Origin: Sulfurospirillum diekertiae
GTDB lineage: Bacteria; Campylobacterota; Campylobacteria; Campylobacterales; Sulfurospirillaceae
NCBI RefSeq assembly: GCF_002309535.1
Contig: NZ_CP023275.1
Span: forward strand, 1,054,001-1,118,000
DNA: 64,000 bases
Reading direction: 5' to 3'
Shown: in pieces, positions 1-64,000 of the stretch
How positions within the stretch are numbered: position 1 is the first letter of the stretch
Layout of the letters: the number at the start of each line of letters is the position of its first letter
Made by a program: the position numbers and the translations under genes
The notes under the pieces: model-generated
What the model was told of the DNA's origin: nothing
The model's input: only the letters and a program-made list of their open reading frames with translations
Database searches by the model: none

Positions 1-332
1 GAGAAGTATTGATGTACAACCATCTCTCCATCGAACTTTCAACGTTTATTGCCGCGACGGCTATCGGGATTATCGGTGTCTTTTGGTCACGCCGATATGC
101 CATGCCTCGCCCCGTTTACACCGTGCCTTCCATTATTCCTATTATCCCAGGTACGTATGCGTATGAGATGATGATAAGCCTTGTTTCGATGAATTCCGAT
201 GGCGTGACCGATGCTTTGCTCTCTAGTTTTATCCAAAATGGCTTGCATGCCGTGAGCATTTTATTTGCGATTGCGTTTGGCTTGGTACTTCCTTCGATGT
301 ATTACACGAAACGTCAAAAGCCGATTATTTAG
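1..332 (+). CDS. ThrE_2/YjjB-type threonine/serine exporter subunit, 3' part only
   Basis: The reading frame is already open at the left edge (frame starting at base 3), so the 5' end lies outside the window. The visible 110 codons match the C-terminal two thirds of the small ThrE_2 (YjjB) membrane protein: a Ser-Ile-Glu-Leu-Ser helix, then a Pro-rich stretch with the typical Val-Pro-Ser-Ile-Ile-Pro-Ile-Ile-Pro-Gly motif, and two more hydrophobic segments. In this family a larger YjjP-type partner is normally encoded just upstream and the pair exports amino or organic acids across the inner membrane; the partner is not visible here. An internal TTG/ATG at 9-14 could be mistaken for a start, but family alignment argues for truncation. 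Confidence 0.75.
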   Translation, partial: EVLMYNHLSIELSTFIAATAIGIIGVFWSRRYAMPRPVYTVPSIIPIIPGTYAYEMMISLVSMNSDGVTDALLSSFIQNGLHAVSILFAIAFGLVLPSMYYTKRQKPII

Positions 333-343
333 TGGTTTTGATG

Positions 344-355
344 TTTACATGTAAA
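344..355. repeat. 12-bp palindrome TTTACATGTAAA
   Basis: Perfect copy, 12 bp after the ThrE-type stop codon. It is the first of a closely spaced pair. Confidence 0.95.
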
Positions 356-374
356 GATTTTAGATGCCAATTTC

Positions 375-386
375 TTTACATGTAAA
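375..386. repeat. 12-bp palindrome TTTACATGTAAA
   Basis: Perfect copy, 19 bp beyond the previous one. It abuts the left arm of the terminator-like inverted repeat at 385-426. Confidence 0.95.
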
Positions 387-426
387 TATTTTCAAAGTTC
401 AACTGCTTTTGATCTTTGAAAATATT
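385..426. terminator. Bidirectional terminator-like inverted repeat
   Basis: A perfect 13-bp inverted repeat (AATATTTTCAAAG at 385-397, complement at 414-426) with a 16-nt loop. It lies between the convergent ThrE-type gene and the chemoreceptor gene. The AT-rich outer arms supply T-runs on both strands. Confidence 0.6.
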
Positions 427-437
427 GGAAGAAGAGC

Positions 438-460
438 GTAGCGGCATTAAGAGCCGCTAC
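438..460 (-). terminator. Hairpin after the chemoreceptor gene
   Basis: GTAGCGGC (438-445) pairs with GCCGCTAC (453-460) around a 7-nt loop, directly beyond the stop codon of the minus-strand chemoreceptor gene. GC-rich stem; no strong T-run follows. Confidence 0.6.
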
Positions 461-465
461 AGTGT

Positions 466-2079
466 TTATTGAAATTGATTCAATTTTTGGTTGAGGCTCT
501 CAGAAAGTTTTGAGAGATGATCCGCCGCCGCAGCGATCTCTTCAACACTTCGTGCATTTTGAGATGTCAACGTATTGATGTTACCAACCATTTCCACAAT
601 CTTATCGGTATCTTGCGCAATCTTCCGTGAGTTTTGCGCACTAGCACTAACAGATTCGACACTATTTTGCATGACTTGCGTTGTTCCTACGATGGTTGAT
701 TCTACACCATTGGAAACCGATGAAAGTCTTTGAATGTTTTGAGCGTTTTTTCCCATTTGCTCTGAAGAGTCTACAATGGATTGGACAATGACATTGATAG
801 TGGCATTAATTTCAGTAAGACTTTTTTGAGTACGTTCTGCGAGTTGTCTCACTTCATCTGCAACAACGGCAAACCCACGACCATGTTCACCGGCACGTGC
901 CGCTTCAATAGCGGCATTAAGGGCAAGCAGGTTAGTTTGATCGGCAATGTCAGAGATAACGGTTAGCACTTGTTTGACTTGATCTGCATCGTGGCTCATT
1001 TGCTCTAACTTTTGAGCAAGAGCCGTTTCAGATTGGCTGGCCTCATCCATCTCACCACGTAGTGCAATGACTTCATTTTTAGCATTGTCAAGTCTTTTAC
1101 CCGCATCGATGATCTCTTCTTTCATATTTTCCGAGAGTTTCGCTGTCTCTTGTACAAAGGATTTGATGCTATCTATCTCATGAATGGTATTTTCAACAAT
1201 AGTCGAGCTTTGCTCTGCATTACGTCCTATTTGCATACTCGTAGTACTAAGTTCATGCGAAACAGAAGCATTTTCATTAGAAGAGCTTTTGGCATCTACA
1301 ATGGTACTTTCTAGGGTATTTACCAAGTCATTAAAACTATCCACAATCTCTTTAATCTCATTCTTTTTTGCATAGCTGATTCTAAATTTAAGCTCTTTGG
1401 TACGAACAAAATGTGTAATGCTATCTCGAATGAGGTGTACGCCTTGCATGATGTTATTTCGAATAAAAATGCTTAAAATTAACACGGAAACTGCAACAAT
1501 AATAGCAATAATAACCATCATGATGGATGCACTTCCTTTAGTTTCAATAGCGATTTTTGCATCATTGTCTGCCAATTTTTGGTTGTAATCCATATGCTCT
1601 TCAAGAGTTCTTGTAATCTCTTGAGCAATGGTAAGATTGGCTTTAAATAAATTCTTTGCCTCGTGTAGTTTATCCTCACTCGATAACATCAAAATGCTAT
1701 CAACAACACTATTGTATTGTTTGAAGAGTAGGTTCTCTTTGTCATAGAGTTCTTTGTCTTTTGCATCAGAAATTAAAGCTTCATAGCTTTTATAGTCTTT
1801 CTCTAGCTTGGTTTTAGCAAGAGTATAGCGTTCATTAAGTTTTTTAAACTCATTTTTATCGTAAGACTCAGATGTTGTCATTTCCCATAAAATAATTCTA
1901 ATACGGTATATTCCTTGCATCAAGTCATTCATAACAAGCACACTTGGTAATGAATTGATATTACAGGTGTTTGCTTTTTCGAAAACTTGATCCATTTTTA
2001 TAAGACTAACACCAAAATTTAAAGCTAACCCAAGTAGGGCTATCGTTAACATTGTCATCAACTGTTTTGAAATACTCAT
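466..2079 (-). CDS. Methyl-accepting chemotaxis protein, four-helix-bundle sensor type
   Basis: Inner-membrane chemoreceptor of 537 residues. Transmembrane helix about 8-27, a periplasmic helical region about 30-183 of the size and charge pattern of a 4HB_MCP ligand-binding domain, a second transmembrane helix about 184-207, a HAMP linker about 208-262, then the cytoplasmic signalling hairpin. The conserved tip ([20 protein letters not shown] and following) is intact near residue 380. It would control CheA through CheW; the ligand cannot be read from sequence. A good Shine-Dalgarno (AAGGAG) precedes the ATG at 2079. Monocistronic, between convergent and divergent neighbours. Confidence 0.93.
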
Positions 2080-2211
2080 GGGACACGCTCCTTTTTATTC
2101 TTGATAGAAATTATAATCTTTAACTGTGACAAATGCGTTGTACAAATCAAGAAGTGAAAAAAGGAGATTTAGAGAGAAAAGATGCTCCAAAGAAGGAGCA
2201 TCTAAAGAAGA

Positions 2212-4203
2212 TTATTTATGTGTTAAAACGCGTGTGGCATTGAGTACAGCGATGAGTGCAACACCCACATCGCCAAAGACAGCTTCCCACATCGTTGCAA
2301 TTCCCATCGCTCCCATAATCAAAATAACCCCTTTAACACCCAGTGCAAAGATGATGTTTTGCCAAACGATGGCATGGGTTTTGTGAGCGATTTTAAGCGC
2401 AGTGGCGACTTTGCTGATCTCATCGGTCATAATGACGATGTCCGCCGCTTCAATGGCAGCATCTGAGCCTACGCCACCCATTGCAATGCCGATGTCCGAG
2501 CGTGCAAGGACTGGTGCATCATTGATACCATCACCGACAAAGACAGTTTTACCTTTGCCACTTTTTCGTACCATCAGTTCTTCAAGCTTATCAACTTTTT
2601 GATGCGGTAAAAGCTCCGCCTCAACGTGAGTGATGCCTAGCTCTTTGGCAACTTTATCAGCAGCTGCTTTATTATCACCAGTGAGCATCACAATGTCTTT
2701 GATACCAAGGGCTTTAAGGGCTAAAATAGCTTGTTTACTGTCTGTTTTGGGCTCATCCGCAATGGTAAGATAACCCGATAAAACACCTTCAACGACGATA
2801 TAAACAACGGTATCTGGAGTGTCAAGTGTCTCGTGTGCAATGCCTTGCTCTTTGAGCAGCTTATCATTTCCCGCAAGAACAATTTTGCCATCAATGGATG
2901 CTTTGACGCCATAGCCTGCAAGTTCTTCATACGATGACACAACTGCTTCTAAAGGCTCAGTGTATGCCCGTTTGATGGAAAGTGCAATAGGATGGTTCGA
3001 GTGCATCTCCGACAGTGCGGCAAGATGGAGTATCTCCGCTTCTTGAAGCCCTTTGAGTGCCGTGATGGAAGTGACACTAAAAATGCCTTTAGTGAGCGTT
3101 CCTGTTTTATCGAAAACGACCGTATCAACGCCATTGAGGGCTTCTAAAAAGTTACCGCCTTTGACCAAAATGCCATTTTTGGATGCACCACCAATACCTC
3201 CAAAAAAGCTTAAAGGTATGGAAACAACCAATGCGCACGGGCAAGAGACAACCAAGAAAACTAAGGAGCGTCTAAACCAGTCGCTGAGAAGCGCGTCTTG
3301 TATCAACAGTGGTGGTACGAACGCGAGGAGGGCAGCAGAGATGACGACAAGCGGTGTATAGTACTTGGCAAACGTGGTGATAAACTGCTCTGTTTTAGCT
3401 TTTTTTGAGCTCGCATTTTGCACAAGGTCTAAGATTTTTGAGACGGTGGATTCGGAGAAAAGTTTAGTCGTTTCAACAACAATCACCCCCGTTTTGTTGA
3501 TGCTTCCAGAGAGCACTTCATTTCCTAATGCAACCTCTTTGGGTAAAGATTCTCCCGTAAGCGCGGAGGTATCGAGTGTTGAACGACCCTCTAAAATGAT
3601 GCCATCCAGTGGAATTTTCTCTCCCGGTCTGACGATAATGCGACTTCCTAAGGCAACATCACTCGGGTTTACTTTTTGCTCGCCAGTGTCACTTTGAAGG
3701 TTTGCAAAATCGGGTCTAATGTCCATGAGTTTGGTGATGGATTTGCGTGAGCGATCCACGGCTAAGTCTTGAAAAAACTCTCCAACACGGAAGAAAAGCA
3801 TGACCGCAACACCCTCAGGGTACTGACCAATACTAAACGCCCCGACGGTTGCAAGACCCATCAAAAAGTTTTCATCAAAAAGATGCCCTTTAAAAAGGTT
3901 GGTGACTGCCATGTAGAGAATCTCGCCACCGACGAGAAAAAAGCTGATCAGATAGGTCCAAAACATCAGTGGATTGCGCTCGTCCATCAAAACAGCAGAG
4001 ATAAACAATACTGTACCGATGCAAAATGTAATGAACTGCCATGATTTGAACATTTCCATCAAACTCGAATCGTCAAATCCTTCGTGATGGTGGTCATGAC
4101 CATGATCATGTAATTGTGGTTCGATGGGGGCGCATCTGCTACAACAACTTCCCGTTGTCGCATCGCAGGTTTGGGGTGCTTTTTCACTGAAGTGCATACT
4201 CAA
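2212..4203 (-). CDS. P1B-type heavy-metal ATPase (Zn/Cd/Pb exporter, ZntA/CadA-like)
   Basis: Inner-membrane efflux pump of 663 residues. Visible motifs: actuator TGES at 216-219, metal-site CPC at 321-323 in the P1B membrane helix, phosphorylation DKTGT with Asp365, the Ser-Asn-His-Pro nucleotide-domain motif, and the GDGINDAP hinge near the C terminus. Instead of the usual N-terminal ferredoxin-like CxxC metal domain it starts with a short Cys-rich segment (residues 13-24) and a His-rich stretch (HDHGHDHHH, 32-40), suggesting Zn/Cd/Pb rather than Cu. Its start lies 20 bp inside the end of the ArsR/SmtB repressor gene, so the two are translationally coupled and probably metal-induced together. 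Confidence 0.93.
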   Translation of the reverse strand: MSMHFSEKAPQTCDATTGSCCSRCAPIEPQLHDHGHDHHHEGFDDSSLMEMFKSWQFITFCIGTVLFISAVLMDERNPLMFWTYLISFFLVGGEILYMAVTNLFKGHLFDENFLMGLATVGAFSIGQYPEGVAVMLFFRVGEFFQDLAVDRSRKSITKLMDIRPDFANLQSDTGEQKVNPSDVALGSRIIVRPGEKIPLDGIILEGRSTLDTSALTGESLPKEVALGNEVLSGSINKTGVIVVETTKLFSESTVSKILDLVQNASSKKAKTEQFITTFAKYYTPLVVISAALLAFVPPLLIQDALLSDWFRRSLVFLVVSCPCALVVSIPLSFFGGIGGASKNGILVKGGNFLEALNGVDTVVFDKTGTLTKGIFSVTSITALKGLQEAEILHLAALSEMHSNHPIALSIKRAYTEPLEAVVSSYEELAGYGVKASIDGKIVLAGNDKLLKEQGIAHETLDTPDTVVYIVVEGVLSGYLTIADEPKTDSKQAILALKALGIKDIVMLTGDNKAAADKVAKELGITHVEAELLPHQKVDKLEELMVRKSGKGKTVFVGDGINDAPVLARSDIGIAMGGVGSDAAIEAADIVIMTDEISKVATALKIAHKTHAIVWQNIIFALGVKGVILIMGAMGIATMWEAVFGDVGVALIAVLNATRVLTHK

Positions 4204-4561
4204 ATCCTCGTGGTTCTAAAATGTGTTCTAAGCCTTGGTTAAAAATGGTTTTGATGTGTTCGTCATCAAGCGAATAAAAGACGACTTTTCCTTCTTTACG
4301 GTGCTTGACAAGACGTGCTTGACGAAGGACGCGTAGCTGGTGAGAGATAGCAGACTGCGTCATATGTAAAAGTTCTGCAATGTCGCAAACACACATCTCT
4401 GCTTCAAATAGCGCTGAGATGATCTTCACGCGCGTCGTATCGCCAAAGACTTTAAAGAGCTCGGCAAGGTCGTAAAGCTTCTCCTCTTGAGGCATCTTTT
4501 TTCTAACCATTTCGATGACGTTTTCATGCACAATGTCGCAACTGCAAAATTCATCGCTCAT
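4184..4561 (-). CDS. ArsR/SmtB-family metal-responsive repressor (CadC/SmtB-like)
   Basis: Winged-helix repressor of 125 residues. Two metal-site signatures are present. The alpha-3 type has N-terminal Cys6 and Cys8 together with Cys57, Cys59 and Asp60 (Met-Cys-Val-Cys-Asp). The alpha-5 type fits DxHx10HxxE exactly: Asp100, His102, His113, Glu116. The recognition helix is around Thr-Gln-Ser-Ala-Ile-Ser-His-Gln-Leu. It is first in a two-gene operon with the P-type ATPase and is expected to release DNA on binding Zn, Cd or Pb. A likely operator is the palindrome at 4591-4604 just upstream. Confidence 0.92.
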   Translation of the reverse strand: MSDEFCSCDIVHENVIEMVRKKMPQEEKLYDLAELFKVFGDTTRVKIISALFEAEMCVCDIAELLHMTQSAISHQLRVLRQARLVKHRKEGKVVFYSLDDEHIKTIFNQGLEHILEPRGFEYALQ

Positions 4562-4590
4562 CGGTTCCTCCTCTTGAAATTATGTACAAA

Positions 4591-4604
4591 TGTTCATATG
4601 AACA
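4591..4604. promoter_or_regulatory. Probable ArsR/SmtB operator
   Basis: TGTTCATATGAACA is a perfect 14-bp palindrome 30 bp upstream of the repressor start. Its TGTTCA/TGAACA half-sites resemble known SmtB/ZiaR-type operators, so autoregulation of the repressor-ATPase operon is likely. Confidence 0.75.
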
Positions 4605-4669
4605 ATTACTCATATATTAAAACAATTCAAATGAGAGAAAGCTTAAAATGATAGACAAACTCAAAAAGT

Positions 4670-4681
4670 TTTACATGTAAA
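4670..4681. repeat. 12-bp palindrome TTTACATGTAAA
   Basis: Perfect copy in the spacer between the end of the PIN-like gene (minus) and the metal-repressor promoter region. Confidence 0.95.
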
Positions 4682-4734
4682 GATAAAAAGAGGAAAAAGG
4701 TCAAAAGATTTGCCCCTTTTCCCTTTTTTAGGAT

Positions 4735-5790
4735 TTAGGAAAGCAATTCTAGTTCATATTTTTGGATTAATTCTTTCCTGTATTCAGGGGTCCATTTTTC
4801 TGATTGATAGATTCGCTCAGAATCAGGAATTGTTATATCCCATATTTTTATAAGATTTTCGTAATCTGCTTTATGAAGAGTTTCTTTGAAAGGTGTGTAA
4901 TCTCCAAGAATTTGTATTTGCGTTGCAATGTTTAACAATTTTTTAAATGCTTTGTCATCTGTTGCATATATAAATTCTTTTGTTTTTTGTTTTGGTATCC
5001 AATTACGTATAAATGAATTCATAATATATAAATCCCATGTCATATTGAAAATTTGCTGCTTTTTTTGTTCAGGTAAGTTGGTAGCTTTGTACTTCATCAT
5101 TTTTTTTAACGGAGTTTTACTAAAAAAAATAATGGCATAAACAAAGCAAACTAAAGATTGTCTAAAATCCTTGAGCATCCAATATTTAAATTTTTTCAAT
5201 TTTTCGTATGAACTTATTTTTTCTTGGTTAATCGCTATACAAACAAGTACAATCAAGTATATAGAATCCCATTCTGTAAGCCTATTGTATTTAATAAGAT
5301 TATTTTTTAAGACTTCTTTATCGATATTTGGATGTTCTGCTAAAGGATACTCATTTGAGTTACCAATGGCATATGCCATTAGTGCATCATTTTTTGTATT
5401 ATCTATTCTATAAAAAAGCATTAAATCATCGACGACTTCATTTGCATTGTCTTTAATGTAATTTATTTTTTCATATGCAGCAAGGCTAGGTTCTATCTCA
5501 ATATCACATAATTGGCAAAAGACAAGTAAGGCGACAGCATCGCGTGTTTCTTTTGTAGGAGATTTTTTATGGCTATTGAGTAAATATTGATAGATATTGG
5601 TATCTAAATAAAGTATGTATTGAATTCTATTAATACGATTATTGTATAAAATATCTGGAATACTTTCAAGCGTATAAATAGCATTATGGTCTTCTACATT
5701 AAAAGCATGGATAATCCAATCTCGATTTAAAAGTTTTTCAAGGATTTGAATAGTAGTTTTTGGAAGAGTAACATAAAGTTCATGATTCAT
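4735..5790 (-). CDS. AT-rich orphan with a PIN-nuclease-like core and a large helical insert
   Basis: 351 residues; I do not recognise the protein as a whole. Several segments fit the acidic positions of a PIN-domain ribonuclease: Leu-Asp-Thr-Asn-Ile-Tyr with Asp63, Glu100/Glu107 in the following helix region, Thr-Trp-Asp-Leu-Tyr-Ile-Met-Asn (Asp254), and Ala-Thr-Asp-Asp-Lys-Ala-Phe (Asp278/279) as the last acidic strand. About 145 residues, mostly helical in character, separate the second and third acidic blocks, which is unusual for VapC-size PIN proteins. No antitoxin gene is visible beside it. Base composition is clearly more AT-rich than its neighbours, suggesting transfer. Function is an inference from motif spacing only. 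Confidence 0.7.
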   Translation of the reverse strand: MNHELYVTLPKTTIQILEKLLNRDWIIHAFNVEDHNAIYTLESIPDILYNNRINRIQYILYLDTNIYQYLLNSHKKSPTKETRDAVALLVFCQLCDIEIEPSLAAYEKINYIKDNANEVVDDLMLFYRIDNTKNDALMAYAIGNSNEYPLAEHPNIDKEVLKNNLIKYNRLTEWDSIYLIVLVCIAINQEKISSYEKLKKFKYWMLKDFRQSLVCFVYAIIFFSKTPLKKMMKYKATNLPEQKKQQIFNMTWDLYIMNSFIRNWIPKQKTKEFIYATDDKAFKKLLNIATQIQILGDYTPFKETLHKADYENLIKIWDITIPDSERIYQSEKWTPEYRKELIQKYELELLS

Positions 5791-5862
5791 TAATCATCCA
5801 TATAGTACAAATTGTGGTAAAGTATAACAAAGATTTCATTTAAATTGAATGCCAAAATAATG

Positions 5863-5874
5863 TTTACATGTAAG
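5863..5874. repeat. Palindrome variant TTTACATGTAAG (11/12)
   Basis: Intergenic near-copy in the 200-bp gap between the PIN-like gene and the flavin-barrel gene. The rest of that gap shows nothing clear. Confidence 0.85.
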
Positions 5875-5990
5875 GATTCATGCGACAAATTTACATAGGT
5901 ATCTTTTCTCTTCCTCTACGACTGTAGCGCTCTTTTTGTGTAAAAATGTTGAGAGCAATTTTGTGTGTATACCCTCAAATATATTAGGAT

Positions 5991-6464
5991 TTACAGATAG
6001 TATCTTCCGATGCACTCATTTATATTTATTCGAATAACAGCAGTACCATTCACCATGTTTTCAGGTAGTTCTTTATCCATCAAATGCGGTGTAAATTTTT
6101 TCACAATTTTCGACAGTGCTTCTTTCTTTTCGTCCAAATTATCTACAATTTTTGCCTCTCCTTGTGCGATAATACTGTTAAACGCTGTATTGACATCACA
6201 AGGGTTCTCGACATTCTTATCCAATAATGTGATCATCTCATCTATCTCAAAACAGACGTATGGATTGGATGTGAGAATGTCTATTTTTTGACCTTTGGGT
6301 AATCCATGCAGATAGATTTTGTGTTCACTATAGACAAAGTGCATGGGGATAACGTAAGGGTAACCATCGTGCCTGACGCATCCTAGCCTGCCAACGTTTG
6401 CTCTTTCAAATAATGCTCTGATCTGCTCAAATGATAATAGATGTGTTTTGGTTCTATGTCTCAT
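5991..6464 (-). CDS. Pyridoxamine 5'-phosphate oxidase-like (NimA-type) flavin split-barrel protein
   Basis: 157 residues matching the small split-barrel family that includes NimA nitroimidazole reductases. The N-terminal block [17 protein letters not shown] is the family signature, followed by a Tyr-Leu-His-Gly segment and the Val-Cys-Phe-Glu-Ile-Asp strand that lines the FMN or heme pocket. Probably a cytoplasmic FMN-binding reductase of unknown substrate. It is divergent from glyA across a 148-bp spacer. Start codon has a plausible Shine-Dalgarno (AAAGGAG) upstream. Confidence 0.8.
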
Positions 6465-6510
6465 ACGCTCTCCTTTTTTGCATCATTGTAATGGAATCAT
6501 CACAATACAA

Positions 6511-6558
6511 CAATCCAAAAATTGCTCTGATGAAAATAAGTTGGCAATTTTTGGATTG
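6511..6558. promoter_or_regulatory. 15-bp perfect inverted repeat in the glyA leader
   Basis: CAATCCAAAAATTGC (6511-6525) and its exact complement (6544-6558) flank an 18-nt loop, about 55 bp before the preferred glyA start. It could be an operator between the divergent genes or a leader hairpin; no T-run follows it. Confidence 0.6.
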
Positions 6559-6612
6559 AGTGAAAGGATATTTATGGCTAAACTGTCTTCAATTAACTCC
6601 AAAGGAGATCAG

Positions 6613-7875
6613 ATGAGTTTTATCACTAATGATCGTTTAGCCTCAGCCGATGACGCCGTTTTTAAAATTTTACAACATGAGTTTACGAGGCAAGCCACGC
6701 ATCTTGAGATGATTGCGAGTGAGAATTTTACCTCGCGTGCGGTGATGGAAGCCACAGGAAGTATTTTTACCAATAAATACGCTGAAGGTTACCCACACAA
6801 GCGGTATTATGATGGTTGTGAATGTGCCGATGAGATTGAGCAGCTTGCCATTGATAGACTCTGCGCAATTTTTGGATGCAACTATGCCAATGTGCAACCG
6901 CATTCAGGTAGCCAAGCCAATGGTGCGGTGTATGCGGCACTTTTAAACGCGAATGATAAATTATTGGGTATGGATTTACAGCAAGGTGGTCACTTAACGC
7001 ACGGTGCGAAGGTGAGTTTTTCGGGTAAAAATTATCAATCGTTTAGCTATGGTGTCGATGCGAATGGTTATATTGATTATACCAAAGTTCTGGAAATTGC
7101 GAAGATTGTCAAGCCTAAGATGATTGTTTGCGGTGCTTCGGCGTATGCGCGTGAGCTTGATTTTGCTAAGTTTCGAGAGATTGCGGACGCGGTGGGTGCG
7201 ATATTATTTGCCGACATCGCGCACGTTGCGGGTCTGGTGGCTGCGGGTGAGCATAAAAGCCCTTTTCCGCATGCGCATATCGTCACTTCAACGACGCACA
7301 AAACATTGCGCGGTCCTAGGGGTGGTGTCATTATGACCAATGATGAAGCGCTTGCAAAAAAGATCAATGCCGCTATTTTTCCAGGCATTCAAGGCGGTCC
7401 TTTGTTGCATGTTATCGCGGCAAAAGCGGTGGCGTTTGGTGAAGTGTTAAAGCCAGAGTGGAAAGCGTATGCCAAGCAGGTCAAACGCAATGCCAGCGTT
7501 TTGGGTGAAGTTTTGCTTGAAAGGGGTTTTAATTTGGTCAGTGGTGGAACCGATAACCATCTGATTTTGGTATCATTACTGAATAAAGAGTATTCAGGCG
7601 AAGAGGCGAGCACCGCTTTGGAAAATGCTGGTATAACCGTGAATAAAAACAGTGTTCCAAACGATACTCGAAGTGCGAAATTGACCTCAGGTATTCGCAT
7701 CGGATCTGCGGCTTTAACGACGCTTGGGTTGAGAGAAAAAGAGTTTGAACTGATCGCGCATCGCATTTGCGATGTGTTGGAAAATATTCACGATTTATCT
7801 TTACATGTAAAGATAAAAAAAGAGTTGGTGGCGCTTTTGCAAAACTTCCAAGTGTATGAAAGCGCGACCTATTAA
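6613..7875 (+). CDS. glyA: Serine hydroxymethyltransferase
   Basis: Cytosolic PLP enzyme interconverting serine and glycine with transfer of a one-carbon unit to tetrahydrofolate. 420 residues from the ATG at 6613, which has a strong AAAGGAGAT Shine-Dalgarno; the frame is open further upstream with another ATG at 6574 and a weaker site, giving a possible 13-residue extension. Signatures: Glu-Met-Ile-Ala-Ser-Glu-Asn near the N terminus, Lys-Arg-Tyr-Tyr-Asp-Gly-Cys, and the PLP-lysine motif [13 protein letters not shown]. A copy of the 12-bp palindrome sits near the 3' end and encodes Leu-His-Val-Lys. It may be a second, non-canonical-context glyA; this cannot be told from the window. Confidence 0.93.
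7800..7811. repeat. 12-bp palindrome TTTACATGTAAA inside glyA
   Basis: Perfect copy, read as Leu-His-Val-Lys in the C-terminal region of GlyA. Confidence 0.95.
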
Positions 7876-7892
7876 AACCTAGTGTTAACGTA

Positions 7893-7917
7893 GCCTTTAG
7901 AGCTTTGCTTTAAAGGC
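7893..7917 (+). repeat. Intercistronic C-UUU-G hairpin, copy 1
   Basis: GCCTTTA + GAGCTTTGCTT + TAAAGGC. The RNA can pair for 11 bp (with one G-U) to a UUU triloop. It follows glyA and precedes the alkyltransferase fusion gene. Flank AACGTA is shared with the copies at 33304 and, nearly, 26191. Confidence 0.75.
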
Positions 7918-7958
7918 GTGTCAAGAACGCTTATAAAAAAATGACGAAGGAGGGTGTG

Positions 7959-9209
7959 ATGAGAGAGATGGAAGTGTTGCATACCCATTATCAACTGATT
8001 GAAAAAGCGATCAAGTACATTGACGCGCATTTTAAAGAACAGCCCTCCATCGATGTGATTGCCAGCAGTATTGGCATGAGCAAGTACCATTTTATCCGCG
8101 TGTTTAAAGAGTATGTGGGTGTGACACCCAAACAGTTTTTACACTCGGTGACGCTCAATTACGCCAAAGAGCACATCAAAGAGTCCAAGTCCATTTTAGA
8201 CAGCACACTGGACATTGGGCTCTCGAGTGTCAGCAGGCTGCATGAGCTTTTTATCAATCTAATCGGCGTGACGCCCAAAGAGTGGCGTGAAAAGGGTAAG
8301 GATGTCATCATTACGTATGGTTTTGGCATCACGCCGTTTGGGGAAGCATTGATCGCTTATACCGACAAGGGCATTTGCTATTTAGGGTTTATCGACCAAA
8401 ACAAAGAGGCGATTTTTACACGGTTTCAAGAGCTGTGGGAAAATGCCAATCTGATCCATGATGATCTTAAAGCACAGACCTATCTGGAAAATATCTTCAT
8501 CAACAATAAAAAATACAATCTCTTGGTCAAAGGAACGAACCTTCAGATCAATGTCTGGAAAGCGCTTTTAAACCTTCCTAATGGGGCAGTCACGACCTAT
8601 CAAGATGTTGCCAACTTCATCGACCAACCCAATGCAGTGCGCGCCGTTGCCAGTGCCATTGGAAAAAACCACATTGGCTATCTCATTCCCTGTCACCGTG
8701 TCATTGCCAAAAGTGGTGCGATGAGTGGGTACAGTTGGGGCATTGAGCGTAAAAAAATCCTCCTAGCCTATGAATCTGCTTACAAGCCGAATGCTACAGC
8801 GTTTAAAATAGCGACACTAGAAGATATACCCAGTATTGACCAGTTTCTGCATGCTACGTTTCCAAAGAGTGCGCACAATCAGGCGAAAATCGTCTCCGAG
8901 ATGATACACAACGCAACGACTCACTCGCTTTTTCTTGCCCTAAATGAGACAAAAATAGTAGGAGTGCTACCTGTCCTCACCCATGTATCGGTTGTATCAG
9001 GGGAAAAAGTAGCGATGTTTGAAGCGGTGATCGTGGATGAAGCTGACAGCGACCATGCTATTGAAAAGGAATTACTTGAATATGCGCTCACTTCGTGTAC
9101 AAAAACAGGATGCAAAAGGGTGGTACTCTTAAGCGAAAATTCCTCTATACCGTATGAAGAATTAGGATTTGAACACTCTGCTAAAGGGCTTTTTCAAATA
9201 CGATTTTAA
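7959..9209 (+). CDS. AraC-type HTH / O6-alkylguanine-DNA alkyltransferase / GNAT acetyltransferase fusion
   Basis: 416 residues from the ATG at 7959, which has an AAGGAGG Shine-Dalgarno; an ATG 18 bp upstream is less likely. Order of parts: AraC-type HTH (about 8-110), alkyltransferase N-lobe and catalytic domain (about 120-272) with the active-site Pro-Cys-His-Arg motif at Cys245, then about 140 residues resembling a GNAT acetyltransferase (Ala-Thr-Leu-Glu-Asp-Ile start, and Tyr-Glu-Glu-Leu-Gly-Phe-Glu near the end). It is like Ada without the N-terminal zinc domain that senses methylphosphotriesters. The alkyltransferase removes alkyl groups from O6-guanine in a suicide reaction; the role of the extra acetyltransferase-like part is unknown. 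Confidence 0.85.
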   Translation: MREMEVLHTHYQLIEKAIKYIDAHFKEQPSIDVIASSIGMSKYHFIRVFKEYVGVTPKQFLHSVTLNYAKEHIKESKSILDSTLDIGLSSVSRLHELFINLIGVTPKEWREKGKDVIITYGFGITPFGEALIAYTDKGICYLGFIDQNKEAIFTRFQELWENANLIHDDLKAQTYLENIFINNKKYNLLVKGTNLQINVWKALLNLPNGAVTTYQDVANFIDQPNAVRAVASAIGKNHIGYLIPCHRVIAKSGAMSGYSWGIERKKILLAYESAYKPNATAFKIATLEDIPSIDQFLHATFPKSAHNQAKIVSEMIHNATTHSLFLALNETKIVGVLPVLTHVSVVSGEKVAMFEAVIVDEADSDHAIEKELLEYALTSCTKTGCKRVVLLSENSSIPYEELGFEHSAKGLFQIRF

Positions 9210-9375
9210 ATCTATCCACATAGTGTAACGCAGAGTTGAGTGCGTATTTGTCTCTTTTAATATCTCTTGCATTCTCCCAAAAATAGATCCATATCAAAAA
9301 TAGTGCTTAAAGTATGACTCAATCTTATGGGCAAAAAGTGAGCAACGCTGCATTAGAGCAAAGTATTTTTTTATA

Positions 9376-9381
9376 TATAAT
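9376..9381 (+). promoter_or_regulatory. Sigma-70 -10 box of the Cache chemoreceptor gene
   Basis: TATAAT preceded by a T-rich run, about 28 bp before the start codon and upstream of an AAGGGGG Shine-Dalgarno. T-rich upstream DNA in place of a -35 box is usual in Campylobacterota. The remaining part of the 9210-9408 gap shows nothing else. Confidence 0.5.
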
Positions 9382-9408
9382 GTCTCACAGCTTTTTAAGG
9401 GGGAACAC

Positions 9409-11289
9409 ATGTCATTTAAAGGGAAAGTCATTGGAGCACTCTGTGTTCTAATGTTTTTAAGTTTGAGTATCTTTAGTATGATTAGCTATTTTGATACGAA
9501 AAAAAACAGTGTAATACAGATTGAAACTACGCTTCACATGGCTTCACAATCGTTATCTGATTATATTGATCTATGGATCAGCACCAAGAAAAATGGCGTT
9601 GAGAGTACGGCGCGTTTTATGCAAGACATCGACTTGATGACGCCCAATGATCTGATCGCAAAGTTACAAGAGACTACTAAAGTGTTGGGGGCAATGGACT
9701 CTTATGTTGGACTAGAAGATGGCAGTATGACGATGGGTTCTGGTTCTAAACTGCCTGCGGGGTACGACCCACGTGTGAGACCATGGTATACAAAAGCCAA
9801 GCAAACCGGAAAGTTGGGTATTACCGACGTTTATATTGATGCTACCACCAACAAACCTATTGTTACGGTGATGGCTCCGATTTTGAGAGAAAAAGTATTG
9901 ATCGGTGTTTTGGGGGTTGATATCAGTTTAGATGCTCTGGTGAAAGCCATTGGTAATGTTAATTTCCGTGGAGGGTATGGCGTTTTACAAGACAGCCAAG
10001 GGCTGATCATTGCCCATCCTGATGCTAAGCTTTTAGGGAAAGCGTTTAGCACGATTGCGCCCAGCGTATCTGAACAATTTGGCACCAATAAAGAAGGGCT
10101 TATCTACTATTCGTATCAAGGTGATGAGAAAATTTTTTCCTTTAATACCTCTCTTGAGTCATCGTGGAAAATGGGCATTATTTATGATAAAAATATTGCT
10201 TATAGTTTTTTAAATCAGCAGATGAGTGAACTATTCATTGCAGGGGTAGTGATGCTTGCTTTCTCTATAGGGATTATGGTTGTATTGATTAAAGTATTGC
10301 TTCGTCCTTTGGATCGGCTCAACAGTGTAGTTGAAGAGCTCTCAAGCAATGAGGGTGATCTTCGCCATAGGTTGAGTACCACTTCCAATGATGAATTTGC
10401 GCGTGTTTCAGGCAATATCAATAAGTTCATCGAGAAGCTTCACGAAATTGTGAAAAAATCGAAAACTATCAGCCATGAAAATGCTTCAATCTCAGAAGAG
10501 CTTTCACGAACGGCTTCTGAAGTGGTGCGCAATGTCGACAGTGAATCAAAAATCATGGAAAACACGAAAGAGGATGGAATCGCTTTAGTAAAAAGTCTTG
10601 AAACCTCTGTAACGAAAGCTCAAAGTTCACAAGAAGCACTCAGCCACACGCAACATGATATTGCAGAAGTGAAAACTAAAGTGGAACAACTCGAAGTAAC
10701 CATGCAAGCCACGGCAGCCAAAGAGCAAAATTTGGCAGAACGTCTTAGTCATGTCAGCCAGAATGCTAATGAGGTCAAGGATGTCTTGAGTATTATTCGT
10801 GATATTGCGGATCAAACCAATCTATTAGCCCTCAATGCTGCCATTGAAGCAGCTCGCGCTGGGGAACATGGACGAGGATTTGCCGTGGTTGCCGATGAAG
10901 TGCGAAAATTGGCAGAGCGTACACAAAAAAGTTTAGTAGAAATTGATGCAACGATTAATGTGGTGGTTCAGTCTATTATGGATGCTAACACGGACATCGC
11001 TCAAAATGTTCAGGAAGTGCAAGCTCTTGCGACCATTACAGCTGAATTGCAAGAGGGTATGAATAATGTTTCAAAGATTATTCATGCGACGATTGATGAG
11101 AGTCATTATACCGTCAATGACTTTGTGTCCACCTCAACAAAAATTAAAAAAATTGTCGATGAAATGGGACAAATTACGATGATTTCAAAGGAAAATGTTG
11201 GAAGTATCGACAATGTTTCTAAAGCGTCAGAACATTTACATGTCATGACGGAAAATCTCAATAATGAACTGAGTAAATTCAAGTCATAA
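9409..11289 (+). CDS. Methyl-accepting chemotaxis protein with dCache sensor
   Basis: Inner-membrane chemoreceptor of 626 residues: transmembrane helix about 7-27, periplasmic double Cache domain about 30-270, second helix about 273-296, HAMP, and a full signalling hairpin with the [20 protein letters not shown] tip. The distal-to-membrane module carries Asp-Pro-Arg-Val-Arg-Pro-Trp-Tyr followed by Tyr-Ile-Asp and Gly-Val-Asp-Ile-Ser. This arrangement resembles the amino-acid-binding dCache motif (Tyr, Arg, Trp-Tyr, Asp), so an amino acid or related amine is a reasonable ligand guess. Strong terminator at 11297-11333. It shares near-identical signalling tip residues with the receptor at 466-2079. 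Confidence 0.92.
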
Positions 11290-11296
11290 GATATTC

Positions 11297-11340
11297 AAAG
11301 TGCTCAAGTAAAGCAACATTACTTGGGCACTTTAAGCTTT
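11297..11340 (+). terminator. Intrinsic terminator of the Cache chemoreceptor gene
   Basis: A 15-bp stem (AAAGTGCTCAAGTAA / TTACTTGGGCACTTT, one G-U pair) with a 7-nt loop, followed by a short T-rich stretch. Confidence 0.8.
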
Positions 11341-11378
11341 TAGTCTGTACAATCTTCGCAAAAATACAAAGAGTACCC

Positions 11379-12005
11379 ATGTTAGAAAAAGAACAACTCA
11401 GAGGACTTTATGTCCTGACCGATGCAACACTCACCCCAGCAGAGAGCATGCTTGAACAAGTCGAACGCGTTTTAAAATCGGGCGTTAAAGTCATCCAATA
11501 CCGTGATAAATATGCCAGTGATGAAGAGGCAGAAAAACAGTGTATCAGACTTCAAGCGTTGTGCGATGTGTATGAAGCGATTTTTATCATCGATGATCGT
11601 TTAGAAATTGCCTATAGAATCAATGCCGATGGGTTACATGTTGGCGAGGATGATGTCAGTTACGAAGAAGCACGCGCACTGCTTGGAGACGATAAAATCA
11701 TTGGTGTTTCGTGCTATGGTGACTTAGAACGTGCCAAAAAATACGCCAGCCTTGGAGCAGACTACGTTGCCTTTGGCGCATTTTTTCCTTCACCCACCAA
11801 ACCTCACGCTACAATGGTAGCACCTGAAATCCTTCAAAGGGCAAAAGAACAGTTGAGTGTGCCTATTTGTGCGATTGGGGGAATTAATGCGGAAAATATT
11901 GAACAGCTTTCATGCTACGATATTGCAATGTACTCACTTATTAGTGCGGTGTACAAAGACGATGCTATCGAGGAAAATTTAGAAAAATTACAAGCGAAAA
12001 TTTAG
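11379..12005 (+). CDS. thiE: Thiamine-phosphate synthase
   Basis: 208-residue TIM-barrel enzyme that joins hydroxymethylpyrimidine pyrophosphate and thiazole phosphate to make thiamine monophosphate in the cytosol. Family signatures: Leu-Tyr-Val-Leu-Thr-Asp at the first strand, Val-Ile-Gln-Tyr-Arg-Asp-Lys, Ile-Asp-Asp-Arg-Leu, Gly-Leu-His-Val-Gly-Glu-Asp-Asp, Gly-Val-Ser-Cys-Tyr (family usually Ser), Phe-Phe-Pro-Ser-Pro-Thr-Lys, and Ile-Gly-Gly-Ile. Length is normal. The acyltransferase gene follows after 10 bp, so they are co-transcribed, though no functional link is evident. Confidence 0.92.
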   Translation: MLEKEQLRGLYVLTDATLTPAESMLEQVERVLKSGVKVIQYRDKYASDEEAEKQCIRLQALCDVYEAIFIIDDRLEIAYRINADGLHVGEDDVSYEEARALLGDDKIIGVSCYGDLERAKKYASLGADYVAFGAFFPSPTKPHATMVAPEILQRAKEQLSVPICAIGGINAENIEQLSCYDIAMYSLISAVYKDDAIEENLEKLQAKI

Positions 12006-12015
12006 AGGAGCGGGC

Positions 12016-13002
12016 ATGGTTTTAGAAAAGTTTGATGTCTCCATCACCAATGCAAGTAAAGGAATGGCACTGATGCTGATTTTGTGGCATCATCTTTTCT
12101 ATGAAAAACCCGAAATGGGTCTGATCGTTTTTCAAGCAGCACTTTTAGCCAAAGTGTGTGTGGGTATTTACGTGGTGCTCAGTGGTTATGGCTTGTCAGA
12201 ATCTGTTAAAAAAAGAGGGCTTGAGCTGGGCGCTTTTTACAAACGTAGAATGCTCAAGCTTTACATGAATTATTGGCTGATAGCGCTTCTTTTTGTGCCC
12301 ATTGGTGTATGGTTTATGGACAGATCACTCTCGAGCGTTTACGGAGAGCATGTATTTCAAGGCTTTTTACTTCAGATGCTCGGTGTTCATATGTTTACGT
12401 GGGTTGGCTATGGTTATAACGCGACATGGTGGTTTATGAGCCTTATTATCGTGCTGTATGCTATTTTTCCGCTGGTTTATACACTGATTAAAAAATTTCC
12501 TCTTAGCTTTTTAGCGTTCAGTGCATGGCTGATGTTTGTACCAATTCCCTTGGTCAATGACTGGATATTTCCTTTTGCGGTGGGGGTTTATCTTTCGCAA
12601 AAAGATGGGTTTGTCAAACTTTTGGTTTGGCTTGACAAGCAAGGCAAAGCTCGCTTTATAACGCTTCTCATTTTAACCATAGCGGTTGCATGGTACAGAC
12701 AAAATGGTTGGTTGTTTGATAGCACCAGGGCCGATGCTTTCTTTGCAATTTTGCTAATTCTTTGGACGACAGAGTTGGTTGTTTTTTCTTCTATTGCCAA
12801 AAAAGCGTTTGAGTTTGTGGGCATTCATTCCTTTAATATCTTCTTGTTTCATACGTTTATTTACTACTATTATTTCCCTGATTTTATCTATAGCTTCAAA
12901 TATCCGGTGCTCATTTTTGCAGTGCTTTTAGGAATTTGTTTGGTGATTTCAGTGGGGATCGAAAAGTTTAAGAAAGAGATTGGATTTGATAAATTAATTT
13001 AA
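12016..13002 (+). CDS. Acyltransferase 3-family membrane protein
   Basis: 328 residues with about ten hydrophobic helices. The N-terminal segment (Ala-Ser-Lys-Gly-Met-Ala-Leu then Leu-Trp-His-His, His25/His26) fits the Acyl_transf_3 family, whose members O-acylate surface sugars or lipids using cytoplasmic acyl-CoA. A Leu-Ser-Gly-Tyr-Gly motif and a mid-protein Trp-Trp-Phe-Met-Ser segment also fit. The acceptor is unknown; the thiE neighbour gives no clue. Shine-Dalgarno AGAGGAG precedes the ATG. Terminator at 13014-13035. Confidence 0.8.
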   Translation: MVLEKFDVSITNASKGMALMLILWHHLFYEKPEMGLIVFQAALLAKVCVGIYVVLSGYGLSESVKKRGLELGAFYKRRMLKLYMNYWLIALLFVPIGVWFMDRSLSSVYGEHVFQGFLLQMLGVHMFTWVGYGYNATWWFMSLIIVLYAIFPLVYTLIKKFPLSFLAFSAWLMFVPIPLVNDWIFPFAVGVYLSQKDGFVKLLVWLDKQGKARFITLLILTIAVAWYRQNGWLFDSTRADAFFAILLILWTTELVVFSSIAKKAFEFVGIHSFNIFLFHTFIYYYYFPDFIYSFKYPVLIFAVLLGICLVISVGIEKFKKEIGFDKLI

Positions 13003-13013
13003 AAAAACGATTT

Positions 13014-13035
13014 AGAGATGTCTTTTGACATCTCT
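13014..13035. terminator. Bidirectional terminator between convergent genes
   Basis: AGAGATGTC / GACATCTCT stem with a TTTT loop. The next 12 bp are the perfect palindrome at 13035-13046, whose TTTA adds the T-run for plus-strand transcripts. Confidence 0.75.
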
Positions 13036-13046
13036 TTACATGTAAA
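13035..13046. repeat. 12-bp palindrome TTTACATGTAAA
   Basis: Perfect copy fused to the 3' side of a terminator hairpin, 3 bp before the stop codon of the minus-strand ferritin-like gene. Confidence 0.95.
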
Positions 13047-13048
13047 GA

Positions 13049-13558
13049 TTATAACGTTGCTTTTTGAACAAATTTATCGCTTAAATGGTTAAATTCGGCA
13101 CTTTCTACCCAGCTTTCAGGTGCACTGACATATTCAACTAAATTTTCTAAAAGTACAAGATGCGATCGCTCTTCTTCTGCAATGCGTAAAAATGCTTTTT
13201 TTTGTTCGCCATCTTCTAACATCAAAGCTTTTTCAGTATAAAACTTGTAACTGCTGTCTTCAGAGCGTAAAGCACTTTTGTAAAACTCTATTTGATCTTG
13301 TGTAAAACGAGGGGAAGTGTTCTCTTTTCGCATTTTTTGAAAGATGTTTTGCGTATGTTTAAAAATATCCACAGTAGGTTGTGTTGGTATCACTTGATTT
13401 TTATTCATTTTGTCAAAGACAACATAGTGTTTTGCCTCTTCATCTGCCAGCATCGTGAGGATTGCTTTTACGCCTACATTATCTGTTTTAGACGCAAGTT
13501 CTCGGTAGTATCGCTCACCATCTTTTTCGACATTCATTGCATATTCATAGATATTCAT
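13049..13558 (-). CDS. Ferritin-like (rubrerythrin-related) diiron protein
   Basis: 169 residues forming a four-helix bundle. Glu11, then Glu41-x-x-His44 (Asp-Glu-Glu-Ala-Lys-His), and later Glu-Glu-Glu-Arg-Ser-His give the two ExxH-type iron sites of the ferritin-like COG1633 family. It lacks the C-terminal rubredoxin domain of true rubrerythrins. Members are thought to act in peroxide detoxification or iron handling in anaerobes and microaerophiles; the exact reaction is not shown by the sequence. Monocistronic. Confidence 0.82.
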   Translation of the reverse strand: MNIYEYAMNVEKDGERYYRELASKTDNVGVKAILTMLADEEAKHYVVFDKMNKNQVIPTQPTVDIFKHTQNIFQKMRKENTSPRFTQDQIEFYKSALRSEDSSYKFYTEKALMLEDGEQKKAFLRIAEEERSHLVLLENLVEYVSAPESWVESAEFNHLSDKFVQKATL

Positions 13559-13645
13559 TGCACACCCCTTTTTGGTTTATTGTTAAGATAAGTCCCTCGT
13601 TATTTTATAGAGAATAAATGATAAAGAGTCGATAAAGAATTGCAA

Positions 13646-14287
13646 TTAATCCAAGATAAGAAATAAAACTGCGAAGAAATGAAGCACACTTCCTCCTAAA
13701 ACAAAAAAATGCCAAATTGCGTGGTTGAGGTAAAGTTTTCGCCACACGTAAAAAATAACACCTACCGTGTATGTAAGACCACCTGCTGCTAGGAGGGAAA
13801 GGGTGAGTGTATCAAGATTGGCAACGAGTGTCTTAACCGCACCCACAACCATCCACCCCATGAGAACATAGAGAACCAAAGAGGGACGACGAAAACGCTG
13901 AGGGAAAAAAATATTAAGGCTGACACCCAGTGCGGCAATACCCCAGGCAATACCAAAAAGTATCCAACCCGTCTCACCTTTAATGCCGAGTAAACAGATC
14001 GGTGTGTAAGTTCCTGCAATAAGAATGTAAATGGCACAATGATCGATTTGTTGTAAAATAGATTTTGTCTTAGGACTGCAAATAGCGTGGTAGAGCGTTG
14101 AAGCACCGTACATGACTATTAAGGAGAGTCCAAAAACAAGCGCACTTGCAATTTTTGCGCCATCGCCACTTTGAGCGGCAAACACACACATAATGCTTAA
14201 AGCACTGACACTGAGTAGCAATCCAATGCCGTGTATGGTACTGTGCCAAATCTCTTCAATCAAAGAGTAGGAATGTGTATTGTCCAT
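13646..14287 (-). CDS. trhA: Hemolysin III / TrhA family (PAQR) membrane protein
   Basis: 213 residues with seven predicted membrane helices. The family signature is clear: an N-terminal Glu-Glu-Ile-Trp-His-Ser-x-x-His-Gly-Ile-Gly block, Ser-Thr-Leu-Tyr-His, Asp-His-Cys-Ala-Ile-Tyr-Ile-Leu-Ile-Ala-Gly-Thr-Tyr-Thr-Pro, and the C-terminal His-Ala-Ile-Trp-His. The conserved histidines and aspartate form a metal-hydrolase-like site in PAQR proteins. In bacteria the family is linked to membrane lipid homeostasis; cytolysis is not implied. A minus-strand -10 box lies at 14314-14319. Confidence 0.88.
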   Translation of the reverse strand: MDNTHSYSLIEEIWHSTIHGIGLLLSVSALSIMCVFAAQSGDGAKIASALVFGLSLIVMYGASTLYHAICSPKTKSILQQIDHCAIYILIAGTYTPICLLGIKGETGWILFGIAWGIAALGVSLNIFFPQRFRRPSLVLYVLMGWMVVGAVKTLVANLDTLTLSLLAAGGLTYTVGVIFYVWRKLYLNHAIWHFFVLGGSVLHFFAVLFLILD

Positions 14288-14313
14288 ATGTCCTCCTTTA
14301 TCATTTATGGTTT

Positions 14314-14319
14314 ATTATA
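14314..14319 (-). promoter_or_regulatory. -10 box of the TrhA-type gene
   Basis: TATAAT on the minus strand about 27 bp before the start codon. Confidence 0.45.
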
Positions 14320-14387
14320 CTCCGAAATAGTCAATAAATTTTCGGGAGTATCGTCTAAGGCATTTGGCGGTATCATACACTTTTATT

Positions 14388-14399
14388 TTTACATGTAAA
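14388..14399. repeat. 12-bp palindrome TTTACATGTAAA at a ribosome-binding site
   Basis: Perfect copy whose 3' AAA runs straight into the GGAGAG Shine-Dalgarno of the LysE-type gene. Confidence 0.95.
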
Positions 14400-14410
14400 A
14401 GGAGAGAGTG

Positions 14411-15037
14411 ATGCTCGATTTTCAAACGATTGTCATGTTTGTAGGTGCTTCAACGCTTTTAGCGCTTGCTCCAGGACCGGATATACTTTTTGTCTTAACG
14501 CAATCAATGACCAAAGGAAGTCGCTCTGGCATCGTAATTGCACTGGGACTTTGCAGTGGGCTTGTGTTTCACACAACAGCCGTAGCACTGGGTGTTGCTG
14601 TTATCTTTCAAACGTCCATTATTGCTTTTAGCCTTCTCAAATTTGTAGGAGCTACGTATCTGTTATACCTAGCATTTATGGCGTTTAAAGATGCCAGCAA
14701 GAGTAAACTGGAGTCCGATAAAAGTTCACTCAGTCTTAAAGCGCTTTATAAACGCGGCATCTTTATGAACATCACCAACCCTAAAGTTTCTATCTTTTTC
14801 TTAGCATTTTTGCCACAGTTTACGAACGCTGAACTCGGCAATGTAACAGGGCAAATCTTCACACTTGGTGCGCTTTTTATGCTTTGCGCCTTTGTTGTTT
14901 TTACGTTGGTGTCGCTTTTGGCTGGTCGTGTGGGTGATTGGTTCAGTAAAACCAAAAATGGCGAGAAAATTTTAAACCGTATCGCAGGTACGATCTTCGC
15001 AGGCTTAGCGATTAAATTAGCGCTCTCATCACGATGA
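14411..15037 (+). CDS. LysE/RhtB-family amino-acid exporter
   Basis: 208 residues, six hydrophobic helices. The N-terminal Ala-Pro-Gly-Pro-Asp-Ile-Leu-Phe-Val motif and the Asn-Pro-Lys motif (Asn-Ile-Thr-Asn-Pro-Lys-Val-Ser-Ile-Phe-Phe) are diagnostic for the LysE/RhtB superfamily, which exports amino acids such as homoserine, threonine or leucine. The ATG at 14411 is preferred over the GTG at 14408 because of spacing from GGAGAG. The stop codon overlaps the start of a 30-residue ORF (15034). Confidence 0.88.
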   Translation: MLDFQTIVMFVGASTLLALAPGPDILFVLTQSMTKGSRSGIVIALGLCSGLVFHTTAVALGVAVIFQTSIIAFSLLKFVGATYLLYLAFMAFKDASKSKLESDKSSLSLKALYKRGIFMNITNPKVSIFFLAFLPQFTNAELGNVTGQIFTLGALFMLCAFVVFTLVSLLAGRVGDWFSKTKNGEKILNRIAGTIFAGLAIKLALSSR

Positions 15038-15126
15038 AAAAATCTCAACTTTTAGCGGTTATTTTAGCGCTTATTGCAGGGGTTTTACTGATTGAAATTG
15101 TTTTGCAAAGTCTCTTAGGTTCGTAA
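15034..15126 (+). CDS. 30-residue single-helix membrane peptide overlapping the LysE-type gene
   Basis: ATG at 15034 overlaps the exporter stop codon (ATGA), the usual layout for translational coupling. The product begins Met-Lys-Lys-Ser-Gln and continues with one hydrophobic stretch (about residues 6-26) rich in Leu, Ile, Val and Ala, ending Ser-Leu-Leu-Gly-Ser. It could be a small accessory of the exporter. It is not recognised, and could be a chance ORF; the overlap and the hydrophobic profile are the only support. Confidence 0.5.
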   Translation: MKKSQLLAVILALIAGVLLIEIVLQSLLGS

Positions 15127-15133
15127 AATAGTG

Positions 15134-15162
15134 AATTAGGCTTTTACATGTAAAGCCTAATT
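15134..15162. terminator. Bidirectional hairpin built on a 12-bp palindrome
   Basis: AATTAGGC (15134-15141) pairs with GCCTAATT (15155-15162). The interior is the perfect TTTACATGTAAA palindrome plus one unpaired T. It lies between the convergent 30-residue ORF and the EamA gene and overlaps the latter's stop codon. Confidence 0.7.
15143..15154. repeat. 12-bp palindrome TTTACATGTAAA
   Basis: Perfect copy forming the centre of the convergent-gene hairpin at 15134-15162. Confidence 0.95.
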
Positions 15163-16062
15163 GAGTTTCTCTTTTGCCCGAAAGCGTGGGAGCTGAGAGA
15201 TAATAATACCCCCAAAAATAACAAAGCTTGCCATCATCTCTGTTTGACTTAAGACTTCGCCCAAGAAGAAGTAGGCAAGAAGAACGGTAAATACGGGGAT
15301 AAGATTGACAAAGACTGAGGCGCGTGAAGCTTCAATGCGACTGAGAGCTAGGTTAAACATGCCATACCCTCCAAGGGTTACTACGATGCCAAGGTAACAC
15401 AACCAGCCCAACGCTTCCCAAGAGAGATTGAGTGGCACACCCCATGATTCCCACAGCGCCAAAGGGAAGAAAAAAAGTGTTCCCACAAAGGCTTGAATTG
15501 CGGTTAAGAAGAGGGCAGAGAAGCGTTGGCTAAGGTAACGTACTGAGATGGCGTACCATGTTCCACAGATCATCGCACAAAATTCTAAGAAGTTTCCTAA
15601 AAGCGGATTGGTCGCGTGTTCACTGCTTTGGGCTCCAAGGCTCAGCCAAACAGCTCCTGCAACGGCTAAAGCAGAGCCTATCACCACACGTTTACTGAGG
15701 TACTCTTTGAGCACAAAACTTGCTGCAATCGCTGTCATCAGAGGCATCATCGAGGTGATCATACCTGCTTGCGAAGCGGTAGTGAGTTGTAACGCTTTGG
15801 CTTCAAAAATGAAGTAAAGGCAGGGTTCAAAAAAGGTCAGAAGTAAAATGTACTTGATATCTTTTTTCGTAAATTCAAACGTAGAAAACTGTTTGATAAA
15901 GTAGACGAAGCAGAGACTCGCAATGGACATACGACCAAACATCGCACTCATGGGTCCCAAAACACCAAGAACGGCTTTGAGGGCGATAAAAGAGCTTGCC
16001 CATGTCAGCATGGCGATGAGTAAAAATACGATCCCAATTAAATCAATGCGTTCTTGCTTCAT
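15157..16062 (-). CDS. EamA/DMT-superfamily metabolite transporter
   Basis: 301 residues with ten hydrophobic helices arranged as two EamA repeats of five. The first begins Leu-Thr-Trp-Ala-Ser-Ser-Phe-Ile-Ala-Leu-Lys; the second shows Cys-Gly-Thr-Trp-Tyr-Ala. The C-terminal repeat ends with Glu-Val-Leu-Ser-Gln. Substrate is unknown; the family exports amino acids, nucleosides or other small metabolites from the cytoplasm. It stands alone, convergent with the LysE-type unit. Confidence 0.88.
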   Translation of the reverse strand: MKQERIDLIGIVFLLIAMLTWASSFIALKAVLGVLGPMSAMFGRMSIASLCFVYFIKQFSTFEFTKKDIKYILLLTFFEPCLYFIFEAKALQLTTASQAGMITSMMPLMTAIAASFVLKEYLSKRVVIGSALAVAGAVWLSLGAQSSEHATNPLLGNFLEFCAMICGTWYAISVRYLSQRFSALFLTAIQAFVGTLFFFPLALWESWGVPLNLSWEALGWLCYLGIVVTLGGYGMFNLALSRIEASRASVFVNLIPVFTVLLAYFFLGEVLSQTEMMASFVIFGGIIISQLPRFRAKEKLN

Positions 16063-16144
16063 TATGTAATCTCTCTCTTAAAAAATGTGTGCCATTGTAC
16101 CGCCTCTTTGCTAAAAACAGCGATATTTTGAGTACAATGAGTTT

Positions 16145-16795
16145 ATGGAACTATTCAGCTTACGCAACATCATTCTTATCATTCTGATCATCATCGGCAT
16201 CAACTACTATAAAAGTAGACAAGAAGTTGATGTGCAAAGTCTCGCTTTGCCACTGGATACCAAAGTGCTTGCTTTTGGCGACAGTCTAACCTTTGGCTAT
16301 GGAGCACCAAGCGAAAAAAGCTACCCTTCTGACTTAGTCGATCTTTTACATGTAACGGTCATCAACGAAGGGGTCAATGGAGAACTCAGTGAACAAGGTT
16401 TGGCTCGTTTAGCAGGTGTTCTTGAACGCCACAAACCAGACATTTTAGTTTTATGCCATGGTGGCAATGATATTTTACGTAAAATTGATGTGGCTCAAAC
16501 GAAACATAATCTCAATGAAATGGTCAAGTTAGCCAAAGAACAGGGCATTTATGTCCTCTTGGTCGGTGTGCCAACGTTTGGTATTTTAAATTTTGATGTG
16601 CCACCGTTTTACTATGAGGTGGCGAAAGAGAATAACATTGAGATTGAAGATAGCAGTCTTAAAAAAATCTTTGACAACGAAACCACGCTTAAGTCTGACA
16701 AGGTTCACCCAAATGCCGATGGCTACGAATTGATGGCTAAAAGCATCGCTCGAATGCTGAGTGAAAACTACCACCCATCAGCGAAAGCGTTTTAA
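16145..16795 (+). CDS. SGNH/GDSL esterase (TesA/arylesterase-like)
   Basis: 216 residues. An N-terminal hydrophobic anchor (about 8-22) suggests a periplasmic, membrane-tethered or secreted enzyme. All four SGNH blocks are present: Gly-Asp-Ser with nucleophile Ser47, Gly79 in Asn-Gly-Glu, Gly-Gly-Asn-Asp at 106-109, and Asp185-x-x-His188 completing the triad. Expected to hydrolyse acyl esters or thioesters of lysophospholipids or similar. A near-perfect palindrome copy (16345-16356) is read as Leu-His-Val-Thr. The 3' end overlaps the convergent gene by 18 bp. Confidence 0.87.
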   Translation: MELFSLRNIILIILIIIGINYYKSRQEVDVQSLALPLDTKVLAFGDSLTFGYGAPSEKSYPSDLVDLLHVTVINEGVNGELSEQGLARLAGVLERHKPDILVLCHGGNDILRKIDVAQTKHNLNEMVKLAKEQGIYVLLVGVPTFGILNFDVPPFYYEVAKENNIEIEDSSLKKIFDNETTLKSDKVHPNADGYELMAKSIARMLSENYHPSAKAF

Positions 16796-17212
16796 AATTC
16801 CTTTTAAATACTCCTCCGCCAAGGTTGCGATCTCCTCTTCACTGAGGGTAATCGGTTCTGTTTGAGAAGGGATATTGTTGAGTAGAACTGCCATTTGCGT
16901 GCAGGTTTTAAAAAGCTCTTCAGGACTCATGGAAACCATGACATGTAAAACGTCATTGGGAAGATTTCGAGGTTCTAGTTGGTGCAGTGCCGTAAGCTTG
17001 GCTAAAAAAGTTTCAATGGTAGGATGCAAACGTTTTTCCTTATTTTTTTTTGTGCAATTATGCCACATTCTTTGTTTATCTGCTTCATTAATCTTACCAT
17101 GTAAGCATATTTTGGCTCGCTCCACGTTACAATCAAAGTTACTCTCATAAAGGGGCTTGGCATGAGTATGTACGATCTTGAGGCGTTTTTGCGCTCTATT
17201 CATCCGTTTCAA
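16778..17212 (-). CDS. Uncharacterised basic protein, start uncertain
   Basis: Up to 144 residues; not recognised. The N-terminal half is Lys/Arg/His-rich with three Cys; the C-terminal half is predicted helical and acidic (Leu-Ser-Glu-Glu-Glu-Ile-Ala). The longest form overlaps the 5' end of the divergent CBS/DUF294 gene by 51 bp, so the true start may be a later codon such as GTG near 17130. No good Shine-Dalgarno distinguishes the options. A weak palindrome copy near 16940 encodes Leu-His-Val-Met. Codon use is like the neighbours, which supports a real gene. Confidence 0.55.
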   Translation of the reverse strand: MKRMNRAQKRLKIVHTHAKPLYESNFDCNVERAKICLHGKINEADKQRMWHNCTKKNKEKRLHPTIETFLAKLTALHQLEPRNLPNDVLHVMVSMSPEELFKTCTQMAVLLNNIPSQTEPITLSEEEIATLAEEYLKGILKRFR

Positions 17213-18979
17213 CTGCTTTCCAAAACCGAGATTGCTAAAGCCATCAGTGCGATGAATATCGCTTACTATAAAAAAGAAACCTTGTTGCTTTCACCTTCAA
17301 AACCCGCTGAATTTTTATACATTATCATTAAAGGCGAAGTAGGGGAGTTTCATGAAGAGGAACTGCTGAAGGTGTACAGCAAATCCAACTCATTTGATGC
17401 CGATGCACTGATTTATTCCAAAAGTGAGAGCAGTTTTAAAGTTTTGGAAGAGCTCATTTGCTATGAGCTGAAAAAAGTCGATTTTCTCGCTTTACTTGAC
17501 TCCAACGCAGCATTTAAAGCCTACTTCATCCAAGACCTTGCTAACAAAATCCAATCCGCTAAAGCCAAAGAGTACACGACAGAACTCTCAGGATTTATGA
17601 TGGCGCGCGTGCAAGACAGCTACTTGCATGAGCCGACTATCGTAGAAAAAGAGTGCTCCATTATCGATGCCCTTGCTCAGATGGAGGCGACAAAGAGTAG
17701 TTGTATCATCGTTCGAAATGGCGAGGAGTATGAGTATGGCATCGTGACCGACAGCATTGTTCGTCGTCATGTACTTTTTGAGGAGTACGATAAACATGCC
17801 GCTATTGGTCCCATTGCTCTACATCCCATTATTACTATCGAAGCGGATGACTACCTTTTTAACGCACTTCTTTCTTTTACAAAACATTCCATTAAGCGCC
17901 TTATTGTCACACGCGATGGCGAAATTATCGGCATATTGGAGCAACTGGATCTGCTCAGCTATTTTGCCAACCACACCTATTTGGTCGCCGTTCAAATCCG
18001 TAAAGCGACCACGATTGAAGAGCTTAAACAAGCCAGTTTTGATCTGATTAGCATCGTGAAAAAGTTACATGTAAAAGGAACCAAGGTTGATTATATCGCC
18101 AAGCTGATCTCTGAGATCAACGAGAAGATTTATGAAAAGCTCTATGGCATGATCGTCCCACCTGAGCTTGCCCAAAAAGCGTGTTTGGTTGTGATGGGGA
18201 GTGAAGGGCGCAAAGAGCAGCTCCTTAAAACTGACCAAGACAATGCGTTGATTATTGACGATAATGTCAATGAAAGCCTTTATATTCCCTACATGCGGCG
18301 TTTTACTGAAACACTTATCGATTTTGGATTTCCGCGCTGTGAGGGTAACATCATGGTTTCCAATCCGTATTGGTGCAAACACTGGAGTGCTTACCAAAAG
18401 GAGATCATGCGTTGGTTTGATGCCCCAAGCATGGAAGATGTCATGAATCTCGCGATTTTTTTCGATGCAATTCCTGTGGCGGGTGAAGTGTCGATGTTGC
18501 ATAAACTCAAAAATGAAATCTTTGAACATGTCGAAGAGCAGAGTCCTTTTTTAGCCAATTTTGCGAAAGCGGCAACGGCATTTGAAACGCCCATTGGTAT
18601 GTTTACCAATCTGATTGCTCAAAATCATAAAATTGATGTCAAAAAAGGAGGAATTTTCCCCATCGTTCAAGGTGTGCGTGCCCTTGCATTAGAGCATAAA
18701 ATCGAAGTGACCGACACGCTTACGCGCATAAAGAAACTTGCAAAGTTAGACGTCATAGACAATGATTTTGCAGGCGCACTCATCGAAGCGTTTGATACTC
18801 TTTTGAACTTGCGCCTGAAAGAGCGTTTGAGTTTGGGTGAAGAAAAAGGGCTAGATAACTTCGTGAACATCGAAAATCTCAACCAATTAGAGCTAGAACT
18901 GCTCAAAGACAGCTTCAAAATCGTCAATAAATTTAAGAAGTTTTTGACGTACCATTTTAAACTTTCTATGGTGAGCTAA
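17162..18979 (+). CDS. Cyclic-nucleotide-domain / CBS-pair / DUF294 nucleotidyltransferase protein
   Basis: 605 residues, cytoplasmic. An N-terminal cNMP-binding-like beta barrel (about 10-130), two CBS domains (about 150-270), then a GlnD-like nucleotidyltransferase region with Gly-Ser-Glu-Gly-Arg-Lys-Glu-Gln (346-353) and Thr-Asp-Gln-Asp-Asn-Ala (357-362), and a helical DUF294 C-terminal half. By family it senses a nucleotide and modifies a protein or nucleotide partner; the target is not known. A DnaQ-like exonuclease gene follows after 1 bp; this pairing is common and often sits beside solute:sodium or acetate permease genes, though none is seen here. Confidence 0.85.
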   Translation: MSMYDLEAFLRSIHPFQLLSKTEIAKAISAMNIAYYKKETLLLSPSKPAEFLYIIIKGEVGEFHEEELLKVYSKSNSFDADALIYSKSESSFKVLEELICYELKKVDFLALLDSNAAFKAYFIQDLANKIQSAKAKEYTTELSGFMMARVQDSYLHEPTIVEKECSIIDALAQMEATKSSCIIVRNGEEYEYGIVTDSIVRRHVLFEEYDKHAAIGPIALHPIITIEADDYLFNALLSFTKHSIKRLIVTRDGEIIGILEQLDLLSYFANHTYLVAVQIRKATTIEELKQASFDLISIVKKLHVKGTKVDYIAKLISEINEKIYEKLYGMIVPPELAQKACLVVMGSEGRKEQLLKTDQDNALIIDDNVNESLYIPYMRRFTETLIDFGFPRCEGNIMVSNPYWCKHWSAYQKEIMRWFDAPSMEDVMNLAIFFDAIPVAGEVSMLHKLKNEIFEHVEEQSPFLANFAKAATAFETPIGMFTNLIAQNHKIDVKKGGIFPIVQGVRALALEHKIEVTDTLTRIKKLAKLDVIDNDFAGALIEAFDTLLNLRLKERLSLGEEKGLDNFVNIENLNQLELELLKDSFKIVNKFKKFLTYHFKLSMVS

Positions 18980-18980
18980 T

Positions 18981-19592
18981 ATGTTTGCCTCTTTCTTTGC
19001 CAAACGAAATGCCAAAAAACTCAAGGATGAGCAGTATCGTTTTTTATTTGATGAAGCGCCCGTTGATGAGGTGGTAGTGTTTGACACCGAAACGACAGGG
19101 CTTAGTCCTAAAAAAGATGAGATTCTCTCTATTGGCGCGGTGAAAATCAAGGGCAATAAAATCTTGATGTCCGAAAAGTTTGAGCTCTTCATCAAACCCA
19201 GTCGTGAGATCAATGAAAAAAGTATTAAGATTCACCAAATTCGCAATGTCGATTTAGAACATGGCATCGCTCCACACGAGGCAATCGTGCAGTTTTTGCA
19301 CTTCATTGGTTCACGCCCACTGGTCGGCTATTACCTTGAGTTTGACATCAAGATGATGAACACTTATGTTAAACCGTGGCTTGGCATCAACCTTCCAAAT
19401 CCGCAAATCGAAGTCTCAGGACTCTACCACGATAAAAAGATCAAATTCATCCCCGATGGCGTCATCGACCTGCGCTTTGATGTGATGATGAACGATCTTG
19501 GATTGCCTATTTTTGGAAAGCATGACGCACTGAACGATGCGGTAATGACGGCGATGATGTATATTAAACTGCAAAATATTGGGAAGATTTAG
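18981..19592 (+). CDS. DEDDh 3'-5' exonuclease, DnaQ/PolC-epsilon-like
   Basis: 203 residues. Exonuclease motifs: Asp-Thr-Glu-Thr-Thr-Gly (motif I), Gly-Tyr-Tyr-Leu-Glu-Phe-Asp (motif II), and His-Asp-Ala-Leu-Asn-Asp-Ala (motif III, DEDDh type). It is shorter than a full polymerase III epsilon subunit and lacks the C-terminal polymerase-binding tail, so it is better read as the exonuclease partner of the preceding CBS/DUF294 protein than as the replicative proofreader. Confidence 0.85.
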   Translation: MFASFFAKRNAKKLKDEQYRFLFDEAPVDEVVVFDTETTGLSPKKDEILSIGAVKIKGNKILMSEKFELFIKPSREINEKSIKIHQIRNVDLEHGIAPHEAIVQFLHFIGSRPLVGYYLEFDIKMMNTYVKPWLGINLPNPQIEVSGLYHDKKIKFIPDGVIDLRFDVMMNDLGLPIFGKHDALNDAVMTAMMYIKLQNIGKI

Positions 19593-19605
19593 GTGGCTTT
19601 TTTGC

Positions 19606-19617
19606 TTTACATGTAAA
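19606..19617. repeat. 12-bp palindrome TTTACATGTAAA upstream of mntA
   Basis: Perfect copy that covers the expected -35 position of the mntA-hepT promoter. Confidence 0.95.
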
Positions 19618-19631
19618 GGTTAGAATTATGT

Positions 19632-19637
19632 TATAAT
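19632..19637 (+). promoter_or_regulatory. Extended -10 promoter of the mntA-hepT operon
   Basis: TGTTATAAT, an extended -10 element, 27 bp before the mntA start, with an AAAGGA Shine-Dalgarno in between. Confidence 0.6.
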
Positions 19638-19663
19638 TTTTCAAATTCACGAAAGGATAAACG

Positions 19664-19942
19664 ATGGGTTATTTAGAAGTATTAAGCACCTTGGCACAAC
19701 TCAAAACCAAATACAACATCCCAGAACTTTACCTTTTCGGCTCTTTTGCTAAGCACCAAGATAATGAGAACAGCGACGTTGACATCGCTGTCAAACTCGA
19801 AAAAGCAGATGCATTTTTACTTGTACGCATCATGCAAGAAGCGCAAGAAAAACTTCACAGAAACGTGGATATCGTGCAACTGCGAGAGCGCATGAATCCT
19901 CTACTAAAAAAAGTTATTCTTGAAGAGGGCGTACGTGTCTGA
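19664..19942 (+). CDS. mntA: MntA-like nucleotidyltransferase antitoxin
   Basis: 92-residue minimal nucleotidyltransferase. It has the GSx10DxD motif (Gly26-Ser27 ... Asp38-x-Asp40) of MntA antitoxins, which transfer AMP to a tyrosine of the HepT toxin and so silence it. Cytoplasmic. The gene overlaps hepT by 8 bp, the typical order antitoxin-toxin. A promoter and palindrome lie just upstream. Confidence 0.87.
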   Translation: MGYLEVLSTLAQLKTKYNIPELYLFGSFAKHQDNENSDVDIAVKLEKADAFLLVRIMQEAQEKLHRNVDIVQLRERMNPLLKKVILEEGVRV

Positions 19943-20303
19943 GCAAGAACTTGTGCAAAGCATTCTCGAACAGATGATTCTCTCGTGCGAAAGAGTTGAA
20001 AAACGTTTTTCCACTATCCAAACGATTAATGATTTTTTAGACACCGAAGAAGGCATCGAAAAGCTTGATGCCATTTGTATGCAACTCATTGCTTTAGGCG
20101 AAAGTGTCAAAAACCTCGATAAGATCACACACAAAACGTTACTTCTCCGCTACCCACAAATCGTTTGGAGCGAAGTAGCTGGCATGCGCGACATCATCAG
20201 CCATCACTATTTTGATCTCAACGCTGAGATCGTTTTTGAGGTGTGTCAAAATCACATTAAACCGCTTAAAAATACACTGCAAATGATTCAAAAGGAATTT
20301 TGA
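19935..20303 (+). CDS. hepT: HepT-like HEPN ribonuclease toxin
   Basis: 122 residues from GTG at 19935, which overlaps the antitoxin stop. All-helical HEPN fold (DUF86/HepT). The catalytic Rx4HxY motif is intact: Arg85, His90, Tyr92 (Arg-Asp-Ile-Ile-Ser-His-His-Tyr). The tyrosine is the residue AMPylated by MntA in characterised pairs. Expected to cleave RNA, often tRNA, when freed, giving growth arrest or phage abortive infection. The next gene begins on the base after its stop codon. Confidence 0.86.
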   Translation: MSEQELVQSILEQMILSCERVEKRFSTIQTINDFLDTEEGIEKLDAICMQLIALGESVKNLDKITHKTLLLRYPQIVWSEVAGMRDIISHHYFDLNAEIVFEVCQNHIKPLKNTLQMIQKEF

Positions 20304-20942
20304 ATGGAAAGTACATCATTAAGTTGTGGAATTATTATGCCTATTTCGGCAATGGATGGATACCTAGCAAAACACTGGGAAGAAATTCAAGCAATTTATA
20401 TTGATGTTGCACAAAAATGTGGTCTTAGTAATGCAAAGCTTGTCAGCGAAGAGAAATCATCAGGTGTGATTCATACCAATATCATTAAAAATTTATTTGA
20501 AAATGATATTGTCATCTGTGATGTAAGTGGTAAAAATCCTAATGTTATGTTTGAACTTGGTCTGCGTATTGCCTTTGATAAACCTGTTATTGTTACAAAG
20601 GACGATGAAACAAAAATTAGTTTTGATATAGCACCTTTAAAATACCTTGAATACCCTAAAACACAACATCATGGTGGAATAGAAAAATTTAAAATAGATC
20701 TTACTGAGTGCTTACAAGCGACATTAGAAAAAAGCCCTTCCTATCTTCAAAGTTTTGGTATCAATTACAGCCGTGTTGATAATAGTGAAGCTTTTTTACA
20801 GAAATTGAGCAGTATTGAAAAGGATGTTCGTTTAACAAAAATCTTGACACTTCAGAATCAATCTAACCTTTCAAATCTAAATGATTTAATTCCTTTTGAC
20901 CCAGTTGCGAGACTCAATAGAAAATTAGGAATAAAATCCTAA
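20304..20942 (+). CDS. Nucleoside deoxyribosyltransferase-like / TIR-like Rossmann protein linked to mntA-hepT
   Basis: 212 residues. The first 115 or so resemble the nucleoside 2-deoxyribosyltransferase-like fold: a Gly-Ile-Ile-Met-Pro-Ile-Ser opening strand, Asn-Asp-Ile-Val-Ile-Cys-Asp (Asp73), then Asn78-Pro-Asn80-Val-Met-Phe-Glu84-Leu-Gly, and Lys-Pro-Val-Ile-Val. Glu84 corresponds to the usual catalytic glutamate of this fold, which in relatives cleaves N-glycosidic bonds of nucleosides or NAD. The C-terminal 90 residues are unrecognised and helical. The gene is AT-rich and begins directly after the hepT stop (TGAATG), preceded by AAGGAA, so it is the third gene of the toxin-antitoxin operon. 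Activity is inference. Confidence 0.75.
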   Translation: MESTSLSCGIIMPISAMDGYLAKHWEEIQAIYIDVAQKCGLSNAKLVSEEKSSGVIHTNIIKNLFENDIVICDVSGKNPNVMFELGLRIAFDKPVIVTKDDETKISFDIAPLKYLEYPKTQHHGGIEKFKIDLTECLQATLEKSPSYLQSFGINYSRVDNSEAFLQKLSSIEKDVRLTKILTLQNQSNLSNLNDLIPFDPVARLNRKLGIKS

Positions 20943-20973
20943 TTTATATTTTAAATAATAAAAGGCCAGTGTT

Positions 20974-21096
20974 AAACTTTTAACTTTTTAGTACATAATA
21001 CTTTGCTTTCTTCATCATTTGCCTGTTTTATATGTTCTGAGTCTTTACATGTAAAGCTATTTATGAGTCTCACCTATTCACAAAAGTTAAAAGTTT
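20974..21096. repeat. 123-bp unit bounded by a 15-bp perfect inverted repeat
   Basis: Arms at 20974-20988 and 21082-21096 enclose 93 bp that includes a palindrome copy. Size and form are compatible with a small MITE-like element or the relic of an insertion at the end of the toxin-antitoxin operon. No target-site duplication is evident. Confidence 0.5.
21044..21055. repeat. 12-bp palindrome TTTACATGTAAA
   Basis: Perfect copy inside the inverted-repeat unit between the toxin-antitoxin operon and acr3. Confidence 0.95.
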
Positions 21097-21330
21097 GGCT
21101 CTCCAATCCTGAGTTGCTCTCTATGAAATCCTTGCAAAAATGCTTTATCTACGCACTCATTTCTTTCACATGAGAACGAAGTAAATAAATTTTGGTTATG
21201 CTATTTTCATGTTGCGATCTTGATGTAAAATAGAGTAATGAGATATTTGAAATAAAGTAATTTTGCAATAAGTATACTGATTTTATAGGGTTACATTAAC
21301 CTATTTTTGGGTCAATTACAAGCAACTTAA

Positions 21331-21346
21331 ATCAATATATATTGAT
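21331..21346. promoter_or_regulatory. Probable ArsR operator of acr3
   Basis: ATCAATATATATTGAT, a perfect 16-bp palindrome of the ATCAA-N6-TTGAT form known for ArsR repressors of arsenic operons, 17 bp before the acr3 start. No arsR gene is adjacent, so the repressor would be encoded elsewhere. Confidence 0.7.
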
Positions 21347-21363
21347 ATATAAAGGATGTTTCC

Positions 21364-22419
21364 ATGCAAAATAAATCGACAAAACCCGCTTCAGGTATGG
21401 GCTTTTTTGAGCGTTACCTTACGGTATGGGTGGCTTTGTGTATTATTGCGGGTGTGGCCATCGGTCAGTTTTTTCCTATCATTCCTCAGACGCTCAGTCG
21501 TTTTGAATATGCACATGTCTCCATTCCTATTGCCATTCTCATTTGGCTGATGATCTACCCAATGATGCTCAAAATTGACTTTGCGAGTATTTTGGACGCG
21601 GGTAAAAAACCTAAAGGCTTGTGTATTACATGCACGGTAAATTGGTTGATTAAACCTTTTACGATGTATCTTATCGCAGCTTTCTTTTTTAAAGTGCTCT
21701 TTGTAAACTTTTTACCTGAAAATCTTGCCAATGAATACTTGGCGGGTGCTATTTTACTCGGAGCGGCACCTTGTACGGCGATGGTGTTTGTATGGAGCCA
21801 TCTGACCAAAGGCGATCCTGCGTACACGTTGATTCAAGTGGCGGTAAATGACCTGATTTTGCTGATTGCGTTTACGCCTATTGTGGCTTTTTTACTAGGC
21901 GTTAGTAATGTCTTTGTGCCGTATGACACGTTGTTTTTATCGGTTGTTTTATTTGTAGTCATCCCCTTGTTAAGCGGTTATCTTTCACGTCGTTATATCA
22001 TCAAGCACAAAGGTCTTGGTTACTTTGAAAATGTGTTTATTAAAAAATTTAACAACACCACCATTCTTGGGCTTTTGCTCACACTCATCATTATTTTTAC
22101 GTTTCAAGGCGACATTATTCTCAACAATCCTTTACATGTAATTCTTATTGCTATTCCCCTCACCCTTCAAACCTTTTTTATTTTTTACATTTCCTATGGT
22201 TGGGCACGCGTCTGGAAGCTTCCTCATAACATTGCTGCACCTGCTGGAATGATTGGGGCGAGTAACTTTTTTGAACTTTCCGTAGCTGTAGCGATCACAC
22301 TTTTTGGTTTGCAATCAGGTGCAACGCTGGCAACAGTCGTAGGCGTACTTGTGGAAGTTCCTGTCATGTTGGCGCTCGTGCGCATTGCGAACAACACAAA
22401 GCATTGGTTTGAAAAGTAG
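21364..22419 (+). CDS. acr3: Acr3-family arsenite efflux permease
   Basis: 351 residues with ten hydrophobic helices, the usual Acr3 length. The conserved Gly-Ala-Ala-Pro-Cys-Thr-Ala-Met-Val-Phe-Val-Trp-Ser motif in the fourth to fifth helix region carries the cysteine needed for arsenite transport; Ala-Pro-Ala-Gly-Met-Ile-Gly-Ala-Ser-Asn-Phe-Phe-Glu-Leu near the C terminus is also diagnostic. It expels As(III) from the cytoplasm using the proton gradient. A palindrome variant (22131-22142) is read as Leu-His-Val-Ile. No arsC or arsR is adjacent; control is likely through the 21331 operator. Confidence 0.92.
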   Translation: MQNKSTKPASGMGFFERYLTVWVALCIIAGVAIGQFFPIIPQTLSRFEYAHVSIPIAILIWLMIYPMMLKIDFASILDAGKKPKGLCITCTVNWLIKPFTMYLIAAFFFKVLFVNFLPENLANEYLAGAILLGAAPCTAMVFVWSHLTKGDPAYTLIQVAVNDLILLIAFTPIVAFLLGVSNVFVPYDTLFLSVVLFVVIPLLSGYLSRRYIIKHKGLGYFENVFIKKFNNTTILGLLLTLIIIFTFQGDIILNNPLHVILIAIPLTLQTFFIFYISYGWARVWKLPHNIAAPAGMIGASNFFELSVAVAITLFGLQSGATLATVVGVLVEVPVMLALVRIANNTKHWFEK

Positions 22420-22439
22420 CAAGTAGAGAGACACAGGGT

Positions 22440-22469
22440 AACCACGAGAGGAAAATTCCCCTCGTGGTT
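22440..22469. terminator. Bidirectional terminator between acr3 and metE
   Basis: AACCACGAG / CTCGTGGTT with further inner pairing (GG/CC) around AAAATT, followed by ATTTTT on the plus strand. It serves both convergent genes. Confidence 0.85.
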
Positions 22470-22473
22470 ATTT

Positions 22474-24672
22474 TTAGCGTGCTAACTGCACGGCTTTTAT
22501 CATGTTGGTTAAAGCGGCTTTAGTTTCACTCCAACCTCTGGTTTTTAAACCGCAATCAGGGTTGATCCAGAGTTGCTCTTTAGGCAAAACTTGCAAGCAT
22601 GCTTTGATCTGCTCGCTCATTTCTTCCACACTCGGTACACGTGGCGAATGGATGTCATACACGCCCGGTCCAATTTGGGCTCTGTAGTTTGCTTTTTGAA
22701 AGACTTTGAGCAGTTTATTGCCACTGCGTGACGTCTCGATGGTGATGACATCGGCGTCCATACGTTCTATCGTGTCGATGATGTCATTGAAGTTGCTGTA
22801 ACACATGTGCGTATGAATCTGTGTTTGATCCCATGCAATCCCTATCGAAGCTTTGAAACTCTCAACCGCCCATTTTTCATACGCTTTGATCTTTTCCTCA
22901 CGTAAAGGATAACCCTCTTTAAATGCCGCTTCATCGACTTGGATGATTTGGATGTCGTGACGTTGCAGTTCATCGACCTCTTCAGAGATCGCATTGGCGA
23001 CTTCAAAAGCTACTTCACTTTTCGGGATGTCATTGCGTACAAATGACCAGTTGAGGATGGTCACAGGGCCTGTAAGCATGCCTTTCATTGGTTTCTCAGT
23101 CAAGCTTTGGGCATACACTGTCCAGTCAACACTAAGGGGCTGTTTGCGACGAACGCTTCCGTATAAAAGCGGTGGCTTGACACAACGGCTCCCGTAACTT
23201 TGAACCCAACCATTTTCACTAAAGGCAAACCCCTCTAAGAGTTCGCCAAAGTACTCGACCATGTCATTGCGTTCAAACTCGCCATGCACCAAGACATCAA
23301 GCCCAAGTGCTTCTTGAAACTCAACGCATGCTTTGATGGACTCTTTAAGCGATGCTTCGTACTGCTCGCATGAAATCTCCCCTTTTTTATAGGTATTACG
23401 TACCGCTCTGGTCTCTTTAGTTTGAGGAAATGAGCCGATGGTCGTAGTAGGAAAAAGCGGCAAATTCAGCGCTTTTTGTTGTAAGGCAAAACGGGTAGCG
23501 TAAGGTGACCTGGTGTAGGCAATGCCACTAGTTTGAAGTGGTGGTACTTTTTGGGTGCATGCACTTATTGTTGGTTTTTCTTTCTTCTCCCAAAGTGTAT
23601 TGAGCTGCTCTAACTCTACTAGTTTTTCAAGGGCAAAGCTGAGACGACTTTTGACTTCAGGAGCTAATTTTTCTTCAAACTTGGTTGAAAAAGGTACATG
23701 TAAAAGCGAGCATGAGGTGGAAAGGATGATATGGTTGTCATCGATTTTTTCGCTGATTTTCTCTAACAATTCATACGTTTTGAAAGCATTGCTTTTCCAA
23801 ACATTGCGCCCATCAATCATGCCAGCAATCAGTATTTTATTGTTTACATGTAAAAGGGCGTCAAGGTTCTCTTCGCCGTACACAAAATCAAGTCCTATCG
23901 CCCAAATAGGGCAATTTCCTAAGATTTCCACCGCTTCATTAGCACGATCAAAATAGGTGACAACCGCGATTTTAAGATTGGGACTCACCACACCTAAACG
24001 CTCATACGCTATTTTTAAAAGGCTGAGGAATTTTGGCTCTAACGTTTTGGCAAAAAGTGGTTCATCAAACTGCACAACGATGTTTTCACCTAAACTTGAA
24101 ATGGCATAAAGCACTTTAACATAGGCTGTCACCACAGCATCAAAAAGGCTGTAAAGATCACTTCCATCGACAGCGTTGGAAAGGAAAAGAAAGGTAAGTG
24201 GTCCTACAAGATTTATTTTTGGATGAACTCCTTGCGCTTTGGCTTCTATAAACTCTTCTGCGATTTTAGAAATGTTCACGTGGGAAAAGTTCATATTCGC
24301 ATGTAGTTCTGGGACAATGTAGTGGTAGTTGGTGTTAAACCATTTGGTCATCTCCATTGCGGCATGGTCATCATCACCCCGTGCCATGGCGAAATAGCAA
24401 TCTATTTTGTCGTCGATATTTTCAAAGCGCGGAGGAATGGCTCCCAGCATAACGGTCGTGTCGAGCATAATGTCGTAGAGACTAAAATCATTGCATGAAA
24501 TAAAGTCGATGTGATGCTCTTTTTGGTAGTTCCAATGGCGATTTTTGAGCGTTTTAGCAACGGATTTGACCGCTTCAAAATCAGTTTTACCCGCCCAATA
24601 GGCTTCTAAAGCAAATTTGAGCTCACGTTTTTCCCCAATGCGTGGGAAGCCTGTAACGTAGGTTTGTGACAT
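22474..24672 (-). CDS. metE: Cobalamin-independent methionine synthase
   Basis: 732-residue cytosolic zinc enzyme that methylates homocysteine with 5-methyltetrahydropteroyltri-glutamate as the last step of methionine synthesis. The N-terminal barrel begins Gly-Phe-Pro-Arg-Ile-Gly; the C-terminal barrel carries Thr-Thr-Thr-Ile-Gly-Ser-Phe-Pro-Gln-Thr, the zinc-ligand histidine and cysteine in His-Met-Cys-Tyr-Ser, and the final cysteine in Asn-Pro-Asp-Cys-Gly-Leu-Lys-Thr-Arg. Slightly shorter than the E. coli enzyme, as usual in this phylum. Two palindrome copies in the gene (23693 partial, 23843 perfect) are read as Leu-His-Val. It has an unusually long leader (see 24673-25158). Confidence 0.95.
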   Translation of the reverse strand: MSQTYVTGFPRIGEKRELKFALEAYWAGKTDFEAVKSVAKTLKNRHWNYQKEHHIDFISCNDFSLYDIMLDTTVMLGAIPPRFENIDDKIDCYFAMARGDDDHAAMEMTKWFNTNYHYIVPELHANMNFSHVNISKIAEEFIEAKAQGVHPKINLVGPLTFLFLSNAVDGSDLYSLFDAVVTAYVKVLYAISSLGENIVVQFDEPLFAKTLEPKFLSLLKIAYERLGVVSPNLKIAVVTYFDRANEAVEILGNCPIWAIGLDFVYGEENLDALLHVNNKILIAGMIDGRNVWKSNAFKTYELLEKISEKIDDNHIILSTSCSLLHVPFSTKFEEKLAPEVKSRLSFALEKLVELEQLNTLWEKKEKPTISACTQKVPPLQTSGIAYTRSPYATRFALQQKALNLPLFPTTTIGSFPQTKETRAVRNTYKKGEISCEQYEASLKESIKACVEFQEALGLDVLVHGEFERNDMVEYFGELLEGFAFSENGWVQSYGSRCVKPPLLYGSVRRKQPLSVDWTVYAQSLTEKPMKGMLTGPVTILNWSFVRNDIPKSEVAFEVANAISEEVDELQRHDIQIIQVDEAAFKEGYPLREEKIKAYEKWAVESFKASIGIAWDQTQIHTHMCYSNFNDIIDTIERMDADVITIETSRSGNKLLKVFQKANYRAQIGPGVYDIHSPRVPSVEEMSEQIKACLQVLPKEQLWINPDCGLKTRGWSETKAALTNMIKAVQLAR
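23843..23854. repeat. 12-bp palindrome TTTACATGTAAA inside metE
   Basis: Perfect copy, read on the minus strand as Leu-His-Val-Asn. Confidence 0.95.
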
Positions 24673-25158
24673 AGTTTTAAGTCCTTAATATCTTTTACAC
24701 ATCAAAAAAGGAGTGCTTTTTTGAGAAAATTAAGCCAGCTTATATGCGTGGCAAAGCTCGGTATTTAGTGGTTGATATAAAGGAAATTGTGGTGGGTGGA
24801 TACCGGTTCGGCGGAAGCTAAAGAAGCGAGAGTGGCAGTTGCATTGACGTCTTTTTTTGGCACGTTTGATGGCAGAGTGGGCGCGCTTTGCAAACAGTCG
24901 ACTACATTTGCAAAGCCTTGGTCGATACGATGAGACAAATCCAAGCAGGGCAGGGCTAAGAGGTGGCGGATCGTCCTCAACGGCTTCTTGGTCACACGTA
25001 TCGGCAAAGAGGTGTGTGGTATGTAGCAAGCGTGCGTGTTGGCGTTTGGTTTTGTATTCAATGGTTGAAGCTTGAATCGAAGCGAGCTTAAAGTAGCCCT
25101 TTTTGCCAAAGCCCAGAGGCAGTCTCACGTGATGTGCGTCCTTAAAGTTGATGGCGGC
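24673..25158 (-). promoter_or_regulatory. Long GC-richer leader of metE, possible regulatory RNA or orphan ORF
   Basis: An extended -10 promoter at 25159-25167 (minus) would start transcription near 25152, giving a leader of about 480 nt before metE. Sampled lines of this stretch count about 48-55 % GC, above the flanks, and stop codons are rare in several frames. One minus-strand frame (24730-25170, TTG start) would encode about 146 residues rich in Arg, Lys, His and Cys, resembling nothing I know. A structured RNA controlling metE fits the position and composition; I could not find the conserved boxes of the cobalamin or SAM riboswitches. Confidence 0.4.
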
Positions 25159-25167
25159 ATTATAGCA
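25159..25167 (-). promoter_or_regulatory. Extended -10 promoter of the metE leader
   Basis: TGCTATAAT on the minus strand, the best sigma-70 match in the metE-htpX divergent region. Confidence 0.6.
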
Positions 25168-25194
25168 CAATAGACTTCTTGCATAATCTAATAG

Positions 25195-25206
25195 TTTACA
25201 TGTAAA
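25195..25206. repeat. 12-bp palindrome TTTACATGTAAA
   Basis: Perfect copy between the divergent metE promoter and the htpX start. Confidence 0.95.
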
Positions 25207-25262
25207 AACTATTTACCAAAGTGAGGTAAAATGGAGTTATCAATTTTTAAAGGAGAAGCTCT

Positions 25263-26114
25263 ATGGAAGTGGTAAAAACCGTTGTATTATTGACCTTGAT
25301 GACACTGTTGTTTGTGTGGGTTGGTGGCATGATGGGCGGAATGCAAGGGATGATGATCGCATTGATACTCGCGGGTGTCATGAACTTTGTGAGCTATTTT
25401 TACTCCGATACATTGGTGCTTCGTCACTACAATGCCGTGCCTGTTACGCGCCAAGAAGCACGTGGGCTTTATAACATCGTTGAGCGATTAAGTCAAAAAG
25501 CTGCTCTGCCATTACCTCAAATTTATATCATTCCCGATTCCATTCCCAATGCCTTTGCGACAGGGCGCAATCCCTCTCATGCCGTAGTGGCAGTAACCGA
25601 AGGGCTTTTACAGCTTTTGGACGATGAGGAAGTGGAAGCCGTTTTGGCGCATGAAATGAGCCACGTCAGGCATTATGATATTTTGGTGGGAACCATTGCG
25701 GCAACGATTGCAGGAGCCATTGGCGTGATCGCCAATATGATGCAATTTGGCGCGATGTTTGGAGGAGACCGCGAAAATCGTCCCAATCCGATTGTGATGA
25801 TTGCCCTTGCCATCATTTTACCGCTTGCCGCGGCGGTCATTCAGATGGCGATTAGCCGTAACCGTGAATATATGGCCGATGAAGGCTCAGCTCGTTTAAC
25901 GGCGCATCCTGAGTGGTTGCAAAGCGCACTCGCCAAACTTTCAAACTATAATGCACAAGGGATGGTACATGAAGCCACACCTGAAAGTGCGCATATGTTT
26001 ATCATCAACCCTTTTTCCGGAAAAGATATTTCATTTGCATCACTCTTTTCAACGCACCCTTCGACAGAAGATCGCATTGCGCGACTCGAAGAGCTCAAAT
26101 TTGAGCTAAAATAA
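25263..26114 (+). CDS. htpX: HtpX-family membrane zinc metalloprotease
   Basis: 283 residues. Two N-terminal hydrophobic helices (about 7-45), the zinc-binding His-Glu-Met-Ser-His motif on the cytoplasmic side, two further helices, and the downstream Asn-Arg-Glu-Tyr-Met-Ala-Asp-Glu segment that supplies the third ligand. The C terminus has the typical Ser-Thr-His-Pro-Ser-Thr-Glu-Asp-Arg-Ile-Ala-Arg-Leu. M48B proteases cut damaged membrane proteins and back up FtsH. AAAGGAGAAG Shine-Dalgarno. Confidence 0.93.
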   Translation: MEVVKTVVLLTLMTLLFVWVGGMMGGMQGMMIALILAGVMNFVSYFYSDTLVLRHYNAVPVTRQEARGLYNIVERLSQKAALPLPQIYIIPDSIPNAFATGRNPSHAVVAVTEGLLQLLDDEEVEAVLAHEMSHVRHYDILVGTIAATIAGAIGVIANMMQFGAMFGGDRENRPNPIVMIALAIILPLAAAVIQMAISRNREYMADEGSARLTAHPEWLQSALAKLSNYNAQGMVHEATPESAHMFIINPFSGKDISFASLFSTHPSTEDRIARLEELKFELK

Positions 26115-26190
26115 CAAACGGATTACACGTTGGTAAGAAGTTTTTCTGCCTCGAACGAGGCAAGCTTCAGTGCCACAGCGGCTTAGCGTA

Positions 26191-26215
26191 GCTTTTTGGG
26201 CTTTGCTCAAAAAGC
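26191..26215 (+). repeat. Intercistronic C-UUU-G hairpin, copy 2
   Basis: GCTTTTT + GGGCTTTGCTC + AAAAAGC, between htpX and the cupin gene. The stem differs from copy 1 but is compensatory; the tip is the same. Flank AGCGTA precedes it. Confidence 0.75.
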
Positions 26216-26245
26216 GTGAAAAGAGCTTGGCAAGAGCTCTATAAT

Positions 26246-26257
26246 TTTACATGTAAA
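26246..26257. repeat. 12-bp palindrome TTTACATGTAAA at a ribosome-binding site
   Basis: Perfect copy whose last three A residues form part of the AAAGGA Shine-Dalgarno of the cupin gene. Confidence 0.95.
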
Positions 26258-26266
26258 GGATTTTAG

Positions 26267-26641
26267 ATGAAACGCTCTTTAAATGAAATTCCAAGTACGC
26301 CGCTTCAAGCAGGTGAGGGTGCGAGTATGCAAATGCTGATTGCACCGAGTGTTGAAACGAACTTTGCGATGCGCAAATTTGTTATTAAAAAAGATGGACA
26401 TATGCCTTTTCACACCAATACGGTTGAACATGAGCAGTATGTTCTCAAAGGTAAAGCGCGTGTTCGTTTGGGCGATGAGAGTTTTATCGCGGTTAAAGAT
26501 GACATTATCTTTGTGCCAGCAGGAGTTCCTCATTCATACCATGTGATTGGTGATGAAGATTATGAATTTTTATGCCTTGTGCCTAATAGCGATGATAAAA
26601 TTGAGATGGTCAATGCCGGCGGTCAAGGTTGCGGTTGTTAA
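26267..26641 (+). CDS. Small cupin-domain protein with a C-terminal CGC
   Basis: 124 residues, single cupin barrel. Metal motif 1: Gly-His-Met-Pro-Phe-His-Thr-x4-Glu-x-Glu (His, His, Glu); motif 2: Val-Pro-Ala-Gly-Val-Pro-His-Ser-Tyr-His with the last histidine ligand. The C terminus ends Gly-Gln-Gly-Cys-Gly-Cys, which could bind metal or form a disulfide. Substrate and reaction unknown. Terminator at 26645. Confidence 0.8.
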   Translation: MKRSLNEIPSTPLQAGEGASMQMLIAPSVETNFAMRKFVIKKDGHMPFHTNTVEHEQYVLKGKARVRLGDESFIAVKDDIIFVPAGVPHSYHVIGDEDYEFLCLVPNSDDKIEMVNAGGQGCGC

Positions 26642-26644
26642 TAC

Positions 26645-26668
26645 AATAAGCCTCTTTTGAGGCTTATT
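26645..26668. terminator. Bidirectional terminator
   Basis: AATAAGCCTC / GAGGCTTATT, 10-bp perfect stem with a TTTT loop, between the convergent cupin and hydrolase genes. It overlaps the hydrolase stop codon. Confidence 0.8.
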
Positions 26669-27203
26669 AGGCACGACGTAATTGCTCTAAAAATGTCAAA
26701 CCTTCTTTCCAAAGACCGAGGTTACTGGCGGTATTAATATGCCCTTTCTCACCTACATTGACTAAGGAACTTCCCCACGCATCTGCCATTTGCTTCGAAT
26801 ATGTCAAGCTTGCATAAGGGTCATTGCTACTTGCAACAATAATACTTGGAAACGGGAAGGGTTGAAGCGGTGTATGCTCAAAACCTTCTGCAATGGTTGG
26901 GAAAGTTGGTTCTTTTGGGTCGGGTGGCGCTACGATCAAGGCTCCTTTTATAGGTGAATGATGTGCCATTGACGCCCAGTGTGCAACAACTAAACACCCA
27001 ATGCTGTGGGAAACAATGATAACATCTTTACCTGCATTTTTAACGGCTATTTCGACATTTTTGACCCATTCATCACAGACAGGATGATCCCAATCGTTTT
27101 GCTCGATGCGTTTAAAATCGGGATGGTTTTTTTCCCAATGTGTTTGCCAGTGCGTTTCACCTGATCCTTGATAGCCTGGTAATATCAGCACGGATGTTGC
27201 CAT
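26667..27203 (-). CDS. RBBP9/YdeN-family alpha/beta hydrolase
   Basis: 178 residues. Begins Val-Leu-Ile-Leu-Pro-Gly-Tyr-Gln-Gly-Ser-Gly-Glu-Thr-His-Trp-Gln, the YdeN/RBBP9 signature. Nucleophile elbow is Ser-His-Ser-Ile-Gly; the acid is in Ser-Ser-Asn-Asp-Pro-Tyr, and the histidine in Gly-Glu-Lys-Gly-His-Ile-Asn. A small cytoplasmic serine hydrolase, substrate unknown. Confidence 0.87.
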   Translation of the reverse strand: MATSVLILPGYQGSGETHWQTHWEKNHPDFKRIEQNDWDHPVCDEWVKNVEIAVKNAGKDVIIVSHSIGCLVVAHWASMAHHSPIKGALIVAPPDPKEPTFPTIAEGFEHTPLQPFPFPSIIVASSNDPYASLTYSKQMADAWGSSLVNVGEKGHINTASNLGLWKEGLTFLEQLRRA

Positions 27204-27302
27204 AAATCCCCCATTTTGATCAAAATAAAAATTTATTGTAATCTAGCATGACTTAATTAAGAGTGAGTAGGTTATGATAATACCTAAAAGTAAGGAGGAT
27301 TC

Positions 27303-27851
27303 ATGCGCCTTGATTCAAAACAGACGGCTATGCTGCTGGTGGATGTTCAAGAACGTCTTTTTGTCCATATTCACAATCACGAACAGATTGAAAAGCATCT
27401 TCTTGTCCTTCTACAAGGGCTTAAAACCTTAGAAATTCCCATTTTATGCAATCAACAATACACGAAAGGTCTTGGTCAAACCATCTCTTCGGTGCACTCC
27501 CTTCTGGGTAAAATGACGATTTATGAAAAGTGTACGTTTAGTTGTTATCAAAACAGTGAAGTTACAGAGGCATTGGAAGCTTTACATGTAAAGTGTATGA
27601 TCGTGGCAGGCGTTGAGAGTCATGTGTGTGTTTTGCAAAGCGTGTGTGATCTTTTAGATGCAGGGTTTGAAGTGATCGTATGTGCGGATGCTATGGGCTC
27701 ACGAAAAGAGTATGACCACAACATTGCACTGCGTCGTATGGAACAAGAAGGGGCAAGCCTTGCTACTACGGAGTCCCTTCTTTTTGAGTTATTGCAAAGT
27801 GCCCATCATCCGCAGTTTAAAGAGATTAGTGCCCTTGTAAAAACATTGTAA
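27303..27851 (+). CDS. Isochorismatase-family cysteine hydrolase
   Basis: 182 residues. Catalytic triad positions of the family: Asp in Leu-Leu-Val-Asp-Val-Gln-Glu-Arg, Lys in Tyr-Glu-Lys-Cys-Thr-Phe-Ser-Cys, and the nucleophilic Cys in Gly-Val-Glu-Ser-His-Val-Cys-Val-Leu-Gln. Similar to the YcaC-like group, substrate unknown, possibly an amide. A perfect palindrome copy (27581) is read as Leu-His-Val-Lys just before the active-site strand. Confidence 0.87.
   Translation: MRLDSKQTAMLLVDVQERLFVHIHNHEQIEKHLLVLLQGLKTLEIPILCNQQYTKGLGQTISSVHSLLGKMTIYEKCTFSCYQNSEVTEALEALHVKCMIVAGVESHVCVLQSVCDLLDAGFEVIVCADAMGSRKEYDHNIALRRMEQEGASLATTESLLFELLQSAHHPQFKEISALVKTL
27581..27592. repeat. 12-bp palindrome TTTACATGTAAA inside a coding region
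   Basis: Perfect copy read as Leu-His-Val-Lys in the isochorismatase-like gene. Confidence 0.95.
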
Positions 27852-27856
27852 ATCGT

Positions 27857-27868
27857 TTTACATGTAAA
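27857..27868. repeat. 12-bp palindrome TTTACATGTAAA
   Basis: Perfect copy just after the isochorismatase-like stop; its right half is the left arm of the terminator at 27862-27890. Confidence 0.95.
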
Positions 27869-27890
27869 GAAGTTTAGGACTTCTTTACAT
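27862..27890. terminator. Bidirectional terminator using a palindrome half
   Basis: ATGTAAAGAAGT / ACTTCTTTACAT, perfect 12-bp stem with a 5-nt loop. The right arm lies inside the last codons of cheR. Confidence 0.75.
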
Positions 27891-28716
27891 AGTAAGAGAG
27901 ACGATTGTCCGTATGTTTGGTAAAATAGTTATTTTCAGGAATGATGTCCGCATGTCCTAAAAAGAGCTTACCTTCTGGCTTAAGAAGCGTGGCAAAGCGC
28001 TCAATGGTTTTAAGGCGAAAGTCATCATCAAAGTAGATGAGCATATTGCGGGAAAAGATAATGTCATACTTTCCTAATGCGAGAAATTCATGCTCAAAAA
28101 TATTGACTTTCGTAAATGAAACAGAGGTGAAATATTCCCGTTTAACACGATAATAACGCTCTTCTGGGGTAAAAAACTTCTCTTTAAGCCGAGTCTCCAA
28201 TTTGTGCAAAGAGCGTTCTGAAAAGAGTCCTTTTTGGGCTTTGTCAATCGCTTCCGAGTTGATGTCAATACCCATAATACTGAATTCTCTAGGTTCCCGT
28301 CTACGTTCTTGCAACATCATGGAAAGGGAGTAAACCTCTTCACCTGAAGCGCAAGGAGCACAGAGAATTTTGACATTGGGAATGGCAAGTGCAAAGGTAA
28401 CAGCCATATCCAGTTGCGCCTCTTCACGGTAAAAATAGGTTTCATTAACCGTAACAAGATCAATGAGGTCTTGTCTGAGCGCTTTGTCGTGTTGTAGGGT
28501 TTCAAAGAGTTTGCGAAAACTATAGATCTCTTTACGTTCACAAAAGAGGCGAAGCTTGGTTTCGATAACACTGTTCTTCGCAAACAGATCCACACCAATC
28601 TCACGTTTAATGTAGTGTAAAAGGTCTTGAAGCCCAAAAGTATTGAACTCTTGATGCACTGCAACTTCATTTTTCTGTACGATTTCAGGTTCTTTTTTTC
28701 TATTCCAAAACCACAT
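27874..28716 (-). CDS. cheR: Chemotaxis protein methyltransferase
   Basis: 280 residues. Transfers methyl from S-adenosylmethionine to glutamates of chemoreceptors. N-terminal helical domain, then the SAM fold with Ala-Pro-Cys-Ala-Ser-Gly-Glu-Glu-Val-Tyr-Ser-Leu (motif I), Gly-Ile-Asp-Ile-Asn-Ser-Glu-Ala, and Ser-Arg-Asn-Met-Leu-Ile-Tyr-Phe-Asp. Start overlaps the cheB stop by 1 bp (TAATG). It acts on receptors such as the two encoded in this window. Confidence 0.93.
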   Translation of the reverse strand: MWFWNRKKEPEIVQKNEVAVHQEFNTFGLQDLLHYIKREIGVDLFAKNSVIETKLRLFCERKEIYSFRKLFETLQHDKALRQDLIDLVTVNETYFYREEAQLDMAVTFALAIPNVKILCAPCASGEEVYSLSMMLQERRREPREFSIMGIDINSEAIDKAQKGLFSERSLHKLETRLKEKFFTPEERYYRVKREYFTSVSFTKVNIFEHEFLALGKYDIIFSRNMLIYFDDDFRLKTIERFATLLKPEGKLFLGHADIIPENNYFTKHTDNRLSYYVKKS

Positions 28717-29285
28717 TAGGACTCTCCAAATTTTTTGATGGTTTGTATAATGTCATCAAGTGCGAGTGCAACAATATTGGGGTTGATTTCTACCGCACGC
28801 TTTGGCATACCAAAAACGATAGCACTTTTTTCACTCTCAGCAATACACGTTGCACCATTTTTCTGAAGTTCACTGAGCCCATTGGCGCCATCGTGCCCAA
28901 TGCCTGTCAGCAAAACAGCTAAGATTTCGGTATCTTTGATTTGTGCAACACTGGAGGAAAAAAGGGTGTCAATACTTGGATTATAAGGGGTTTCTCCCTC
29001 TTTGACAGGTTCAATACTGGGTGCGAAATCACCCCGAATCAGATGACAATTTTGAGGACAAATATAGATATTGGATTGCTTGAGTGGCATTCTTTGATCA
29101 ATCGCATGCACGGGCAGGCTCAGCTCATTTTGAAATTGACTGATAAAGCTTGGAATAAAGGTTGCATTCATATGCTGCGCAATCACAATCGCACCCGTAT
29201 AGGTTGTTGAGATGGCAGAGAGAATTTTTTTAAGGTGACCAGGGCCTCCCGTGGAGGCTCCGATCAAAACAATTTTTAGTTTCAT
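28716..29285 (-). CDS. cheB: Chemotaxis methylesterase, catalytic domain only
   Basis: 189 residues. Removes receptor methyl groups. The catalytic triad motifs are present: Gly-Ala-Ser-Thr-Gly-Gly-Pro (Ser), Ala-Gln-His-Met-Asn (His), and Gly-Ile-Gly-His-Asp-Gly-Ala-Asn-Gly (Asp). The N-terminal receiver domain of most CheB proteins is absent, as in other Campylobacterota, so activity is not switched by CheA phosphorylation in the usual way. First gene of the cheB-cheR pair. Confidence 0.92.
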   Translation of the reverse strand: MKLKIVLIGASTGGPGHLKKILSAISTTYTGAIVIAQHMNATFIPSFISQFQNELSLPVHAIDQRMPLKQSNIYICPQNCHLIRGDFAPSIEPVKEGETPYNPSIDTLFSSSVAQIKDTEILAVLLTGIGHDGANGLSELQKNGATCIAESEKSAIVFGMPKRAVEINPNIVALALDDIIQTIKKFGES

Positions 29286-29381
29286 TAGGCTCCGAGTCTA
29301 TTAGAATTCCTACAGAACTCTTTTGGTAACGGCTTTTACTCAAAGCCAGCAAACTTATATTAAGCCATAAAGGCACTTTGA

Positions 29382-30833
29382 CTATTTTTTATTTTCTTCA
29401 AATATCCAGTAAAGATTCATTCGAATGCCAGCACCCGTTGCACCAAATTGGTTATAGCCCCATGCTTTTTCAGTATAAGCTGGCCCTGCAATATCTAAGT
29501 GAAGCCATTTGTCTTTATTCTCTTCTTCGATGAAATTATCTAAAAAGAGTCCAGCGGTAATAGCGCCACCGTAACGGCTAGAGCTGATGTTCGACATATC
29601 GGCAACGGAGCTTTTTAGAAGTTTTTTGAGGTACTTGTTAAACGGAAGTGCACCACTGAGCTCTCCACTAGCGGTTGCCGCTTTCAGCATAGAGTGTTTG
29701 AGTTCACTGCTGTGTCCCATAATACCGGTAGTGTATTCACCTAGCGCAACAACGCATGCACCTGTGAGTGTTGCCATATCGACCAAAAGATCAGGTTTAA
29801 GCTCTTGTGCATAACACAGACAATCTGCTAAAACCAAGCGACCTTCTGCATCCGTATTGCGTACTTCGATGGTTTTACCGTTCTTTGCGACCAAAACATC
29901 ATCGGGTTTATAGGCATTGCCCCCAATCATATTCTCCGTTGCACCAATAATGGCATGGATTTCATAGGGAAGCTCAAGAGTCGCAGCTGCTTTTAAGATC
30001 GACATAGCCGCGGCTGCACCACTTTTATCTGCTTTCATGGTGACCATGTGCTCGCTTGGTTTTAAGCTAAGTCCACCGCTATCGTACGTGAGACCTTTTC
30101 CCACATACACAAGGCGTTTTTTGGCATTTTCAGGCTTATAGGTGAGGTGAATCAAGCGAGGAGGATGTACGCTGGCGCGATTGACAGCAAGAAAGGCATT
30201 CATCCCTTGGTCTTTTAAAAATACCTCGTCCATCACTTTACATGTAACGTTTGGAATCGAGGTTAAGGTTTGCGCCACTTTTGCGAGTGCAATCGGTGTC
30301 ATATCTTCAGGAGTTGCATTGACGATCTCTTTCGCAAAATTGGTTGCTTCTGCAACAGCAGTCGCTGCGCGAAGGGCTTTATTTGCTGTTTCCATTGAAA
30401 CATCGGTACGGCTATAATCGTCCAAACAGATCGTTATTTTTTCAATTTTAGAAGACTCTTTTTTGCTTTTATACGTATCAAATGAATAGTTACCTAAAAT
30501 GAAGCCTTCAACAAGTGCTTTAATATTCATGCCAGGACATTCGTGAGAGTATGTACCAATGGCAAGTGTTTTGACATTGGTTTTTTTAAGTGCACCCAGT
30601 GTATTGGAAGCCGCTAAACGAATTTCATCGGCATCAAGAGAATCGCACCCGACATACAGTGTTTTGCTTGTTGGTATGAAGAGAGTCTCTTCACTCTCAC
30701 CTTTAAATCCTAAAAAGTGTAACGTTTCTTGATCGCTAATCCAGGAATGCGTTAAATCTTTATTGATCACAAAGACGATTTTAACGTCTGTTGCTGCCTC
30801 AGTTAATTTTTGATTGAGTAGTTCTATTTGCAT
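29382..30833 (-). CDS. pepA: Leucyl aminopeptidase (M17)
   Basis: 483 residues. Cytosolic hexameric dimetal aminopeptidase. Metal and catalytic residues lie in Lys-Gly-Leu-Thr-Tyr-Asp-Ser-Gly-Gly, Met-Lys-Ala-Asp-Lys-Ser-Gly-Ala-Ala, and the M17 signature Asn-Thr-Asp-Ala-Glu-Gly-Arg-Leu-Val-Leu-Ala-Asp. Last gene of the apt-trpB-dedA-pepA operon; its start lies 35 bp inside dedA. A palindrome variant (30237) is read as Val-Thr-Cys-Lys. Confidence 0.94.
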   Translation of the reverse strand: MQIELLNQKLTEAATDVKIVFVINKDLTHSWISDQETLHFLGFKGESEETLFIPTSKTLYVGCDSLDADEIRLAASNTLGALKKTNVKTLAIGTYSHECPGMNIKALVEGFILGNYSFDTYKSKKESSKIEKITICLDDYSRTDVSMETANKALRAATAVAEATNFAKEIVNATPEDMTPIALAKVAQTLTSIPNVTCKVMDEVFLKDQGMNAFLAVNRASVHPPRLIHLTYKPENAKKRLVYVGKGLTYDSGGLSLKPSEHMVTMKADKSGAAAAMSILKAAATLELPYEIHAIIGATENMIGGNAYKPDDVLVAKNGKTIEVRNTDAEGRLVLADCLCYAQELKPDLLVDMATLTGACVVALGEYTTGIMGHSSELKHSMLKAATASGELSGALPFNKYLKKLLKSSVADMSNISSSRYGGAITAGLFLDNFIEEENKDKWLHLDIAGPAYTEKAWGYNQFGATGAGIRMNLYWIFEENKK

Positions 30834-31524
30834 GTTTATCCTTAAATGTCTTATCAGTTACTTTATGAAAATAATAGGAGATGCCACCTGCAACAATGGC
30901 GGCTATTGGAATAGCAAAATACCAGTGTGCTTTTGCCCAATGAATGACAATGAGAATTTCTTGACCAAAATACCATGTGGGAATAATTGTAAAAGATGCC
31001 CAAAACCATGCGGAAATAAGATTGATCAACGCAAACATTTTGCCACTATAACGTGTCAAACCTATGGAAATAGGAATAACGGTACGTAATCCATAGAGGT
31101 AACGTTGTGCAAAGATAATAGGCCAGCCATGTTTTTTCAAAAGAACATGGGCAAGGGCGAGTTTTCGACGTTGACTCCTAAGTTTTTTATGAACCAATTT
31201 TTTATTAAAACGACCAATGTAAAAATAGACTTGATCTCCCGCAAAGCCGCCAAGTCCTGCCACGAAGATGGCAATAAAAAGGTGCATATCGCCTGTATGA
31301 GTCAATAAACCTGCCATGACAAGCCCAATTTCACCCTCCAACATTCCCCAAAAGAAGAGAATGATGTAGCCATACTCTTTTAAGAGATAGATAAATTTAT
31401 TTTCCAATCCACATACAGGTGCTAAGTAGAGGACATATCCAAGCGTTGAGAGTACGATTGTCATAAAGAGAGCAAATAGTTTTCCAGAATGTTTATTCAT
31501 AAATTCATTCATTGGCTTATCCAA
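30799..31524 (-). CDS. DedA-family membrane protein
   Basis: 241 residues with about five to six hydrophobic helices. Glu-Gly-Glu-Ile-Gly-Leu, [14 protein letters not shown], and Gln-Arg-Tyr-Leu-Tyr-Gly-Leu-Arg-Thr are the DedA (SNARE-associated) signatures. The family flips undecaprenyl phosphate or phospholipids across the inner membrane. Overlaps trpB by 8 bp upstream and pepA downstream. The extra N-terminal 30 residues before the family core include the first hydrophobic helix. Confidence 0.88.
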
Positions 31525-32722
31525 TATTCAAAATGGATTTTGCTTGCATCATGTCTTTATCGCCACGTCCTGAAAGATTGACAATAATGACTCTATTTTT
31601 GATCTCGTCTTTAGGAATTTTCTTCAAATATGCCACAGCATGTGCACTCTCAAAAGCAGGAATAATACCTTCTTTACGACTCAACCAGACAAAGGCATCG
31701 AGTGCTTCTTGATCGGTAATATGATCGTATTTTGCCGCACCTAACTCTTTAAGATACGCATGTTCAGGTCCAATGCCAGGGTAATCGAGTCCTGCTGAAA
31801 TAGAGTGAGCTTCGAGTATCTGTCCATCATCATCTTGGAGAAGATAACTCATCTGTCCATGCAGTACTCCAGGGCTTCCTTTTGCGAGGGAACAGCCATG
31901 TTTATCCGTATCAATGCCAAGACCACCTGCTTCGATACCGACACAGGTCACCCCTTCTTCGCCTAAGAAATGGCTAAAAATACCCATTGCGTTGCTACCA
32001 CCACCAATACAGGCAACAACCATGTCAGGAAGGCGTTTTTCTTTGACCAAAATTTGCGCTTTTGCTTCATAACCGATGATGGCTTGAAAATCACGTACCA
32101 TCATAGGATATGGATGAGGGCCTGCAACGGTTCCGATAATGTAAAAAGTATCTCGAGCATGAGTGACCCAGTAACGAATCGCCTCATTCATCGCATCCTT
32201 AAGTGTTTTACTACCACTTTTAACGGCGTGTACTTTTGCGCCTAAAAGCTTCATACGAAAAACATTGAGCTCTTGTCTCTCAACATCTTTTTCTCCCATA
32301 AACACTTCGCATTCAAGTCCCAAAAGTGCCGCGACGGTTGCTGTTGCAACACCATGTTGCCCCGCACCGGTTTCTGCAATGACACGTTTTTTACCCATTT
32401 TTTTAGCGATTAAGCCTTGTACAATGGTATTATTGATCTTATGTGCACCTGTATGGTTAAGGTCTTCACGTTTGAGATAAACTTTAGCACCTAACTCTTG
32501 AGAAATATTTTTCGCGAAATAAAGTGATGAAGGGCGTCCTACATAATCTTTCATGTAGTGATCCACTTCAGTCCAAAAATTTTCATTAAAGCGAAGGTTC
32601 TGGTACTCTTTTTCAAGTTCTAACAGAACAGGCATCAGTGTTTCAGGAACAAAGCGTCCACCAAAAATACCAAAATGGCCATTGTGATCAGGGTCGAATT
32701 TTGAAGCTCTAGGAATATACAT
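31517..32722 (-). CDS. trpB: Tryptophan synthase beta chain
   Basis: 401 residues, TrpB1 type. PLP-dependent joining of indole and serine to tryptophan. Signatures: Phe-Gly-Gly-Arg-Phe-Val-Pro-Glu, the PLP lysine in His-Thr-Gly-Ala-His-Lys-Ile-Asn-Asn, Glu-Thr-Gly-Ala-Gly-Gln-His-Gly, and Gly-Gly-Gly-Ser-Asn-Ala. The gene is not next to trpA here but sits between apt and dedA with 1-bp and 8-bp overlaps, so it is expressed with unrelated functions. Confidence 0.94.
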
Positions 32723-33279
32723 TAAAATACCTCTAATACAGAATAGACAGAAGTTGTTTTTTTGATATCAAGATCCCCTTGTAAAAAAGTAAGGTTGATC
32801 ACAAAGCACGCTTCAACACATTCTTCTCCTGCTTTATTAATAAGATTGACTGCAGCTGTGGCTGTGCCGCCTGTTGCAATTAAGTCGTCGATTAGGAGTA
32901 CTCTTGGTTTTGATGTGGTTATAGCTGAAAATGCGTCGATGTGTATACAAACTTCATCAACGCCATACTCCAATGAGTATTTTTCGCTGATCGTTGTGTA
33001 GGGAAGTTTGCCCGGTTTTCGAATAGGGACAAAACGTGTTTTAAGACGTGCTGCTAATGCAGCCCCAAAGATAAATCCACGGCTTTCGATACCAGCAATA
33101 TAATCAATTTTCATAGTCGAATAACGATCAACCAAATGGTCTATCAAGAGTGTAAATGCTTTAGCATCGCCTAGGAGAGTGGTAATATCCTTAAATTTGA
33201 TGCCAGGTTTTGGGAAATCTTCAATTTCTCGAACAGAATTTAAAAGATAAATTTTATCAGCTTCACTTAAATGATTCAT
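32722..33279 (-). CDS. apt: Adenine phosphoribosyltransferase
   Basis: 185 residues. Salvages adenine to AMP with PRPP in the cytosol. Conserved N-terminal [14 protein letters not shown] and PRPP loop [13 protein letters not shown]. First gene of the apt-trpB-dedA-pepA operon. The hairpin at 33304 and palindrome at 33384 lie upstream. Confidence 0.94.
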
Positions 33280-33303
33280 AGAAAACCTTTTTCATTTGAA
33301 TAT

Positions 33304-33328
33304 GCCTTCTAAGCAAAACTTAAAAAGC
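33304..33328 (-). repeat. Intercistronic C-UUU-G hairpin, copy 3
   Basis: On the minus strand: GCTTTTT + AAGTTTTGCTT + AGAAGGC, with G-U pairs in the stem. It lies downstream of the coiled-coil gene and before apt, preceded by AACGTA. Confidence 0.65.
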
Positions 33329-33383
33329 TACGTTATTTAGCCACTTGGGCGCTAAAGTTTGCCTCTTGAGGGGCAGAAAAATA

Positions 33384-33395
33384 TTTACATGTAAA
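33384..33395. repeat. 12-bp palindrome TTTACATGTAAA
   Basis: Perfect copy in the 149-bp spacer between apt and the coiled-coil gene. Confidence 0.95.
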
Positions 33396-33428
33396 AGGAG
33401 AAAGAAAAAGAGTAACTTTTTAAACGAA

Positions 33429-33767
33429 TTATAAAAGTGCCTCGATCTTTCCTTCAAGCTCTTTAATGTGCTGGCGGAGTTTGTCTCCTTCCATGCGGTA
33501 CTGACTGTTGCGTGTACGAAGTGATTTTAGGTCATTTTTGACTTTTTTAAGTTCATCACTTAAAATATCAATATTGCCTAAAGAGCGTTGCAATTGCACT
33601 TGGTATTTGCGGATAACCACTTCGGCATCATTGAGGGTTTGTTTAACGACAATGTTACTGCGCTTTTCTTTACGTAAAAGCGTTTTGAAGTAAAACACCA
33701 TAATCAATAAGTACATGCAAGCGGAAAAAAGTACCGTTGCGATAACCCAGTCAAGTGCCATAGTCAT
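33429..33767 (-). CDS. Small membrane-anchored coiled-coil protein
   Basis: 112 residues; not recognised. One N-terminal hydrophobic helix (about 6-28) is followed by a basic segment and a long predicted coiled coil (about 40-110) rich in Leu, Lys, Glu. Overlaps rpiB by 4 bp (ATGA), so it is co-translated with it. The in-frame Met at residue 3 is an alternative start. Shape resembles small division or envelope scaffolds, but no function can be assigned. Confidence 0.75.
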   Translation of the reverse strand: MTMALDWVIATVLFSACMYLLIMVFYFKTLLRKEKRSNIVVKQTLNDAEVVIRKYQVQLQRSLGNIDILSDELKKVKNDLKSLRTRNSQYRMEGDKLRQHIKELEGKIEALL

Positions 33768-34192
33768 AACTCTATTTTCTTAACACGATCAGCGTGTCTG
33801 CCACCTTCAAATGAGGTAGCACACCATGCTTTGAGCATGGATTCAATAACACCTAGCCCAACAATACGTTGACCAAAACAGAGTACATTCGCATCATTGT
33901 GTGCGCGTGCCATTTCTGCTGTATACGCATCATGACAAAGCGCTGCACGAATACCAATATGCTTATTGGCGGCCAAGCTCATACCGATACCTGAGCCACA
34001 GATAAGAATTCCCTGTGTTGTACTGTTATTGAGAACTTCAAGGCAAAGTGCATGAGCATAATCAGGATAATCAACACGTTGATCGTTAAACGGTCCAAGA
34101 TCAATGACTTCATGACCCATATGGTTTAACAGTGCAATGACATCGGGTTTGATGGCAATGCCTGCATGATCGGTTGCGATAAAAAACTTCAA
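33764..34192 (-). CDS. rpiB: Ribose-5-phosphate isomerase B
   Basis: 142 residues. Interconverts ribose 5-phosphate and ribulose 5-phosphate. Family motifs: Ala-Thr-Asp-His-Ala-Gly near the N terminus, Gly-Ile-Leu-Ile-Cys-Gly-Ser-Gly-Ile-Gly-Met-Ser with the catalytic Cys, and Ala-Arg-Ala-His-Asn-Asp-Ala-Asn-Val-Leu. Part of the minus-strand housekeeping cluster. Confidence 0.93.
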   Translation of the reverse strand: MKFFIATDHAGIAIKPDVIALLNHMGHEVIDLGPFNDQRVDYPDYAHALCLEVLNNSTTQGILICGSGIGMSLAANKHIGIRAALCHDAYTAEMARAHNDANVLCFGQRIVGLGVIESMLKAWCATSFEGGRHADRVKKIEL

Positions 34193-34279
34193 GGAAATGT
34201 CCTTTAACTAGGTAATAGAAATGATTATATCACAAGGATTATTAGAAATTCCAAAAACAGACTCCCCATAGGAAGCCTG

Positions 34280-34930
34280 TTAATATAACCATCCAATTAC
34301 GTAGCGAATGGGTAGAAAAAAGTAGTGTGACAGGGGTGTTGCAATGAAAACAATCAGAATGATCATGCCATAACGCTCTAATGATTCATAAAAGCGCACG
34401 AGCGCGTTCCATCCAAAGATGATACCAAGATAGGTGAGGGCGTGTGAACCATCTAAGGGTGGAATGGGATAGAGATTGAAAAGCCCTAAAACAACGTTGT
34501 AAATCAGTGACTGGATTAAAAAAAAGATGACAAAAACTTCAATAAAGTTGCTTGCATTTCTTAGATCAGGTAAAAAACTCAACATGCCTGCGCACAGAAG
34601 GGCTAGCGTGAAGTTGTAAGCAATACCTGCTAAAGAGACATAAATAGCCGCTTTATAGCCACCATTTCTAATGACGGTGGGTATATAAATCGGTACAGGT
34701 TTTGCCCAACCGAACATAAAAGGAGCACCACTAAAAAAGAGGACAGCTGGAACAATGATCGTTCCTACAAGATCAACGTGAACGATGGGGTTGATGCTCA
34801 AACGACCTTGGTATTTAGCCGTAGTGTCACCATAACGATATGCGACATATCCATGCATAATCTCATGACCAATGATCGCTACCATAAGAGCTAAAACGGT
34901 AGCACTGATCTCAATAATTTTAACTTCCAT
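34280..34930 (-). CDS. Site-2-protease-family (M50) membrane metalloprotease
   Basis: 216 residues, about six hydrophobic helices. Zinc motif His-Glu-Ile-Met-His in the first membrane segment, and the third ligand in Asn-Leu-Tyr-Pro-Ile-Pro-Pro-Leu-Asp-Gly-Ser. This is the compact group without PDZ domain that is common in the phylum. Substrate unknown. Overlaps lepB by 1 bp and is co-transcribed with it. Confidence 0.9.
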   Translation of the reverse strand: MEVKIIEISATVLALMVAIIGHEIMHGYVAYRYGDTTAKYQGRLSINPIVHVDLVGTIIVPAVLFFSGAPFMFGWAKPVPIYIPTVIRNGGYKAAIYVSLAGIAYNFTLALLCAGMLSFLPDLRNASNFIEVFVIFFLIQSLIYNVVLGLFNLYPIPPLDGSHALTYLGIIFGWNALVRFYESLERYGMIILIVFIATPLSHYFFLPIRYVIGWLY

Positions 34931-35757
34931 TAGAAAAAGTTCTCATCGTATTGCATGGATTCGACAAAGCGACCAATGCGGTTCCATCTGATTTTATAGT
35001 CATCATCCCATGAAAAATAGATAAACCAAGGCTTTCCGACAATGAGGCTATAAGGGACACTTCCCCAAAAACGGCTATCGTTAGAGTGGTCGCGGTTATC
35101 GCCCATCATAAAATAGTTATCTTTTTCTACTTTGGCATAAAAAGCGTTAAATCCATAGCCAGAAATACTTGGAAGTTCCTGTACTTGAGCAGGTTTCATG
35201 AAAAGTTGATTTGCCCCTAAGTGCAGTACCATTTGTTGAAAGAGATCAACGGAGTCATCATAGTGAATGCCATGAAATTTTTCAATATAAGGGTTATTGA
35301 CCCAAAGTTTACCGGCAATCGTTTTGATTTTTTCAGCAGGATAGTTGGCTTTAATATATTCATCTCCCTCGCTGAAGTGAATGTAGAGATTTTTCTCTTG
35401 GAAAAGAATTTCATCCCCTTCTGTTGCGACACAACGTTTAACATAATGAACTTTGATATCTTTGGGATAGCGAAAAACGACAATATCCCCACGCTCAGGT
35501 CTATTTCCTTCAATGAGATGTCCATTGCCTTTAAAATCAGGCAAAACAGGAATTTCAAGCCAAGGAAGATGCGGTGTTGGAATACCATAAACAAATTTTT
35601 TCACAAAAAGATGATCACCAATCAAAAGGGTTTTAATCATCGAACCACTAGGAATAACAAAGGCTTGTGCGACAAAAAAGATAACAAATAAAACAATAAT
35701 AAGTGTACCTGTCCAGCTATTGGAAAAGTGGTAAAAACGGTTGAGTAAATTTTTCAT
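34930..35757 (-). CDS. lepB: Signal peptidase I
   Basis: 275 residues. Cleaves signal peptides on the periplasmic side of the inner membrane. N-terminal membrane helix (about 15-33), catalytic Ser in Ile-Pro-Ser-Gly-Ser-Met, catalytic Lys in Ile-Lys-Val-His-Tyr-Val-Lys-Arg, and Gly-Asp-Asn-Arg-Asp-His-Ser-Asn-Asp-Ser-Arg. It would process several secreted products encoded here. folD is 12 bp upstream in the same operon. Confidence 0.95.
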   Translation of the reverse strand: MKNLLNRFYHFSNSWTGTLIIVLFVIFFVAQAFVIPSGSMIKTLLIGDHLFVKKFVYGIPTPHLPWLEIPVLPDFKGNGHLIEGNRPERGDIVVFRYPKDIKVHYVKRCVATEGDEILFQEKNLYIHFSEGDEYIKANYPAEKIKTIAGKLWVNNPYIEKFHGIHYDDSVDLFQQMVLHLGANQLFMKPAQVQELPSISGYGFNAFYAKVEKDNYFMMGDNRDHSNDSRFWGSVPYSLIVGKPWFIYFSWDDDYKIRWNRIGRFVESMQYDENFF

Positions 35758-35769
35758 AGTTTTCCTAAA

Positions 35770-36612
35770 TTATAAACGCTGTTCGGCAGCTTTAATGGTA
35801 TTTTCGAGTAACATGGCAATCGTCATGGGGCCAACTCCTCCTGGAACGGGAGTAATGTAACTGCATTTTGGAGCAACATTGGCAAAGTCAACATCACCCA
35901 CAAGGCGTCCTTCTTCAGTTTTGTTGATACCAATATCAATCACCATGGCACCCTCTTTAATCATGTCGGCAGTAATGAGATTTCGTTTACCTACGCCTAC
36001 AATGACTAGGTCAGCTTTTTGGGTATGTGCTTTAAGATCTTTGGTGAAAATATGGCAAATATCAACCGTTGCGCCTGCATTTAAAAGCAGATTCATCATC
36101 GGTTTTCCAACAATATTACTAGCACCCACAACACACGCATCAAGTCCTTTCGGATCGATATTGTAGTGTGCTAAAAGACGCATAACACCCAGTGGTGTGC
36201 AAGGTACAAAGCTGTCGAGTCCTGCGACTAAACGACCCACATTGAAGGGATGAAAGCCATCGACATCTTTTTTAGGATCAATCGCCTCAATAATTTTTGT
36301 GGTATCAATGTGTTTTGGGAGAGGAAGTTGAACAAGGACTCCATCAATATTTGGGTTGTTGTTAATCATCGTAATGGTTTCTAAAATTTTTTCTTGTGAA
36401 ATAGTAGTTGGCATTTTATGAATAATCGAATAAACACCCGCTGCATCACACGCTTTTTCTTTCATTTTGACATAGGTTTGGCTCGCCGCATCATCACCGA
36501 CTAAAATGACGGCAAGACCGGGAGTAATGCCTTTAAGATTAAGGGCATCGCTCTGTGTTTTGAGCTCTATTTTGATTTGATCTGACAGTGCTTTCCCATC
36601 GAGGATCTGCAT
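35770..36612 (-). CDS. folD: Methylenetetrahydrofolate dehydrogenase / cyclohydrolase
   Basis: 280 residues. Bifunctional NADP-dependent enzyme converting methylene-THF to formyl-THF. Catalytic region Thr-Tyr-Val-Lys-Met-Lys, the Gly-Val-Leu-Val-Gln-Leu-Pro-Leu-Pro signature, Asp-Val-Asp-Gly-Phe-His-Pro, and the cofactor motif Gly-Ala-Ser-Asn-Ile-Val-Gly-Lys-Pro. First gene of the folD-lepB-M50 operon. Confidence 0.95.
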   Translation of the reverse strand: MQILDGKALSDQIKIELKTQSDALNLKGITPGLAVILVGDDAASQTYVKMKEKACDAAGVYSIIHKMPTTISQEKILETITMINNNPNIDGVLVQLPLPKHIDTTKIIEAIDPKKDVDGFHPFNVGRLVAGLDSFVPCTPLGVMRLLAHYNIDPKGLDACVVGASNIVGKPMMNLLLNAGATVDICHIFTKDLKAHTQKADLVIVGVGKRNLITADMIKEGAMVIDIGINKTEEGRLVGDVDFANVAPKCSYITPVPGGVGPMTIAMLLENTIKAAEQRL

Positions 36613-36682
36613 TCAAACATCCTTTTAGTTCATTTTTGATACTATACCAAATTACGAATAAAGAGAGGATAAAGTAGTTTTG

Positions 36683-36970
36683 ATGCGGTTTTTGCTTACA
36701 TGTAACGTGTTCCTATTTTTGTCTATAACACCACTTTTGAGTGAGGATTTTATCTCTAAAATGGAGTATGCGAAGATGCTCTATTCTAACCCTAGAGGCA
36801 TTGGCTGTAACAAATGTCATGGTGAAAAAGCTGAAGGTGCTATTATCTCAAAATACATCTCAAGAGGTAAAGAAGTGACCCTCTCTGCACCTGCGATTAC
36901 CAGCGTTTCTAAAGAACGCTTTTTTCAAGCTTTGACGTCTCAACATAGAGTCATGCCGACTTATTTTTAA
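36683..36970 (+). CDS. Small periplasmic monoheme cytochrome c
   Basis: 95 residues from ATG at 36683. An N-terminal signal peptide (hydrophobic run to about residue 20), one heme-c motif Cys-Asn-Lys-Cys-His, and a C-terminal Met-Pro-Thr-Tyr that can supply the axial Met. A class I type electron carrier for periplasmic respiration. A degenerate palindrome (36695) falls in the signal-peptide coding region and gives Leu-Thr-Cys-Asn, an unusual Cys in a signal sequence. Weak ribosome-binding site. Confidence 0.82.
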   Translation: MRFLLTCNVFLFLSITPLLSEDFISKMEYAKMLYSNPRGIGCNKCHGEKAEGAIISKYISRGKEVTLSAPAITSVSKERFFQALTSQHRVMPTYF

Positions 36971-37081
36971 CATGGCAGGAGATTGATAGTTTGTATTATT
37001 ACGTCTCAAGTGAAGTGAAAAAGTAGTTTGTATAGAAACTTTCTGTAAAATTTTAAAAAATAATCAATGAGGATCATGAAA

Positions 37082-38368
37082 ATGCACTATGATAAAAGCA
37101 TTAAAGCATATGAAAAAGCTCAAAATGTCATTCCTGGTGGTGTAGATTCTCCTGTACGCGCGTTTAAAAGCGTAGGAGGAACACCTCTGTTTATCAAAAA
37201 AGGCGAGGGTGCGTATCTTTTTGATGTCGATCACAATCGTTATGTCGATTACGTCCAAAGTTGGGGACCCCTTATCTTTGGGCATGCTAATAAAACCATC
37301 GAAAAAGCGGTCATTAAAGCGGTTAAAAAAGGGCTCAGTTTTGGAGCACCTACGAAAGCAGAAACAAAACTTGCAAGCCTCATCTGCTCGCTCTTTCCTG
37401 AGATTGATAAAGTTCGTTTTGTCAGTAGTGGAACAGAGGCGGTTATGAGTGCGATTAGACTCGCGCGAGGCTTTACATGTAAAGATGATATTATCAAATT
37501 TGAGGGTTGCTACCATGGGCACAGTGACTCCCTTTTAGTACAAGCAGGCAGTGGCGCTGTGACCTTTGGAACGCCTAGTTCTCCAGGTGTTCCCGCCGAT
37601 CTTACGAAACATACGCTTTTAGCCAAATACAATGATATTAAAAGTGTCAAAGAGTGTTTTAAAAACTCTAAAAACATTGCCTGTATTATTATCGAACCAC
37701 TGGCCGGCAATATGGGTTTTGTTCCTGCTGATGCAAAATTTTTGGAAGAGTTAAGAGTTTTATGTGATAAACATGGAACACTGCTTATTTTTGATGAGGT
37801 CATGAGCGGTTTTAGAGCAAGCCTCAAAGGGGCACAAGGAATTTATTCAACCGTACCCGATTTGGTAACGTTTGGAAAAGTCATTGGTGGCGGTATGCCC
37901 GTGGGTGCCTTTGGTGGACGTGCTGAAATCATGGATAAACTCTCTCCTGATGGTCCAGTCTACCAAGCAGGAACACTGAGTGGAAATCCTGTGGCGATGG
38001 CAGCAGGACTCGCTTCATTAGAGCAAATTATGGATGATGAAGCGTTGTATATTAGACTTGAAAAAAAGGCTAAGAGACTGGTGGAGGGACTTAAAGAAGC
38101 TGCTCAGGTATCGGGTATTTCGCTTCAAGTTTCAGCCATTGGTTCCATGTTTGGCTTTTTCTTTAATGACAAACCCGTGAAAAATTTTGAGGATGCTCTT
38201 AAAAGTAATACTACATGTTTTGCTGCCTTTCATCAAGGTATGCTACGTGAGGGTTTTTACTTTGCGTGCTCTCAGTTTGAAACAGGTTTTATCTCTGATG
38301 CTATAAGTGATGAGATGATTGAAGAGACCATTGAGGCAGCGATTAAAGTATTTGAAGAGATTGCATGA
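37082..38368 (+). CDS. hemL: Glutamate-1-semialdehyde 2,1-aminomutase
   Basis: 428 residues from ATG at 37082, chosen because GAGGA is about 8 bp upstream; ATGs at 37076 and 37067 are in frame. PLP enzyme making 5-aminolevulinate for heme and tetrapyrroles. Signatures: [11 protein letters not shown], Ser-Ser-Gly-Thr-Glu-Ala, and PLP-lysine in Thr-Phe-Gly-Lys-Val-Ile-Gly-Gly-Gly. A perfect palindrome (37472) is read as Phe-Thr-Cys-Lys. First of a tightly overlapping set with the AtpZ-like gene. Confidence 0.94.
37472..37483. repeat. 12-bp palindrome TTTACATGTAAA inside hemL
   Basis: Perfect copy in the second permitted frame, read as Phe-Thr-Cys-Lys. Confidence 0.95.
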
Positions 38369-38661
38369 GTGAAAAACCAAAATACGGCAAACTGATCGAA
38401 GGGGCTGAACAGCTCTCATTAGGCATTTCCATTGTGGTAGCAGTGCTCATTGGTATTGGTGTAGGCATGTTAATGAGCAATGTGTTTAACACGCCATGGC
38501 TTTTATGGGTTGGTGTTTTTTGGGGCGTGGGTGGCGCAATTTTAAATGTCTACAAAGCTTACAAAAAAAACGTTGCTTCCTTAGATGAGCTCAAAGATGA
38601 TGTGCGCTATAAAAAATACCAACAAACCAAAGATGATGATGAAGATGACGACGACAAGTAG
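38365..38661 (+). CDS. AtpZ/AtpI-family small membrane protein
   Basis: 98 residues, two hydrophobic helices (about 18-40 and 45-62), then a charged tail that ends in a run of Asp and Lys. The Gln-Leu-Ser-Leu-Gly-Ile helix and Pro-Trp-Leu-Leu turn fit the AtpZ/AtpI group linked with F0F1 ATP synthase assembly or magnesium uptake. It overlaps hemL by 4 bp and the next gene by about 17 bp. Confidence 0.8.
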
Positions 38662-39145
38662 GCTTTTGCGCTTTTATCTTTTAGGGGATGTTTTTGTCAT
38701 ACTTCTCTCATTATTTCAAGGCGGTGAATGGCTTTTAAACACGCAAATAGCGTTTGTTTGTTCACTGCTGATTACATTGGCATCGTTTCGCTCGTACCAT
38801 ACATTTGTGACACGTCGTGTTGATGCTGGACTGATTCCTGATGATAAATTTGATCAATACTATGAGGACGACACAGAAGAAGATGATGAAAAAGAAAATG
38901 TTGCTCCAAAAGTCGCTAAAGTAGGCTTTAAACAGAGTTTTCAAAATCTTGCTTTAAGCTATAAAAGTGCACTTTCACTGTATCGTATCCTTTCGTATGG
39001 TGTACTATTTTTAGCCGTACTTTTTTTAATTCGACATGATATTTTGGATGCAGTTGCTTTTTTTGTGGGCTTAAGTGTAGTTCCACTCTCAAGCTTTTTA
39101 TCTGTTTTGTTTGTTAAAAAGGGATTGAATGAAACGAATGAGTAA
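38645..39145 (+). CDS. Uncharacterised four-helix membrane protein after AtpZ
   Basis: About 166 residues if started at ATG 38645; several in-frame ATGs from 38585 make the start uncertain, and the preferred start lies inside the end of the AtpZ-like gene. Two hydrophobic segments near the N terminus, a very acidic loop (Tyr-Glu-Asp-Asp-Thr-Glu-Glu-Asp-Asp-Glu), and two more near the C terminus. Not recognised. Context between AtpZ-like and mqnC suggests a bioenergetic membrane role, which is only inference. Confidence 0.75.
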   Translation: MTTTSRLLRFYLLGDVFVILLSLFQGGEWLLNTQIAFVCSLLITLASFRSYHTFVTRRVDAGLIPDDKFDQYYEDDTEEDDEKENVAPKVAKVGFKQSFQNLALSYKSALSLYRILSYGVLFLAVLFLIRHDILDAVAFFVGLSVVPLSSFLSVLFVKKGLNETNE

Positions 39146-40178
39146 TGAAGAGGCCTTACGTCTAATTCGTGAGGCAGATCTTAATACATTAGGTGAGATG
39201 GCGTTGAAGCGTAAAATGGAGCTTCACCCTGAAAATTTGACAACATTTGTCGTAGATCGTAACATCAATTATACGAATGTCTGTTGGGTTGATTGTAAAT
39301 TTTGTGCTTTTTACCGTCATCATAAAGAAGATGAAGCGTATGTCCTCTCTTTCGAAGAGATTGGTCAAAAAATTGAAGAGTTGATTGAAATCGGTGGAAC
39401 GCAAATCCTGTTTCAAGGCGGTGTTCATCCCAAGCTTAAAATCGAATGGTATGAAGAGTTGGTGGATTGGATTAGTACGAATTATCCGAGCATCACCATT
39501 CATGGATTTTCAGCTATTGAGATTGATTACATCGCTAAGATTTCGAAGATCAGTTATCAAGAGGTGCTCCTACGCCTTCAGAAAAAAGGACTTTACAGCA
39601 TTCCTGGCGCTGGGGCTGAGATACTCAGTGATCGTGTTCGTGATATCATTGCTCCTAAAAAATTAGGGAGTGAAGAGTGGTTAGGTGTACACAGAGCCGC
39701 TCATAAAATCGGTATGCGTTCAACCGCTACTATGATGTTTGGAACATTGGAAAGTGATGAAGAGATCATCGAACATTGGGAAAAAATTAGAGAGCTTCAA
39801 GATGAAACAGGCGGCTTTAGAGCGTTCATCATGTGGAGTTTTCAAAGCGATCATACGAAACTTAAAGAGGAACATCCTGAGATTAAAAAACAGTCATCAA
39901 ACCGTTACCTCAGGCTTCTCGCCGTGAGTCGGTTGTACCTTGATAATTTCAAAAACATCCAAAGTTCGTGGGTCACGCAAGGTAGTTACATCGGTCAGCT
40001 CGCTTTGATGTTTGGAGCGAATGATCTAGGCAGTACAATGATGGAAGAAAATGTGGTCAAAGCGGCAGGTGCAGCAAACCGTATGAATCAAACGGAGATG
40101 ATACAACTCATCAAAGACATCGGTTCCATCCCCGCCAAACGTGATACGTCGTACACGATTTTGGAGAAGTTCGCATGA
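39129..40178 (+). CDS. mqnC: Dehypoxanthine futalosine cyclase (radical SAM)
   Basis: 349 residues. Radical SAM cluster motif Cys-Trp-Val-Asp-Cys-Lys-Phe-Cys (CxxxCxxC) near residue 52. C-terminal Leu-Gly-Ser-Thr-Met-Met-Glu-Glu-Asn-Val-Val is typical of MqnC. It closes dehypoxanthine futalosine to the cyclic form in the futalosine route to menaquinone, the route used by Campylobacterota. AAAGGGA Shine-Dalgarno; 17-bp overlap with the previous gene. Confidence 0.93.
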   Translation: MKRMSNEEALRLIREADLNTLGEMALKRKMELHPENLTTFVVDRNINYTNVCWVDCKFCAFYRHHKEDEAYVLSFEEIGQKIEELIEIGGTQILFQGGVHPKLKIEWYEELVDWISTNYPSITIHGFSAIEIDYIAKISKISYQEVLLRLQKKGLYSIPGAGAEILSDRVRDIIAPKKLGSEEWLGVHRAAHKIGMRSTATMMFGTLESDEEIIEHWEKIRELQDETGGFRAFIMWSFQSDHTKLKEEHPEIKKQSSNRYLRLLAVSRLYLDNFKNIQSSWVTQGSYIGQLALMFGANDLGSTMMEENVVKAAGAANRMNQTEMIQLIKDIGSIPAKRDTSYTILEKFA

Positions 40179-41472
40179 AAAAACTATTTTTTACAATTAT
40201 GATTTTGTTACAAGGAGTATTAGTGAGTCAAGAGATTAGTCAAATCAATGTTAATGGTGTTGAAATTCCTATCGTATTTGAAAAGGACGCTTCACTCCCT
40301 CTCGTTTCAGTACAACTTGTCGTCAAAAATGCAGGTAGCATGGAAGATGGTGCGAATGAAGGTATTGCGAAGTTTCTAGCAGGAATGTTGGGTGAAGGTA
40401 CCAAAGAGATGGGAGCAACGGCATTTGCAGAGGAGCTTGAGTTTCGTGCTATTTCATTGGATGCTCATGCCGGTGTTGAAACATTGGTTTTTGAAGCCTC
40501 CGCCTTAAAGAGCAGTTTCCTTATGCTTTGGAGATGATGAAAAAGCTTCTAAAAAGCCCAAATCTTACAAAAGAGAGTTTTGATAAGATCAAGCTTTTGA
40601 CCCTTGGAATGCTCTCCAATAAAGAGAGTGATTTTGACTACATTGCCAACCTTAATCTTCAAAAACTCATCTTTGAAAATACTCCTTTTGCCCATGCCTA
40701 CAGTGGGGATGTTAAAAGTATCAAGGCGCTTAAACTCAAAGATGTTGAGAACTTTTACAAAGAGCGCATTAACTTAGAGAGCCTGATTATCGTTGCGGGT
40801 GGGGACATTGACTTAGAGGCGTTAAAAAAACTTCTCTTACCTGTCCTTACTGAAATTAAGCATGGAAAACGAACGACGATGCCTTATTTTGATGCCAATA
40901 AAAATGCTAAAGAGCTCATCGTTCAAAAAGAGAGCGAGCAGGCGTATATCTATTTTGGCGCACCTTTCTACATGAAAAGTGGCGATCCTGAGGCGTACAA
41001 AGCCAAAGTGGCGAGCTTCATTTTAGGGGAGAGTGGTTTTGGAAGTCGTTTGATGGAAGAGGTGCGTGTGAAGCGAGGACTGGCGTATTCCAGTTACAGC
41101 AGGAGTAGCATCGGCAAATCCAGCAGTAGTTTTACAGGGCATCTTCAAACGAAAAATGAGAACTTGGACGAAGCAAAAAAAGTGGTTGCTGCTGAGATCA
41201 AACGTTTTGTGGAAGAGGGTGTTACCGAAGATGAATTGGCACAAGCCAAACGCTTTTTACTAGGCTCCGAACCGCTTCGCAACGAGACACTTTCACAACG
41301 CCTTTCTCGTGCTTTTTTTGAGTACTACAGCGGGTTTGAGTTGGGACACTCTAAAAAACAGTTGGAAAAAATCGAGGCATTGAGCCTTGAAGATTTGAAC
41401 AGCTTCATTAAAAAACACGATGAGATCACAGCCCTTAGTTTCTCAGTAGTCACGAAACGTGAAAAACCTTGA
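40175..41472 (+). pseudogene. M16-family (insulinase-like) peptidase, frameshifted
   Basis: Two adjacent frames together make one M16-type protein of about 430 residues. The first (40175-40537) has a signal peptide and the N-terminal domain to Ala-Ser-Ala-Leu-Lys; the second covers the rest, ending near 41472. Reading across TTAAAGAGCAG near 40505-40513 with one more base restores Leu-Lys-Glu-Gln-Phe-Pro-Tyr-Ala-Leu-Glu-Met-Met, which is what relatives have. So one A or G seems lost in a short purine run. The N-terminal domain lacks the HxxEH zinc motif, as in other inactive partner-type M16 proteins of the phylum. May be a real mutation or a sequence error. Confidence 0.8.
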
Positions 41473-43276
41473 TCTTGACCCGATCGACAAAGAACGCTTT
41501 AAAAAAATAGGGGTAGGAACGCTTTTAGACTTAGCGCTCCTTCTGCCGCATTCGTATGAAAACACCACCCTCTCGCCATCACCGCTTTTGGAGCAGATCA
41601 ATACCTTACATGTAAAGGTGATTTCGCTTAAACAAAGCCCCAAAGTCTTTCAGATCGTCTTTGATGTGGAAGCGTGGAATGCACATCTTGATGGCGTAAT
41701 TTTTGCCGCAAAACCGTACCATAAAGCACTGTTTAAAGTGGGGAATGAATTTTTCATTCACGGAAAAGTGAGTTACAACAATGGGCGTTTGCAGATGGTG
41801 CAACCCAAAATCGTCACAGCGATCAACACGCTCATTCCCAAATACAAAACGCCCTTGCAAAACAAAACCGTCATAGAGTTGATGACACGCTTTCTCAGCC
41901 TTGAAGCACTCTTAAACGAAGGCTTACATGTAAACGAAGCTCAGGCACTTTTAAGCTTGCATCGACCGAACGCTAAAGAGGCAAGCGCCATTAGCAGTTT
42001 TGGCTACTCGGAATCCATCTTGAATGTGCTCAAATTTGTCGAAATTCATAACTATCTGAAAAAACTCTCGGGTAAAAAAGTAACGTTTCCCTCCTGTGCC
42101 AAACTGGATGGCGATGAAGCACCTTTTATCGCTTCGCTTCCGTTTATATTGACAGCCGATCAGCAAAAAGTCATTGGTGAAATCAAGCATGATTTTTTAA
42201 GTGAAAATGCCGCCAAGCGCGTCATCATGGGTGATGTCGGATGTGGAAAAACGATGGTCATTTTAGCTTCAGTGATGATGAGTTACCCCAAAAAAGCCAT
42301 TTTGATGGCACCTACAACAGTTCTTGCCAACCAACTGTTTGAAGAAGCGGTAAAGTTTTTACCTTTACATGTAAAGACACTTTTGATCACCCAAGAGGCG
42401 GACAGCAAGGAGAATTTGGCTGATTTTGACTTCATCATCGGCACACACGCTTTGTTGTACCGTGAGCTTCCAACCTGTGCGCTTGTCATGGTGGATGAAC
42501 AGCACCGTTTTGGCACGAAACAGCGCGCACTGCTCTCAGCGCTGGTGTCAAAACAGGCGTGGCATCCGCACTATTTGCAGTTTTCTGCCACACCGATTCC
42601 AAGGACGCTCAGTATGATTCAGTCTTCTTTGGTTGATTTATCCTTCATAAAAATGCTCCCTTTTCCCAAAGACATTACCACGAAAGTGATCGCCAAAAAA
42701 GATTTTAAAGCGTTGGTGGAGCATTTGCGTTCTGAAATCGCACAGAAGCATCAGTGCATCATCGTTTATCCACTCGTCGAAGAGAGTGAGATGGTAAATT
42801 ATCAGTCCATCGATGAAGGGCGTGGCTTTTGGGAAAAAAATTTTGATGGTGTTTTTGTCACGTATGGCAAAGATAAAAACAAAGAAGAGATCCTCAAAAC
42901 CTTTAAAGAAGAGGGTAATTTGCTCATTTCAACCACGGTTGTTGAAGTGGGCATCTCGCTTCCAAATCTATCGACCATCGTCATTGTAGGTGCAGAACGT
43001 CTTGGGCTTGCCAGCTTGCATCAGCTTCGGGGACGTGTCAGTCGCAATGGCTTAAAAGGCTACTGTTTTCTCTACACGAATCTTGCCAAGAGCGAACGGC
43101 TTGAGAAGTTTTCTCAAACACTCGATGGCTTTGAGATTGCAGAGTTAGACTTGGCATACCGTCAAGGTGGCGATGTGGTGGAAGGAAGCATTCAAAGTGG
43201 GAAGAAATTGATCTGGTTTGAGATGGGAAGTGATGAGGAAATTTTAAAAGAGGCAAAAGCTAGAATTGAGGCGTAG
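41459..43276 (+). CDS. recG: ATP-dependent DNA helicase RecG
   Basis: 605 residues from GTG at 41459. Remodels stalled forks and branched DNA. Walker A Gly-Asp-Val-Gly-Cys-Gly-Lys-Thr, DEQH box (Val-Asp-Glu-Gln-His-Arg-Phe-Gly), Phe-Ser-Ala-Thr-Pro-Ile-Pro-Arg-Thr, and Gln-Leu-Arg-Gly-Arg-Val-Ser-Arg in motif VI. Short wedge domain, normal for the phylum. Overlaps the M16 reading frame by 14 bp. It contains three palindrome copies (41605, 41923, 42364), all read as Leu-His-Val. Confidence 0.94.
   Translation: MKNLDLDPIDKERFKKIGVGTLLDLALLLPHSYENTTLSPSPLLEQINTLHVKVISLKQSPKVFQIVFDVEAWNAHLDGVIFAAKPYHKALFKVGNEFFIHGKVSYNNGRLQMVQPKIVTAINTLIPKYKTPLQNKTVIELMTRFLSLEALLNEGLHVNEAQALLSLHRPNAKEASAISSFGYSESILNVLKFVEIHNYLKKLSGKKVTFPSCAKLDGDEAPFIASLPFILTADQQKVIGEIKHDFLSENAAKRVIMGDVGCGKTMVILASVMMSYPKKAILMAPTTVLANQLFEEAVKFLPLHVKTLLITQEADSKENLADFDFIIGTHALLYRELPTCALVMVDEQHRFGTKQRALLSALVSKQAWHPHYLQFSATPIPRTLSMIQSSLVDLSFIKMLPFPKDITTKVIAKKDFKALVEHLRSEIAQKHQCIIVYPLVEESEMVNYQSIDEGRGFWEKNFDGVFVTYGKDKNKEEILKTFKEEGNLLISTTVVEVGISLPNLSTIVIVGAERLGLASLHQLRGRVSRNGLKGYCFLYTNLAKSERLEKFSQTLDGFEIAELDLAYRQGGDVVEGSIQSGKKLIWFEMGSDEEILKEAKARIEA
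42364..42375. repeat. 12-bp palindrome TTTACATGTAAA inside recG
   Basis: Perfect copy, read as Leu-His-Val-Lys. It is the last perfect copy before a 7.8-kb stretch without any. Confidence 0.95.
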
Positions 43277-43299
43277 GCAAGAAGGTTTTGCCTTCTTGC
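43277..43299. terminator. Bidirectional terminator after recG
   Basis: GCAAGAAGG / CCTTCTTGC, 9-bp perfect stem with a TTTTG loop, between convergent recG and hpf. Confidence 0.8.
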
Positions 43300-43314
43300 G
43301 TTCTAAAAGATGGT

Positions 43315-43827
43315 TTAATACAACCCGAATCTTCCATCCTTCTTTTTATACATCACGCGGAATTTATCTTCCATATCATGGAAAACGATAAATTGTTTAT
43401 CGGAGCCTTTAAGCTCATTCATCGCATCTTCGACTTCGACAGGTTTGTAGCTATCAAGTCTAATTGGCACGATCTCATCGTCGCTTCCTTCACTGTTCTC
43501 TTCGATAACAACGAGTTCTTCCGCTTTATAATTGGTAATTTTATCATGGTGACGGCGTAAGACTTTTTTAGCTCTCTCAACGGCGAGATCAACCGCGGCA
43601 TAGACATCTTTGTCTTTTTGTTGAATAACAACCGTGTTTTTATGCGCCATGTTAATTGCAAACTCGACATTGAAGCCTTTTTTGCCGTTTTTTTCATCCG
43701 CTGAGATCACAGTACGCACAGAGATAATGTCCAAATTGTATTTGCCCAGAGCATCAACAGCTCCATCAACATAAGCCTTAATGGGCTCCGTCAAATCAAA
43801 TTGTTTACCTACGATACTGGTGTTCAT
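43315..43827 (-). CDS. hpf: Long-form ribosome hibernation promoting factor
   Basis: 170 residues. N-terminal S30AE/RaiA domain (about 1-95) that sits in the ribosomal decoding channel, a variable acidic linker, and a C-terminal dimerisation domain (about 115-170; Glu-Asp-Ala-Met-Asn-Glu-Leu ... Phe-Arg-Val-Met-Tyr-Lys-Lys-Lys-Asp-Gly-Arg-Phe-Gly-Leu) that forms 100S ribosome dimers in slow growth. Monocistronic with an AAAAGGAGA Shine-Dalgarno. Confidence 0.92.
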   Translation of the reverse strand: MNTSIVGKQFDLTEPIKAYVDGAVDALGKYNLDIISVRTVISADEKNGKKGFNVEFAINMAHKNTVVIQQKDKDVYAAVDLAVERAKKVLRRHHDKITNYKAEELVVIEENSEGSDDEIVPIRLDSYKPVEVEDAMNELKGSDKQFIVFHDMEDKFRVMYKKKDGRFGLY

Positions 43828-43917
43828 CTTGTCTCCTTTTCCTTCCCTCTTGCAAGGGTTTGTAGAGTCAGTATAACAAATAAAACCTTAAATGAAAAGG
43901 AGAATTTTGGGCTTGTT

Positions 43918-44376
43918 TTACGGCTTTTGGATGGTACGGCGATGAAGGCGAATGGGCTCTGTGGAGATGTTATTGTCAGTCACGGTTGAAACAATGGTGT
44001 CGATAATAACAGTAAGATTTGAGTCATTTGTATCGATATTACTTGTTGTCGTTGTTCCACTCGGTGTTTGGCATCCAGCAGGAAGATTTCTTCCTAAATA
44101 ATAGAGTGAAATGTTAATATCAAATAGGGCGTTGGTTCCTGTATTGGGGTATTGTGCATTGATAGTGTTAAGGCAATTGTTAGAAAAATTATGCGCAGAA
44201 ATAGCCAAAAGAGCATACTCTGCAGCACTTTGCACTAAAAGCTCTGCTTGTTCTTTTAAATAGGTGTCGCTGGTTTGTTTAACACTTAGTGCCGAAAATG
44301 AAAGAGCCAAAGCACCCAATGACGCGACGACGACCATAAAAAGAATTGCGGTCATTAAACTGAAACCTTTACGCAT
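43918..44376 (-). CDS. PilX/MshP-like minor pseudopilin
   Basis: 152 residues. Starts Met-Arg-Lys-Gly-Phe-Ser-Leu-Met-Thr-Ala-Ile-Leu-Phe-Met-Val-Val-Val, a prepilin-type leader with cleavage after Gly but without the Glu5 of major pilins; this GFS-L-x-x-A-x-x form is seen in MshP/PilX proteins. One Cys pair (Asn-Asn-Cys and Ala-Gly-Cys) could form a disulfide. Last gene of a four-gene operon, 1-bp overlap with the previous one. Likely part of a type IV pilus tip or assembly complex. Confidence 0.78.
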   Translation of the reverse strand: MRKGFSLMTAILFMVVVASLGALALSFSALSVKQTSDTYLKEQAELLVQSAAEYALLAISAHNFSNNCLNTINAQYPNTGTNALFDINISLYYLGRNLPAGCQTPSGTTTTSNIDTNDSNLTVIIDTIVSTVTDNNISTEPIRLHRRTIQKP

Positions 44377-45290
44377 TAGTAAATCACCTTTTCTTTACAG
44401 ACTACAATGTAGTTATCAAGTCCTGTTTCGTTCGCATCGTGTAAGCAAAGCTTGAGATGGATAATAGATTGATCTTGGCGAAATCGAAAGAGATTGACAT
44501 GTTCTGCCAATACTTGATTTGGCATGTTGGCATCACTGTAATTTTCACCAAGCCACGGTTGATAATTGTAGTAAAGTGTCAGATTGAAATCTTGAGAATT
44601 TGTGGCACTAGGAACAATGGCATACGCACTGTGTGCAAGATAATATTGCTCATAAATTTCACTAGGCGCTGTATCAATGATGTTAAAAACAGTATCACTT
44701 TGGCGTATGACGCGAAGAGTATACTCCCCATCACCATTGGCAGTTGTACTCCAACCATATTTTGATACATCAGCACCTCTACCTTTAAAAATAAGTACAG
44801 CAGCTTTTGCGGCTGTTGAGAGATCAATATCACCATTTGTTAAAGCGCTCATAATAGTGCTGGCTTTTGTAAGGTTGCTTTCGGATGTTTTGAGCGTTCC
44901 ATGGGTTCCTGCTGAACTGTTCGTATCGGTGCTATCAAGATCTATAAAGCCTGTCCATCCCGGTTGTCCATCATACCCAAGCATACTTTCATTACTGTAG
45001 CCAATCCATTCAAGGATGTTATATGTATCATCAACACTGGAATCAGAAAGGGCTAAATAATCACCTGTTTTACGTGCAATCACACTGTCTTTAATACGAT
45101 ACTGAAGTCTCTTAGCAATTTGCTCTAATGTAATCTCTGTTTGGGCTTCAAGGCGGTTGATCGTGCGAACACGAAGGTAGTTACTGTATAAAGAAGCAAT
45201 AATATCTGCTCCAATACTCGCCACAATGCCTAAAACAACGATAACCATAACTAGTTCTATCATGGTAAAAGCAGAGCGTTTTTTCACCAT
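44376..45290 (-). CDS. PilW/MshO-like minor pseudopilin
   Basis: 304 residues. Prepilin leader Lys-Lys-Arg-Ser-Ala-Phe-Thr-Met-Ile-Glu-Leu-Val-Met-Val-Ile-Val-Val-Leu-Gly-Ile with Glu5 present. Note Ala rather than Gly before the Phe at the cleavage site. The long soluble domain and Glu-Ala-Gln-Thr-Glu-Ile-Thr-Leu-Glu-Gln-Ile-Ala-Lys-Arg-Leu after the helix fit MshO/PilW-type proteins. Overlaps both neighbours by 1-7 bp. Confidence 0.78.
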   Translation of the reverse strand: MVKKRSAFTMIELVMVIVVLGIVASIGADIIASLYSNYLRVRTINRLEAQTEITLEQIAKRLQYRIKDSVIARKTGDYLALSDSSVDDTYNILEWIGYSNESMLGYDGQPGWTGFIDLDSTDTNSSAGTHGTLKTSESNLTKASTIMSALTNGDIDLSTAAKAAVLIFKGRGADVSKYGWSTTANGDGEYTLRVIRQSDTVFNIIDTAPSEIYEQYYLAHSAYAIVPSATNSQDFNLTLYYNYQPWLGENYSDANMPNQVLAEHVNLFRFRQDQSIIHLKLCLHDANETGLDNYIVVCKEKVIY

Positions 45291-45964
45291 GAACTCCTTT
45301 TTAAAATACCACTTTCACCAATATTGGAGGCAAAAGCTCGTAGAGTTACATTTGCATCGCTCCCTGAAGAGGTAACGCTGATCATTTTGATATTGGTAGG
45401 ATTTGTTTGAGTACTTGTGGGATTAAATGTAAAAGTAATGCTTGAGCTACTGGCATAAGCACCACTTTGTAAAGCATCACCAATATAGTCAATTTTAGAG
45501 GTAAGTGAAATACTATAAATATAGTCCATATCAGCTGCTGTCACGCTAACGCTACTGGTTTTACCATCAAAATCATCAATATCCATTGGTGTTGTTGCAT
45601 TCCAATCTGCCCCAGACTTTAATGTAGGTGTTAATTTATCATCTCGAAGCCTTCGTCTCTCATCAGCTTCTATATGGCCGGCTCTTCTTGTTGTGGTAGT
45701 ATCAAAAGCATTATCTGCATTAGCTGAGGCTGTTGTATCTAAAACGCGTGATGTACTGGCATCTCCATCGTAAGAGTTGATATCCCATTCGTGAGAGAGA
45801 ATAAACGCGAGTCTTGTTTTTGTCGCTAAAATAACCTCTTGCTCAAGTGCTAGGGCATTTCCTCGTTGCGTTTGCAGTAAAACAAGGGGCAAACTCATCA
45901 CAACAATACCCATAATAACAATAGCAAAAACAAGTTCTATCATCGACATAGCTGAGCGCATCAC
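45284..45964 (-). CDS. Prepilin-type minor pseudopilin (MshD/PilV-like position)
   Basis: 226 residues. N-terminal Ser-Ala-Met-Ser-Met-Ile-Glu-Leu-Val-Phe-Ala-Ile-Val-Ile-Met-Gly-Ile-Val is a prepilin helix with Glu5; again Ala precedes the mature residue. The soluble part is Ser/Thr/Asn/Asp-rich and probably beta-structured. It overlaps the giant protein gene by 4 bp (ATGA) and the MshO-like gene by 7 bp. Confidence 0.75.
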   Translation of the reverse strand: MMRSAMSMIELVFAIVIMGIVVMSLPLVLLQTQRGNALALEQEVILATKTRLAFILSHEWDINSYDGDASTSRVLDTTASANADNAFDTTTTRRAGHIEADERRRLRDDKLTPTLKSGADWNATTPMDIDDFDGKTSSVSVTAADMDYIYSISLTSKIDYIGDALQSGAYASSSSITFTFNPTSTQTNPTNIKMISVTSSGSDANVTLRAFASNIGESGILKRSSW

Positions 45965-48900
45965 CAGTCTAACCTTTTTTGGATGCGTGCTCCACTTTTT
46001 ACTGTTGCATCTATCGTAGCACCTGTTACATTGGTATCACTTGATGAATTCTTAACAGTTCCTGCTCCTGCCCAATCACCTGAGCCTGTAAATGTAACGG
46101 TGTAGTAGGTTGGATAATATTGTAGCCAAGTAACAGAATTGAGATTGATCTTATCCGTTAATGGTACACTCGTTGCTGTAAGAACCTGTGTCGCTGGGTT
46201 TGTTGTTGTATTGGCATCATAAGGAGATGAAAACTTAGATGTTTGTGTTGGTATAGGATTAATGGTTCCCATTGTACTCGTATGGTTTGTATTTTGATAC
46301 CAATTGATTGCTTTAACACTTTCATTCCCATCAAGTCCATAAGAAGATCGCTTAGTCGTATTACAATCTTTGCAATAGACTTCATAGTAAATACTTGCTG
46401 TTCCAGGATTTTTTACAAATGTATAATCAGGTGCAAAAGCACGACCATAATAAAATGTTGTATTGTGGTCATTTGTACGATTAAAGTCAGTTCCTGTTGT
46501 TCCATTACTATCAACAACACTAGTAATATTAAAATCATTTCTTGCAATTTTAAATGGTTCGTCAGCTTTTGTGCTATCGCGCGTGAAGTTAAATAGCATT
46601 TTTAAATTAGATAAACCATTGGTAAAATTGCCTTCAGAGGAGCTAAAAGTTGCTTGACTTAATGTTGCATTATTCTCCAAATTGGATGTTGTCCCATCTT
46701 CAAAATAGCGAATACGATTTTGGGTCGTCGAATTTGATAAGGTTTTATTATTGATAAGTTTAATTGTATAGTCAATATCTCGTGCATAGCACTTTGCAGT
46801 ATAGTTTTTTGCTGTTGTTGTCGCATCGTTTAAAACAGCCGTTGTTGTTAAAAGCGCTTCAGCACTCATTGTGTTGTCATTTGATATGTAGGTAAAATTG
46901 CCATCGTTAAAGTTTTGAAGTGTCAACTCATTATTGAACTGTTTTGGACTAAACGTAAACGGTGCTGTTTTTTGTATAAGACATCCCACTTTACCATTTC
47001 CATCAGGGGTTGATGTGGTACTTCCCACTAAACAATCACTATTTGAATTTTGATCTATTGCTGTCCAATTATTATCAGCAACGGTAACATTAACATCTCC
47101 TATTTCATTATAAGTAAAGCTGGTATTTGTTGCTACACCACTGGTAAATGAAAGTGCCATATTGGTACTATTTTTATCAAGAGTACATCCTGTTGGAATA
47201 ATAAGATCAATTGTTGCATTTTTATCTGTTGATGAGGTTGTAATGCTTTGATTATATCCCGTTGCGACAGCAGAAGTATTGGTCAATGCATTCGCGGTTA
47301 GGGTATAAGTTTTCCCCCCAATAAGGTTTGTGGAGCTTGCCGCCAATGAATAGGTTGCTGGACGAATAGCAAAGCTATCTCGTGAACAGACATACTTGCG
47401 TGTATTATTATCACTATAAGCTATTTTGAAAGCAACATCTTGATAAGCGGTTGAGTAATTAAGTGTCAGAGTTTTTAAGCTTTCATTTGCGAAAGTTATG
47501 GTCTGAGCGGTGTTCAAGGATGATGCCGCATCACATTTTGCTTGCTTTTGATCGTCTGTATCTGTTATTAAGTAGTTTGGTTTTGAAATTAAACTTAGAT
47601 TAACATCCCCCGTGTAACTTTTGAGTGTAATATAATCAGAATTGAGTGCTAAAAGTTTAACAGTAAAATTTTGCCCTACAACTTGCGTATAAAGAGCATT
47701 AAGGCTATCGGTAGTATCTTTGGGGTCTGATGAACCTGAGAAATTTTGATTAACGACATTAAAAACACCTAATGGGGCACTAACAGCAATAGAACTGTTG
47801 AAATCTTTACATACTCCAATATTTACAGGAGATTCATCTCCTATACGAAGTCCCATGCTAGAGTTTTCGTAAGAGACTTTATAGATATTGGCGATAGTAA
47901 TATCGCCGGATGTTTGTATTTTCTCTTTAAAGGAAATATAAGCTTTATTTGCAGCATCATTAGTAACATTTGGCGTTAAATCACCACCATTTGTAGCATT
48001 TGCACCTGTACCAATATGCCATAAGGAAGTATTTGTATCAGATGTAAACGTTGCTATATCACTATCACTGGCATCGGTTTTACTAGTATATGCGCTCTCT
48101 CCAACATTTTGTATTTTTGTGCTTTCCGATTGGTAGGCAAGGTTAGTATCATCATGCTCCATGGTGATTTCAACCTTTTCTGCTGTCTCCAAGTTGCCAT
48201 CACTGGCATCTTTTTTCATATTAGCGATCCATGTTTTAATGGTAATAATATCACCAACATTTGCGCTTGTTAGGGTTGTATTCCCATCTTCTGTATAATA
48301 AGCTTCGACATAGCAAACACGTGGTTCATAAAGTTCTGTTGTAAAGGCAACCATACTAGGGAAATAAGTATCGGCACTATTGTCGGTATATTTTTCAGTA
48401 TGCAATCTTATCGTTGCACTCGTTTCACTATTACCAATAATTTGGGCGTGAGATGTGTTGCCATCAATACCAACATCATAATTGTGTATGTCAATTCCTT
48501 GGAAATTGACAGGATTTGGATTAGGTGTAAAGCCATTTACCGTAGAGTTAAAAGCATTGTCATTATCTTCATCTGGAATTTGGATATTGTTAAGGAAGAT
48601 AGAATCTCCAGCAATATTCTTATCACCTTCTCCTACAAATACTGAAAGAGCTGAGTTGACATTTCCGCTTGTTGGTGTTAAAAACCCATCAACAGTAATA
48701 TCTACATTTTGGTACCCAGTATCGTTTGAAACACGTTTATATCCATCAAATACTGAAATATTTTTAAGAGACTCTGAGTCATCTTGGTAAATAACAACCA
48801 AGGACCAAGCAGCAAAATATCCAAGTGTTCCGTCATCATCCCCTTCCCGTGCCTTGATGTTAGCACCTGTAAAATATCCATTTATTTGGCTACCTGTCAT

Positions 48901-50139
48901 ACCTTTTAGTGTAGGAACTTCACTAAATGTTGAGTATGTATAATGGTTATCTGTATACTCATAAACATCGATAACATTAGGTGTCGTAGCAATAGAGGTA
49001 CCGCTTGGTGTTATCAGATAAACAGGCGTTCCCATAAGCGCAGAAGTAGTATCATTATAATTTTTACCCATATATCCTTGTGTGTATAGTCCAGCCCAAA
49101 GAACTTTTGCTGTAGATGGAACACTAGATATTTGAGCTTGAGAAGAATTGTTATATGTATGAACTGTACTACTCGTATCAATAAAGCTAAGACTTACTTG
49201 GTTATTTGCAGAATTTGTGTCCACACATTGTCCATTTTGCTTATAGCATAACACAGTATTTCCTATAACTTTTATATTGCCTTTAATATTTTGTGTGCTA
49301 ATTGGATTTCGGATTAGAAAATCACGCTCACCTGCATGAGTGGCTCCTCCATCATCATTGAGTAGAGTAATTGTTGCACGATTATCTTTAATCGTTGCTC
49401 CACCTGTAGCATTCGATAGTGTGATATAAAAATATTCATCGTTTTCATTTGTCGTATCACCATTGATTTTCACAGGAATATTTTGTGTGGTTGTACTTCC
49501 TGAAAATGTTAGTGTTCCTGAAGTTACATTGTAATCGCTGCCTGTGATGGCAGTTCCATTGGATGTAGCATAGTTGACAGTAACAGTATTGCCATTAGTA
49601 TCAGAGAGAGTTACTGGAATGTTTTTGGTATATATGCCAACATTTCCTTCGTTTAAAGTTGTATCAGCAATCGAAAAGGAAGGCGTAATAATATCTGGGG
49701 TGAATGTGACAGAAAGAGTGTAATTAGGAGAATATCCCAAATTTGTAAATACACCAATATTAAAATTAGTAGTTGCACTGTCTAAGTGAATTGTATAGGT
49801 TGTTCGTGATGTACTATTTCTCGTTGGGCATGAATTGTTTGCTGTAGTAAAAAAAGCATTTGAACCGCTTATCGTAATGGTCAATGTTCCTGCTTTTGGT
49901 GTAGTAACCAAAAAAAAGTCATTATCTTCAGTGTACCCCCACCACCAAGACCCTGAATAAGTAACATTCCCTGGTTTTGAAAGAGTTGAGGTAGCTGTTG
50001 TAAAATTAAATGTACTTGCAGTTGTTGGATTGCTACAATTGCCTGGATAATCAGGTGATTCGGCAAAAAGTAATGTCTGTAGACAAATAAAAAATAAAAC
50101 AGTTTTCATCAAATTGAACATAAGACTATTTTTTTTCAT
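45961..50139 (-). CDS. 1392-residue secreted Calx-beta protein, MshQ-like
   Basis: Signal peptide (about 10-26, ending Leu-Phe-Ala-Glu). A Calx-beta domain lies about 150-265 (Phe-Ser-Ile-Ala-Asp-Thr-Thr-Leu-Asn-Glu-Gly ... Asn-Glu-Asn-Asp-Glu-Tyr-Phe-Tyr-Ile-Thr-Leu). Long Thr/Ser/Asn-rich beta regions follow, with DUF11-like and MshQ (DUF6701)-like character toward the C terminus, including Tyr-Tyr-Gly-Arg-Ala-Phe-Ala-Pro-Asp and a Cys-Lys-Asp-Cys pair. First gene of the pseudopilin operon, so a cell-surface or pilus-tip adhesin is likely. AT-rich, free of the 12-bp palindrome despite its 4.2 kb. Similarity to MshQ rests on order and motifs, not alignment. Confidence 0.8.
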   Translation of the reverse strand: MKKNSLMFNLMKTVLFFICLQTLLFAESPDYPGNCSNPTTASTFNFTTATSTLSKPGNVTYSGSWWWGYTEDNDFFLVTTPKAGTLTITISGSNAFFTTANNSCPTRNSTSRTTYTIHLDSATTNFNIGVFTNLGYSPNYTLSVTFTPDIITPSFSIADTTLNEGNVGIYTKNIPVTLSDTNGNTVTVNYATSNGTAITGSDYNVTSGTLTFSGSTTTQNIPVKINGDTTNENDEYFYITLSNATGGATIKDNRATITLLNDDGGATHAGERDFLIRNPISTQNIKGNIKVIGNTVLCYKQNGQCVDTNSANNQVSLSFIDTSSTVHTYNNSSQAQISSVPSTAKVLWAGLYTQGYMGKNYNDTTSALMGTPVYLITPSGTSIATTPNVIDVYEYTDNHYTYSTFSEVPTLKGMTGSQINGYFTGANIKAREGDDDGTLGYFAAWSLVVIYQDDSESLKNISVFDGYKRVSNDTGYQNVDITVDGFLTPTSGNVNSALSVFVGEGDKNIAGDSIFLNNIQIPDEDNDNAFNSTVNGFTPNPNPVNFQGIDIHNYDVGIDGNTSHAQIIGNSETSATIRLHTEKYTDNSADTYFPSMVAFTTELYEPRVCYVEAYYTEDGNTTLTSANVGDIITIKTWIANMKKDASDGNLETAEKVEITMEHDDTNLAYQSESTKIQNVGESAYTSKTDASDSDIATFTSDTNTSLWHIGTGANATNGGDLTPNVTNDAANKAYISFKEKIQTSGDITIANIYKVSYENSSMGLRIGDESPVNIGVCKDFNSSIAVSAPLGVFNVVNQNFSGSSDPKDTTDSLNALYTQVVGQNFTVKLLALNSDYITLKSYTGDVNLSLISKPNYLITDTDDQKQAKCDAASSLNTAQTITFANESLKTLTLNYSTAYQDVAFKIAYSDNNTRKYVCSRDSFAIRPATYSLAASSTNLIGGKTYTLTANALTNTSAVATGYNQSITTSSTDKNATIDLIIPTGCTLDKNSTNMALSFTSGVATNTSFTYNEIGDVNVTVADNNWTAIDQNSNSDCLVGSTTSTPDGNGKVGCLIQKTAPFTFSPKQFNNELTLQNFNDGNFTYISNDNTMSAEALLTTTAVLNDATTTAKNYTAKCYARDIDYTIKLINNKTLSNSTTQNRIRYFEDGTTSNLENNATLSQATFSSSEGNFTNGLSNLKMLFNFTRDSTKADEPFKIARNDFNITSVVDSNGTTGTDFNRTNDHNTTFYYGRAFAPDYTFVKNPGTASIYYEVYCKDCNTTKRSSYGLDGNESVKAINWYQNTNHTSTMGTINPIPTQTSKFSSPYDANTTTNPATQVLTATSVPLTDKINLNSVTWLQYYPTYYTVTFTGSGDWAGAGTVKNSSSDTNVTGATIDATVKSGARIQKRLDW

Positions 50140-50158
50140 ACATTACCTCTAAAATATC

Positions 50159-50170
50159 TTTACATGTAAA
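50159..50170. repeat. 12-bp palindrome TTTACATGTAAA
   Basis: Perfect copy between fliW and the giant Calx-beta gene, about 20 bp upstream of the latter's start codon. Confidence 0.95.
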
Positions 50171-50199
50171 AGCCAAAAACGCATAAAACGCGTCACGTT

Positions 50200-50595
50200 C
50201 TACTCAGATTTCTCTTTATTCAAAAACAGTGAAATACTCTCCATAAGCCCAAAATCAGGATGTTGATTGGCGTCTAGTACGACTTGTGCTAGGCTTTGGT
50301 TGTCGACATTGAAGACGAGTGGGGCGATGAAGTTAATCGTTGAGGTTTCGATTGGTGTGGCGATAATCATGATGTTTAAGATAAGAATGTTCGATTTTTC
50401 GTTGATGTCGAGCAGGGTTCTAAAGTATTCGGGGATTTCAAATTCGTAAGGGCGGAGCATAAAAGGGTTAATAAGTGTAAAGGTAGTCGGATCGGATTTC
50501 GAGATAAATTTGACGAAAAACTCATCAATTTTTTCCAGTTCTACCTCTTTGATGGTTTCAAATCCAGGGATCGGCGCTTTCACAGAGAAGATCAT
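50200..50595 (-). CDS. fliW: Flagellar assembly factor FliW
   Basis: 131 residues. Cytoplasmic beta-barrel protein that binds flagellin and counteracts CsrA to tune flagellin translation. The N-terminal Pro-Gly-Phe-Glu and central Phe-Thr-Leu-Ile-Asn-Pro-Phe, followed by Asn-Phe-Ile-Ala-Pro-Leu-Val-Phe-Asn, are FliW signatures. No csrA is adjacent. Confidence 0.92.
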   Translation of the reverse strand: MIFSVKAPIPGFETIKEVELEKIDEFFVKFISKSDPTTFTLINPFMLRPYEFEIPEYFRTLLDINEKSNILILNIMIIATPIETSTINFIAPLVFNVDNQSLAQVVLDANQHPDFGLMESISLFLNKEKSE

Positions 50596-50762
50596 ACTAT
50601 TCCTTTTTAAAAAACAAATATTTCATCTATTGTATCATTTTGTATGTTAAATAAGGCAAGCAGCACAAAAGAAATCGACTTCAAAGCGAAAAAAACGCGT
50701 TTTATTTTAAGATAACAAAAAAGAAGATACAATAGGTTTTTTTAACACAAAGGATAGAGTGA

Positions 50763-51410
50763 ATGAAGATAGCAAATGTTCTTATTGTGGCGTCATTGGT
50801 GGCTTTTATGAGCGGTTGTGCCTCTAAAGATAAAGAGGTTTTCAATATGCCAGCAACCTATTGGTATGAAGAGATCGCAAAAGAGATCAAGAACCAAGAT
50901 TTGGAAAAAGCAGACTCGCTTTACACCTCATTGGCCAGTGAGCATATCGAATCCCCACTTTTACCTGAAGCGATGACGATGCTAGCCAACGCGCACATTC
51001 AAGATGAAGAGTATGTTTTGGCAAATTTTTATCTGGATGAGTACCTCAAACGTTATGGTAGCAAAGCCAATGCAGATCATGTTCGTTACATGAAAATCAA
51101 AGCAAATTACGAAGCATTCCCAAATCCAAATCGTAATCAACAGTTGCTGCTCGACACCATTACGCAAACCAAAGATTTTCTTGCGCGTTATCCAAATTCC
51201 AAATTTCGCCCTCTAGCTGAGACGGTTTTGGTACGTTTGGAGTTGGGTGAGTATCTTTTAGATACGAACATCAAAGATCTTTACGAGAGAGTGGACAAGC
51301 CAGAAGCTGCAAAATCGTATGAAGAAAAACTGAATAAATCTTCATTGGGTGGTGCTAAAAGTATAGAACCTGCGATACCATGGTACCGTTCTTGGTTTGA
51401 AAAACAGTAG
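50763..51410 (+). CDS. bamD: Outer-membrane assembly lipoprotein BamD
   Basis: 215 residues. Lipoprotein signal with Phe-Met-Ser-Gly-Cys (Cys19), then TPR-like helices (Tyr-Trp-Tyr-Glu-Glu-Ile ... Pro-Leu-Leu-Pro-Glu-Ala ... Tyr-Val-Leu-Ala-Asn-Phe-Tyr-Leu-Asp-Glu-Tyr). Partner of BamA in inserting beta-barrel proteins into the outer membrane. lon follows after a hairpin. Confidence 0.92.
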   Translation: MKIANVLIVASLVAFMSGCASKDKEVFNMPATYWYEEIAKEIKNQDLEKADSLYTSLASEHIESPLLPEAMTMLANAHIQDEEYVLANFYLDEYLKRYGSKANADHVRYMKIKANYEAFPNPNRNQQLLLDTITQTKDFLARYPNSKFRPLAETVLVRLELGEYLLDTNIKDLYERVDKPEAAKSYEEKLNKSSLGGAKSIEPAIPWYRSWFEKQ

Positions 51411-51456
51411 TTATTAAAACTTTTTATTTACTTCTTTACTATACAATCTAATTATC

Positions 51457-51479
51457 GCATAAGGGCTTAGCTCTTATGC
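51457..51479 (+). terminator. Hairpin between bamD and lon
   Basis: GCATAAGGGC / GCTCTTATGC, 10-bp stem (one G-U) with a TTA loop, followed directly by the palindrome variant CTTACATGTAAA. Confidence 0.65.
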
Positions 51480-51480
51480 C

Positions 51481-51492
51481 CTTACATGTAAA
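51481..51492. repeat. Palindrome variant CTTACATGTAAA (11/12)
   Basis: Near-copy 33 bp before the lon start, next to a TATTATAAAA stretch that could be its -10 region. Confidence 0.85.
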
Positions 51493-51525
51493 CTATTATA
51501 AAACACACATAACGGAGATTGAGCG

Positions 51526-53949
51526 ATGAAACTCAGCGACTATACCGCATTTCCCGCGGACATACCCATTGTCGTAGAAGACAATCTATTTTTATACCCT
51601 TTTATGATTTCCCCCCTTTTTTTAACGGATGAAGAGAACATTCGTGCGGCGAACGATGCCCTGGATCACAACTCTTTAGTCATGGTCTGTACCGCCAAAG
51701 TGGGCAGTGAACACGGACGCGATTTTAATGCTATTTACCCAGCAGGCGTTATCGGTTCTATCATGCGTAAGGTTGATCTTCCTGATGGACGCGTTAAGAT
51801 TCTTTTTCAAGGAATGCAAAAAGGAAGAATTTTAAAAGAGCTCACGAGCACACCCCTTCGAGCAACGATAGAGCTAATTCCAACGCATCGCTCAGAAGCA
51901 ATGAAAGTAGACGCAACCTTGGCAGTTTTGCGCGAAAAAGTTTCTCTTCTTGGATCACTTGGCGGTCAATTTCCACCTGATCTTATTAAAACCATTGAAG
52001 ATAACAGCGACATTCACCGCATCACCGATCTTGTCGCGAGTAGCATGAAACTCAAAAAAGAGCAAGCCTATAAGCTTTTTGTTGAAGAAGATGATGAGAC
52101 CAGACTTCTCCAACTGATTGATTATGTGATCGAAGAGATTGAGTCAAGTCGTCTTAAAAAAGAGATCAAAACCAAAGTGCATTCGCAGATTGAGAAAGTG
52201 AATAAAGAGTATTTTTTAAAAGAGCAACTGAAGCAGATTCAAAAAGAGCTTGGAACTGATAACCAACGCGAAGAAGAGATCGAAGAGTACCGTAAAAAGC
52301 TTGAAGCTAAAAAAGAGTACATGGAAGAGGATGCGTACAAAGAGATCAAAAAACAGATCGATAAACTCTCCCGCATGCACCCAGATTCTGCGGATGCTAA
52401 TCTCATTCAAAGCTATCTTGACTGGGTTATTGAGATTCCTTTTGGCAAAGCGGCTAAGAAAAACCTTGACGTCCTAGAGGTCAAATCACAGCTCGATAAA
52501 GACCATTATTCGCTTGAAAAACCCAAAGAGCGCATCGAAGAGTTTTTTGCGGTGCGTGAACTGCTCTCCAAACGTGGCATTGCTGAAAAAAATGCCAATG
52601 GAGCAATCTTATGTTTTGCAGGCCCTCCGGGTGTGGGTAAAACCTCTTTGGCAAACTCGATAGCCAAGGCGTTGAAGCGCAAATTGGTTCGTATCGCTTT
52701 GGGAGGACTCGAAGATGTTAATGAACTTCGAGGTCACAGACGCACCTACATTGGCGCGATGCCTGGGCGCATTGTGCAAGGTATCATCGAAGCTGAAGAG
52801 ATGAACCCTGTGGTGGTTTTAGACGAAATCGACAAGGTCGCACGAAGCTTCAGAGGCGATCCAACGGCGGTGCTTTTAGAAGTGCTTGATCCTGAGCAAA
52901 ATAACAAGTTTAGAGACTATTATCTAAACTTTAACATTGATCTTAGCAAAGTGATTTTCATCGCGACTGCCAATGAAGTAGGCTCTATTCCTGCACCGCT
53001 TCGCGATCGTATGGAGTTTATTTTTGTCAATTCCTATACGCCACAAGAGAAGTACGAGATCGCTAAAAAATATCTCATTCCCCAAGAGCTGAAAAAACAT
53101 GGTTTGAAAAACAATGAGATTAACATCTCTAAGCCTACGCTACAACTGATCATCTCAAATTACACGCGTGAATCGGGTGTTAGAAATTTGCGTCGTCGCA
53201 TTGCCGATATTTTGCGAAAAGTAGCCAAACAGCTTTTGACAAATCCAGCAATTGATAAAGTGAGCATTACCAATACAAATCTGAAAGAGTTCTTGCCAAA
53301 AACTGTTTTTGAAATTGATGAAGTCGATAAAGAAAATAGTGTTGGTATTGTCAATGGTCTTGCTTGGACAAGTGTCGGTGGCGATGTCCTTAAAGTCGAA
53401 GCGATTCGTATCCAAGGAAAAGGTGGCATTCAAATTACAGGCTCACTCGGCGATGTCATGAAAGAGTCTGCCAAAATTGCGCTTAGCGTGGTGAAAGTCT
53501 TGATTGATAATGGCAAAATTGATGTGCCGCTTTCTATCATTCCAACAACTGGGCTTGATAAAGAAGACAGTGCAAGAAAGGTCGAACCAAGTGATGTTTA
53601 CAGACGTTATGACCTTCACATTCACGTTCCAGAGGGTGCTACACCCAAAGATGGTCCAAGTGCAGGTGTAACGATGGCAACGGCAATTGCTTCTATTCTG
53701 TGCGATAAGAAAGTCAAAAGTGACCTTGCAATGACCGGTGAGCTGACTTTGACAGGAAAGGTTTTACCGATTGGTGGATTGAAAGAGAAGCTGATTGCCG
53801 CATACAAAGCGAAGATTAAAACGGCGCTCATTCCTAAGAAAAACTATGAAAAAGATCTTGATGAAATTCCTGATGAAGTGAAAGAAAAGATGAAAATTAT
53901 CCCAGTATCTCGTGTTGAAGAGGTGTTGGAGTATGCGTTAGTGAAGTAG
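51526..53949 (+). CDS. lon: ATP-dependent Lon protease
   Basis: 807 residues. N-terminal substrate domain (about 10-200), coiled region, AAA+ module with Gly-Pro-Pro-Gly-Val-Gly-Lys-Thr (Walker A) and Val-Val-Leu-Asp-Glu-Ile-Asp-Lys (Walker B), and C-terminal Ser-Lys protease with Pro-Lys-Asp-Gly-Pro-Ser-Ala-Gly. Degrades damaged and regulatory proteins in the cytosol. Strong GGAGAT Shine-Dalgarno. Confidence 0.96.
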
Positions 53950-53956
53950 AAAGAAG

Positions 53957-53982
53957 AAGCTAGATGGGAGACCATCTAGCTT
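53957..53982. terminator. Bidirectional terminator between lon and rpsR
   Basis: AAGCTAGATGG / CCATCTAGCTT, 11-bp perfect stem with a GAGA loop. Its right end merges into the palindrome at 53981-53992. Confidence 0.8.
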
Positions 53983-53992
53983 TACATGTAAA
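53981..53992. repeat. 12-bp palindrome TTTACATGTAAA
   Basis: Perfect copy joined to the lon/rpsR terminator, 2 bp from the rpsR stop codon. Confidence 0.95.
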
Positions 53993-53994
53993 GA

Positions 53995-54261
53995 CTATTG
54001 TTGAAGTTGTTCGAAAGGAACAGCCACAACTTTTTGAGTGTCGATGATGTAAGGAATAACTGCTGTAGCACGAGCGCGTTTGATCGCTAGTTCTACCATC
54101 TCTTGATGTCTTTTGCAGTTACCTGTTAAACGACGTGGCATAATTTTATATCTCTCTGAAAGAGAATGTCTCAAAATTTTTGCGTCTTTATAATCAATGT
54201 ATTCTACTTTTGCTTCACAGTATTTGCAATATTTGCGTGCAAATTTTCTTTTCTCTGCCAT
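53995..54261 (-). CDS. rpsR: 30S ribosomal protein S18
   Basis: 88 residues, basic. Core Tyr-Lys-Asp-Ala-Lys-Ile-Leu ... [14 protein letters not shown] is typical S18, and Cys residues near the N terminus (Tyr-Cys-Lys-Tyr-Cys) with later Cys/His suggest a zinc-binding form. Last gene of rpsF-ssb-rpsR. Confidence 0.95.
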
Positions 54262-54293
54262 TTTTTATCCTTTACTTATTTTTATAACGACTC

Positions 54294-54308
54294 TTAGGCA
54301 AAGCCTAA
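54294..54308 (-). repeat. C-UUU-G hairpin, short form, after ssb
   Basis: On the minus strand TTAGGC + TTT + GCCTAA, a 6-bp stem with the same UUU triloop closed by C-G as the longer copies, in the ssb-rpsR spacer. Confidence 0.55.
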
Positions 54309-54342
54309 TTGTCACTAAAGCTTGCCTTCTTCAAGGCAGATA

Positions 54343-54364
54343 TTTTTACATAGAAATGTAAAAA
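54343..54364 (-). repeat. Split palindrome hairpin TTTTTACAT-AGAA-ATGTAAAAA
   Basis: The two halves of the 12-bp palindrome, extended to 9 bp, separated by 4 bases. It follows the ssb stop closely. An additional hairpin (TGCCTT-CTTC-AAGGCA, 54323-54338) lies next to it. Confidence 0.6.
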
Positions 54365-54367
54365 TCG

Positions 54368-54877
54368 CTAAAACGGTATCTCGTCATCGTTAATATCGAT
54401 GTCCGGAATTTCATGACCACTATATTCAGGAGTAGATTGTCTTGGATAGGCAGCTGGTTTTTGCTGGTTTGCATTATTGTAACCGACATTTGGCGTTGCC
54501 ATAGGCTCACCACCATAACTACCACCTTCTGCACCACCACTCTCTTGTCCACCACGTGAATCCATCATTTGAAGTGTTTCAACGGTAATAGAGTGCTTAG
54601 AGCGCTTTACTCCTTGTTGATCAGTCCATTGATCGAGCTTTAAACGGCCCTCCACCAATACTTTTTTGCCACGGCTTAAGTATTGATTGGCGATTTCTGC
54701 AGTACGTCCAAAAAAGGTGATGTCGATAAAGCAAACCTCTTCACCCTGGCTTCCATCTTGCTTTTTGAAGCGACGATTGGTCGCAAGTCCAGTGGTACAA
54801 ACTGCACCACCATTGGGTAAATAGCGAAGTTCACAATCACGTGTGAGGTTACCAAGCATAATTACTCTATTGAACAT
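54368..54877 (-). CDS. ssb: Single-stranded DNA-binding protein
   Basis: 169 residues from the second of two adjacent ATGs, which is better spaced from GGAG. OB-fold core (Asn-Arg-Val-Ile-Met-Leu-Gly-Asn-Leu-Thr-Arg-Asp) then a Gly/Gln/Ser-rich linker and the acidic tip Asp-Asp-Glu-Ile-Pro-Phe that binds replication and repair partners. Lies between rpsF and rpsR. Confidence 0.95.
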   Translation of the reverse strand: MFNRVIMLGNLTRDCELRYLPNGGAVCTTGLATNRRFKKQDGSQGEEVCFIDITFFGRTAEIANQYLSRGKKVLVEGRLKLDQWTDQQGVKRSKHSITVETLQMMDSRGGQESGGAEGGSYGGEPMATPNVGYNNANQQKPAAYPRQSTPEYSGHEIPDIDINDDEIPF

Positions 54878-54890
54878 CATGGCTCCTTAA

Positions 54891-55298
54891 TTAAGCTTCA
54901 GTTGTAACAGTGTCTTCTACGATCTCTTTAGATTCAACAACTGGTGCTGCTGGTGCATCACTCTTTTTAGTGATTTTATCAACTTGTTTGTTCCAGAATC
55001 TAAGTTCTTTTTGATTTTCAAATTTAACAGTCATAAAGCGGATAAACTCTTCAGTAATTCTGATAAGTCTTTCAACTTCAGCAATAGCTGGTGTTGGGGC
55101 AGTAAAGTAAAATACTACGTAAGATCCACGCTCAAATTTATCAATTTGATACGCAAGTTTGCGTGTACCCATCTCAAGTGTTGCAGCAATAACTGCACCA
55201 TTTTTCTCTAAAATTTCTTTTAGAAAACTTAGTTTTGCTTGTAGTTCTTCTACGGTTAATGTAGGTTTTACTACAACAAGCAACTCATAATGTCGCAT
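54891..55298 (-). CDS. rpsF: 30S ribosomal protein S6
   Basis: 135 residues. [12 protein letters not shown] at the start and [13 protein letters not shown] in the middle are S6 hallmarks. The C-terminal Ala/Glu/Val-rich tail is longer than in many species. First gene of the rpsF-ssb-rpsR operon. Confidence 0.95.
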
Positions 55299-55370
55299 CG
55301 TTTCTCCTTCTGGATTTCACCCAAATAGTGTGTATTTGAGTAAGGATTTTTAGAATAGGTGGGGATTATA

Positions 55371-56357
55371 CTACAAATAACTTTGAAGTTTTATTAAGCT
55401 TGAAAGTAAGTAACTGGTCTTTTCAACATTACCTATCTTCTTAAGACGGTATTCAGCATCAATCAATAGGTTGGAAAGCTTATGATACGTTGCAAGATCA
55501 ATCTTTATAGAGTGTTGGGATCGTTGTGCGGCAAGTTGGGGAGGAAGAGGGTATCCAAGAATAGCTTTCGCATCAAATGTACCATACAATTTAATATAGG
55601 CGTGAAATAAAAAAAGCTGTGAAACCTGTGCTTGAATGGCGTTAATAATGCGAATTTCCTCAACACCATCACCTTCAACAAGGCGTTCAAATTCCTCTTT
55701 GATATCTTTTTTCTCAAGTAATTTCGTGATAAAAGCGTCCATTGAAACGCTACCAAGTCCATAAACATGCGTGTTGATATCGTTGATACCAATTTCTTTA
55801 TTCAACACCAAAAGCTTTTCGCATTCATTGACACACAATGAAAGATCTTCGGTGTGAATCATATAGAGTTGTTGTAATGCGTAGCGATCAATGGAGAGCC
55901 CCACTGTATTAGCATGATTTTGAAGTAACTGAATAGCTTCATTAAAGTCTGCTTTAAAGAGACGTACAAAAACACCATCATTTTGTTTATCAAAAAGTTT
56001 GGTCAGAGGAGTCGCTTTTTTATCTTCACCAAAATATTGATAGATAAAATAACTTGAATCATTTTTCGTACACAGTCCAACCAGTGTTTCAACTTCTTTT
56101 GTCGGAAGTGTTTTATCGGTTTTAACTATAAGAATGTTACGGTCACCAAAAAGGGAAGATTGCGCAAGAAAATTTTTAGCAGAGGTAAAGTTATACTCAT
56201 CAAAATACATCATCACTTTTTCGTCACTCCCCGCCTTTAAAAGAGCCAAAAGTTGTTGGGTTAGTACATTGTTTTGATAGGCACATGCTCCATACAAAAG
56301 AGTTGACTTGGGGGCTTTTTGTGCTTTTAAAAGTCCTTCAAATTCTCTTCTATACAT
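55371..56357 (-). CDS. holA: DNA polymerase III delta subunit
   Basis: 328 residues from ATG at 56357, which has GAGGAG upstream; the frame extends eight codons further. Clamp-loader subunit that opens the beta clamp. AAA+-like but without a Walker A, with Lys-Ser-Thr-Leu-Leu-Tyr-Gly near the N terminus, and helical C-terminal domain (Leu-Leu-Ile-Asp-Ala-Glu-Tyr-Arg-Leu-Lys). Overlaps the rnr stop by 8 bp. Confidence 0.85.
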   Translation of the reverse strand: MYRREFEGLLKAQKAPKSTLLYGACAYQNNVLTQQLLALLKAGSDEKVMMYFDEYNFTSAKNFLAQSSLFGDRNILIVKTDKTLPTKEVETLVGLCTKNDSSYFIYQYFGEDKKATPLTKLFDKQNDGVFVRLFKADFNEAIQLLQNHANTVGLSIDRYALQQLYMIHTEDLSLCVNECEKLLVLNKEIGINDINTHVYGLGSVSMDAFITKLLEKKDIKEEFERLVEGDGVEEIRIINAIQAQVSQLFLFHAYIKLYGTFDAKAILGYPLPPQLAAQRSQHSIKIDLATYHKLSNLLIDAEYRLKKIGNVEKTSYLLSSLIKLQSYL

Positions 56358-58296
56358 CAAAACTCCTCGTGACTCTGGCATATATGCGTGCCGTAGCTAT
56401 ATTGCTTTCGACAATTTTAACTTCAATGCGTTGCAGTAAATGTACATCGTTGTCAAGCAAAAAGATGCGCGCACCTTTGAGGTCATCATTTAACTTTGCA
56501 ATCGGATTTTGTTCGGTTTCGACGACAATCGCTTTGAAATTATCGCCTACATGTAAAGCCATATAGCGTGCAAATTTACGATCCATATAATCCCATGCCA
56601 CTTTATCACTCTCTCGCTCTAGTGCGCTTATTTGCTCACATAGGGGCGCAATATCTTTGAGCAAAAAGGTCAGTTTCTTTTCATCCTTTGAGAGTTTTGC
56701 TTTTAAAAGACGGTGCAGTGTTAAGTCGCTGTAACGACGAATCGGAGAAGTAAAGTGGGTATAGATGTCAAACCCAAGTCCAAAATGCCCTTTATTTTCA
56801 GGTTCGTAAATGGCCTTTTTTTGGCTTTTAATGATGAGTTTGTCAACCTCTTCACGAAGTCCTAGTGCATCTGCTTTCGCTTGAATCCCTTGAATCATTT
56901 TGGGCAGATCAGCACTAAGCTTTGCATTGATACCAATGAGTGCAAGGTCATTTAAAAGCATCTCCATACGCTCATAGGAAGGGCTTTCATGGGTTCTAAA
57001 CATGCCAAAGCCTATCTTCTTTGCAGCTGCTTTATTGGCAAGGAGCATACAGTCTTCAATGAGCCCATGTGAAGGGGTCTCTTCTTCTATAGTAGTTGAA
57101 ACGAGATTTTGCTGTTCATCCACTCTCATGCGAACTTCTGAAGAGCGAAATGAAAAGGCGTTTTCAAGTCTTATATCACGTAATTTTTGTGTAAGTGTAT
57201 GTAACGGTAAAAGATACTTTAAGATCGTTTGATCGGCAGCGTCCGCATCGTTGGTTTTACCTTGCAAGAAAAGGTCTATTTTCTCGTATGTATAGCGCTT
57301 TGTTGAGTGAATAATACTCTCGAATAGTTCTTCTTTTAGGGGTTTACATGTAATTGGATCGAGAGCAATTTTAAAGGTGTACGCAAGACGATCCACATTG
57401 GGTTTTAAAGAGCAGATATTTTCACTTAAAGCACGAGGAAGCATGGGAATGGACTTGTGCGGAAAGTAGATCGAAAAACCACGTTCAATGGCTTCTTTGT
57501 CGATGGCACCCATGGCATAAACATATTCGCTGACATCGGCAATAGCCACATAAAGTGTGTGTTGATCCACATCAAAATAGATGGCATCATCAAAGTCTTT
57601 GGCATCGACGGGGTCGATGGTACAAAAGGGCAAAGCGGTGAGATCAACACGGTTGGGATAGTAGGCTTTATCCACAAAATCACCATGACTTTTAGCTTCG
57701 GTTTCAGCTTCTTTGGTAAAAAACTCTTTTTTATCAAACAGAGCTAAAGAGATTTTTTCATCGACCAGTGGATCATCAAGTGTTCCTAAGATTTCTTCGA
57801 TGGCATTGGTGATATTATCGATTTTTAAAATGCTTCCAAGCGGAAGTTGCTTGAGTGATTTTTGGCTGGCAGTGATCTCAAATATAGATTCATTTTTGAC
57901 ATTAACACCAACCACTTTGCCTTTGCTCATTTTGGTGTAAACAATGCTTTTCGCAAAAGCGCGTTGGGCGATGTAGACCACAACAGCCTTCGCTCGACCA
58001 CCTCGTTTATTGGTGATACGTTTGGCAATCACCAAATCGCCACGCATGGCACCATGCAATCCCGAAGCTTCAATAATAAGGTCTTTGGAACGCGTGGGTT
58101 CTAGTGAACTTAAATAGCCTGTTCCACTAAAAGAAACGTCCATTTTTCCCACAATATGGGAAGGTTCAAGGATGTAAAGATCATTTTTTGCGATAAGAGC
58201 CCGCAGTTGGATGAGTGTTTGAAAATGAGGCAGAAAAGGAGCTGGCACATCTTTTTGTGCCACCCCCTCTTTAAGGCTGAGAAGAAAGTTTTTCAC
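56350..58296 (-). CDS. rnr: Ribonuclease R family exoribonuclease
   Basis: 648 residues. RNB domain with Thr-Ile-Asp-Pro-Val-Asp-Ala-Lys-Asp-Phe-Asp-Asp-Ala, the metal-binding aspartates; N-terminal cold-shock-like domain and C-terminal S1-like region. Shorter than E. coli RNase R, as in related species. Degrades structured RNA 3' to 5'. Palindrome variants at 56547 and 57343 are read as Leu-His-Val-Gly and Ile-Thr-Cys-Lys. Overlaps the HDOD gene by 4 bp. Confidence 0.92.
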   Translation of the reverse strand: MKNFLLSLKEGVAQKDVPAPFLPHFQTLIQLRALIAKNDLYILEPSHIVGKMDVSFSGTGYLSSLEPTRSKDLIIEASGLHGAMRGDLVIAKRITNKRGGRAKAVVVYIAQRAFAKSIVYTKMSKGKVVGVNVKNESIFEITASQKSLKQLPLGSILKIDNITNAIEEILGTLDDPLVDEKISLALFDKKEFFTKEAETEAKSHGDFVDKAYYPNRVDLTALPFCTIDPVDAKDFDDAIYFDVDQHTLYVAIADVSEYVYAMGAIDKEAIERGFSIYFPHKSIPMLPRALSENICSLKPNVDRLAYTFKIALDPITCKPLKEELFESIIHSTKRYTYEKIDLFLQGKTNDADAADQTILKYLLPLHTLTQKLRDIRLENAFSFRSSEVRMRVDEQQNLVSTTIEEETPSHGLIEDCMLLANKAAAKKIGFGMFRTHESPSYERMEMLLNDLALIGINAKLSADLPKMIQGIQAKADALGLREEVDKLIIKSQKKAIYEPENKGHFGLGFDIYTHFTSPIRRYSDLTLHRLLKAKLSKDEKKLTFLLKDIAPLCEQISALERESDKVAWDYMDRKFARYMALHVGDNFKAIVVETEQNPIAKLNDDLKGARIFLLDNDVHLLQRIEVKIVESNIATARIYARVTRSFDV

Positions 58297-59105
58297 TGTT
58301 TAAATTGCTCTACGGTTTGTAAAAATGGTTCTGGCGTTAATCCGTATGCGTCAAACATTTTAAGGGAACGATGGATGGAAATATCGTCAAGCTGTCCGAA
58401 GATATTAATACTGTTTCTTACGACACTCAATGCCGCTGAAAAAGCCCTGATATGTTCTTGTGCTTTGGCTGGGTCGTTTGAAAATTTGATGGATTCTACG
58501 AGTTCACTCTCTAAATTCCACTGTTCAAAAATTTTCGCAGTAATCTCTTCATTGCAAAAACCTACATACTCTTTTTCAAGGGCAGAGAGTTCATCGGGTG
58601 TTTTGATTGTAGAAAGAGCCGTTTTAAACGCAGCATCTTTCCCTTGTTCTATGAGTTCATGTGCAATGATGATTTTGCCAACTTCCATCATAAAAGAGGC
58701 AGGTTGAAGGACATCAAGCATCGCTTTATTGACTTTTGAGTACCACTTAAACATGAAGGTGCTTTGCAGTGTGCTAATTTCCAAAAAGGTTGCGTTGGTT
58801 AGGTGGTATGGGGCAAGATCGATTTTGATATTTTGTTTAATAGCACTTGAAAGTGCAAAACCGCGCACGGTTGCCATGCCAAAAAGTGATACCGCATGCG
58901 CAATATTTTTGATTTCCCTGCTAAAGCCATAAAGAGGTGAATTTGATGATTTTAAGATATTGGCAGTCAGCATTGGATCGCTCTCAACCACTTTGACAAG
59001 ATCGGCTAATGAGCTGTTTTTATCGACACATATACGCTGTATTTTTAAAACAGTATCATCCAGTGGCGGAAGCGCTTTAACTTTTTTTAAAATATTTTCG
59101 TCCAT
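58293..59105 (-). CDS. HDOD-domain signalling protein
   Basis: 270 residues. HDOD core: Leu-Pro-Pro-Leu-Asp-Asp-Thr-Val near the N terminus, Asp-Pro-Met-Leu-Thr-Ala-Asn-Ile-Leu-Lys-Ser-Ser-Asn-Ser-Pro-Leu-Tyr, and Ala-Val-Ser-Leu-Phe-Gly. The HD residues are not all kept, as usual for HDOD, so a regulatory rather than a hydrolytic role is likely. First gene of the HDOD-rnr-holA operon. Confidence 0.88.
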   Translation of the reverse strand: MDENILKKVKALPPLDDTVLKIQRICVDKNSSLADLVKVVESDPMLTANILKSSNSPLYGFSREIKNIAHAVSLFGMATVRGFALSSAIKQNIKIDLAPYHLTNATFLEISTLQSTFMFKWYSKVNKAMLDVLQPASFMMEVGKIIIAHELIEQGKDAAFKTALSTIKTPDELSALEKEYVGFCNEEITAKIFEQWNLESELVESIKFSNDPAKAQEHIRAFSAALSVVRNSINIFGQLDDISIHRSLKMFDAYGLTPEPFLQTVEQFKQ

Positions 59106-59174
59106 AAGTGATTCCTAGTGATTTGTTTATCTCCAAATTCTATCTCGTGTTGGTTTATAGTTTCCTTTTGTGCT

Positions 59175-59186
59175 TTTACATGTAAA
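59175..59186. repeat. 12-bp palindrome TTTACATGTAAA upstream of ilvC
   Basis: Perfect copy about 20 bp before the ilvC -10 box. A weaker copy (59225-59236) overlaps its ribosome-binding site. Confidence 0.95.
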
Positions 59187-59206
59187 GTTTTTAAGTAACT
59201 ATTCTG

Positions 59207-59212
59207 TAAAAT
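59207..59212 (+). promoter_or_regulatory. -10 box of ilvC
   Basis: TGTAAAAT extended -10, 34 bp before the ilvC ATG. Confidence 0.5.
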
Positions 59213-59242
59213 ACGGCATTTAATATTACATGTAAGGATTGA

Positions 59243-60268
<1,026 letters not shown>

Positions 60269-60279
60269 TCCATTATTTT

Positions 60280-60295
60280 ACCAGTAAAAACTGGT
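60280..60295 (+). terminator. Short hairpin after ilvC
   Basis: ACCAGT / ACTGGT with an AAAA loop, then GCATTTTG. A weak, probably leaky, terminator before minD. Confidence 0.5.
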
Positions 60296-60305
60296 GCATT
60301 TTGAT

Positions 60306-60330
60306 GTCATAGGAGCTTTGCTTCTGTGAC
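60306..60330 (+). repeat. Intercistronic C-UUU-G hairpin, copy 4
   Basis: GTCATAG + GAGCTTTGCTT + CTGTGAC between ilvC and minD. The 11-nt centre is identical to copy 1, while the stem sequence is entirely different but still pairs. Confidence 0.75.
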
Positions 60331-60357
60331 ATTATGAATTTAAAAAAAAGAGGTTAT

Positions 60358-61167
60358 ATGGGCATTGTTATCACCGTGACGTCTGGTAAGGGTGGTGTTG
60401 GTAAATCAACCACCACAGCAAACCTAGCCGTTGGACTTGCAAATTTAGGCAAAAAAGTTGTTGCGATTGACTTTGACATAGGTTTGAGAAACCTTGATAT
60501 GATTTTGGGTCTTGAAAACCGCATCGTTTATGATGTGGTTGATGTCATGGAAGGTCGTTGTAATCTTGCGCAAGCTTTGATTAACGATAAAAAGTCTAAA
60601 ACACTCTATTTTTTACCTGCGAGTCAAACCAAAGATAAAGATATTTTGAATAAAGATAAAGTCAAAGCGTTGATTGAAAATCTCAAAGAGAGTTTTGACA
60701 TCGTGATGATCGACTCACCAGCAGGTATTGAAAGTGGATTTGAACACTCTATTTTCCTAGCAGATCGTGCACTCATTGTCTCAACACCTGATGTCAGCTC
60801 TGTACGTGATGCGGATCGTGTCATTGGAATTATTGATGCTAAAAGTGAACGTGCCAAAAATGGTATGGAAGTTGAAAAACATATCATTATTAACCGTATC
60901 AAACCTGAGATGGTGGATGCTGGCAATATGTTGAGTGTAGAAGATGTTTTAAGCATTTTAGCACTGCCTCTTATTGGTATTGTTCCTGATGATGAGGACA
61001 TTATTACTTCTACCAACACAGGCTCACCTATCGTCAATAAAGACAAATCCCTCTCAGCCGAAGCCTATCGCCGAATTGCTCGACGTATTTTAGGTGAAGA
61101 GGTTGAGTTCTTAGATATCCGAGCTAAGAAAGGACTTATGGCAACCCTTAAAGGAATTTTCAAATGA
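60358..61167 (+). CDS. minD: Septum-site-determining ATPase MinD
   Basis: 269 residues from ATG at 60358 (AAAGAGG Shine-Dalgarno); the frame is open eight codons upstream. Deviant Walker A Gly-Lys-Gly-Gly-Val-Gly-Lys-Ser-Thr, [10 protein letters not shown], and a C-terminal amphipathic membrane-targeting helix ([11 protein letters not shown]). Places the division site with MinC and MinE; minC is not next to it here. Confidence 0.95.
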
Positions 61168-61403
61168 GTTTGTTTGATAGTTTCTTTGGACGCAATAAAC
61201 CTACAGCAGATGTGGCAAAAAACCGCCTAAAAATTATGCTTGCTCATGAGAGAGCCAGTTGTAAATTGCCGTATATGGACGATTTACGCAATGATCTTAT
61301 TGCGGTTATTCGTAAGTATACTAACGTAGAAGATGTAAAGATTACCTCTCAAACGAATCAAAATATTGAGTTATTAGAAGTTGAAGTCATTCTTGGAAAG
61401 TAA
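61164..61403 (+). CDS. minE: MinE cell-division topological factor
   Basis: 79 residues. N-terminal anti-MinCD helix region [10 protein letters not shown], C-terminal dimer domain. Start overlaps minD by 4 bp (ATGA). Drives MinD release from the membrane. Confidence 0.94.
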
Positions 61404-61411
61404 GTTTATTC

Positions 61412-62554
61412 ATGGTAAAAAAAATTAACGAAAATAAAAATACACAAGAGGGCACACCTCTTCGTGAGATAAAGTCGGGTCAACTCAGAAAATACAGTTT
61501 GCTTATAATGCTTGTTTTAACACTTATGTTAACGGCTTTTGGTGTCTATATCTATATGACAACCTCGTACGAACATTATTATAAAACAGCTCAAAAAGAG
61601 CATGAGACATCCAGCGAAGAGTTAATGCATAAGATGAAGCAGATGTTGGATGATGAAAAAGCACGACAATCTGAACTGCCTACGCCACCAACCCCTGTTG
61701 AAGCAAATGTTACAGAACAAAATCAAACGCAAATGCAGCAACCAACTGAAAAATCTGTTGATAGTAATGAAACAAATGCTACCATGGTTGCTCATGAAAA
61801 TGAAAGTAAAAGGCAAGAACTCTCTGAAGTTCATGATTATGAACGTAGCCTCAAAGAGAGTGGCAAACCTGCACGCCCTAATGAAGTCATTCGCAAGAAA
61901 TATCCTGAGGGAACAACACCAAGACTTGCCATTATCATTGATGATGTCTCTTTTGCTTGGCAAACACGTTCCATTAAAGAGATTCCTTACAAAGTGACAC
62001 CTTCCTTTTTCCCACCAACAAAAGGACACCCAGATACGGTGCGCTTGTCTCATGATTTTGAGTTCAGAATGATTCACCTTCCAATGGAATCAAAAAACTA
62101 CTCTTCACCTGAGCCTGACACTTTGAATGCTGTTGATTCTACTGAGGTTATTGAAAAGCGAATTAAACGTATTAAAGAGTGGTTCCCTGAAATTATTTAT
62201 TACAATAATCACACGGGTGGATCTTTTACGGCAGATTATAACGCTATGGATCGTTTGGTTAAAGTGATGAAAGAAAATGGTCTTATTTTTGTTGATAGTC
62301 GAACCGCTGGAAATTCGAAAGCGCCTGAAATTACCAAAAAGTACAACATGTTTCTTTTCTCCCGCGATGTCTTTTTAGATAATTCTCTCGATAAAAATTT
62401 GATTCGCACACAATTAAAAGAAGCCGTTGCTAAAGCAAAAAAACATGGCTATGCGATTGCTATTGGGCATCCACATAAAAATACTCTAGAGGTATTAAAA
62501 GAGTCTCAAGATCTTTTAGAAGGTGTGGACATGGTTTATCTCAAGGATTTATAA
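61412..62554 (+). CDS. YibQ-type divergent polysaccharide deacetylase
   Basis: 380 residues. A transmembrane helix (about 29-50), a long charged and Thr/Gln/Asn-rich linker, then the DUF610 deacetylase-like domain (Leu-Ala-Ile-Ile-Ile-Asp-Asp-Val-Ser-Phe ... Ile-Gly-His-Pro-His). Periplasmic, anchored in the inner membrane. Carbohydrate target unknown; position between minE and dprA is typical for the phylum. Palindrome not present. Confidence 0.85.
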   Translation: MVKKINENKNTQEGTPLREIKSGQLRKYSLLIMLVLTLMLTAFGVYIYMTTSYEHYYKTAQKEHETSSEELMHKMKQMLDDEKARQSELPTPPTPVEANVTEQNQTQMQQPTEKSVDSNETNATMVAHENESKRQELSEVHDYERSLKESGKPARPNEVIRKKYPEGTTPRLAIIIDDVSFAWQTRSIKEIPYKVTPSFFPPTKGHPDTVRLSHDFEFRMIHLPMESKNYSSPEPDTLNAVDSTEVIEKRIKRIKEWFPEIIYYNNHTGGSFTADYNAMDRLVKVMKENGLIFVDSRTAGNSKAPEITKKYNMFLFSRDVFLDNSLDKNLIRTQLKEAVAKAKKHGYAIAIGHPHKNTLEVLKESQDLLEGVDMVYLKDL

Positions 62555-63324
62555 TGATCCAAACCATAGACTTTCATATCCCCGAATTGGAGTGTATGAA
62601 GGTCTATCCCAAACTGCTTTATTATCTTGGTAATTCGAATCTTCTGACGCGCCCTAAAATCTCTATTGTCGGCACACGACACCCCATAACATACACAAAA
62701 ATATTGACAGCAGAATTGGCTCACAAACTCTCTTTGGCAGGGGTCTGTATTGTCAGTGGTGGCGCACAAGGGGTTGATGGTATTTCCCATCAGTCAGCGG
62801 GCATTTCCAATACCATCATGGTGGCAGGAACAGGGCTTGATATTCGCTATCCCTCTTTACATGTAAAGCTGATTGAAGGCATTGAAAAAGAGGGGTTGGT
62901 ACTGAGCCAATTTGAAGCAGGACAGCCTTCTCTTAAATGGAATTTTCCATTGCGTAACGAATTGGTAGTTGCTTTGGGCGAAGCACTGATTGTGACACAA
63001 GCTGATCTGAAAAGTGGAACGATGCACAGCATTGAATTTGCGCTCAAAATGCAAAAGCCGATCTATGTACTGCCGCATCGTTTAGGGGAGAGTGAAGGTA
63101 CTAACTGGCTTCTCTCCAAGGGATTAGCCACACCACTGTATGACATCGATGCGTTTGTTGCCCATTTTGGTCATGTGGATATACCTAGCAAAGATGATTT
63201 TTTGATCTACTGTGACACACATCCTCTTTACCTTGAAGCAGTGGCAACATTTCCACAAAAAGTATTTGAATATGAATGTTTGGGTAAAATTGCAGTTGAA
63301 AATGGACGCATTAAATGCGTATAA
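62554..63324 (+). CDS. dprA: DNA processing protein DprA
   Basis: 256 residues. Rossmann-like DprA core: Ile-Ser-Ile-Val-Gly-Thr-Arg, Ile-Val-Ser-Gly-Gly-Ala-Gln-Gly-Val-Asp, Val-Ala-Gly-Thr-Gly-Leu-Asp-Ile-Arg-Tyr-Pro, and Phe-Pro-Leu-Arg-Asn. It loads RecA on single strands taken up in natural transformation. Contains a perfect palindrome copy (Leu-His-Val-Lys). The first base is the last base of the upstream stop codon region (TAATG). Confidence 0.93.
   Translation: MIQTIDFHIPELECMKVYPKLLYYLGNSNLLTRPKISIVGTRHPITYTKILTAELAHKLSLAGVCIVSGGAQGVDGISHQSAGISNTIMVAGTGLDIRYPSLHVKLIEGIEKEGLVLSQFEAGQPSLKWNFPLRNELVVALGEALIVTQADLKSGTMHSIEFALKMQKPIYVLPHRLGESEGTNWLLSKGLATPLYDIDAFVAHFGHVDIPSKDDFLIYCDTHPLYLEAVATFPQKVFEYECLGKIAVENGRIKCV
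62866..62877. repeat. 12-bp palindrome TTTACATGTAAA inside dprA
   Basis: Perfect copy, read as Leu-His-Val-Lys right after the conserved Tyr-Pro of the DprA core. Confidence 0.95.
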
Positions 63325-63333
63325 AGGAAACAG

Positions 63334-64000
63334 ATGGGTTTTGAGTGGATTATTGCTTTTTTAGTCTTGGGATTAGTCGTTGGCTTTATGGCGGGATTAC
63401 TTGGTATTGGTGGTGGTGGAATAATGGTACCCGTCTTAACAAGCATTTTTCTCGCACAAGGTGTTCCCGTTGAACAAGTTGTCCACATGGCACTTGGAAC
63501 CTCAATGGCTTCTATTGTTTTCACATCCTTTGCGAGCATGAGGGCACACCACAAAAAAGGTGCGGTGATGTGGAATGTCGTGAAATACATGGCAGGAGGT
63601 GTCGTCATTGGTACATTTGCGGCAACCTTTTTAGCGACTTATATGAAATCAGTGCAACTTGCCATCTTCTTTGCGATCTTTATGGCCTATGTTTCCATTC
63701 AAATGGCGATCGATAAAAAACCCAAACCGAGTCGTGAGCTTTCAACGCCACCATCGCTTTTTGGGGTAGGTTCATTGATTGGCATTGTCTCTGCGTTGGT
63801 TTCTATCGGTGGAGGTTCTCTTACCGTGCCGTATCTTGTTTGGCAAAATGTGGATCTTAAAAAAGCAATAGCCACATCTGCTGCCATTGGGTTTCCTTTG
63901 TCTATTGCAGGCACTGCTGGCTATATTGTCAATGGACTGATGCACGCAGAAGGAGGTGCTGATATGATGTTAGGGTTTGTGTATCTCCCTGGCGTTGTCC
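63334..64000 (+). CDS. TauE/SafE-family membrane transporter, 5' part
   Basis: 222 codons visible and open at the right edge. Start ATG at 63334 with AAAGGAAAC upstream, 9 bp after the dprA stop. Hydrophobic helices with the two repeated Gly-Ile-Gly-Gly-Gly and Ser-Ile-Gly-Gly-Gly-Ser motifs that mark the TauE/SafE sulfite or sulfoacetate exporter family. The missing C terminus would hold the remaining helices. Substrate cannot be told. Confidence 0.85.
   Translation, partial: MGFEWIIAFLVLGLVVGFMAGLLGIGGGGIMVPVLTSIFLAQGVPVEQVVHMALGTSMASIVFTSFASMRAHHKKGAVMWNVVKYMAGGVVIGTFAATFLATYMKSVQLAIFFAIFMAYVSIQMAIDKKPKPSRELSTPPSLFGVGSLIGIVSALVSIGGGSLTVPYLVWQNVDLKKAIATSAAIGFPLSIAGTAGYIVNGLMHAEGGADMMLGFVYLPGVV

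Follow-up and report, generated by a model that had tools for sequence, protein, structure and literature searches.

The locus described here places a gene of another kind on the very base that follows a toxin-antitoxin pair of the MntA-HepT type, which raises the question of whether the three genes form one layered defence system against phages, or whether the third gene is a passenger of a pair that does not need it. The window, by which we mean the whole 64,000-nucleotide stretch of DNA that was analysed, comes from a Sulfurospirillum-group genome of 2.81 Mb in a single contig. Its three open reading frames lie on the forward strand where the initial annotation had placed them, i.e. mntA, predicted to encode a minimal nucleotidyltransferase antitoxin (AMPylator), at 19664..19942, hepT, predicted to encode a HEPN ribonuclease toxin, at 19935..20303, and the third gene, coding for 212 amino acids, at 20304..20942. 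The neighbors of this cassette are a DnaQ-like 3'-5' exonuclease gene upstream (18981-19592) and an ACR3 arsenite transporter gene downstream (21364-22419), the latter followed on the opposite strand by metE, a name assigned from its sequence. The presumed cassette promoter is a TATAAT -10 box at 19632..19637 on the forward strand, with no match to a -35 element; the box is found 5' of mntA in the window, UBA1314, S. cavolei, S9C671 and G002. A promoter scan gave matches no better than the shuffle level, and terminator-like matches within coding sequence were set aside. From the arrangement of the genes we infer that mntA, hepT and the third gene share one transcript.

The first two genes appear to be a genuine MntA-HepT pair, as the initial annotation had proposed, with motifs and family profiles in agreement. 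The motifs that define the adenylylating HEPN/MNT pair (PMC7641770) are both complete, GSx10DxD in MntA as GSFAKHQDNENSDVD and Rx4HxY in HepT as RDIISHHY. MntA matched the Pfam Polbeta profile (4.8e-16) and passed the NCBIfam MntA cut-off (62.9 against 60 bits), and HepT passed the Pfam HepT-like profile PF01934 (1.7e-18, 66.9 against a cut-off of 23.5 bits). HepT missed the cut-off of the NCBIfam HepT equivalog (31.9 against 60 bits), which is a narrow naming model and not a defining motif. The start of hepT is most likely the GTG at 19935, because an AGAGGG ribosome-binding site lies upstream of it, and with this start the two genes overlap by 8 nt.

The third gene begins with the ATG at 20304, directly after the hepT TGA (20301-20303), and its ribosome-binding site, AAAAGGAA, lies on the forward strand within the 3' end of hepT (20290..20297). 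Both the stop/start junction and this site are kept in other carriers, as TAA|ATG in UBA1314 and as TGA|ATG in S. cavolei and S9C671. The gene is AT-rich, its GC content falling from about 0.42 to about 0.30 along its length. Sequence profiles detect the protein weakly (Pfam NDT 2e-4, PADLOC 'TIR effector' 1.2e-8, PHROG 3634 3.7e-19); it missed the gathering threshold of the Pfam NDT profile PF05014 (21.9 against 28.8 bits), and a PDB sequence search with the profile of its family gave no match, single-sequence and fold searches being the useful ones. The AlphaFold2 model (pLDDT 82.8) bears out the nucleoside deoxyribosyltransferase (NDT)-like core and helical tail that had been read from the letters, as the top 50 PDB matches in Foldseek were all NDT or DNPH1 entries (E from about 1e-5 to 1e-4), and the tail is predicted as helices at residues 160-195 and 200-208. 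Asp73, Asn78-Pro79-Asn80 and Glu84, which the same reading had singled out, are invariant in an alignment of 44 homologues, together with S75, the remainder of K77-N78-P79-N80-V81-M82-F83-E84-L85-G86, H24-W25, F107-D108 and Y117. Glu84, in FELG, aligns with the nucleophile Glu in YELG of DNPH1; the DNPH1 catalytic Asp, 24 residues before this Glu and mutated to Ala in the DNPH1 entries aligned, corresponds here to Ile60, and Ile is nearly invariant at this position throughout the family. On the strength of the model, its fold and a single catalytic residue argue for assigning the protein to the N-glycosidases of the TIR-DrHyd-SLOG class (PMC9503650), and suggest that it may act as an NADase or base-cleaving enzyme. 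An altered or lost activity is also possible, since the Pfam NDT cut-off was missed and the position of the DNPH1 Asp is occupied by Ile60.

Among 60 related genomes, 36 have HepT relatives and seven have the third gene, one of these being a distant match with 34% identity. The third gene adjoins hepT solely within a HepT subclade of at least 76% identity, in which six of the seven members carry it, whereas the many other HepT loci of the 60 genomes all lack it. The carriers are the window and G060 (same species), UBA1314 (G006), S. cavolei (G021), the LaCa MAG (G018) and S9C671 (G003). Four genomes, belonging to three species, have the triplet intact; in the two MAGs, LaCa and S9C671, frameshifts interrupt hepT and/or the third gene (the third gene in S9C671) and may be assembly errors. 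Pairwise dS between carriers is similar in mntA, hepT and the third gene (0.39/0.73/0.42, 0.94/1.07/0.93 and 0.57/0.60/0.72, respectively), and the three genes have therefore probably been together since the carrier species split. Purifying selection acts on the third gene (dN/dS 0.15-0.29), with values of 0.13-0.18 for its core within the clade, where all of the active-site-type residues are kept, and of 0.28-0.55 for its tail, which is of variable length. In mntA-hepT dN/dS is 0.05-0.10, so that the value for the third gene is two to four times that of its partners. One relative, G002, harbors mntA-hepT at the same site but no remnant of the third gene, which is thus dispensable to the pair. 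Loss in G002 seems more likely than separate gains elsewhere, because a FastTree tree with outgroups puts the carriers LaCa and S. cavolei outside the group that contains G002 (supports 0.94 and 0.975), although support within the clade is low and the exact placement of G002 uncertain.

Outside of this clade the picture is a different one. Across 397 good-quality Campylobacterota genomes, the third-gene family was detected solely in Sulfurospirillum (three genomes, E<=1e-15). Four of the best 80 genome loci of the family lie beside mntA-hepT, all of them in this clade, and two more belong to UBA6810; the other 74, from outside the genus and its family, as well as 80 viral loci, have no recognisable mntA-hepT beside the homologue, as judged with HMMs built from close HepT and MntA relatives, which could miss divergent HEPN genes. 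The locus L100, from a Bacteroidetes MAG, is an example of the latter, with MNT-MNT-HEPN genes at 4550-5560 and, 390 bp downstream of them, a short homologue of 182 aa (5950-6498). The two kinds of genes may have come together here a second time, independently, although we treated the nearness as probably due to chance, given the long gap and a HEPN gene that looks to be of another class. UBA6810, named Sulfurospirillum sp. and counted here as another genus of the same family, has the short form of the third gene without mntA-hepT; at this locus (L034:1036-2268) the homologue is followed by a MazE/MazF-like pair, with MazF named by Pfam, and the whole lies between ispE and smpB. The initial annotation had held that a third gene sitting apart from mntA-hepT in relatives, and without pattern, would speak against a joint system. 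The triplet recurs, and is co-inherited, within one Sulfurospirillum clade; outside the clade this refuting pattern largely holds, as no recognisable mntA-hepT was seen beside the 74 genomic and 80 viral homologues from beyond the genus and its family, which, along with the G002 pair that lacks the third gene, argue against a general three-part system.

The interval between the exonuclease gene and metE (19593-22473 in the window; loci L134-L151) is a recurrent integration hot spot across Sulfurospirillum, with cargo that differs per species. In G014 and G005 there is almost nothing in it; it contains acr3 in G015, mntA-hepT in G002, an inverted triplet in G003, ribbon-helix-helix/MazF-type toxin-antitoxin genes in G004, G008 and G021 (MazF-type names assigned by reading the sequences), and, as further cargo, an ATPase-like gene. 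In S. cavolei and UBA1314 the triplet sits at another site, from which it follows that the three genes move as a unit. The window cassette lies exactly between two copies of the palindrome CTTTACATGTAAAG; comparison with the empty site of the relative G015, in which the flanks meet at one copy (CTTTATATGTAAAG), sets the left boundary at 19605..19618 and the right boundary at 21043..21056, where homology to the empty site restarts (AAAGCTATT...). The window contains the palindrome TTTACATGTAAA 21 times in exact form, with 15 of these copies in the 16% of sequence outside long open reading frames; copies are seen also at 27580-27593 and 37471-37484. Its core is found 774 times in the genome as compared to 0 for a reversed control, with counts of 14-792 per genome across the genus; other genera of the order have few or no copies of the 14-base form. 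With copies this frequent, a role of the palindrome in cassette movement is no more than possible, and our literature search returned no paper that ties it to Sulfurospirillum.

The orphan homologues, i.e. those that live apart from mntA-hepT, are about 290 aa long (viral median 299.5 aa), and the Sulfurospirillum forms, at 193-213 aa, are about 80 residues shorter. In a model of an Aeromonas orphan, of lower overall confidence (pLDDT 72), the NDT core is followed by a long helix and a beta-alpha C-terminal domain (residues ~213-275, well predicted) that looks ferredoxin-like by the order of its elements; the Sulfurospirillum short forms keep core and helix and lack this domain, a point against an effector role of the third protein. 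A ferredoxin-like domain after the long helix is predicted also for L060, L049, L066, L072 and others, and the tails of further orphans differ, which would suit an NDT core that combines with interchangeable domains. In IMG/VR, homologues are present in at least 98 viral contigs, most commonly next to integrase, DNA polymerase and repressor genes, and next to replication genes too. In phages or prophages of Escherichia the homologue sits between DNA polymerase and helicase genes, in those of Klebsiella in the replication-nin region, in an S. aureus phage as a lone reversed gene, and in a Pantoea plasmid-prophage between repressor and integrase. Many phage accessory ('moron') genes act against other phages. 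The placement of the orphans is typical of such genes, and they may likewise act against other phages. The orphans have no recurrent neighbor, each neighbor family counting one to five members, mostly regulators, DNA polymerases and integrases, along with a handful of single genes for defence or toxin-antitoxin functions (AbiTii, KAP ATPase, macro domain). HepT was not found in viral contigs with a single-sequence query that reaches close relatives. A 253-aa 'TIR-like' gene near a phage homologue was considered and set aside, because its sequence is not significantly similar to that of the third protein.

Taken together, the trio is real, and the third gene is probably a captured passenger and not part of a universal three-part defence system. 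The reading that we prefer, and to which we give about even credence, is that of a type VII toxin-antitoxin cassette that once captured a phage-associated N-glycosidase-like effector. The capture would have happened once, at the base of the Sulfurospirillum clade, with the donor a large family of N-glycosidase-type effectors that otherwise live alone, often in prophages. By analogy to published work on MntA-HepT, MntA would hold HepT silent through AMPylation, while the third protein, made from the same transcript with its start coupled to the hepT stop, would most likely use Glu84 to cleave an N-glycosidic bond of NAD or of a nucleotide, and would serve as an accessory anti-phage or toxic effector, parallel to HepT and not needed by the pair. 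A true tripartite system, in which AMPylation by MntA or binding by HepT controls the third protein, and RNase and glycosidase fire sequentially on infection, would account for a junction that is exact and conserved and has its ribosome-binding site within hepT, for the similar synonymous divergence of the three genes, and for the confinement of the third gene to one HepT subclade; moreover, the absence of the usual C-terminal domain from the short form might point to control in trans. However, G002 keeps the pair without the third gene, UBA6810 keeps a short form beside a MazF gene without the pair, no fixed pairing was seen among the homologues outside the genus, and the third gene evolves under a dN/dS well above that of its partners, and we regard this system as quite unlikely. 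A layered defence is a possible outcome, yet it is improbable in our judgement that MntA or HepT directly controls an NAD- or nucleotide-cleaving effector, with RNA cleavage and NAD loss as successive anti-phage layers.

The third protein could instead be a DNPH1/NDT-type nucleotide hydrolase without harmful effect, involved in pool cleaning or salvage and carried as phage-derived cargo, as might be suspected from its best structural matches and from phage homologues that often lie beside DNA polymerase, helicase and primase genes. The replaced DNPH1 Asp, the patchy and mobile distribution, the linkage to a toxin-antitoxin pair, and lone moron-like slots such as the repressor/integrase gap of the Pantoea plasmid-prophage all speak against such a housekeeping role, which we consider unlikely. 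That the gene is decaying, C-terminally truncated and free-riding on the toxin-antitoxin cassette, would fit with the ~80 residues missing relative to the orphans, the weakly constrained and length-variable tail, the frameshifted copy of S9C671 and the absent copy of G002, but is improbable in light of purifying selection on the core, retention of the active-site-type residues, and intact copies in four genomes of three species. If the captured effector and the pair do interact, they would link toxins of the RNase type with effectors that deplete NAD; if they do not, the locus would be an example of effector capture by mobile toxin-antitoxin cassettes. Either way, the locus is one in which a predicted NAD/nucleotide N-glycosidase has been added to a type VII toxin-antitoxin operon, an arrangement open to direct test, and the family with the KNPNVMFELG core, ~290 aa long, widespread, unnamed, phage-associated and to all appearances uncharacterised, would be the more rewarding subject.

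In comparison with known systems, the pair resembles the type VII MntA-HepT system of Shewanella oneidensis (SO_3165/SO_3166; PMC7641770) in its adjacent genes and in both motifs, GSx10DxD and Rx4HxY, and differs in the third gene on the base after the hepT stop and in a HepT that falls below the NCBIfam equivalog cut-off. The third protein shares its fold with NDTs and with the N-hydrolases DNPH1/Rcl, including the nucleophile Glu of the latter, whereas their second catalytic Asp (D80 in human, D69 in rat) is replaced by Ile60, and the third protein has a long helical tail as well as an N-P-N motif. Its core matches the PADLOC profile for CBASS effectors of the TIR/CAP12 type ('Effector TIR', PF10137) in 44 of 44 homologues, but PF10137 itself is reached in five of the 44, and no cyclase gene is among the flanking genes. 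A likeness is shared also with the Rossmann-like N-glycosidases of the TIR-DrHyd-SLOG class, which is used by many immune systems (PMC9503650), the DrHyd branch being assigned purely by resemblance. The NDT-like effectors of the retrons Eco1, Eco9 and Sen2 (PMC8989520, PMC12887533) are alike in that an NDT-fold effector is joined to a second system that possibly restrains it, and Eco1 is reported to hydrolyse NAD, according to a title that PMC12887533 cites. Unlike these retrons, the locus has no adjacent reverse transcriptase, its flanks being mntA-hepT, the exonuclease gene and acr3, and in place of the C-terminal DNA-binding domain of the retron effectors the third protein has its helical tail. 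By analogy, the NDT-like effector of retron Eco1 would be the closest functional parallel to the third protein (PMC8989520, PMC12887533).

Follow-up and report, generated by a model that had tools for sequence, protein, structure and literature searches.

What is encoded in, or done by, the long leader that precedes metE in Sulfurospirillum diekertiae? In the window (the whole stretch of 64,000 nucleotides that was analysed), metE, which codes for the cobalamin-independent methionine synthase (732 aa; PF01717, E 2.2e-143; PF08267, E 2.7e-112) and is presumed to be the controlled gene, lies at 22474-24672 on the minus strand. The leader is therefore also read on the minus strand, from about 25152 to 24673, i.e. 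over some 480 nt. An earlier note had described such a leader as GC-richer, poor in stop codons in several frames and devoid of a recognised riboswitch, and had proposed that it could be either a divergent or new regulatory RNA or an Arg/Cys-rich protein (24730-25170). The descriptive part of that proposal was borne out. The extended -10 promoter is present: the element TATAAT (25159-25164, minus), contained in TGTGCTATAAT (25159-25169), is invariant in 15 aligned genus sequences, and transcription is expected to start near 25152; TGTGCTATAAT was absent from the output of a simple sigma-70 scan. The GC content is 0.50-0.51 in two central 240-nt segments and 0.42-0.43 in the segments at either end of the leader, and that of the leader ORF is 0.494, as compared with 0.401 for the window. 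Three frames are open over the leader, namely two on the minus strand (146 and 114 aa) and one on the plus strand (72 aa).

Counting the own genome, 21 of the 24 genomes of the genus contain a match to the leader DNA, which is therefore not a chance stretch; in the genus loci where both genes were found, it is flanked by htpX and metE. The Shine-Dalgarno sequence of metE (AAGGA) is at 24682-24686, and an A/U-rich hairpin, TCAAAAAAG-CACTC-CTTTTTTGA, lies between the leader ORF and metE at 24702-24724 (both minus); a similar hairpin was judged by eye to be present in 8 of the 15 aligned genus sequences. The palindrome TTTACATGTAAA, found near the promoter at 25195-25206, occurs at 20 other places in the window (21 copies against 0.02 expected). 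It is highly iterated across the genus, with 14 to 792 copies per genome in the 24 genomes; the own genome has 774, against 0 for the reversed control. Because of these 774 copies, the reading of the palindrome as a metE operator was dropped.

The leader was found to evolve as a protein-coding sequence. The likely start codon is GTG at 25128, preceded by an AAGGA Shine-Dalgarno sequence (25139-25143, minus) to which purine-rich AGGA-type sites correspond in relatives; the resulting ORF (24730-25128, minus, TAA stop, translation checked) encodes a peptide of 132 aa, so that the frame of the earlier note stands, with its likely start shifted. From start to HPP this frame is open in 20 of 20 genus sequences. 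None of the other five frames remains open in more than one of the 20, and they contain totals of 52 to 139 stops. The pN/pS ratio is 0.11-0.32 in 11 comparisons, each made against a sequence identical to that of the window, and the differences at codon positions 1, 2 and 3 amount to 0.21, 0.15 and 0.44 (20 genus sequences), synonymous sites being variable along the whole ORF. Within the genus, identical copies being set apart, the frame 24730-25170 is conserved at 63-89% amino-acid identity; the 114-aa frame reaches 32-72% and the plus-strand frame 43-86%. Such a protein-coding pattern in relatives is what the earlier note had set against its own RNA reading.

A structured RNA, such as a new riboswitch, would be a natural expectation for a long leader of a classic riboswitch target, the more so in a phylum nearly lacking cobalamin riboswitches: under strict filters, RF00174 was found in only 3 of the 394 genomes of the phylum, as against 8 of 14 control genomes, and none was found in the window at gathering score, in the leader by forced search or in the own genome. 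However, no Rfam family reached the gathering score anywhere in the window, and a permissive search of the leader gave forced matches with E values of at least 1.2, i.e. at chance level. In addition, RNAalifold on 15 genus leaders found double-sided change in only 1 of 38 predicted pairs, and the conserved residues use degenerate Gly, Pro and His codons. The Rfam and covariation checks suggested in the earlier note thus went against an RNA; as the leader evolves codon by codon, with its synonymous sites unconstrained, the regulatory-RNA reading is left without support, and we regard it as highly improbable. The leader being a conserved translated peptide, and not a regulatory RNA, is well supported.

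The peptide appears to be built of two modules. Module 1, GFGKKGYFKLASIQA (residues 6-20; 25069-25113, minus), has the consensus GFGKxYFxLxxIxA near the N-terminus. After it comes an acidic patch in which PP is frequent; here, the patch and the first proline run are EDDPPP (residues 51-56; 24961-24978, minus). Module 2 extends from a Cys-x-Cys motif to [RK][TS]G[VI]HPP. The Cys-x-Cys is CKC in this peptide (residues 73-75; 24904-24912, minus), in the place of CHCN in many relatives, and is a candidate ligand or folding site; a second one, CNC (residues 96-98; 24835-24843, minus), includes the nearly invariant C96. The C-terminal motif FRRTGIHPP (residues 105-113; 24790-24816, minus) contains the stall site that we propose, from its sequence, at Pro112-Pro113. 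Across the 16 aligned sequences, C75, F103, F105, R106, R107, G109, H111, P112 and P113 are invariant; these residues concentrate towards the C-terminus and end at PP, beyond which length and sequence vary. The PDB contained no relative of the peptide. The two leaders scanned had no NCBIfam hit and no convincing Pfam match (DUF2946 was unmatched at E values up to 10), with PHROG 8936 (E 0.052) and DUF6559 (E 0.2) as the only hits, both at chance level; the family thus appears to be undescribed.

A family profile was built from 16 sequences. As it ends in HPP, the presence of PP and its position close to the end of the matched ORFs are partly built in, and the following figures should be read with this in mind. 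PP is present in all of the 175 distinct metE leaders, and the residue before the last PP is H in 151, A in 14, S in 7 and P, T or R in one each; the APP leaders inspected read GxAPP. In 137 of the 175, PP is followed by 1-6 residues, and in all but two by at most 33. PP falls inside the last 35 residues in 173 of 175 metE leaders, as compared with 145 of 2120 other ORFs from the same loci, a contrast that the profile favours. The conserved cysteine motif is C-x-C, and the distance from it to the last PP in the 134 metE leaders scored is 37 residues in 110, 34 in 20, 35 in 3 and 39 in 1; in 19 receptor leaders it is 34 in 18 and 35 in 1. A distance of 34-37 residues is about the length of the ribosome exit tunnel, but a scarcity of indels among homologues may give the same constant spacing. 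The leader C-termini of L008, L009 and L021 continue with RQTSKARSTT(L/F)ATMA(L/P)KL..., overlapping metE by 67 nt in L008 and L009; this shared tail may be an inserted repeat.

The two halves of the peptide are lost independently. Three leaders (L059-L061) and the opened leaders of family f3, which probably corresponds to Campylobacteraceae, match in the C-terminal half only, and in four others (L125, L127, L307 and L308) nothing but module 1 and a PP is present.

The profile matched 217 of 397 Campylobacterota genomes, in 48 of 68 genera. A pattern scan of named genomes confirmed 123 relatives, of which 80, including Sulfurospirillum, Arcobacter, Aliarcobacter, Sulfurimonas, Sulfurovum and Sulfuricurvum records, were taken further. 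ORFs shorter than 38 aa or above E 0.01 were excluded, and identical cores were merged to 205; the genome sets overlap. Only part of the profile matches were opened as loci, and the linkage counts hold for these. Among 261 matched ORFs, duplicates included, 209 precede metE, 23 precede another ORF, 21 lie within long ORFs and 8 have no gene in reach; five of the last group have too short a flank (L013, L017, L136, L160 and L198), and one (L158) precedes metE on reading. In nine loci from other genera of the same family, the leader is again found before metE, while the remaining neighbours differ.

The second target class consists of TonB receptors: the distinct leader ORFs number 175 before metE and 21 before receptors. 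Of the 23 leaders with another ORF downstream, 21 precede receptor-like ORFs, one (L127) precedes CbiM with a weak and short match (22.6 bits), and the remaining one is L100. Module 1 is shared by the receptor leaders and by the weak match before cbiM, and some TonB receptors carry it at their N-termini. Among the 21 long ORFs, 19 score as receptors bearing the motif at their own N-terminus; the other two are L118 and L099, the latter a spurious frame that overlies the leader of a receptor. Such receptors (MKNxKGFRGKYFSLAAILA...) are conserved across genera and include one of the own genome (C1 1773611-1775617; L349:10612-12618) as well as L092-L098. In L307 and L308, the last two of the eight ORFs without a gene in reach, the leader overlaps, on reading, the start of the receptor ORF, and in L266, L287 and L297 receptor, leader and metE are consecutive. 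The linkage of the leader in cis to metE and to B12-type receptors is well supported.

Concerning the substrate of these receptors, TonB-B12 (TIGR01779) was the best NCBIfam model for 8 of 10, all below cut-off, while siderophore or hemoglobin models scored better for the receptors of L092 and L306. Among solved structures, the L272 receptor is closest to BtuB, and no close relative was found for the L101 type. When compared with these two as seeds, 5 of the 21 downstream and 5 of the 19 fused receptors are BtuB-like and the rest are of the L101 type, which leaves 16 of the 21 downstream receptors in a class whose substrate is uncertain. In 4 of 12 wider receptor loci (L342, L343, L352 and L353), a BtuF-like protein, an ABC ATPase and a FecCD permease are encoded nearby, L342 being assigned by its likeness to L352 only; btuFDC was not seen in the other eight. 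These transport proteins score as close or closer to heme/siderophore models as to B12 models, all below the cut-offs for named transporters. BluB and CbiB in L352 and CobQ in L343, about 6 kb beyond the receptor, pass curated cut-offs, and CobD, though below cut-off, is the best model. Genes of the btuFCD and cob type, as found near the receptors, are under cobalamin riboswitches elsewhere.

Two further proteins recur in the receptor loci. One, of about 190 aa (like YLWYKLLNSLFFGLAVGSVFVLYTPLEPS), is encoded behind the receptor in L349 (10052-10612), with similar proteins in L344, L345, L346, L347, L351 and L307, loci in which btuFDC was not seen; its L349 copy had no Pfam match at E 1e-5, and it is a candidate inner-membrane partner. 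The other is a Cys-rich protein of about 140 aa (...FCPLYxxxxKCHD...LNCYxCxCPxFRF), present in L352 (11259-11678), L353 (7904-8329), L342, L343, L346 and L347; two copies had no Pfam match, and one of them no NCBIfam match either, at the thresholds used.

The distribution of the family was compared with that of the two methionine synthases. metE was found in 268 of 394 genomes and MetH in 176 of 394, own genome included; it must be considered that 397 genomes were drawn for the profile and 394 for RF00174, metE and MetH, and that exceptions such as G418 (metE locus L110, not among the metE results) may lie outside the search. The family was matched in 126 of 127 genomes with both metE and metH, as compared with 47 of 141 with metE and without metH, any match being counted, receptor fusions included, and kinship being ignored; the sole exception among the former, G174, has a weak metE match only. 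Of the 47 metH-less matched genomes, 42 belong to f3, and in the six of these that were opened the match adjoins metE. In f2, the g6 genomes opened (G048, G057, G065 and G118) carry receptor fusions, and G204 has a metE leader (L107). Among the matches listed, metH is present in 105 of the 109 genomes with a module-1 leader; nevertheless, the rule that module 1 marks B12 users holds one way only and was not adopted, because leaders without module 1 occur both with and without metH. Of 20 leader-less metE loci, 11 belong to another metE lineage (SYPRIG or GYPRIG: L314-L321, L323, L330 and L331), five in f5 sit 30-93 nt behind another gene, and L324 has a divergent HCNC...FPP ORF; nothing leader-like was found in L322 and L332. 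In L333, the last of these 20 loci, an apparent metE-leader remnant lies within 941-1330, consisting of FYFSLRKSGCHPPKF and then a stop, with the upstream half not recognised.

On the strength of these sequence features, we consider it probable (about 60%) that an upstream ORF is translated in the leader and that its nascent chain would control metE in cis, as an arrest peptide of the cobalamin/methionine regulon. The regulatory role assumed in the earlier note would then survive, not as an RNA, but recast as a cis-linked peptide leader with the anatomy of an arrest peptide. Towards the end of the ORF, at [RK][TS]G[VI]HPP, the ribosome would come to a halt, and the Cys-x-Cys, located upstream by 37 (or 34) residues, would then be on the point of leaving the exit tunnel. 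With cobalamin in short supply, the stall would shield the C-rich leader RNA from Rho and/or free the metE start, allowing expression of metE or, in the sister loci, of the receptor and B12 genes. With the signal present, the nascent chain would bind it or fold, and the ribosome would be released and soon reach the stop codon; the downstream gene would then be switched off, termination by Rho, as in cruR, being the most likely route. We infer the stalling, the direction of control, the part of Rho and the cue, cobalamin or cobalamin/cobalt status.

Two lines of evidence bear on the way in which a stall could act. C is more frequent than G in 170 of the 175 metE leaders and in all 21 receptor leaders, as compared with 95 of 458 control windows from other genes; at fourfold sites, C and G are 0.227 and 0.122 in the leaders and 0.193 and 0.151 in metE, and amino-acid content may add to the excess. 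Start finding was passed by 160 of the 175 metE leaders, in which the median gap from PP to metE is 76 nt, and 90 were folded. The unpaired probability of the metE start is 0.37 with the leader and 0.43 with shuffled upstream sequence, the former being the lower in 59 of the 90. Removal of the upstream part gives 0.53, a value without shuffled control. So weak an effect led us to reject sequestration of the ribosome-binding site as the sole mechanism, and the weak masking of the metE start favours a stall that would shield the RNA from Rho when cobalamin is short.

The cue itself is less clear. The 42 metH-less f3 genomes that keep a match (in the six opened, the C-terminal half beside metE) speak against a pure B12 sensor, because cobalamin control of metE makes little sense without metH. 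Further points that count against the favoured reading are the metE leaders without module 1 in other, metH-containing genomes, the eight wide receptor loci in which btuFDC was not seen, the heme or siderophore scores of the transport genes and the uncertain substrate of most downstream receptors. The same nascent-chain mechanism might therefore respond to methionine/SAM, zinc or cobalt. MetE is a zinc enzyme, and metE and B12 uptake both feed methionine synthesis; moreover, the Cys-x-Cys pairs resemble metal-binding sites and the weak leader match before CbiM would fit such a cue. On the other hand, metE is the sole methionine gene seen downstream in the opened loci, which cover a part of the profile matches, and B12-type transport or assembly genes are present in 4 of the 12 wide receptor loci, so that another cue appears rather unlikely. 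The strong conservation of the amino-acid sequence with its Cys pairs could also be expected of an ordinary small protein, i.e. a stable trans-acting partner or regulator travelling with its targets, such as a metal-binding helper of MetE. This appears improbable, considering that the opened loci with sufficient flank yielded no recognisable copy standing on its own (L100, L118, L160 and L198 aside), that the invariant residues are C-terminal and stop at PP, with variable length and sequence after it, and that the halves are lost independently.

If we return to the arrest peptide, the leader family may be a peptide-based stand-in for the B12 riboswitch. The broader idea, which we advance tentatively and at somewhat below even odds, is that in Campylobacterota a sensor made of nascent peptide has taken the place of the cobalamin riboswitch, with one family placed before metE, B12-type receptor operons and perhaps cbiM, which would read cobalamin (or cobalt) at the exit tunnel via GxHPP and switch the B12/methionine regulon. 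If this is true, a vitamin regulon that is elsewhere a showcase of riboswitches would here be run by translated peptides, the repertoire of arrest peptides would be extended both by a new stall motif and, with a cofactor or the metal it contains, by a cue of a new class, and the choice between MetE and MetH in these bacteria would be explained. Every metE leader of the family is a ready test object. No such metE/B12 leader peptide was found in a search of the open-access literature.

Cobalamin riboswitches control metE, btuB, btuFCD, cob genes and cbiM. The targets of RF00174 thus overlap those of the leader family; in contrast, RF00174 is an RNA element, present in 3 of 394 phylum genomes and absent from the own genome under strict filters. 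The metE leader of M. tuberculosis similarly combines a uORF with B12 control, but, according to the available part of the source (PMC11260477), the sensor there is a riboswitch, and none was found here.

The RAPP/RGPP arrest peptides (ApdA, ApdP and uORFs of TonB-related genes), as described in the accessible sections of PMC12992588, are likewise short, have a C-terminal PP and in some cases precede TonB receptors; the present leaders differ in having usually [RK][TS]G[VI]HPP instead of RxPP, and HPP differs from the RAPP/RGPP of the proven arrest peptides. In a word search of that paper, metE, HPP and cobalamin were absent and Campylobacterota appeared once, in a legend. The closest parallel is with CruR (DUF2946), the copper-responsive uORF of 145 residues of Bordetella bfrG. 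In the available part of PMC9426467, its nascent CXXC is described as sensing copper and its stall at RAPP as keeping Rho off an RNA with a C>G bubble; its arrest was demonstrated in vitro, according to the accessible sections of PMC12992588. Like the present leaders, CruR is a translated uORF before a TonB transporter, with a Cys motif at a conserved spacing from a C-terminal PP and with a C>G bubble (PMC9426467, available part), and the spacing is equally conserved here, at 37 or 34 residues in 130 of the 134 scored metE leaders. Unlike CruR, the metE leaders do not match DUF2946 (two leaders scanned), have CxC and not CXXC, end in HPP, APP or SPP and not in RAPP, place the Cys motif 34-37 residues from PP as against 45 intervening residues (PMC9426467, same part), and have metE and B12-type receptors as targets. 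As with arrest peptides in general, the metE leader is a small cis ORF upstream of the gene presumed to be controlled and is conserved as a peptide, and metE leaders carry a stall-like C-terminal motif near the stop (173 of 175 against 145 of 2120, favoured by the profile). A regulatory arrest uORF is of a known kind; what would be new is its motif, its set of targets and the fact that it replaces a riboswitch.
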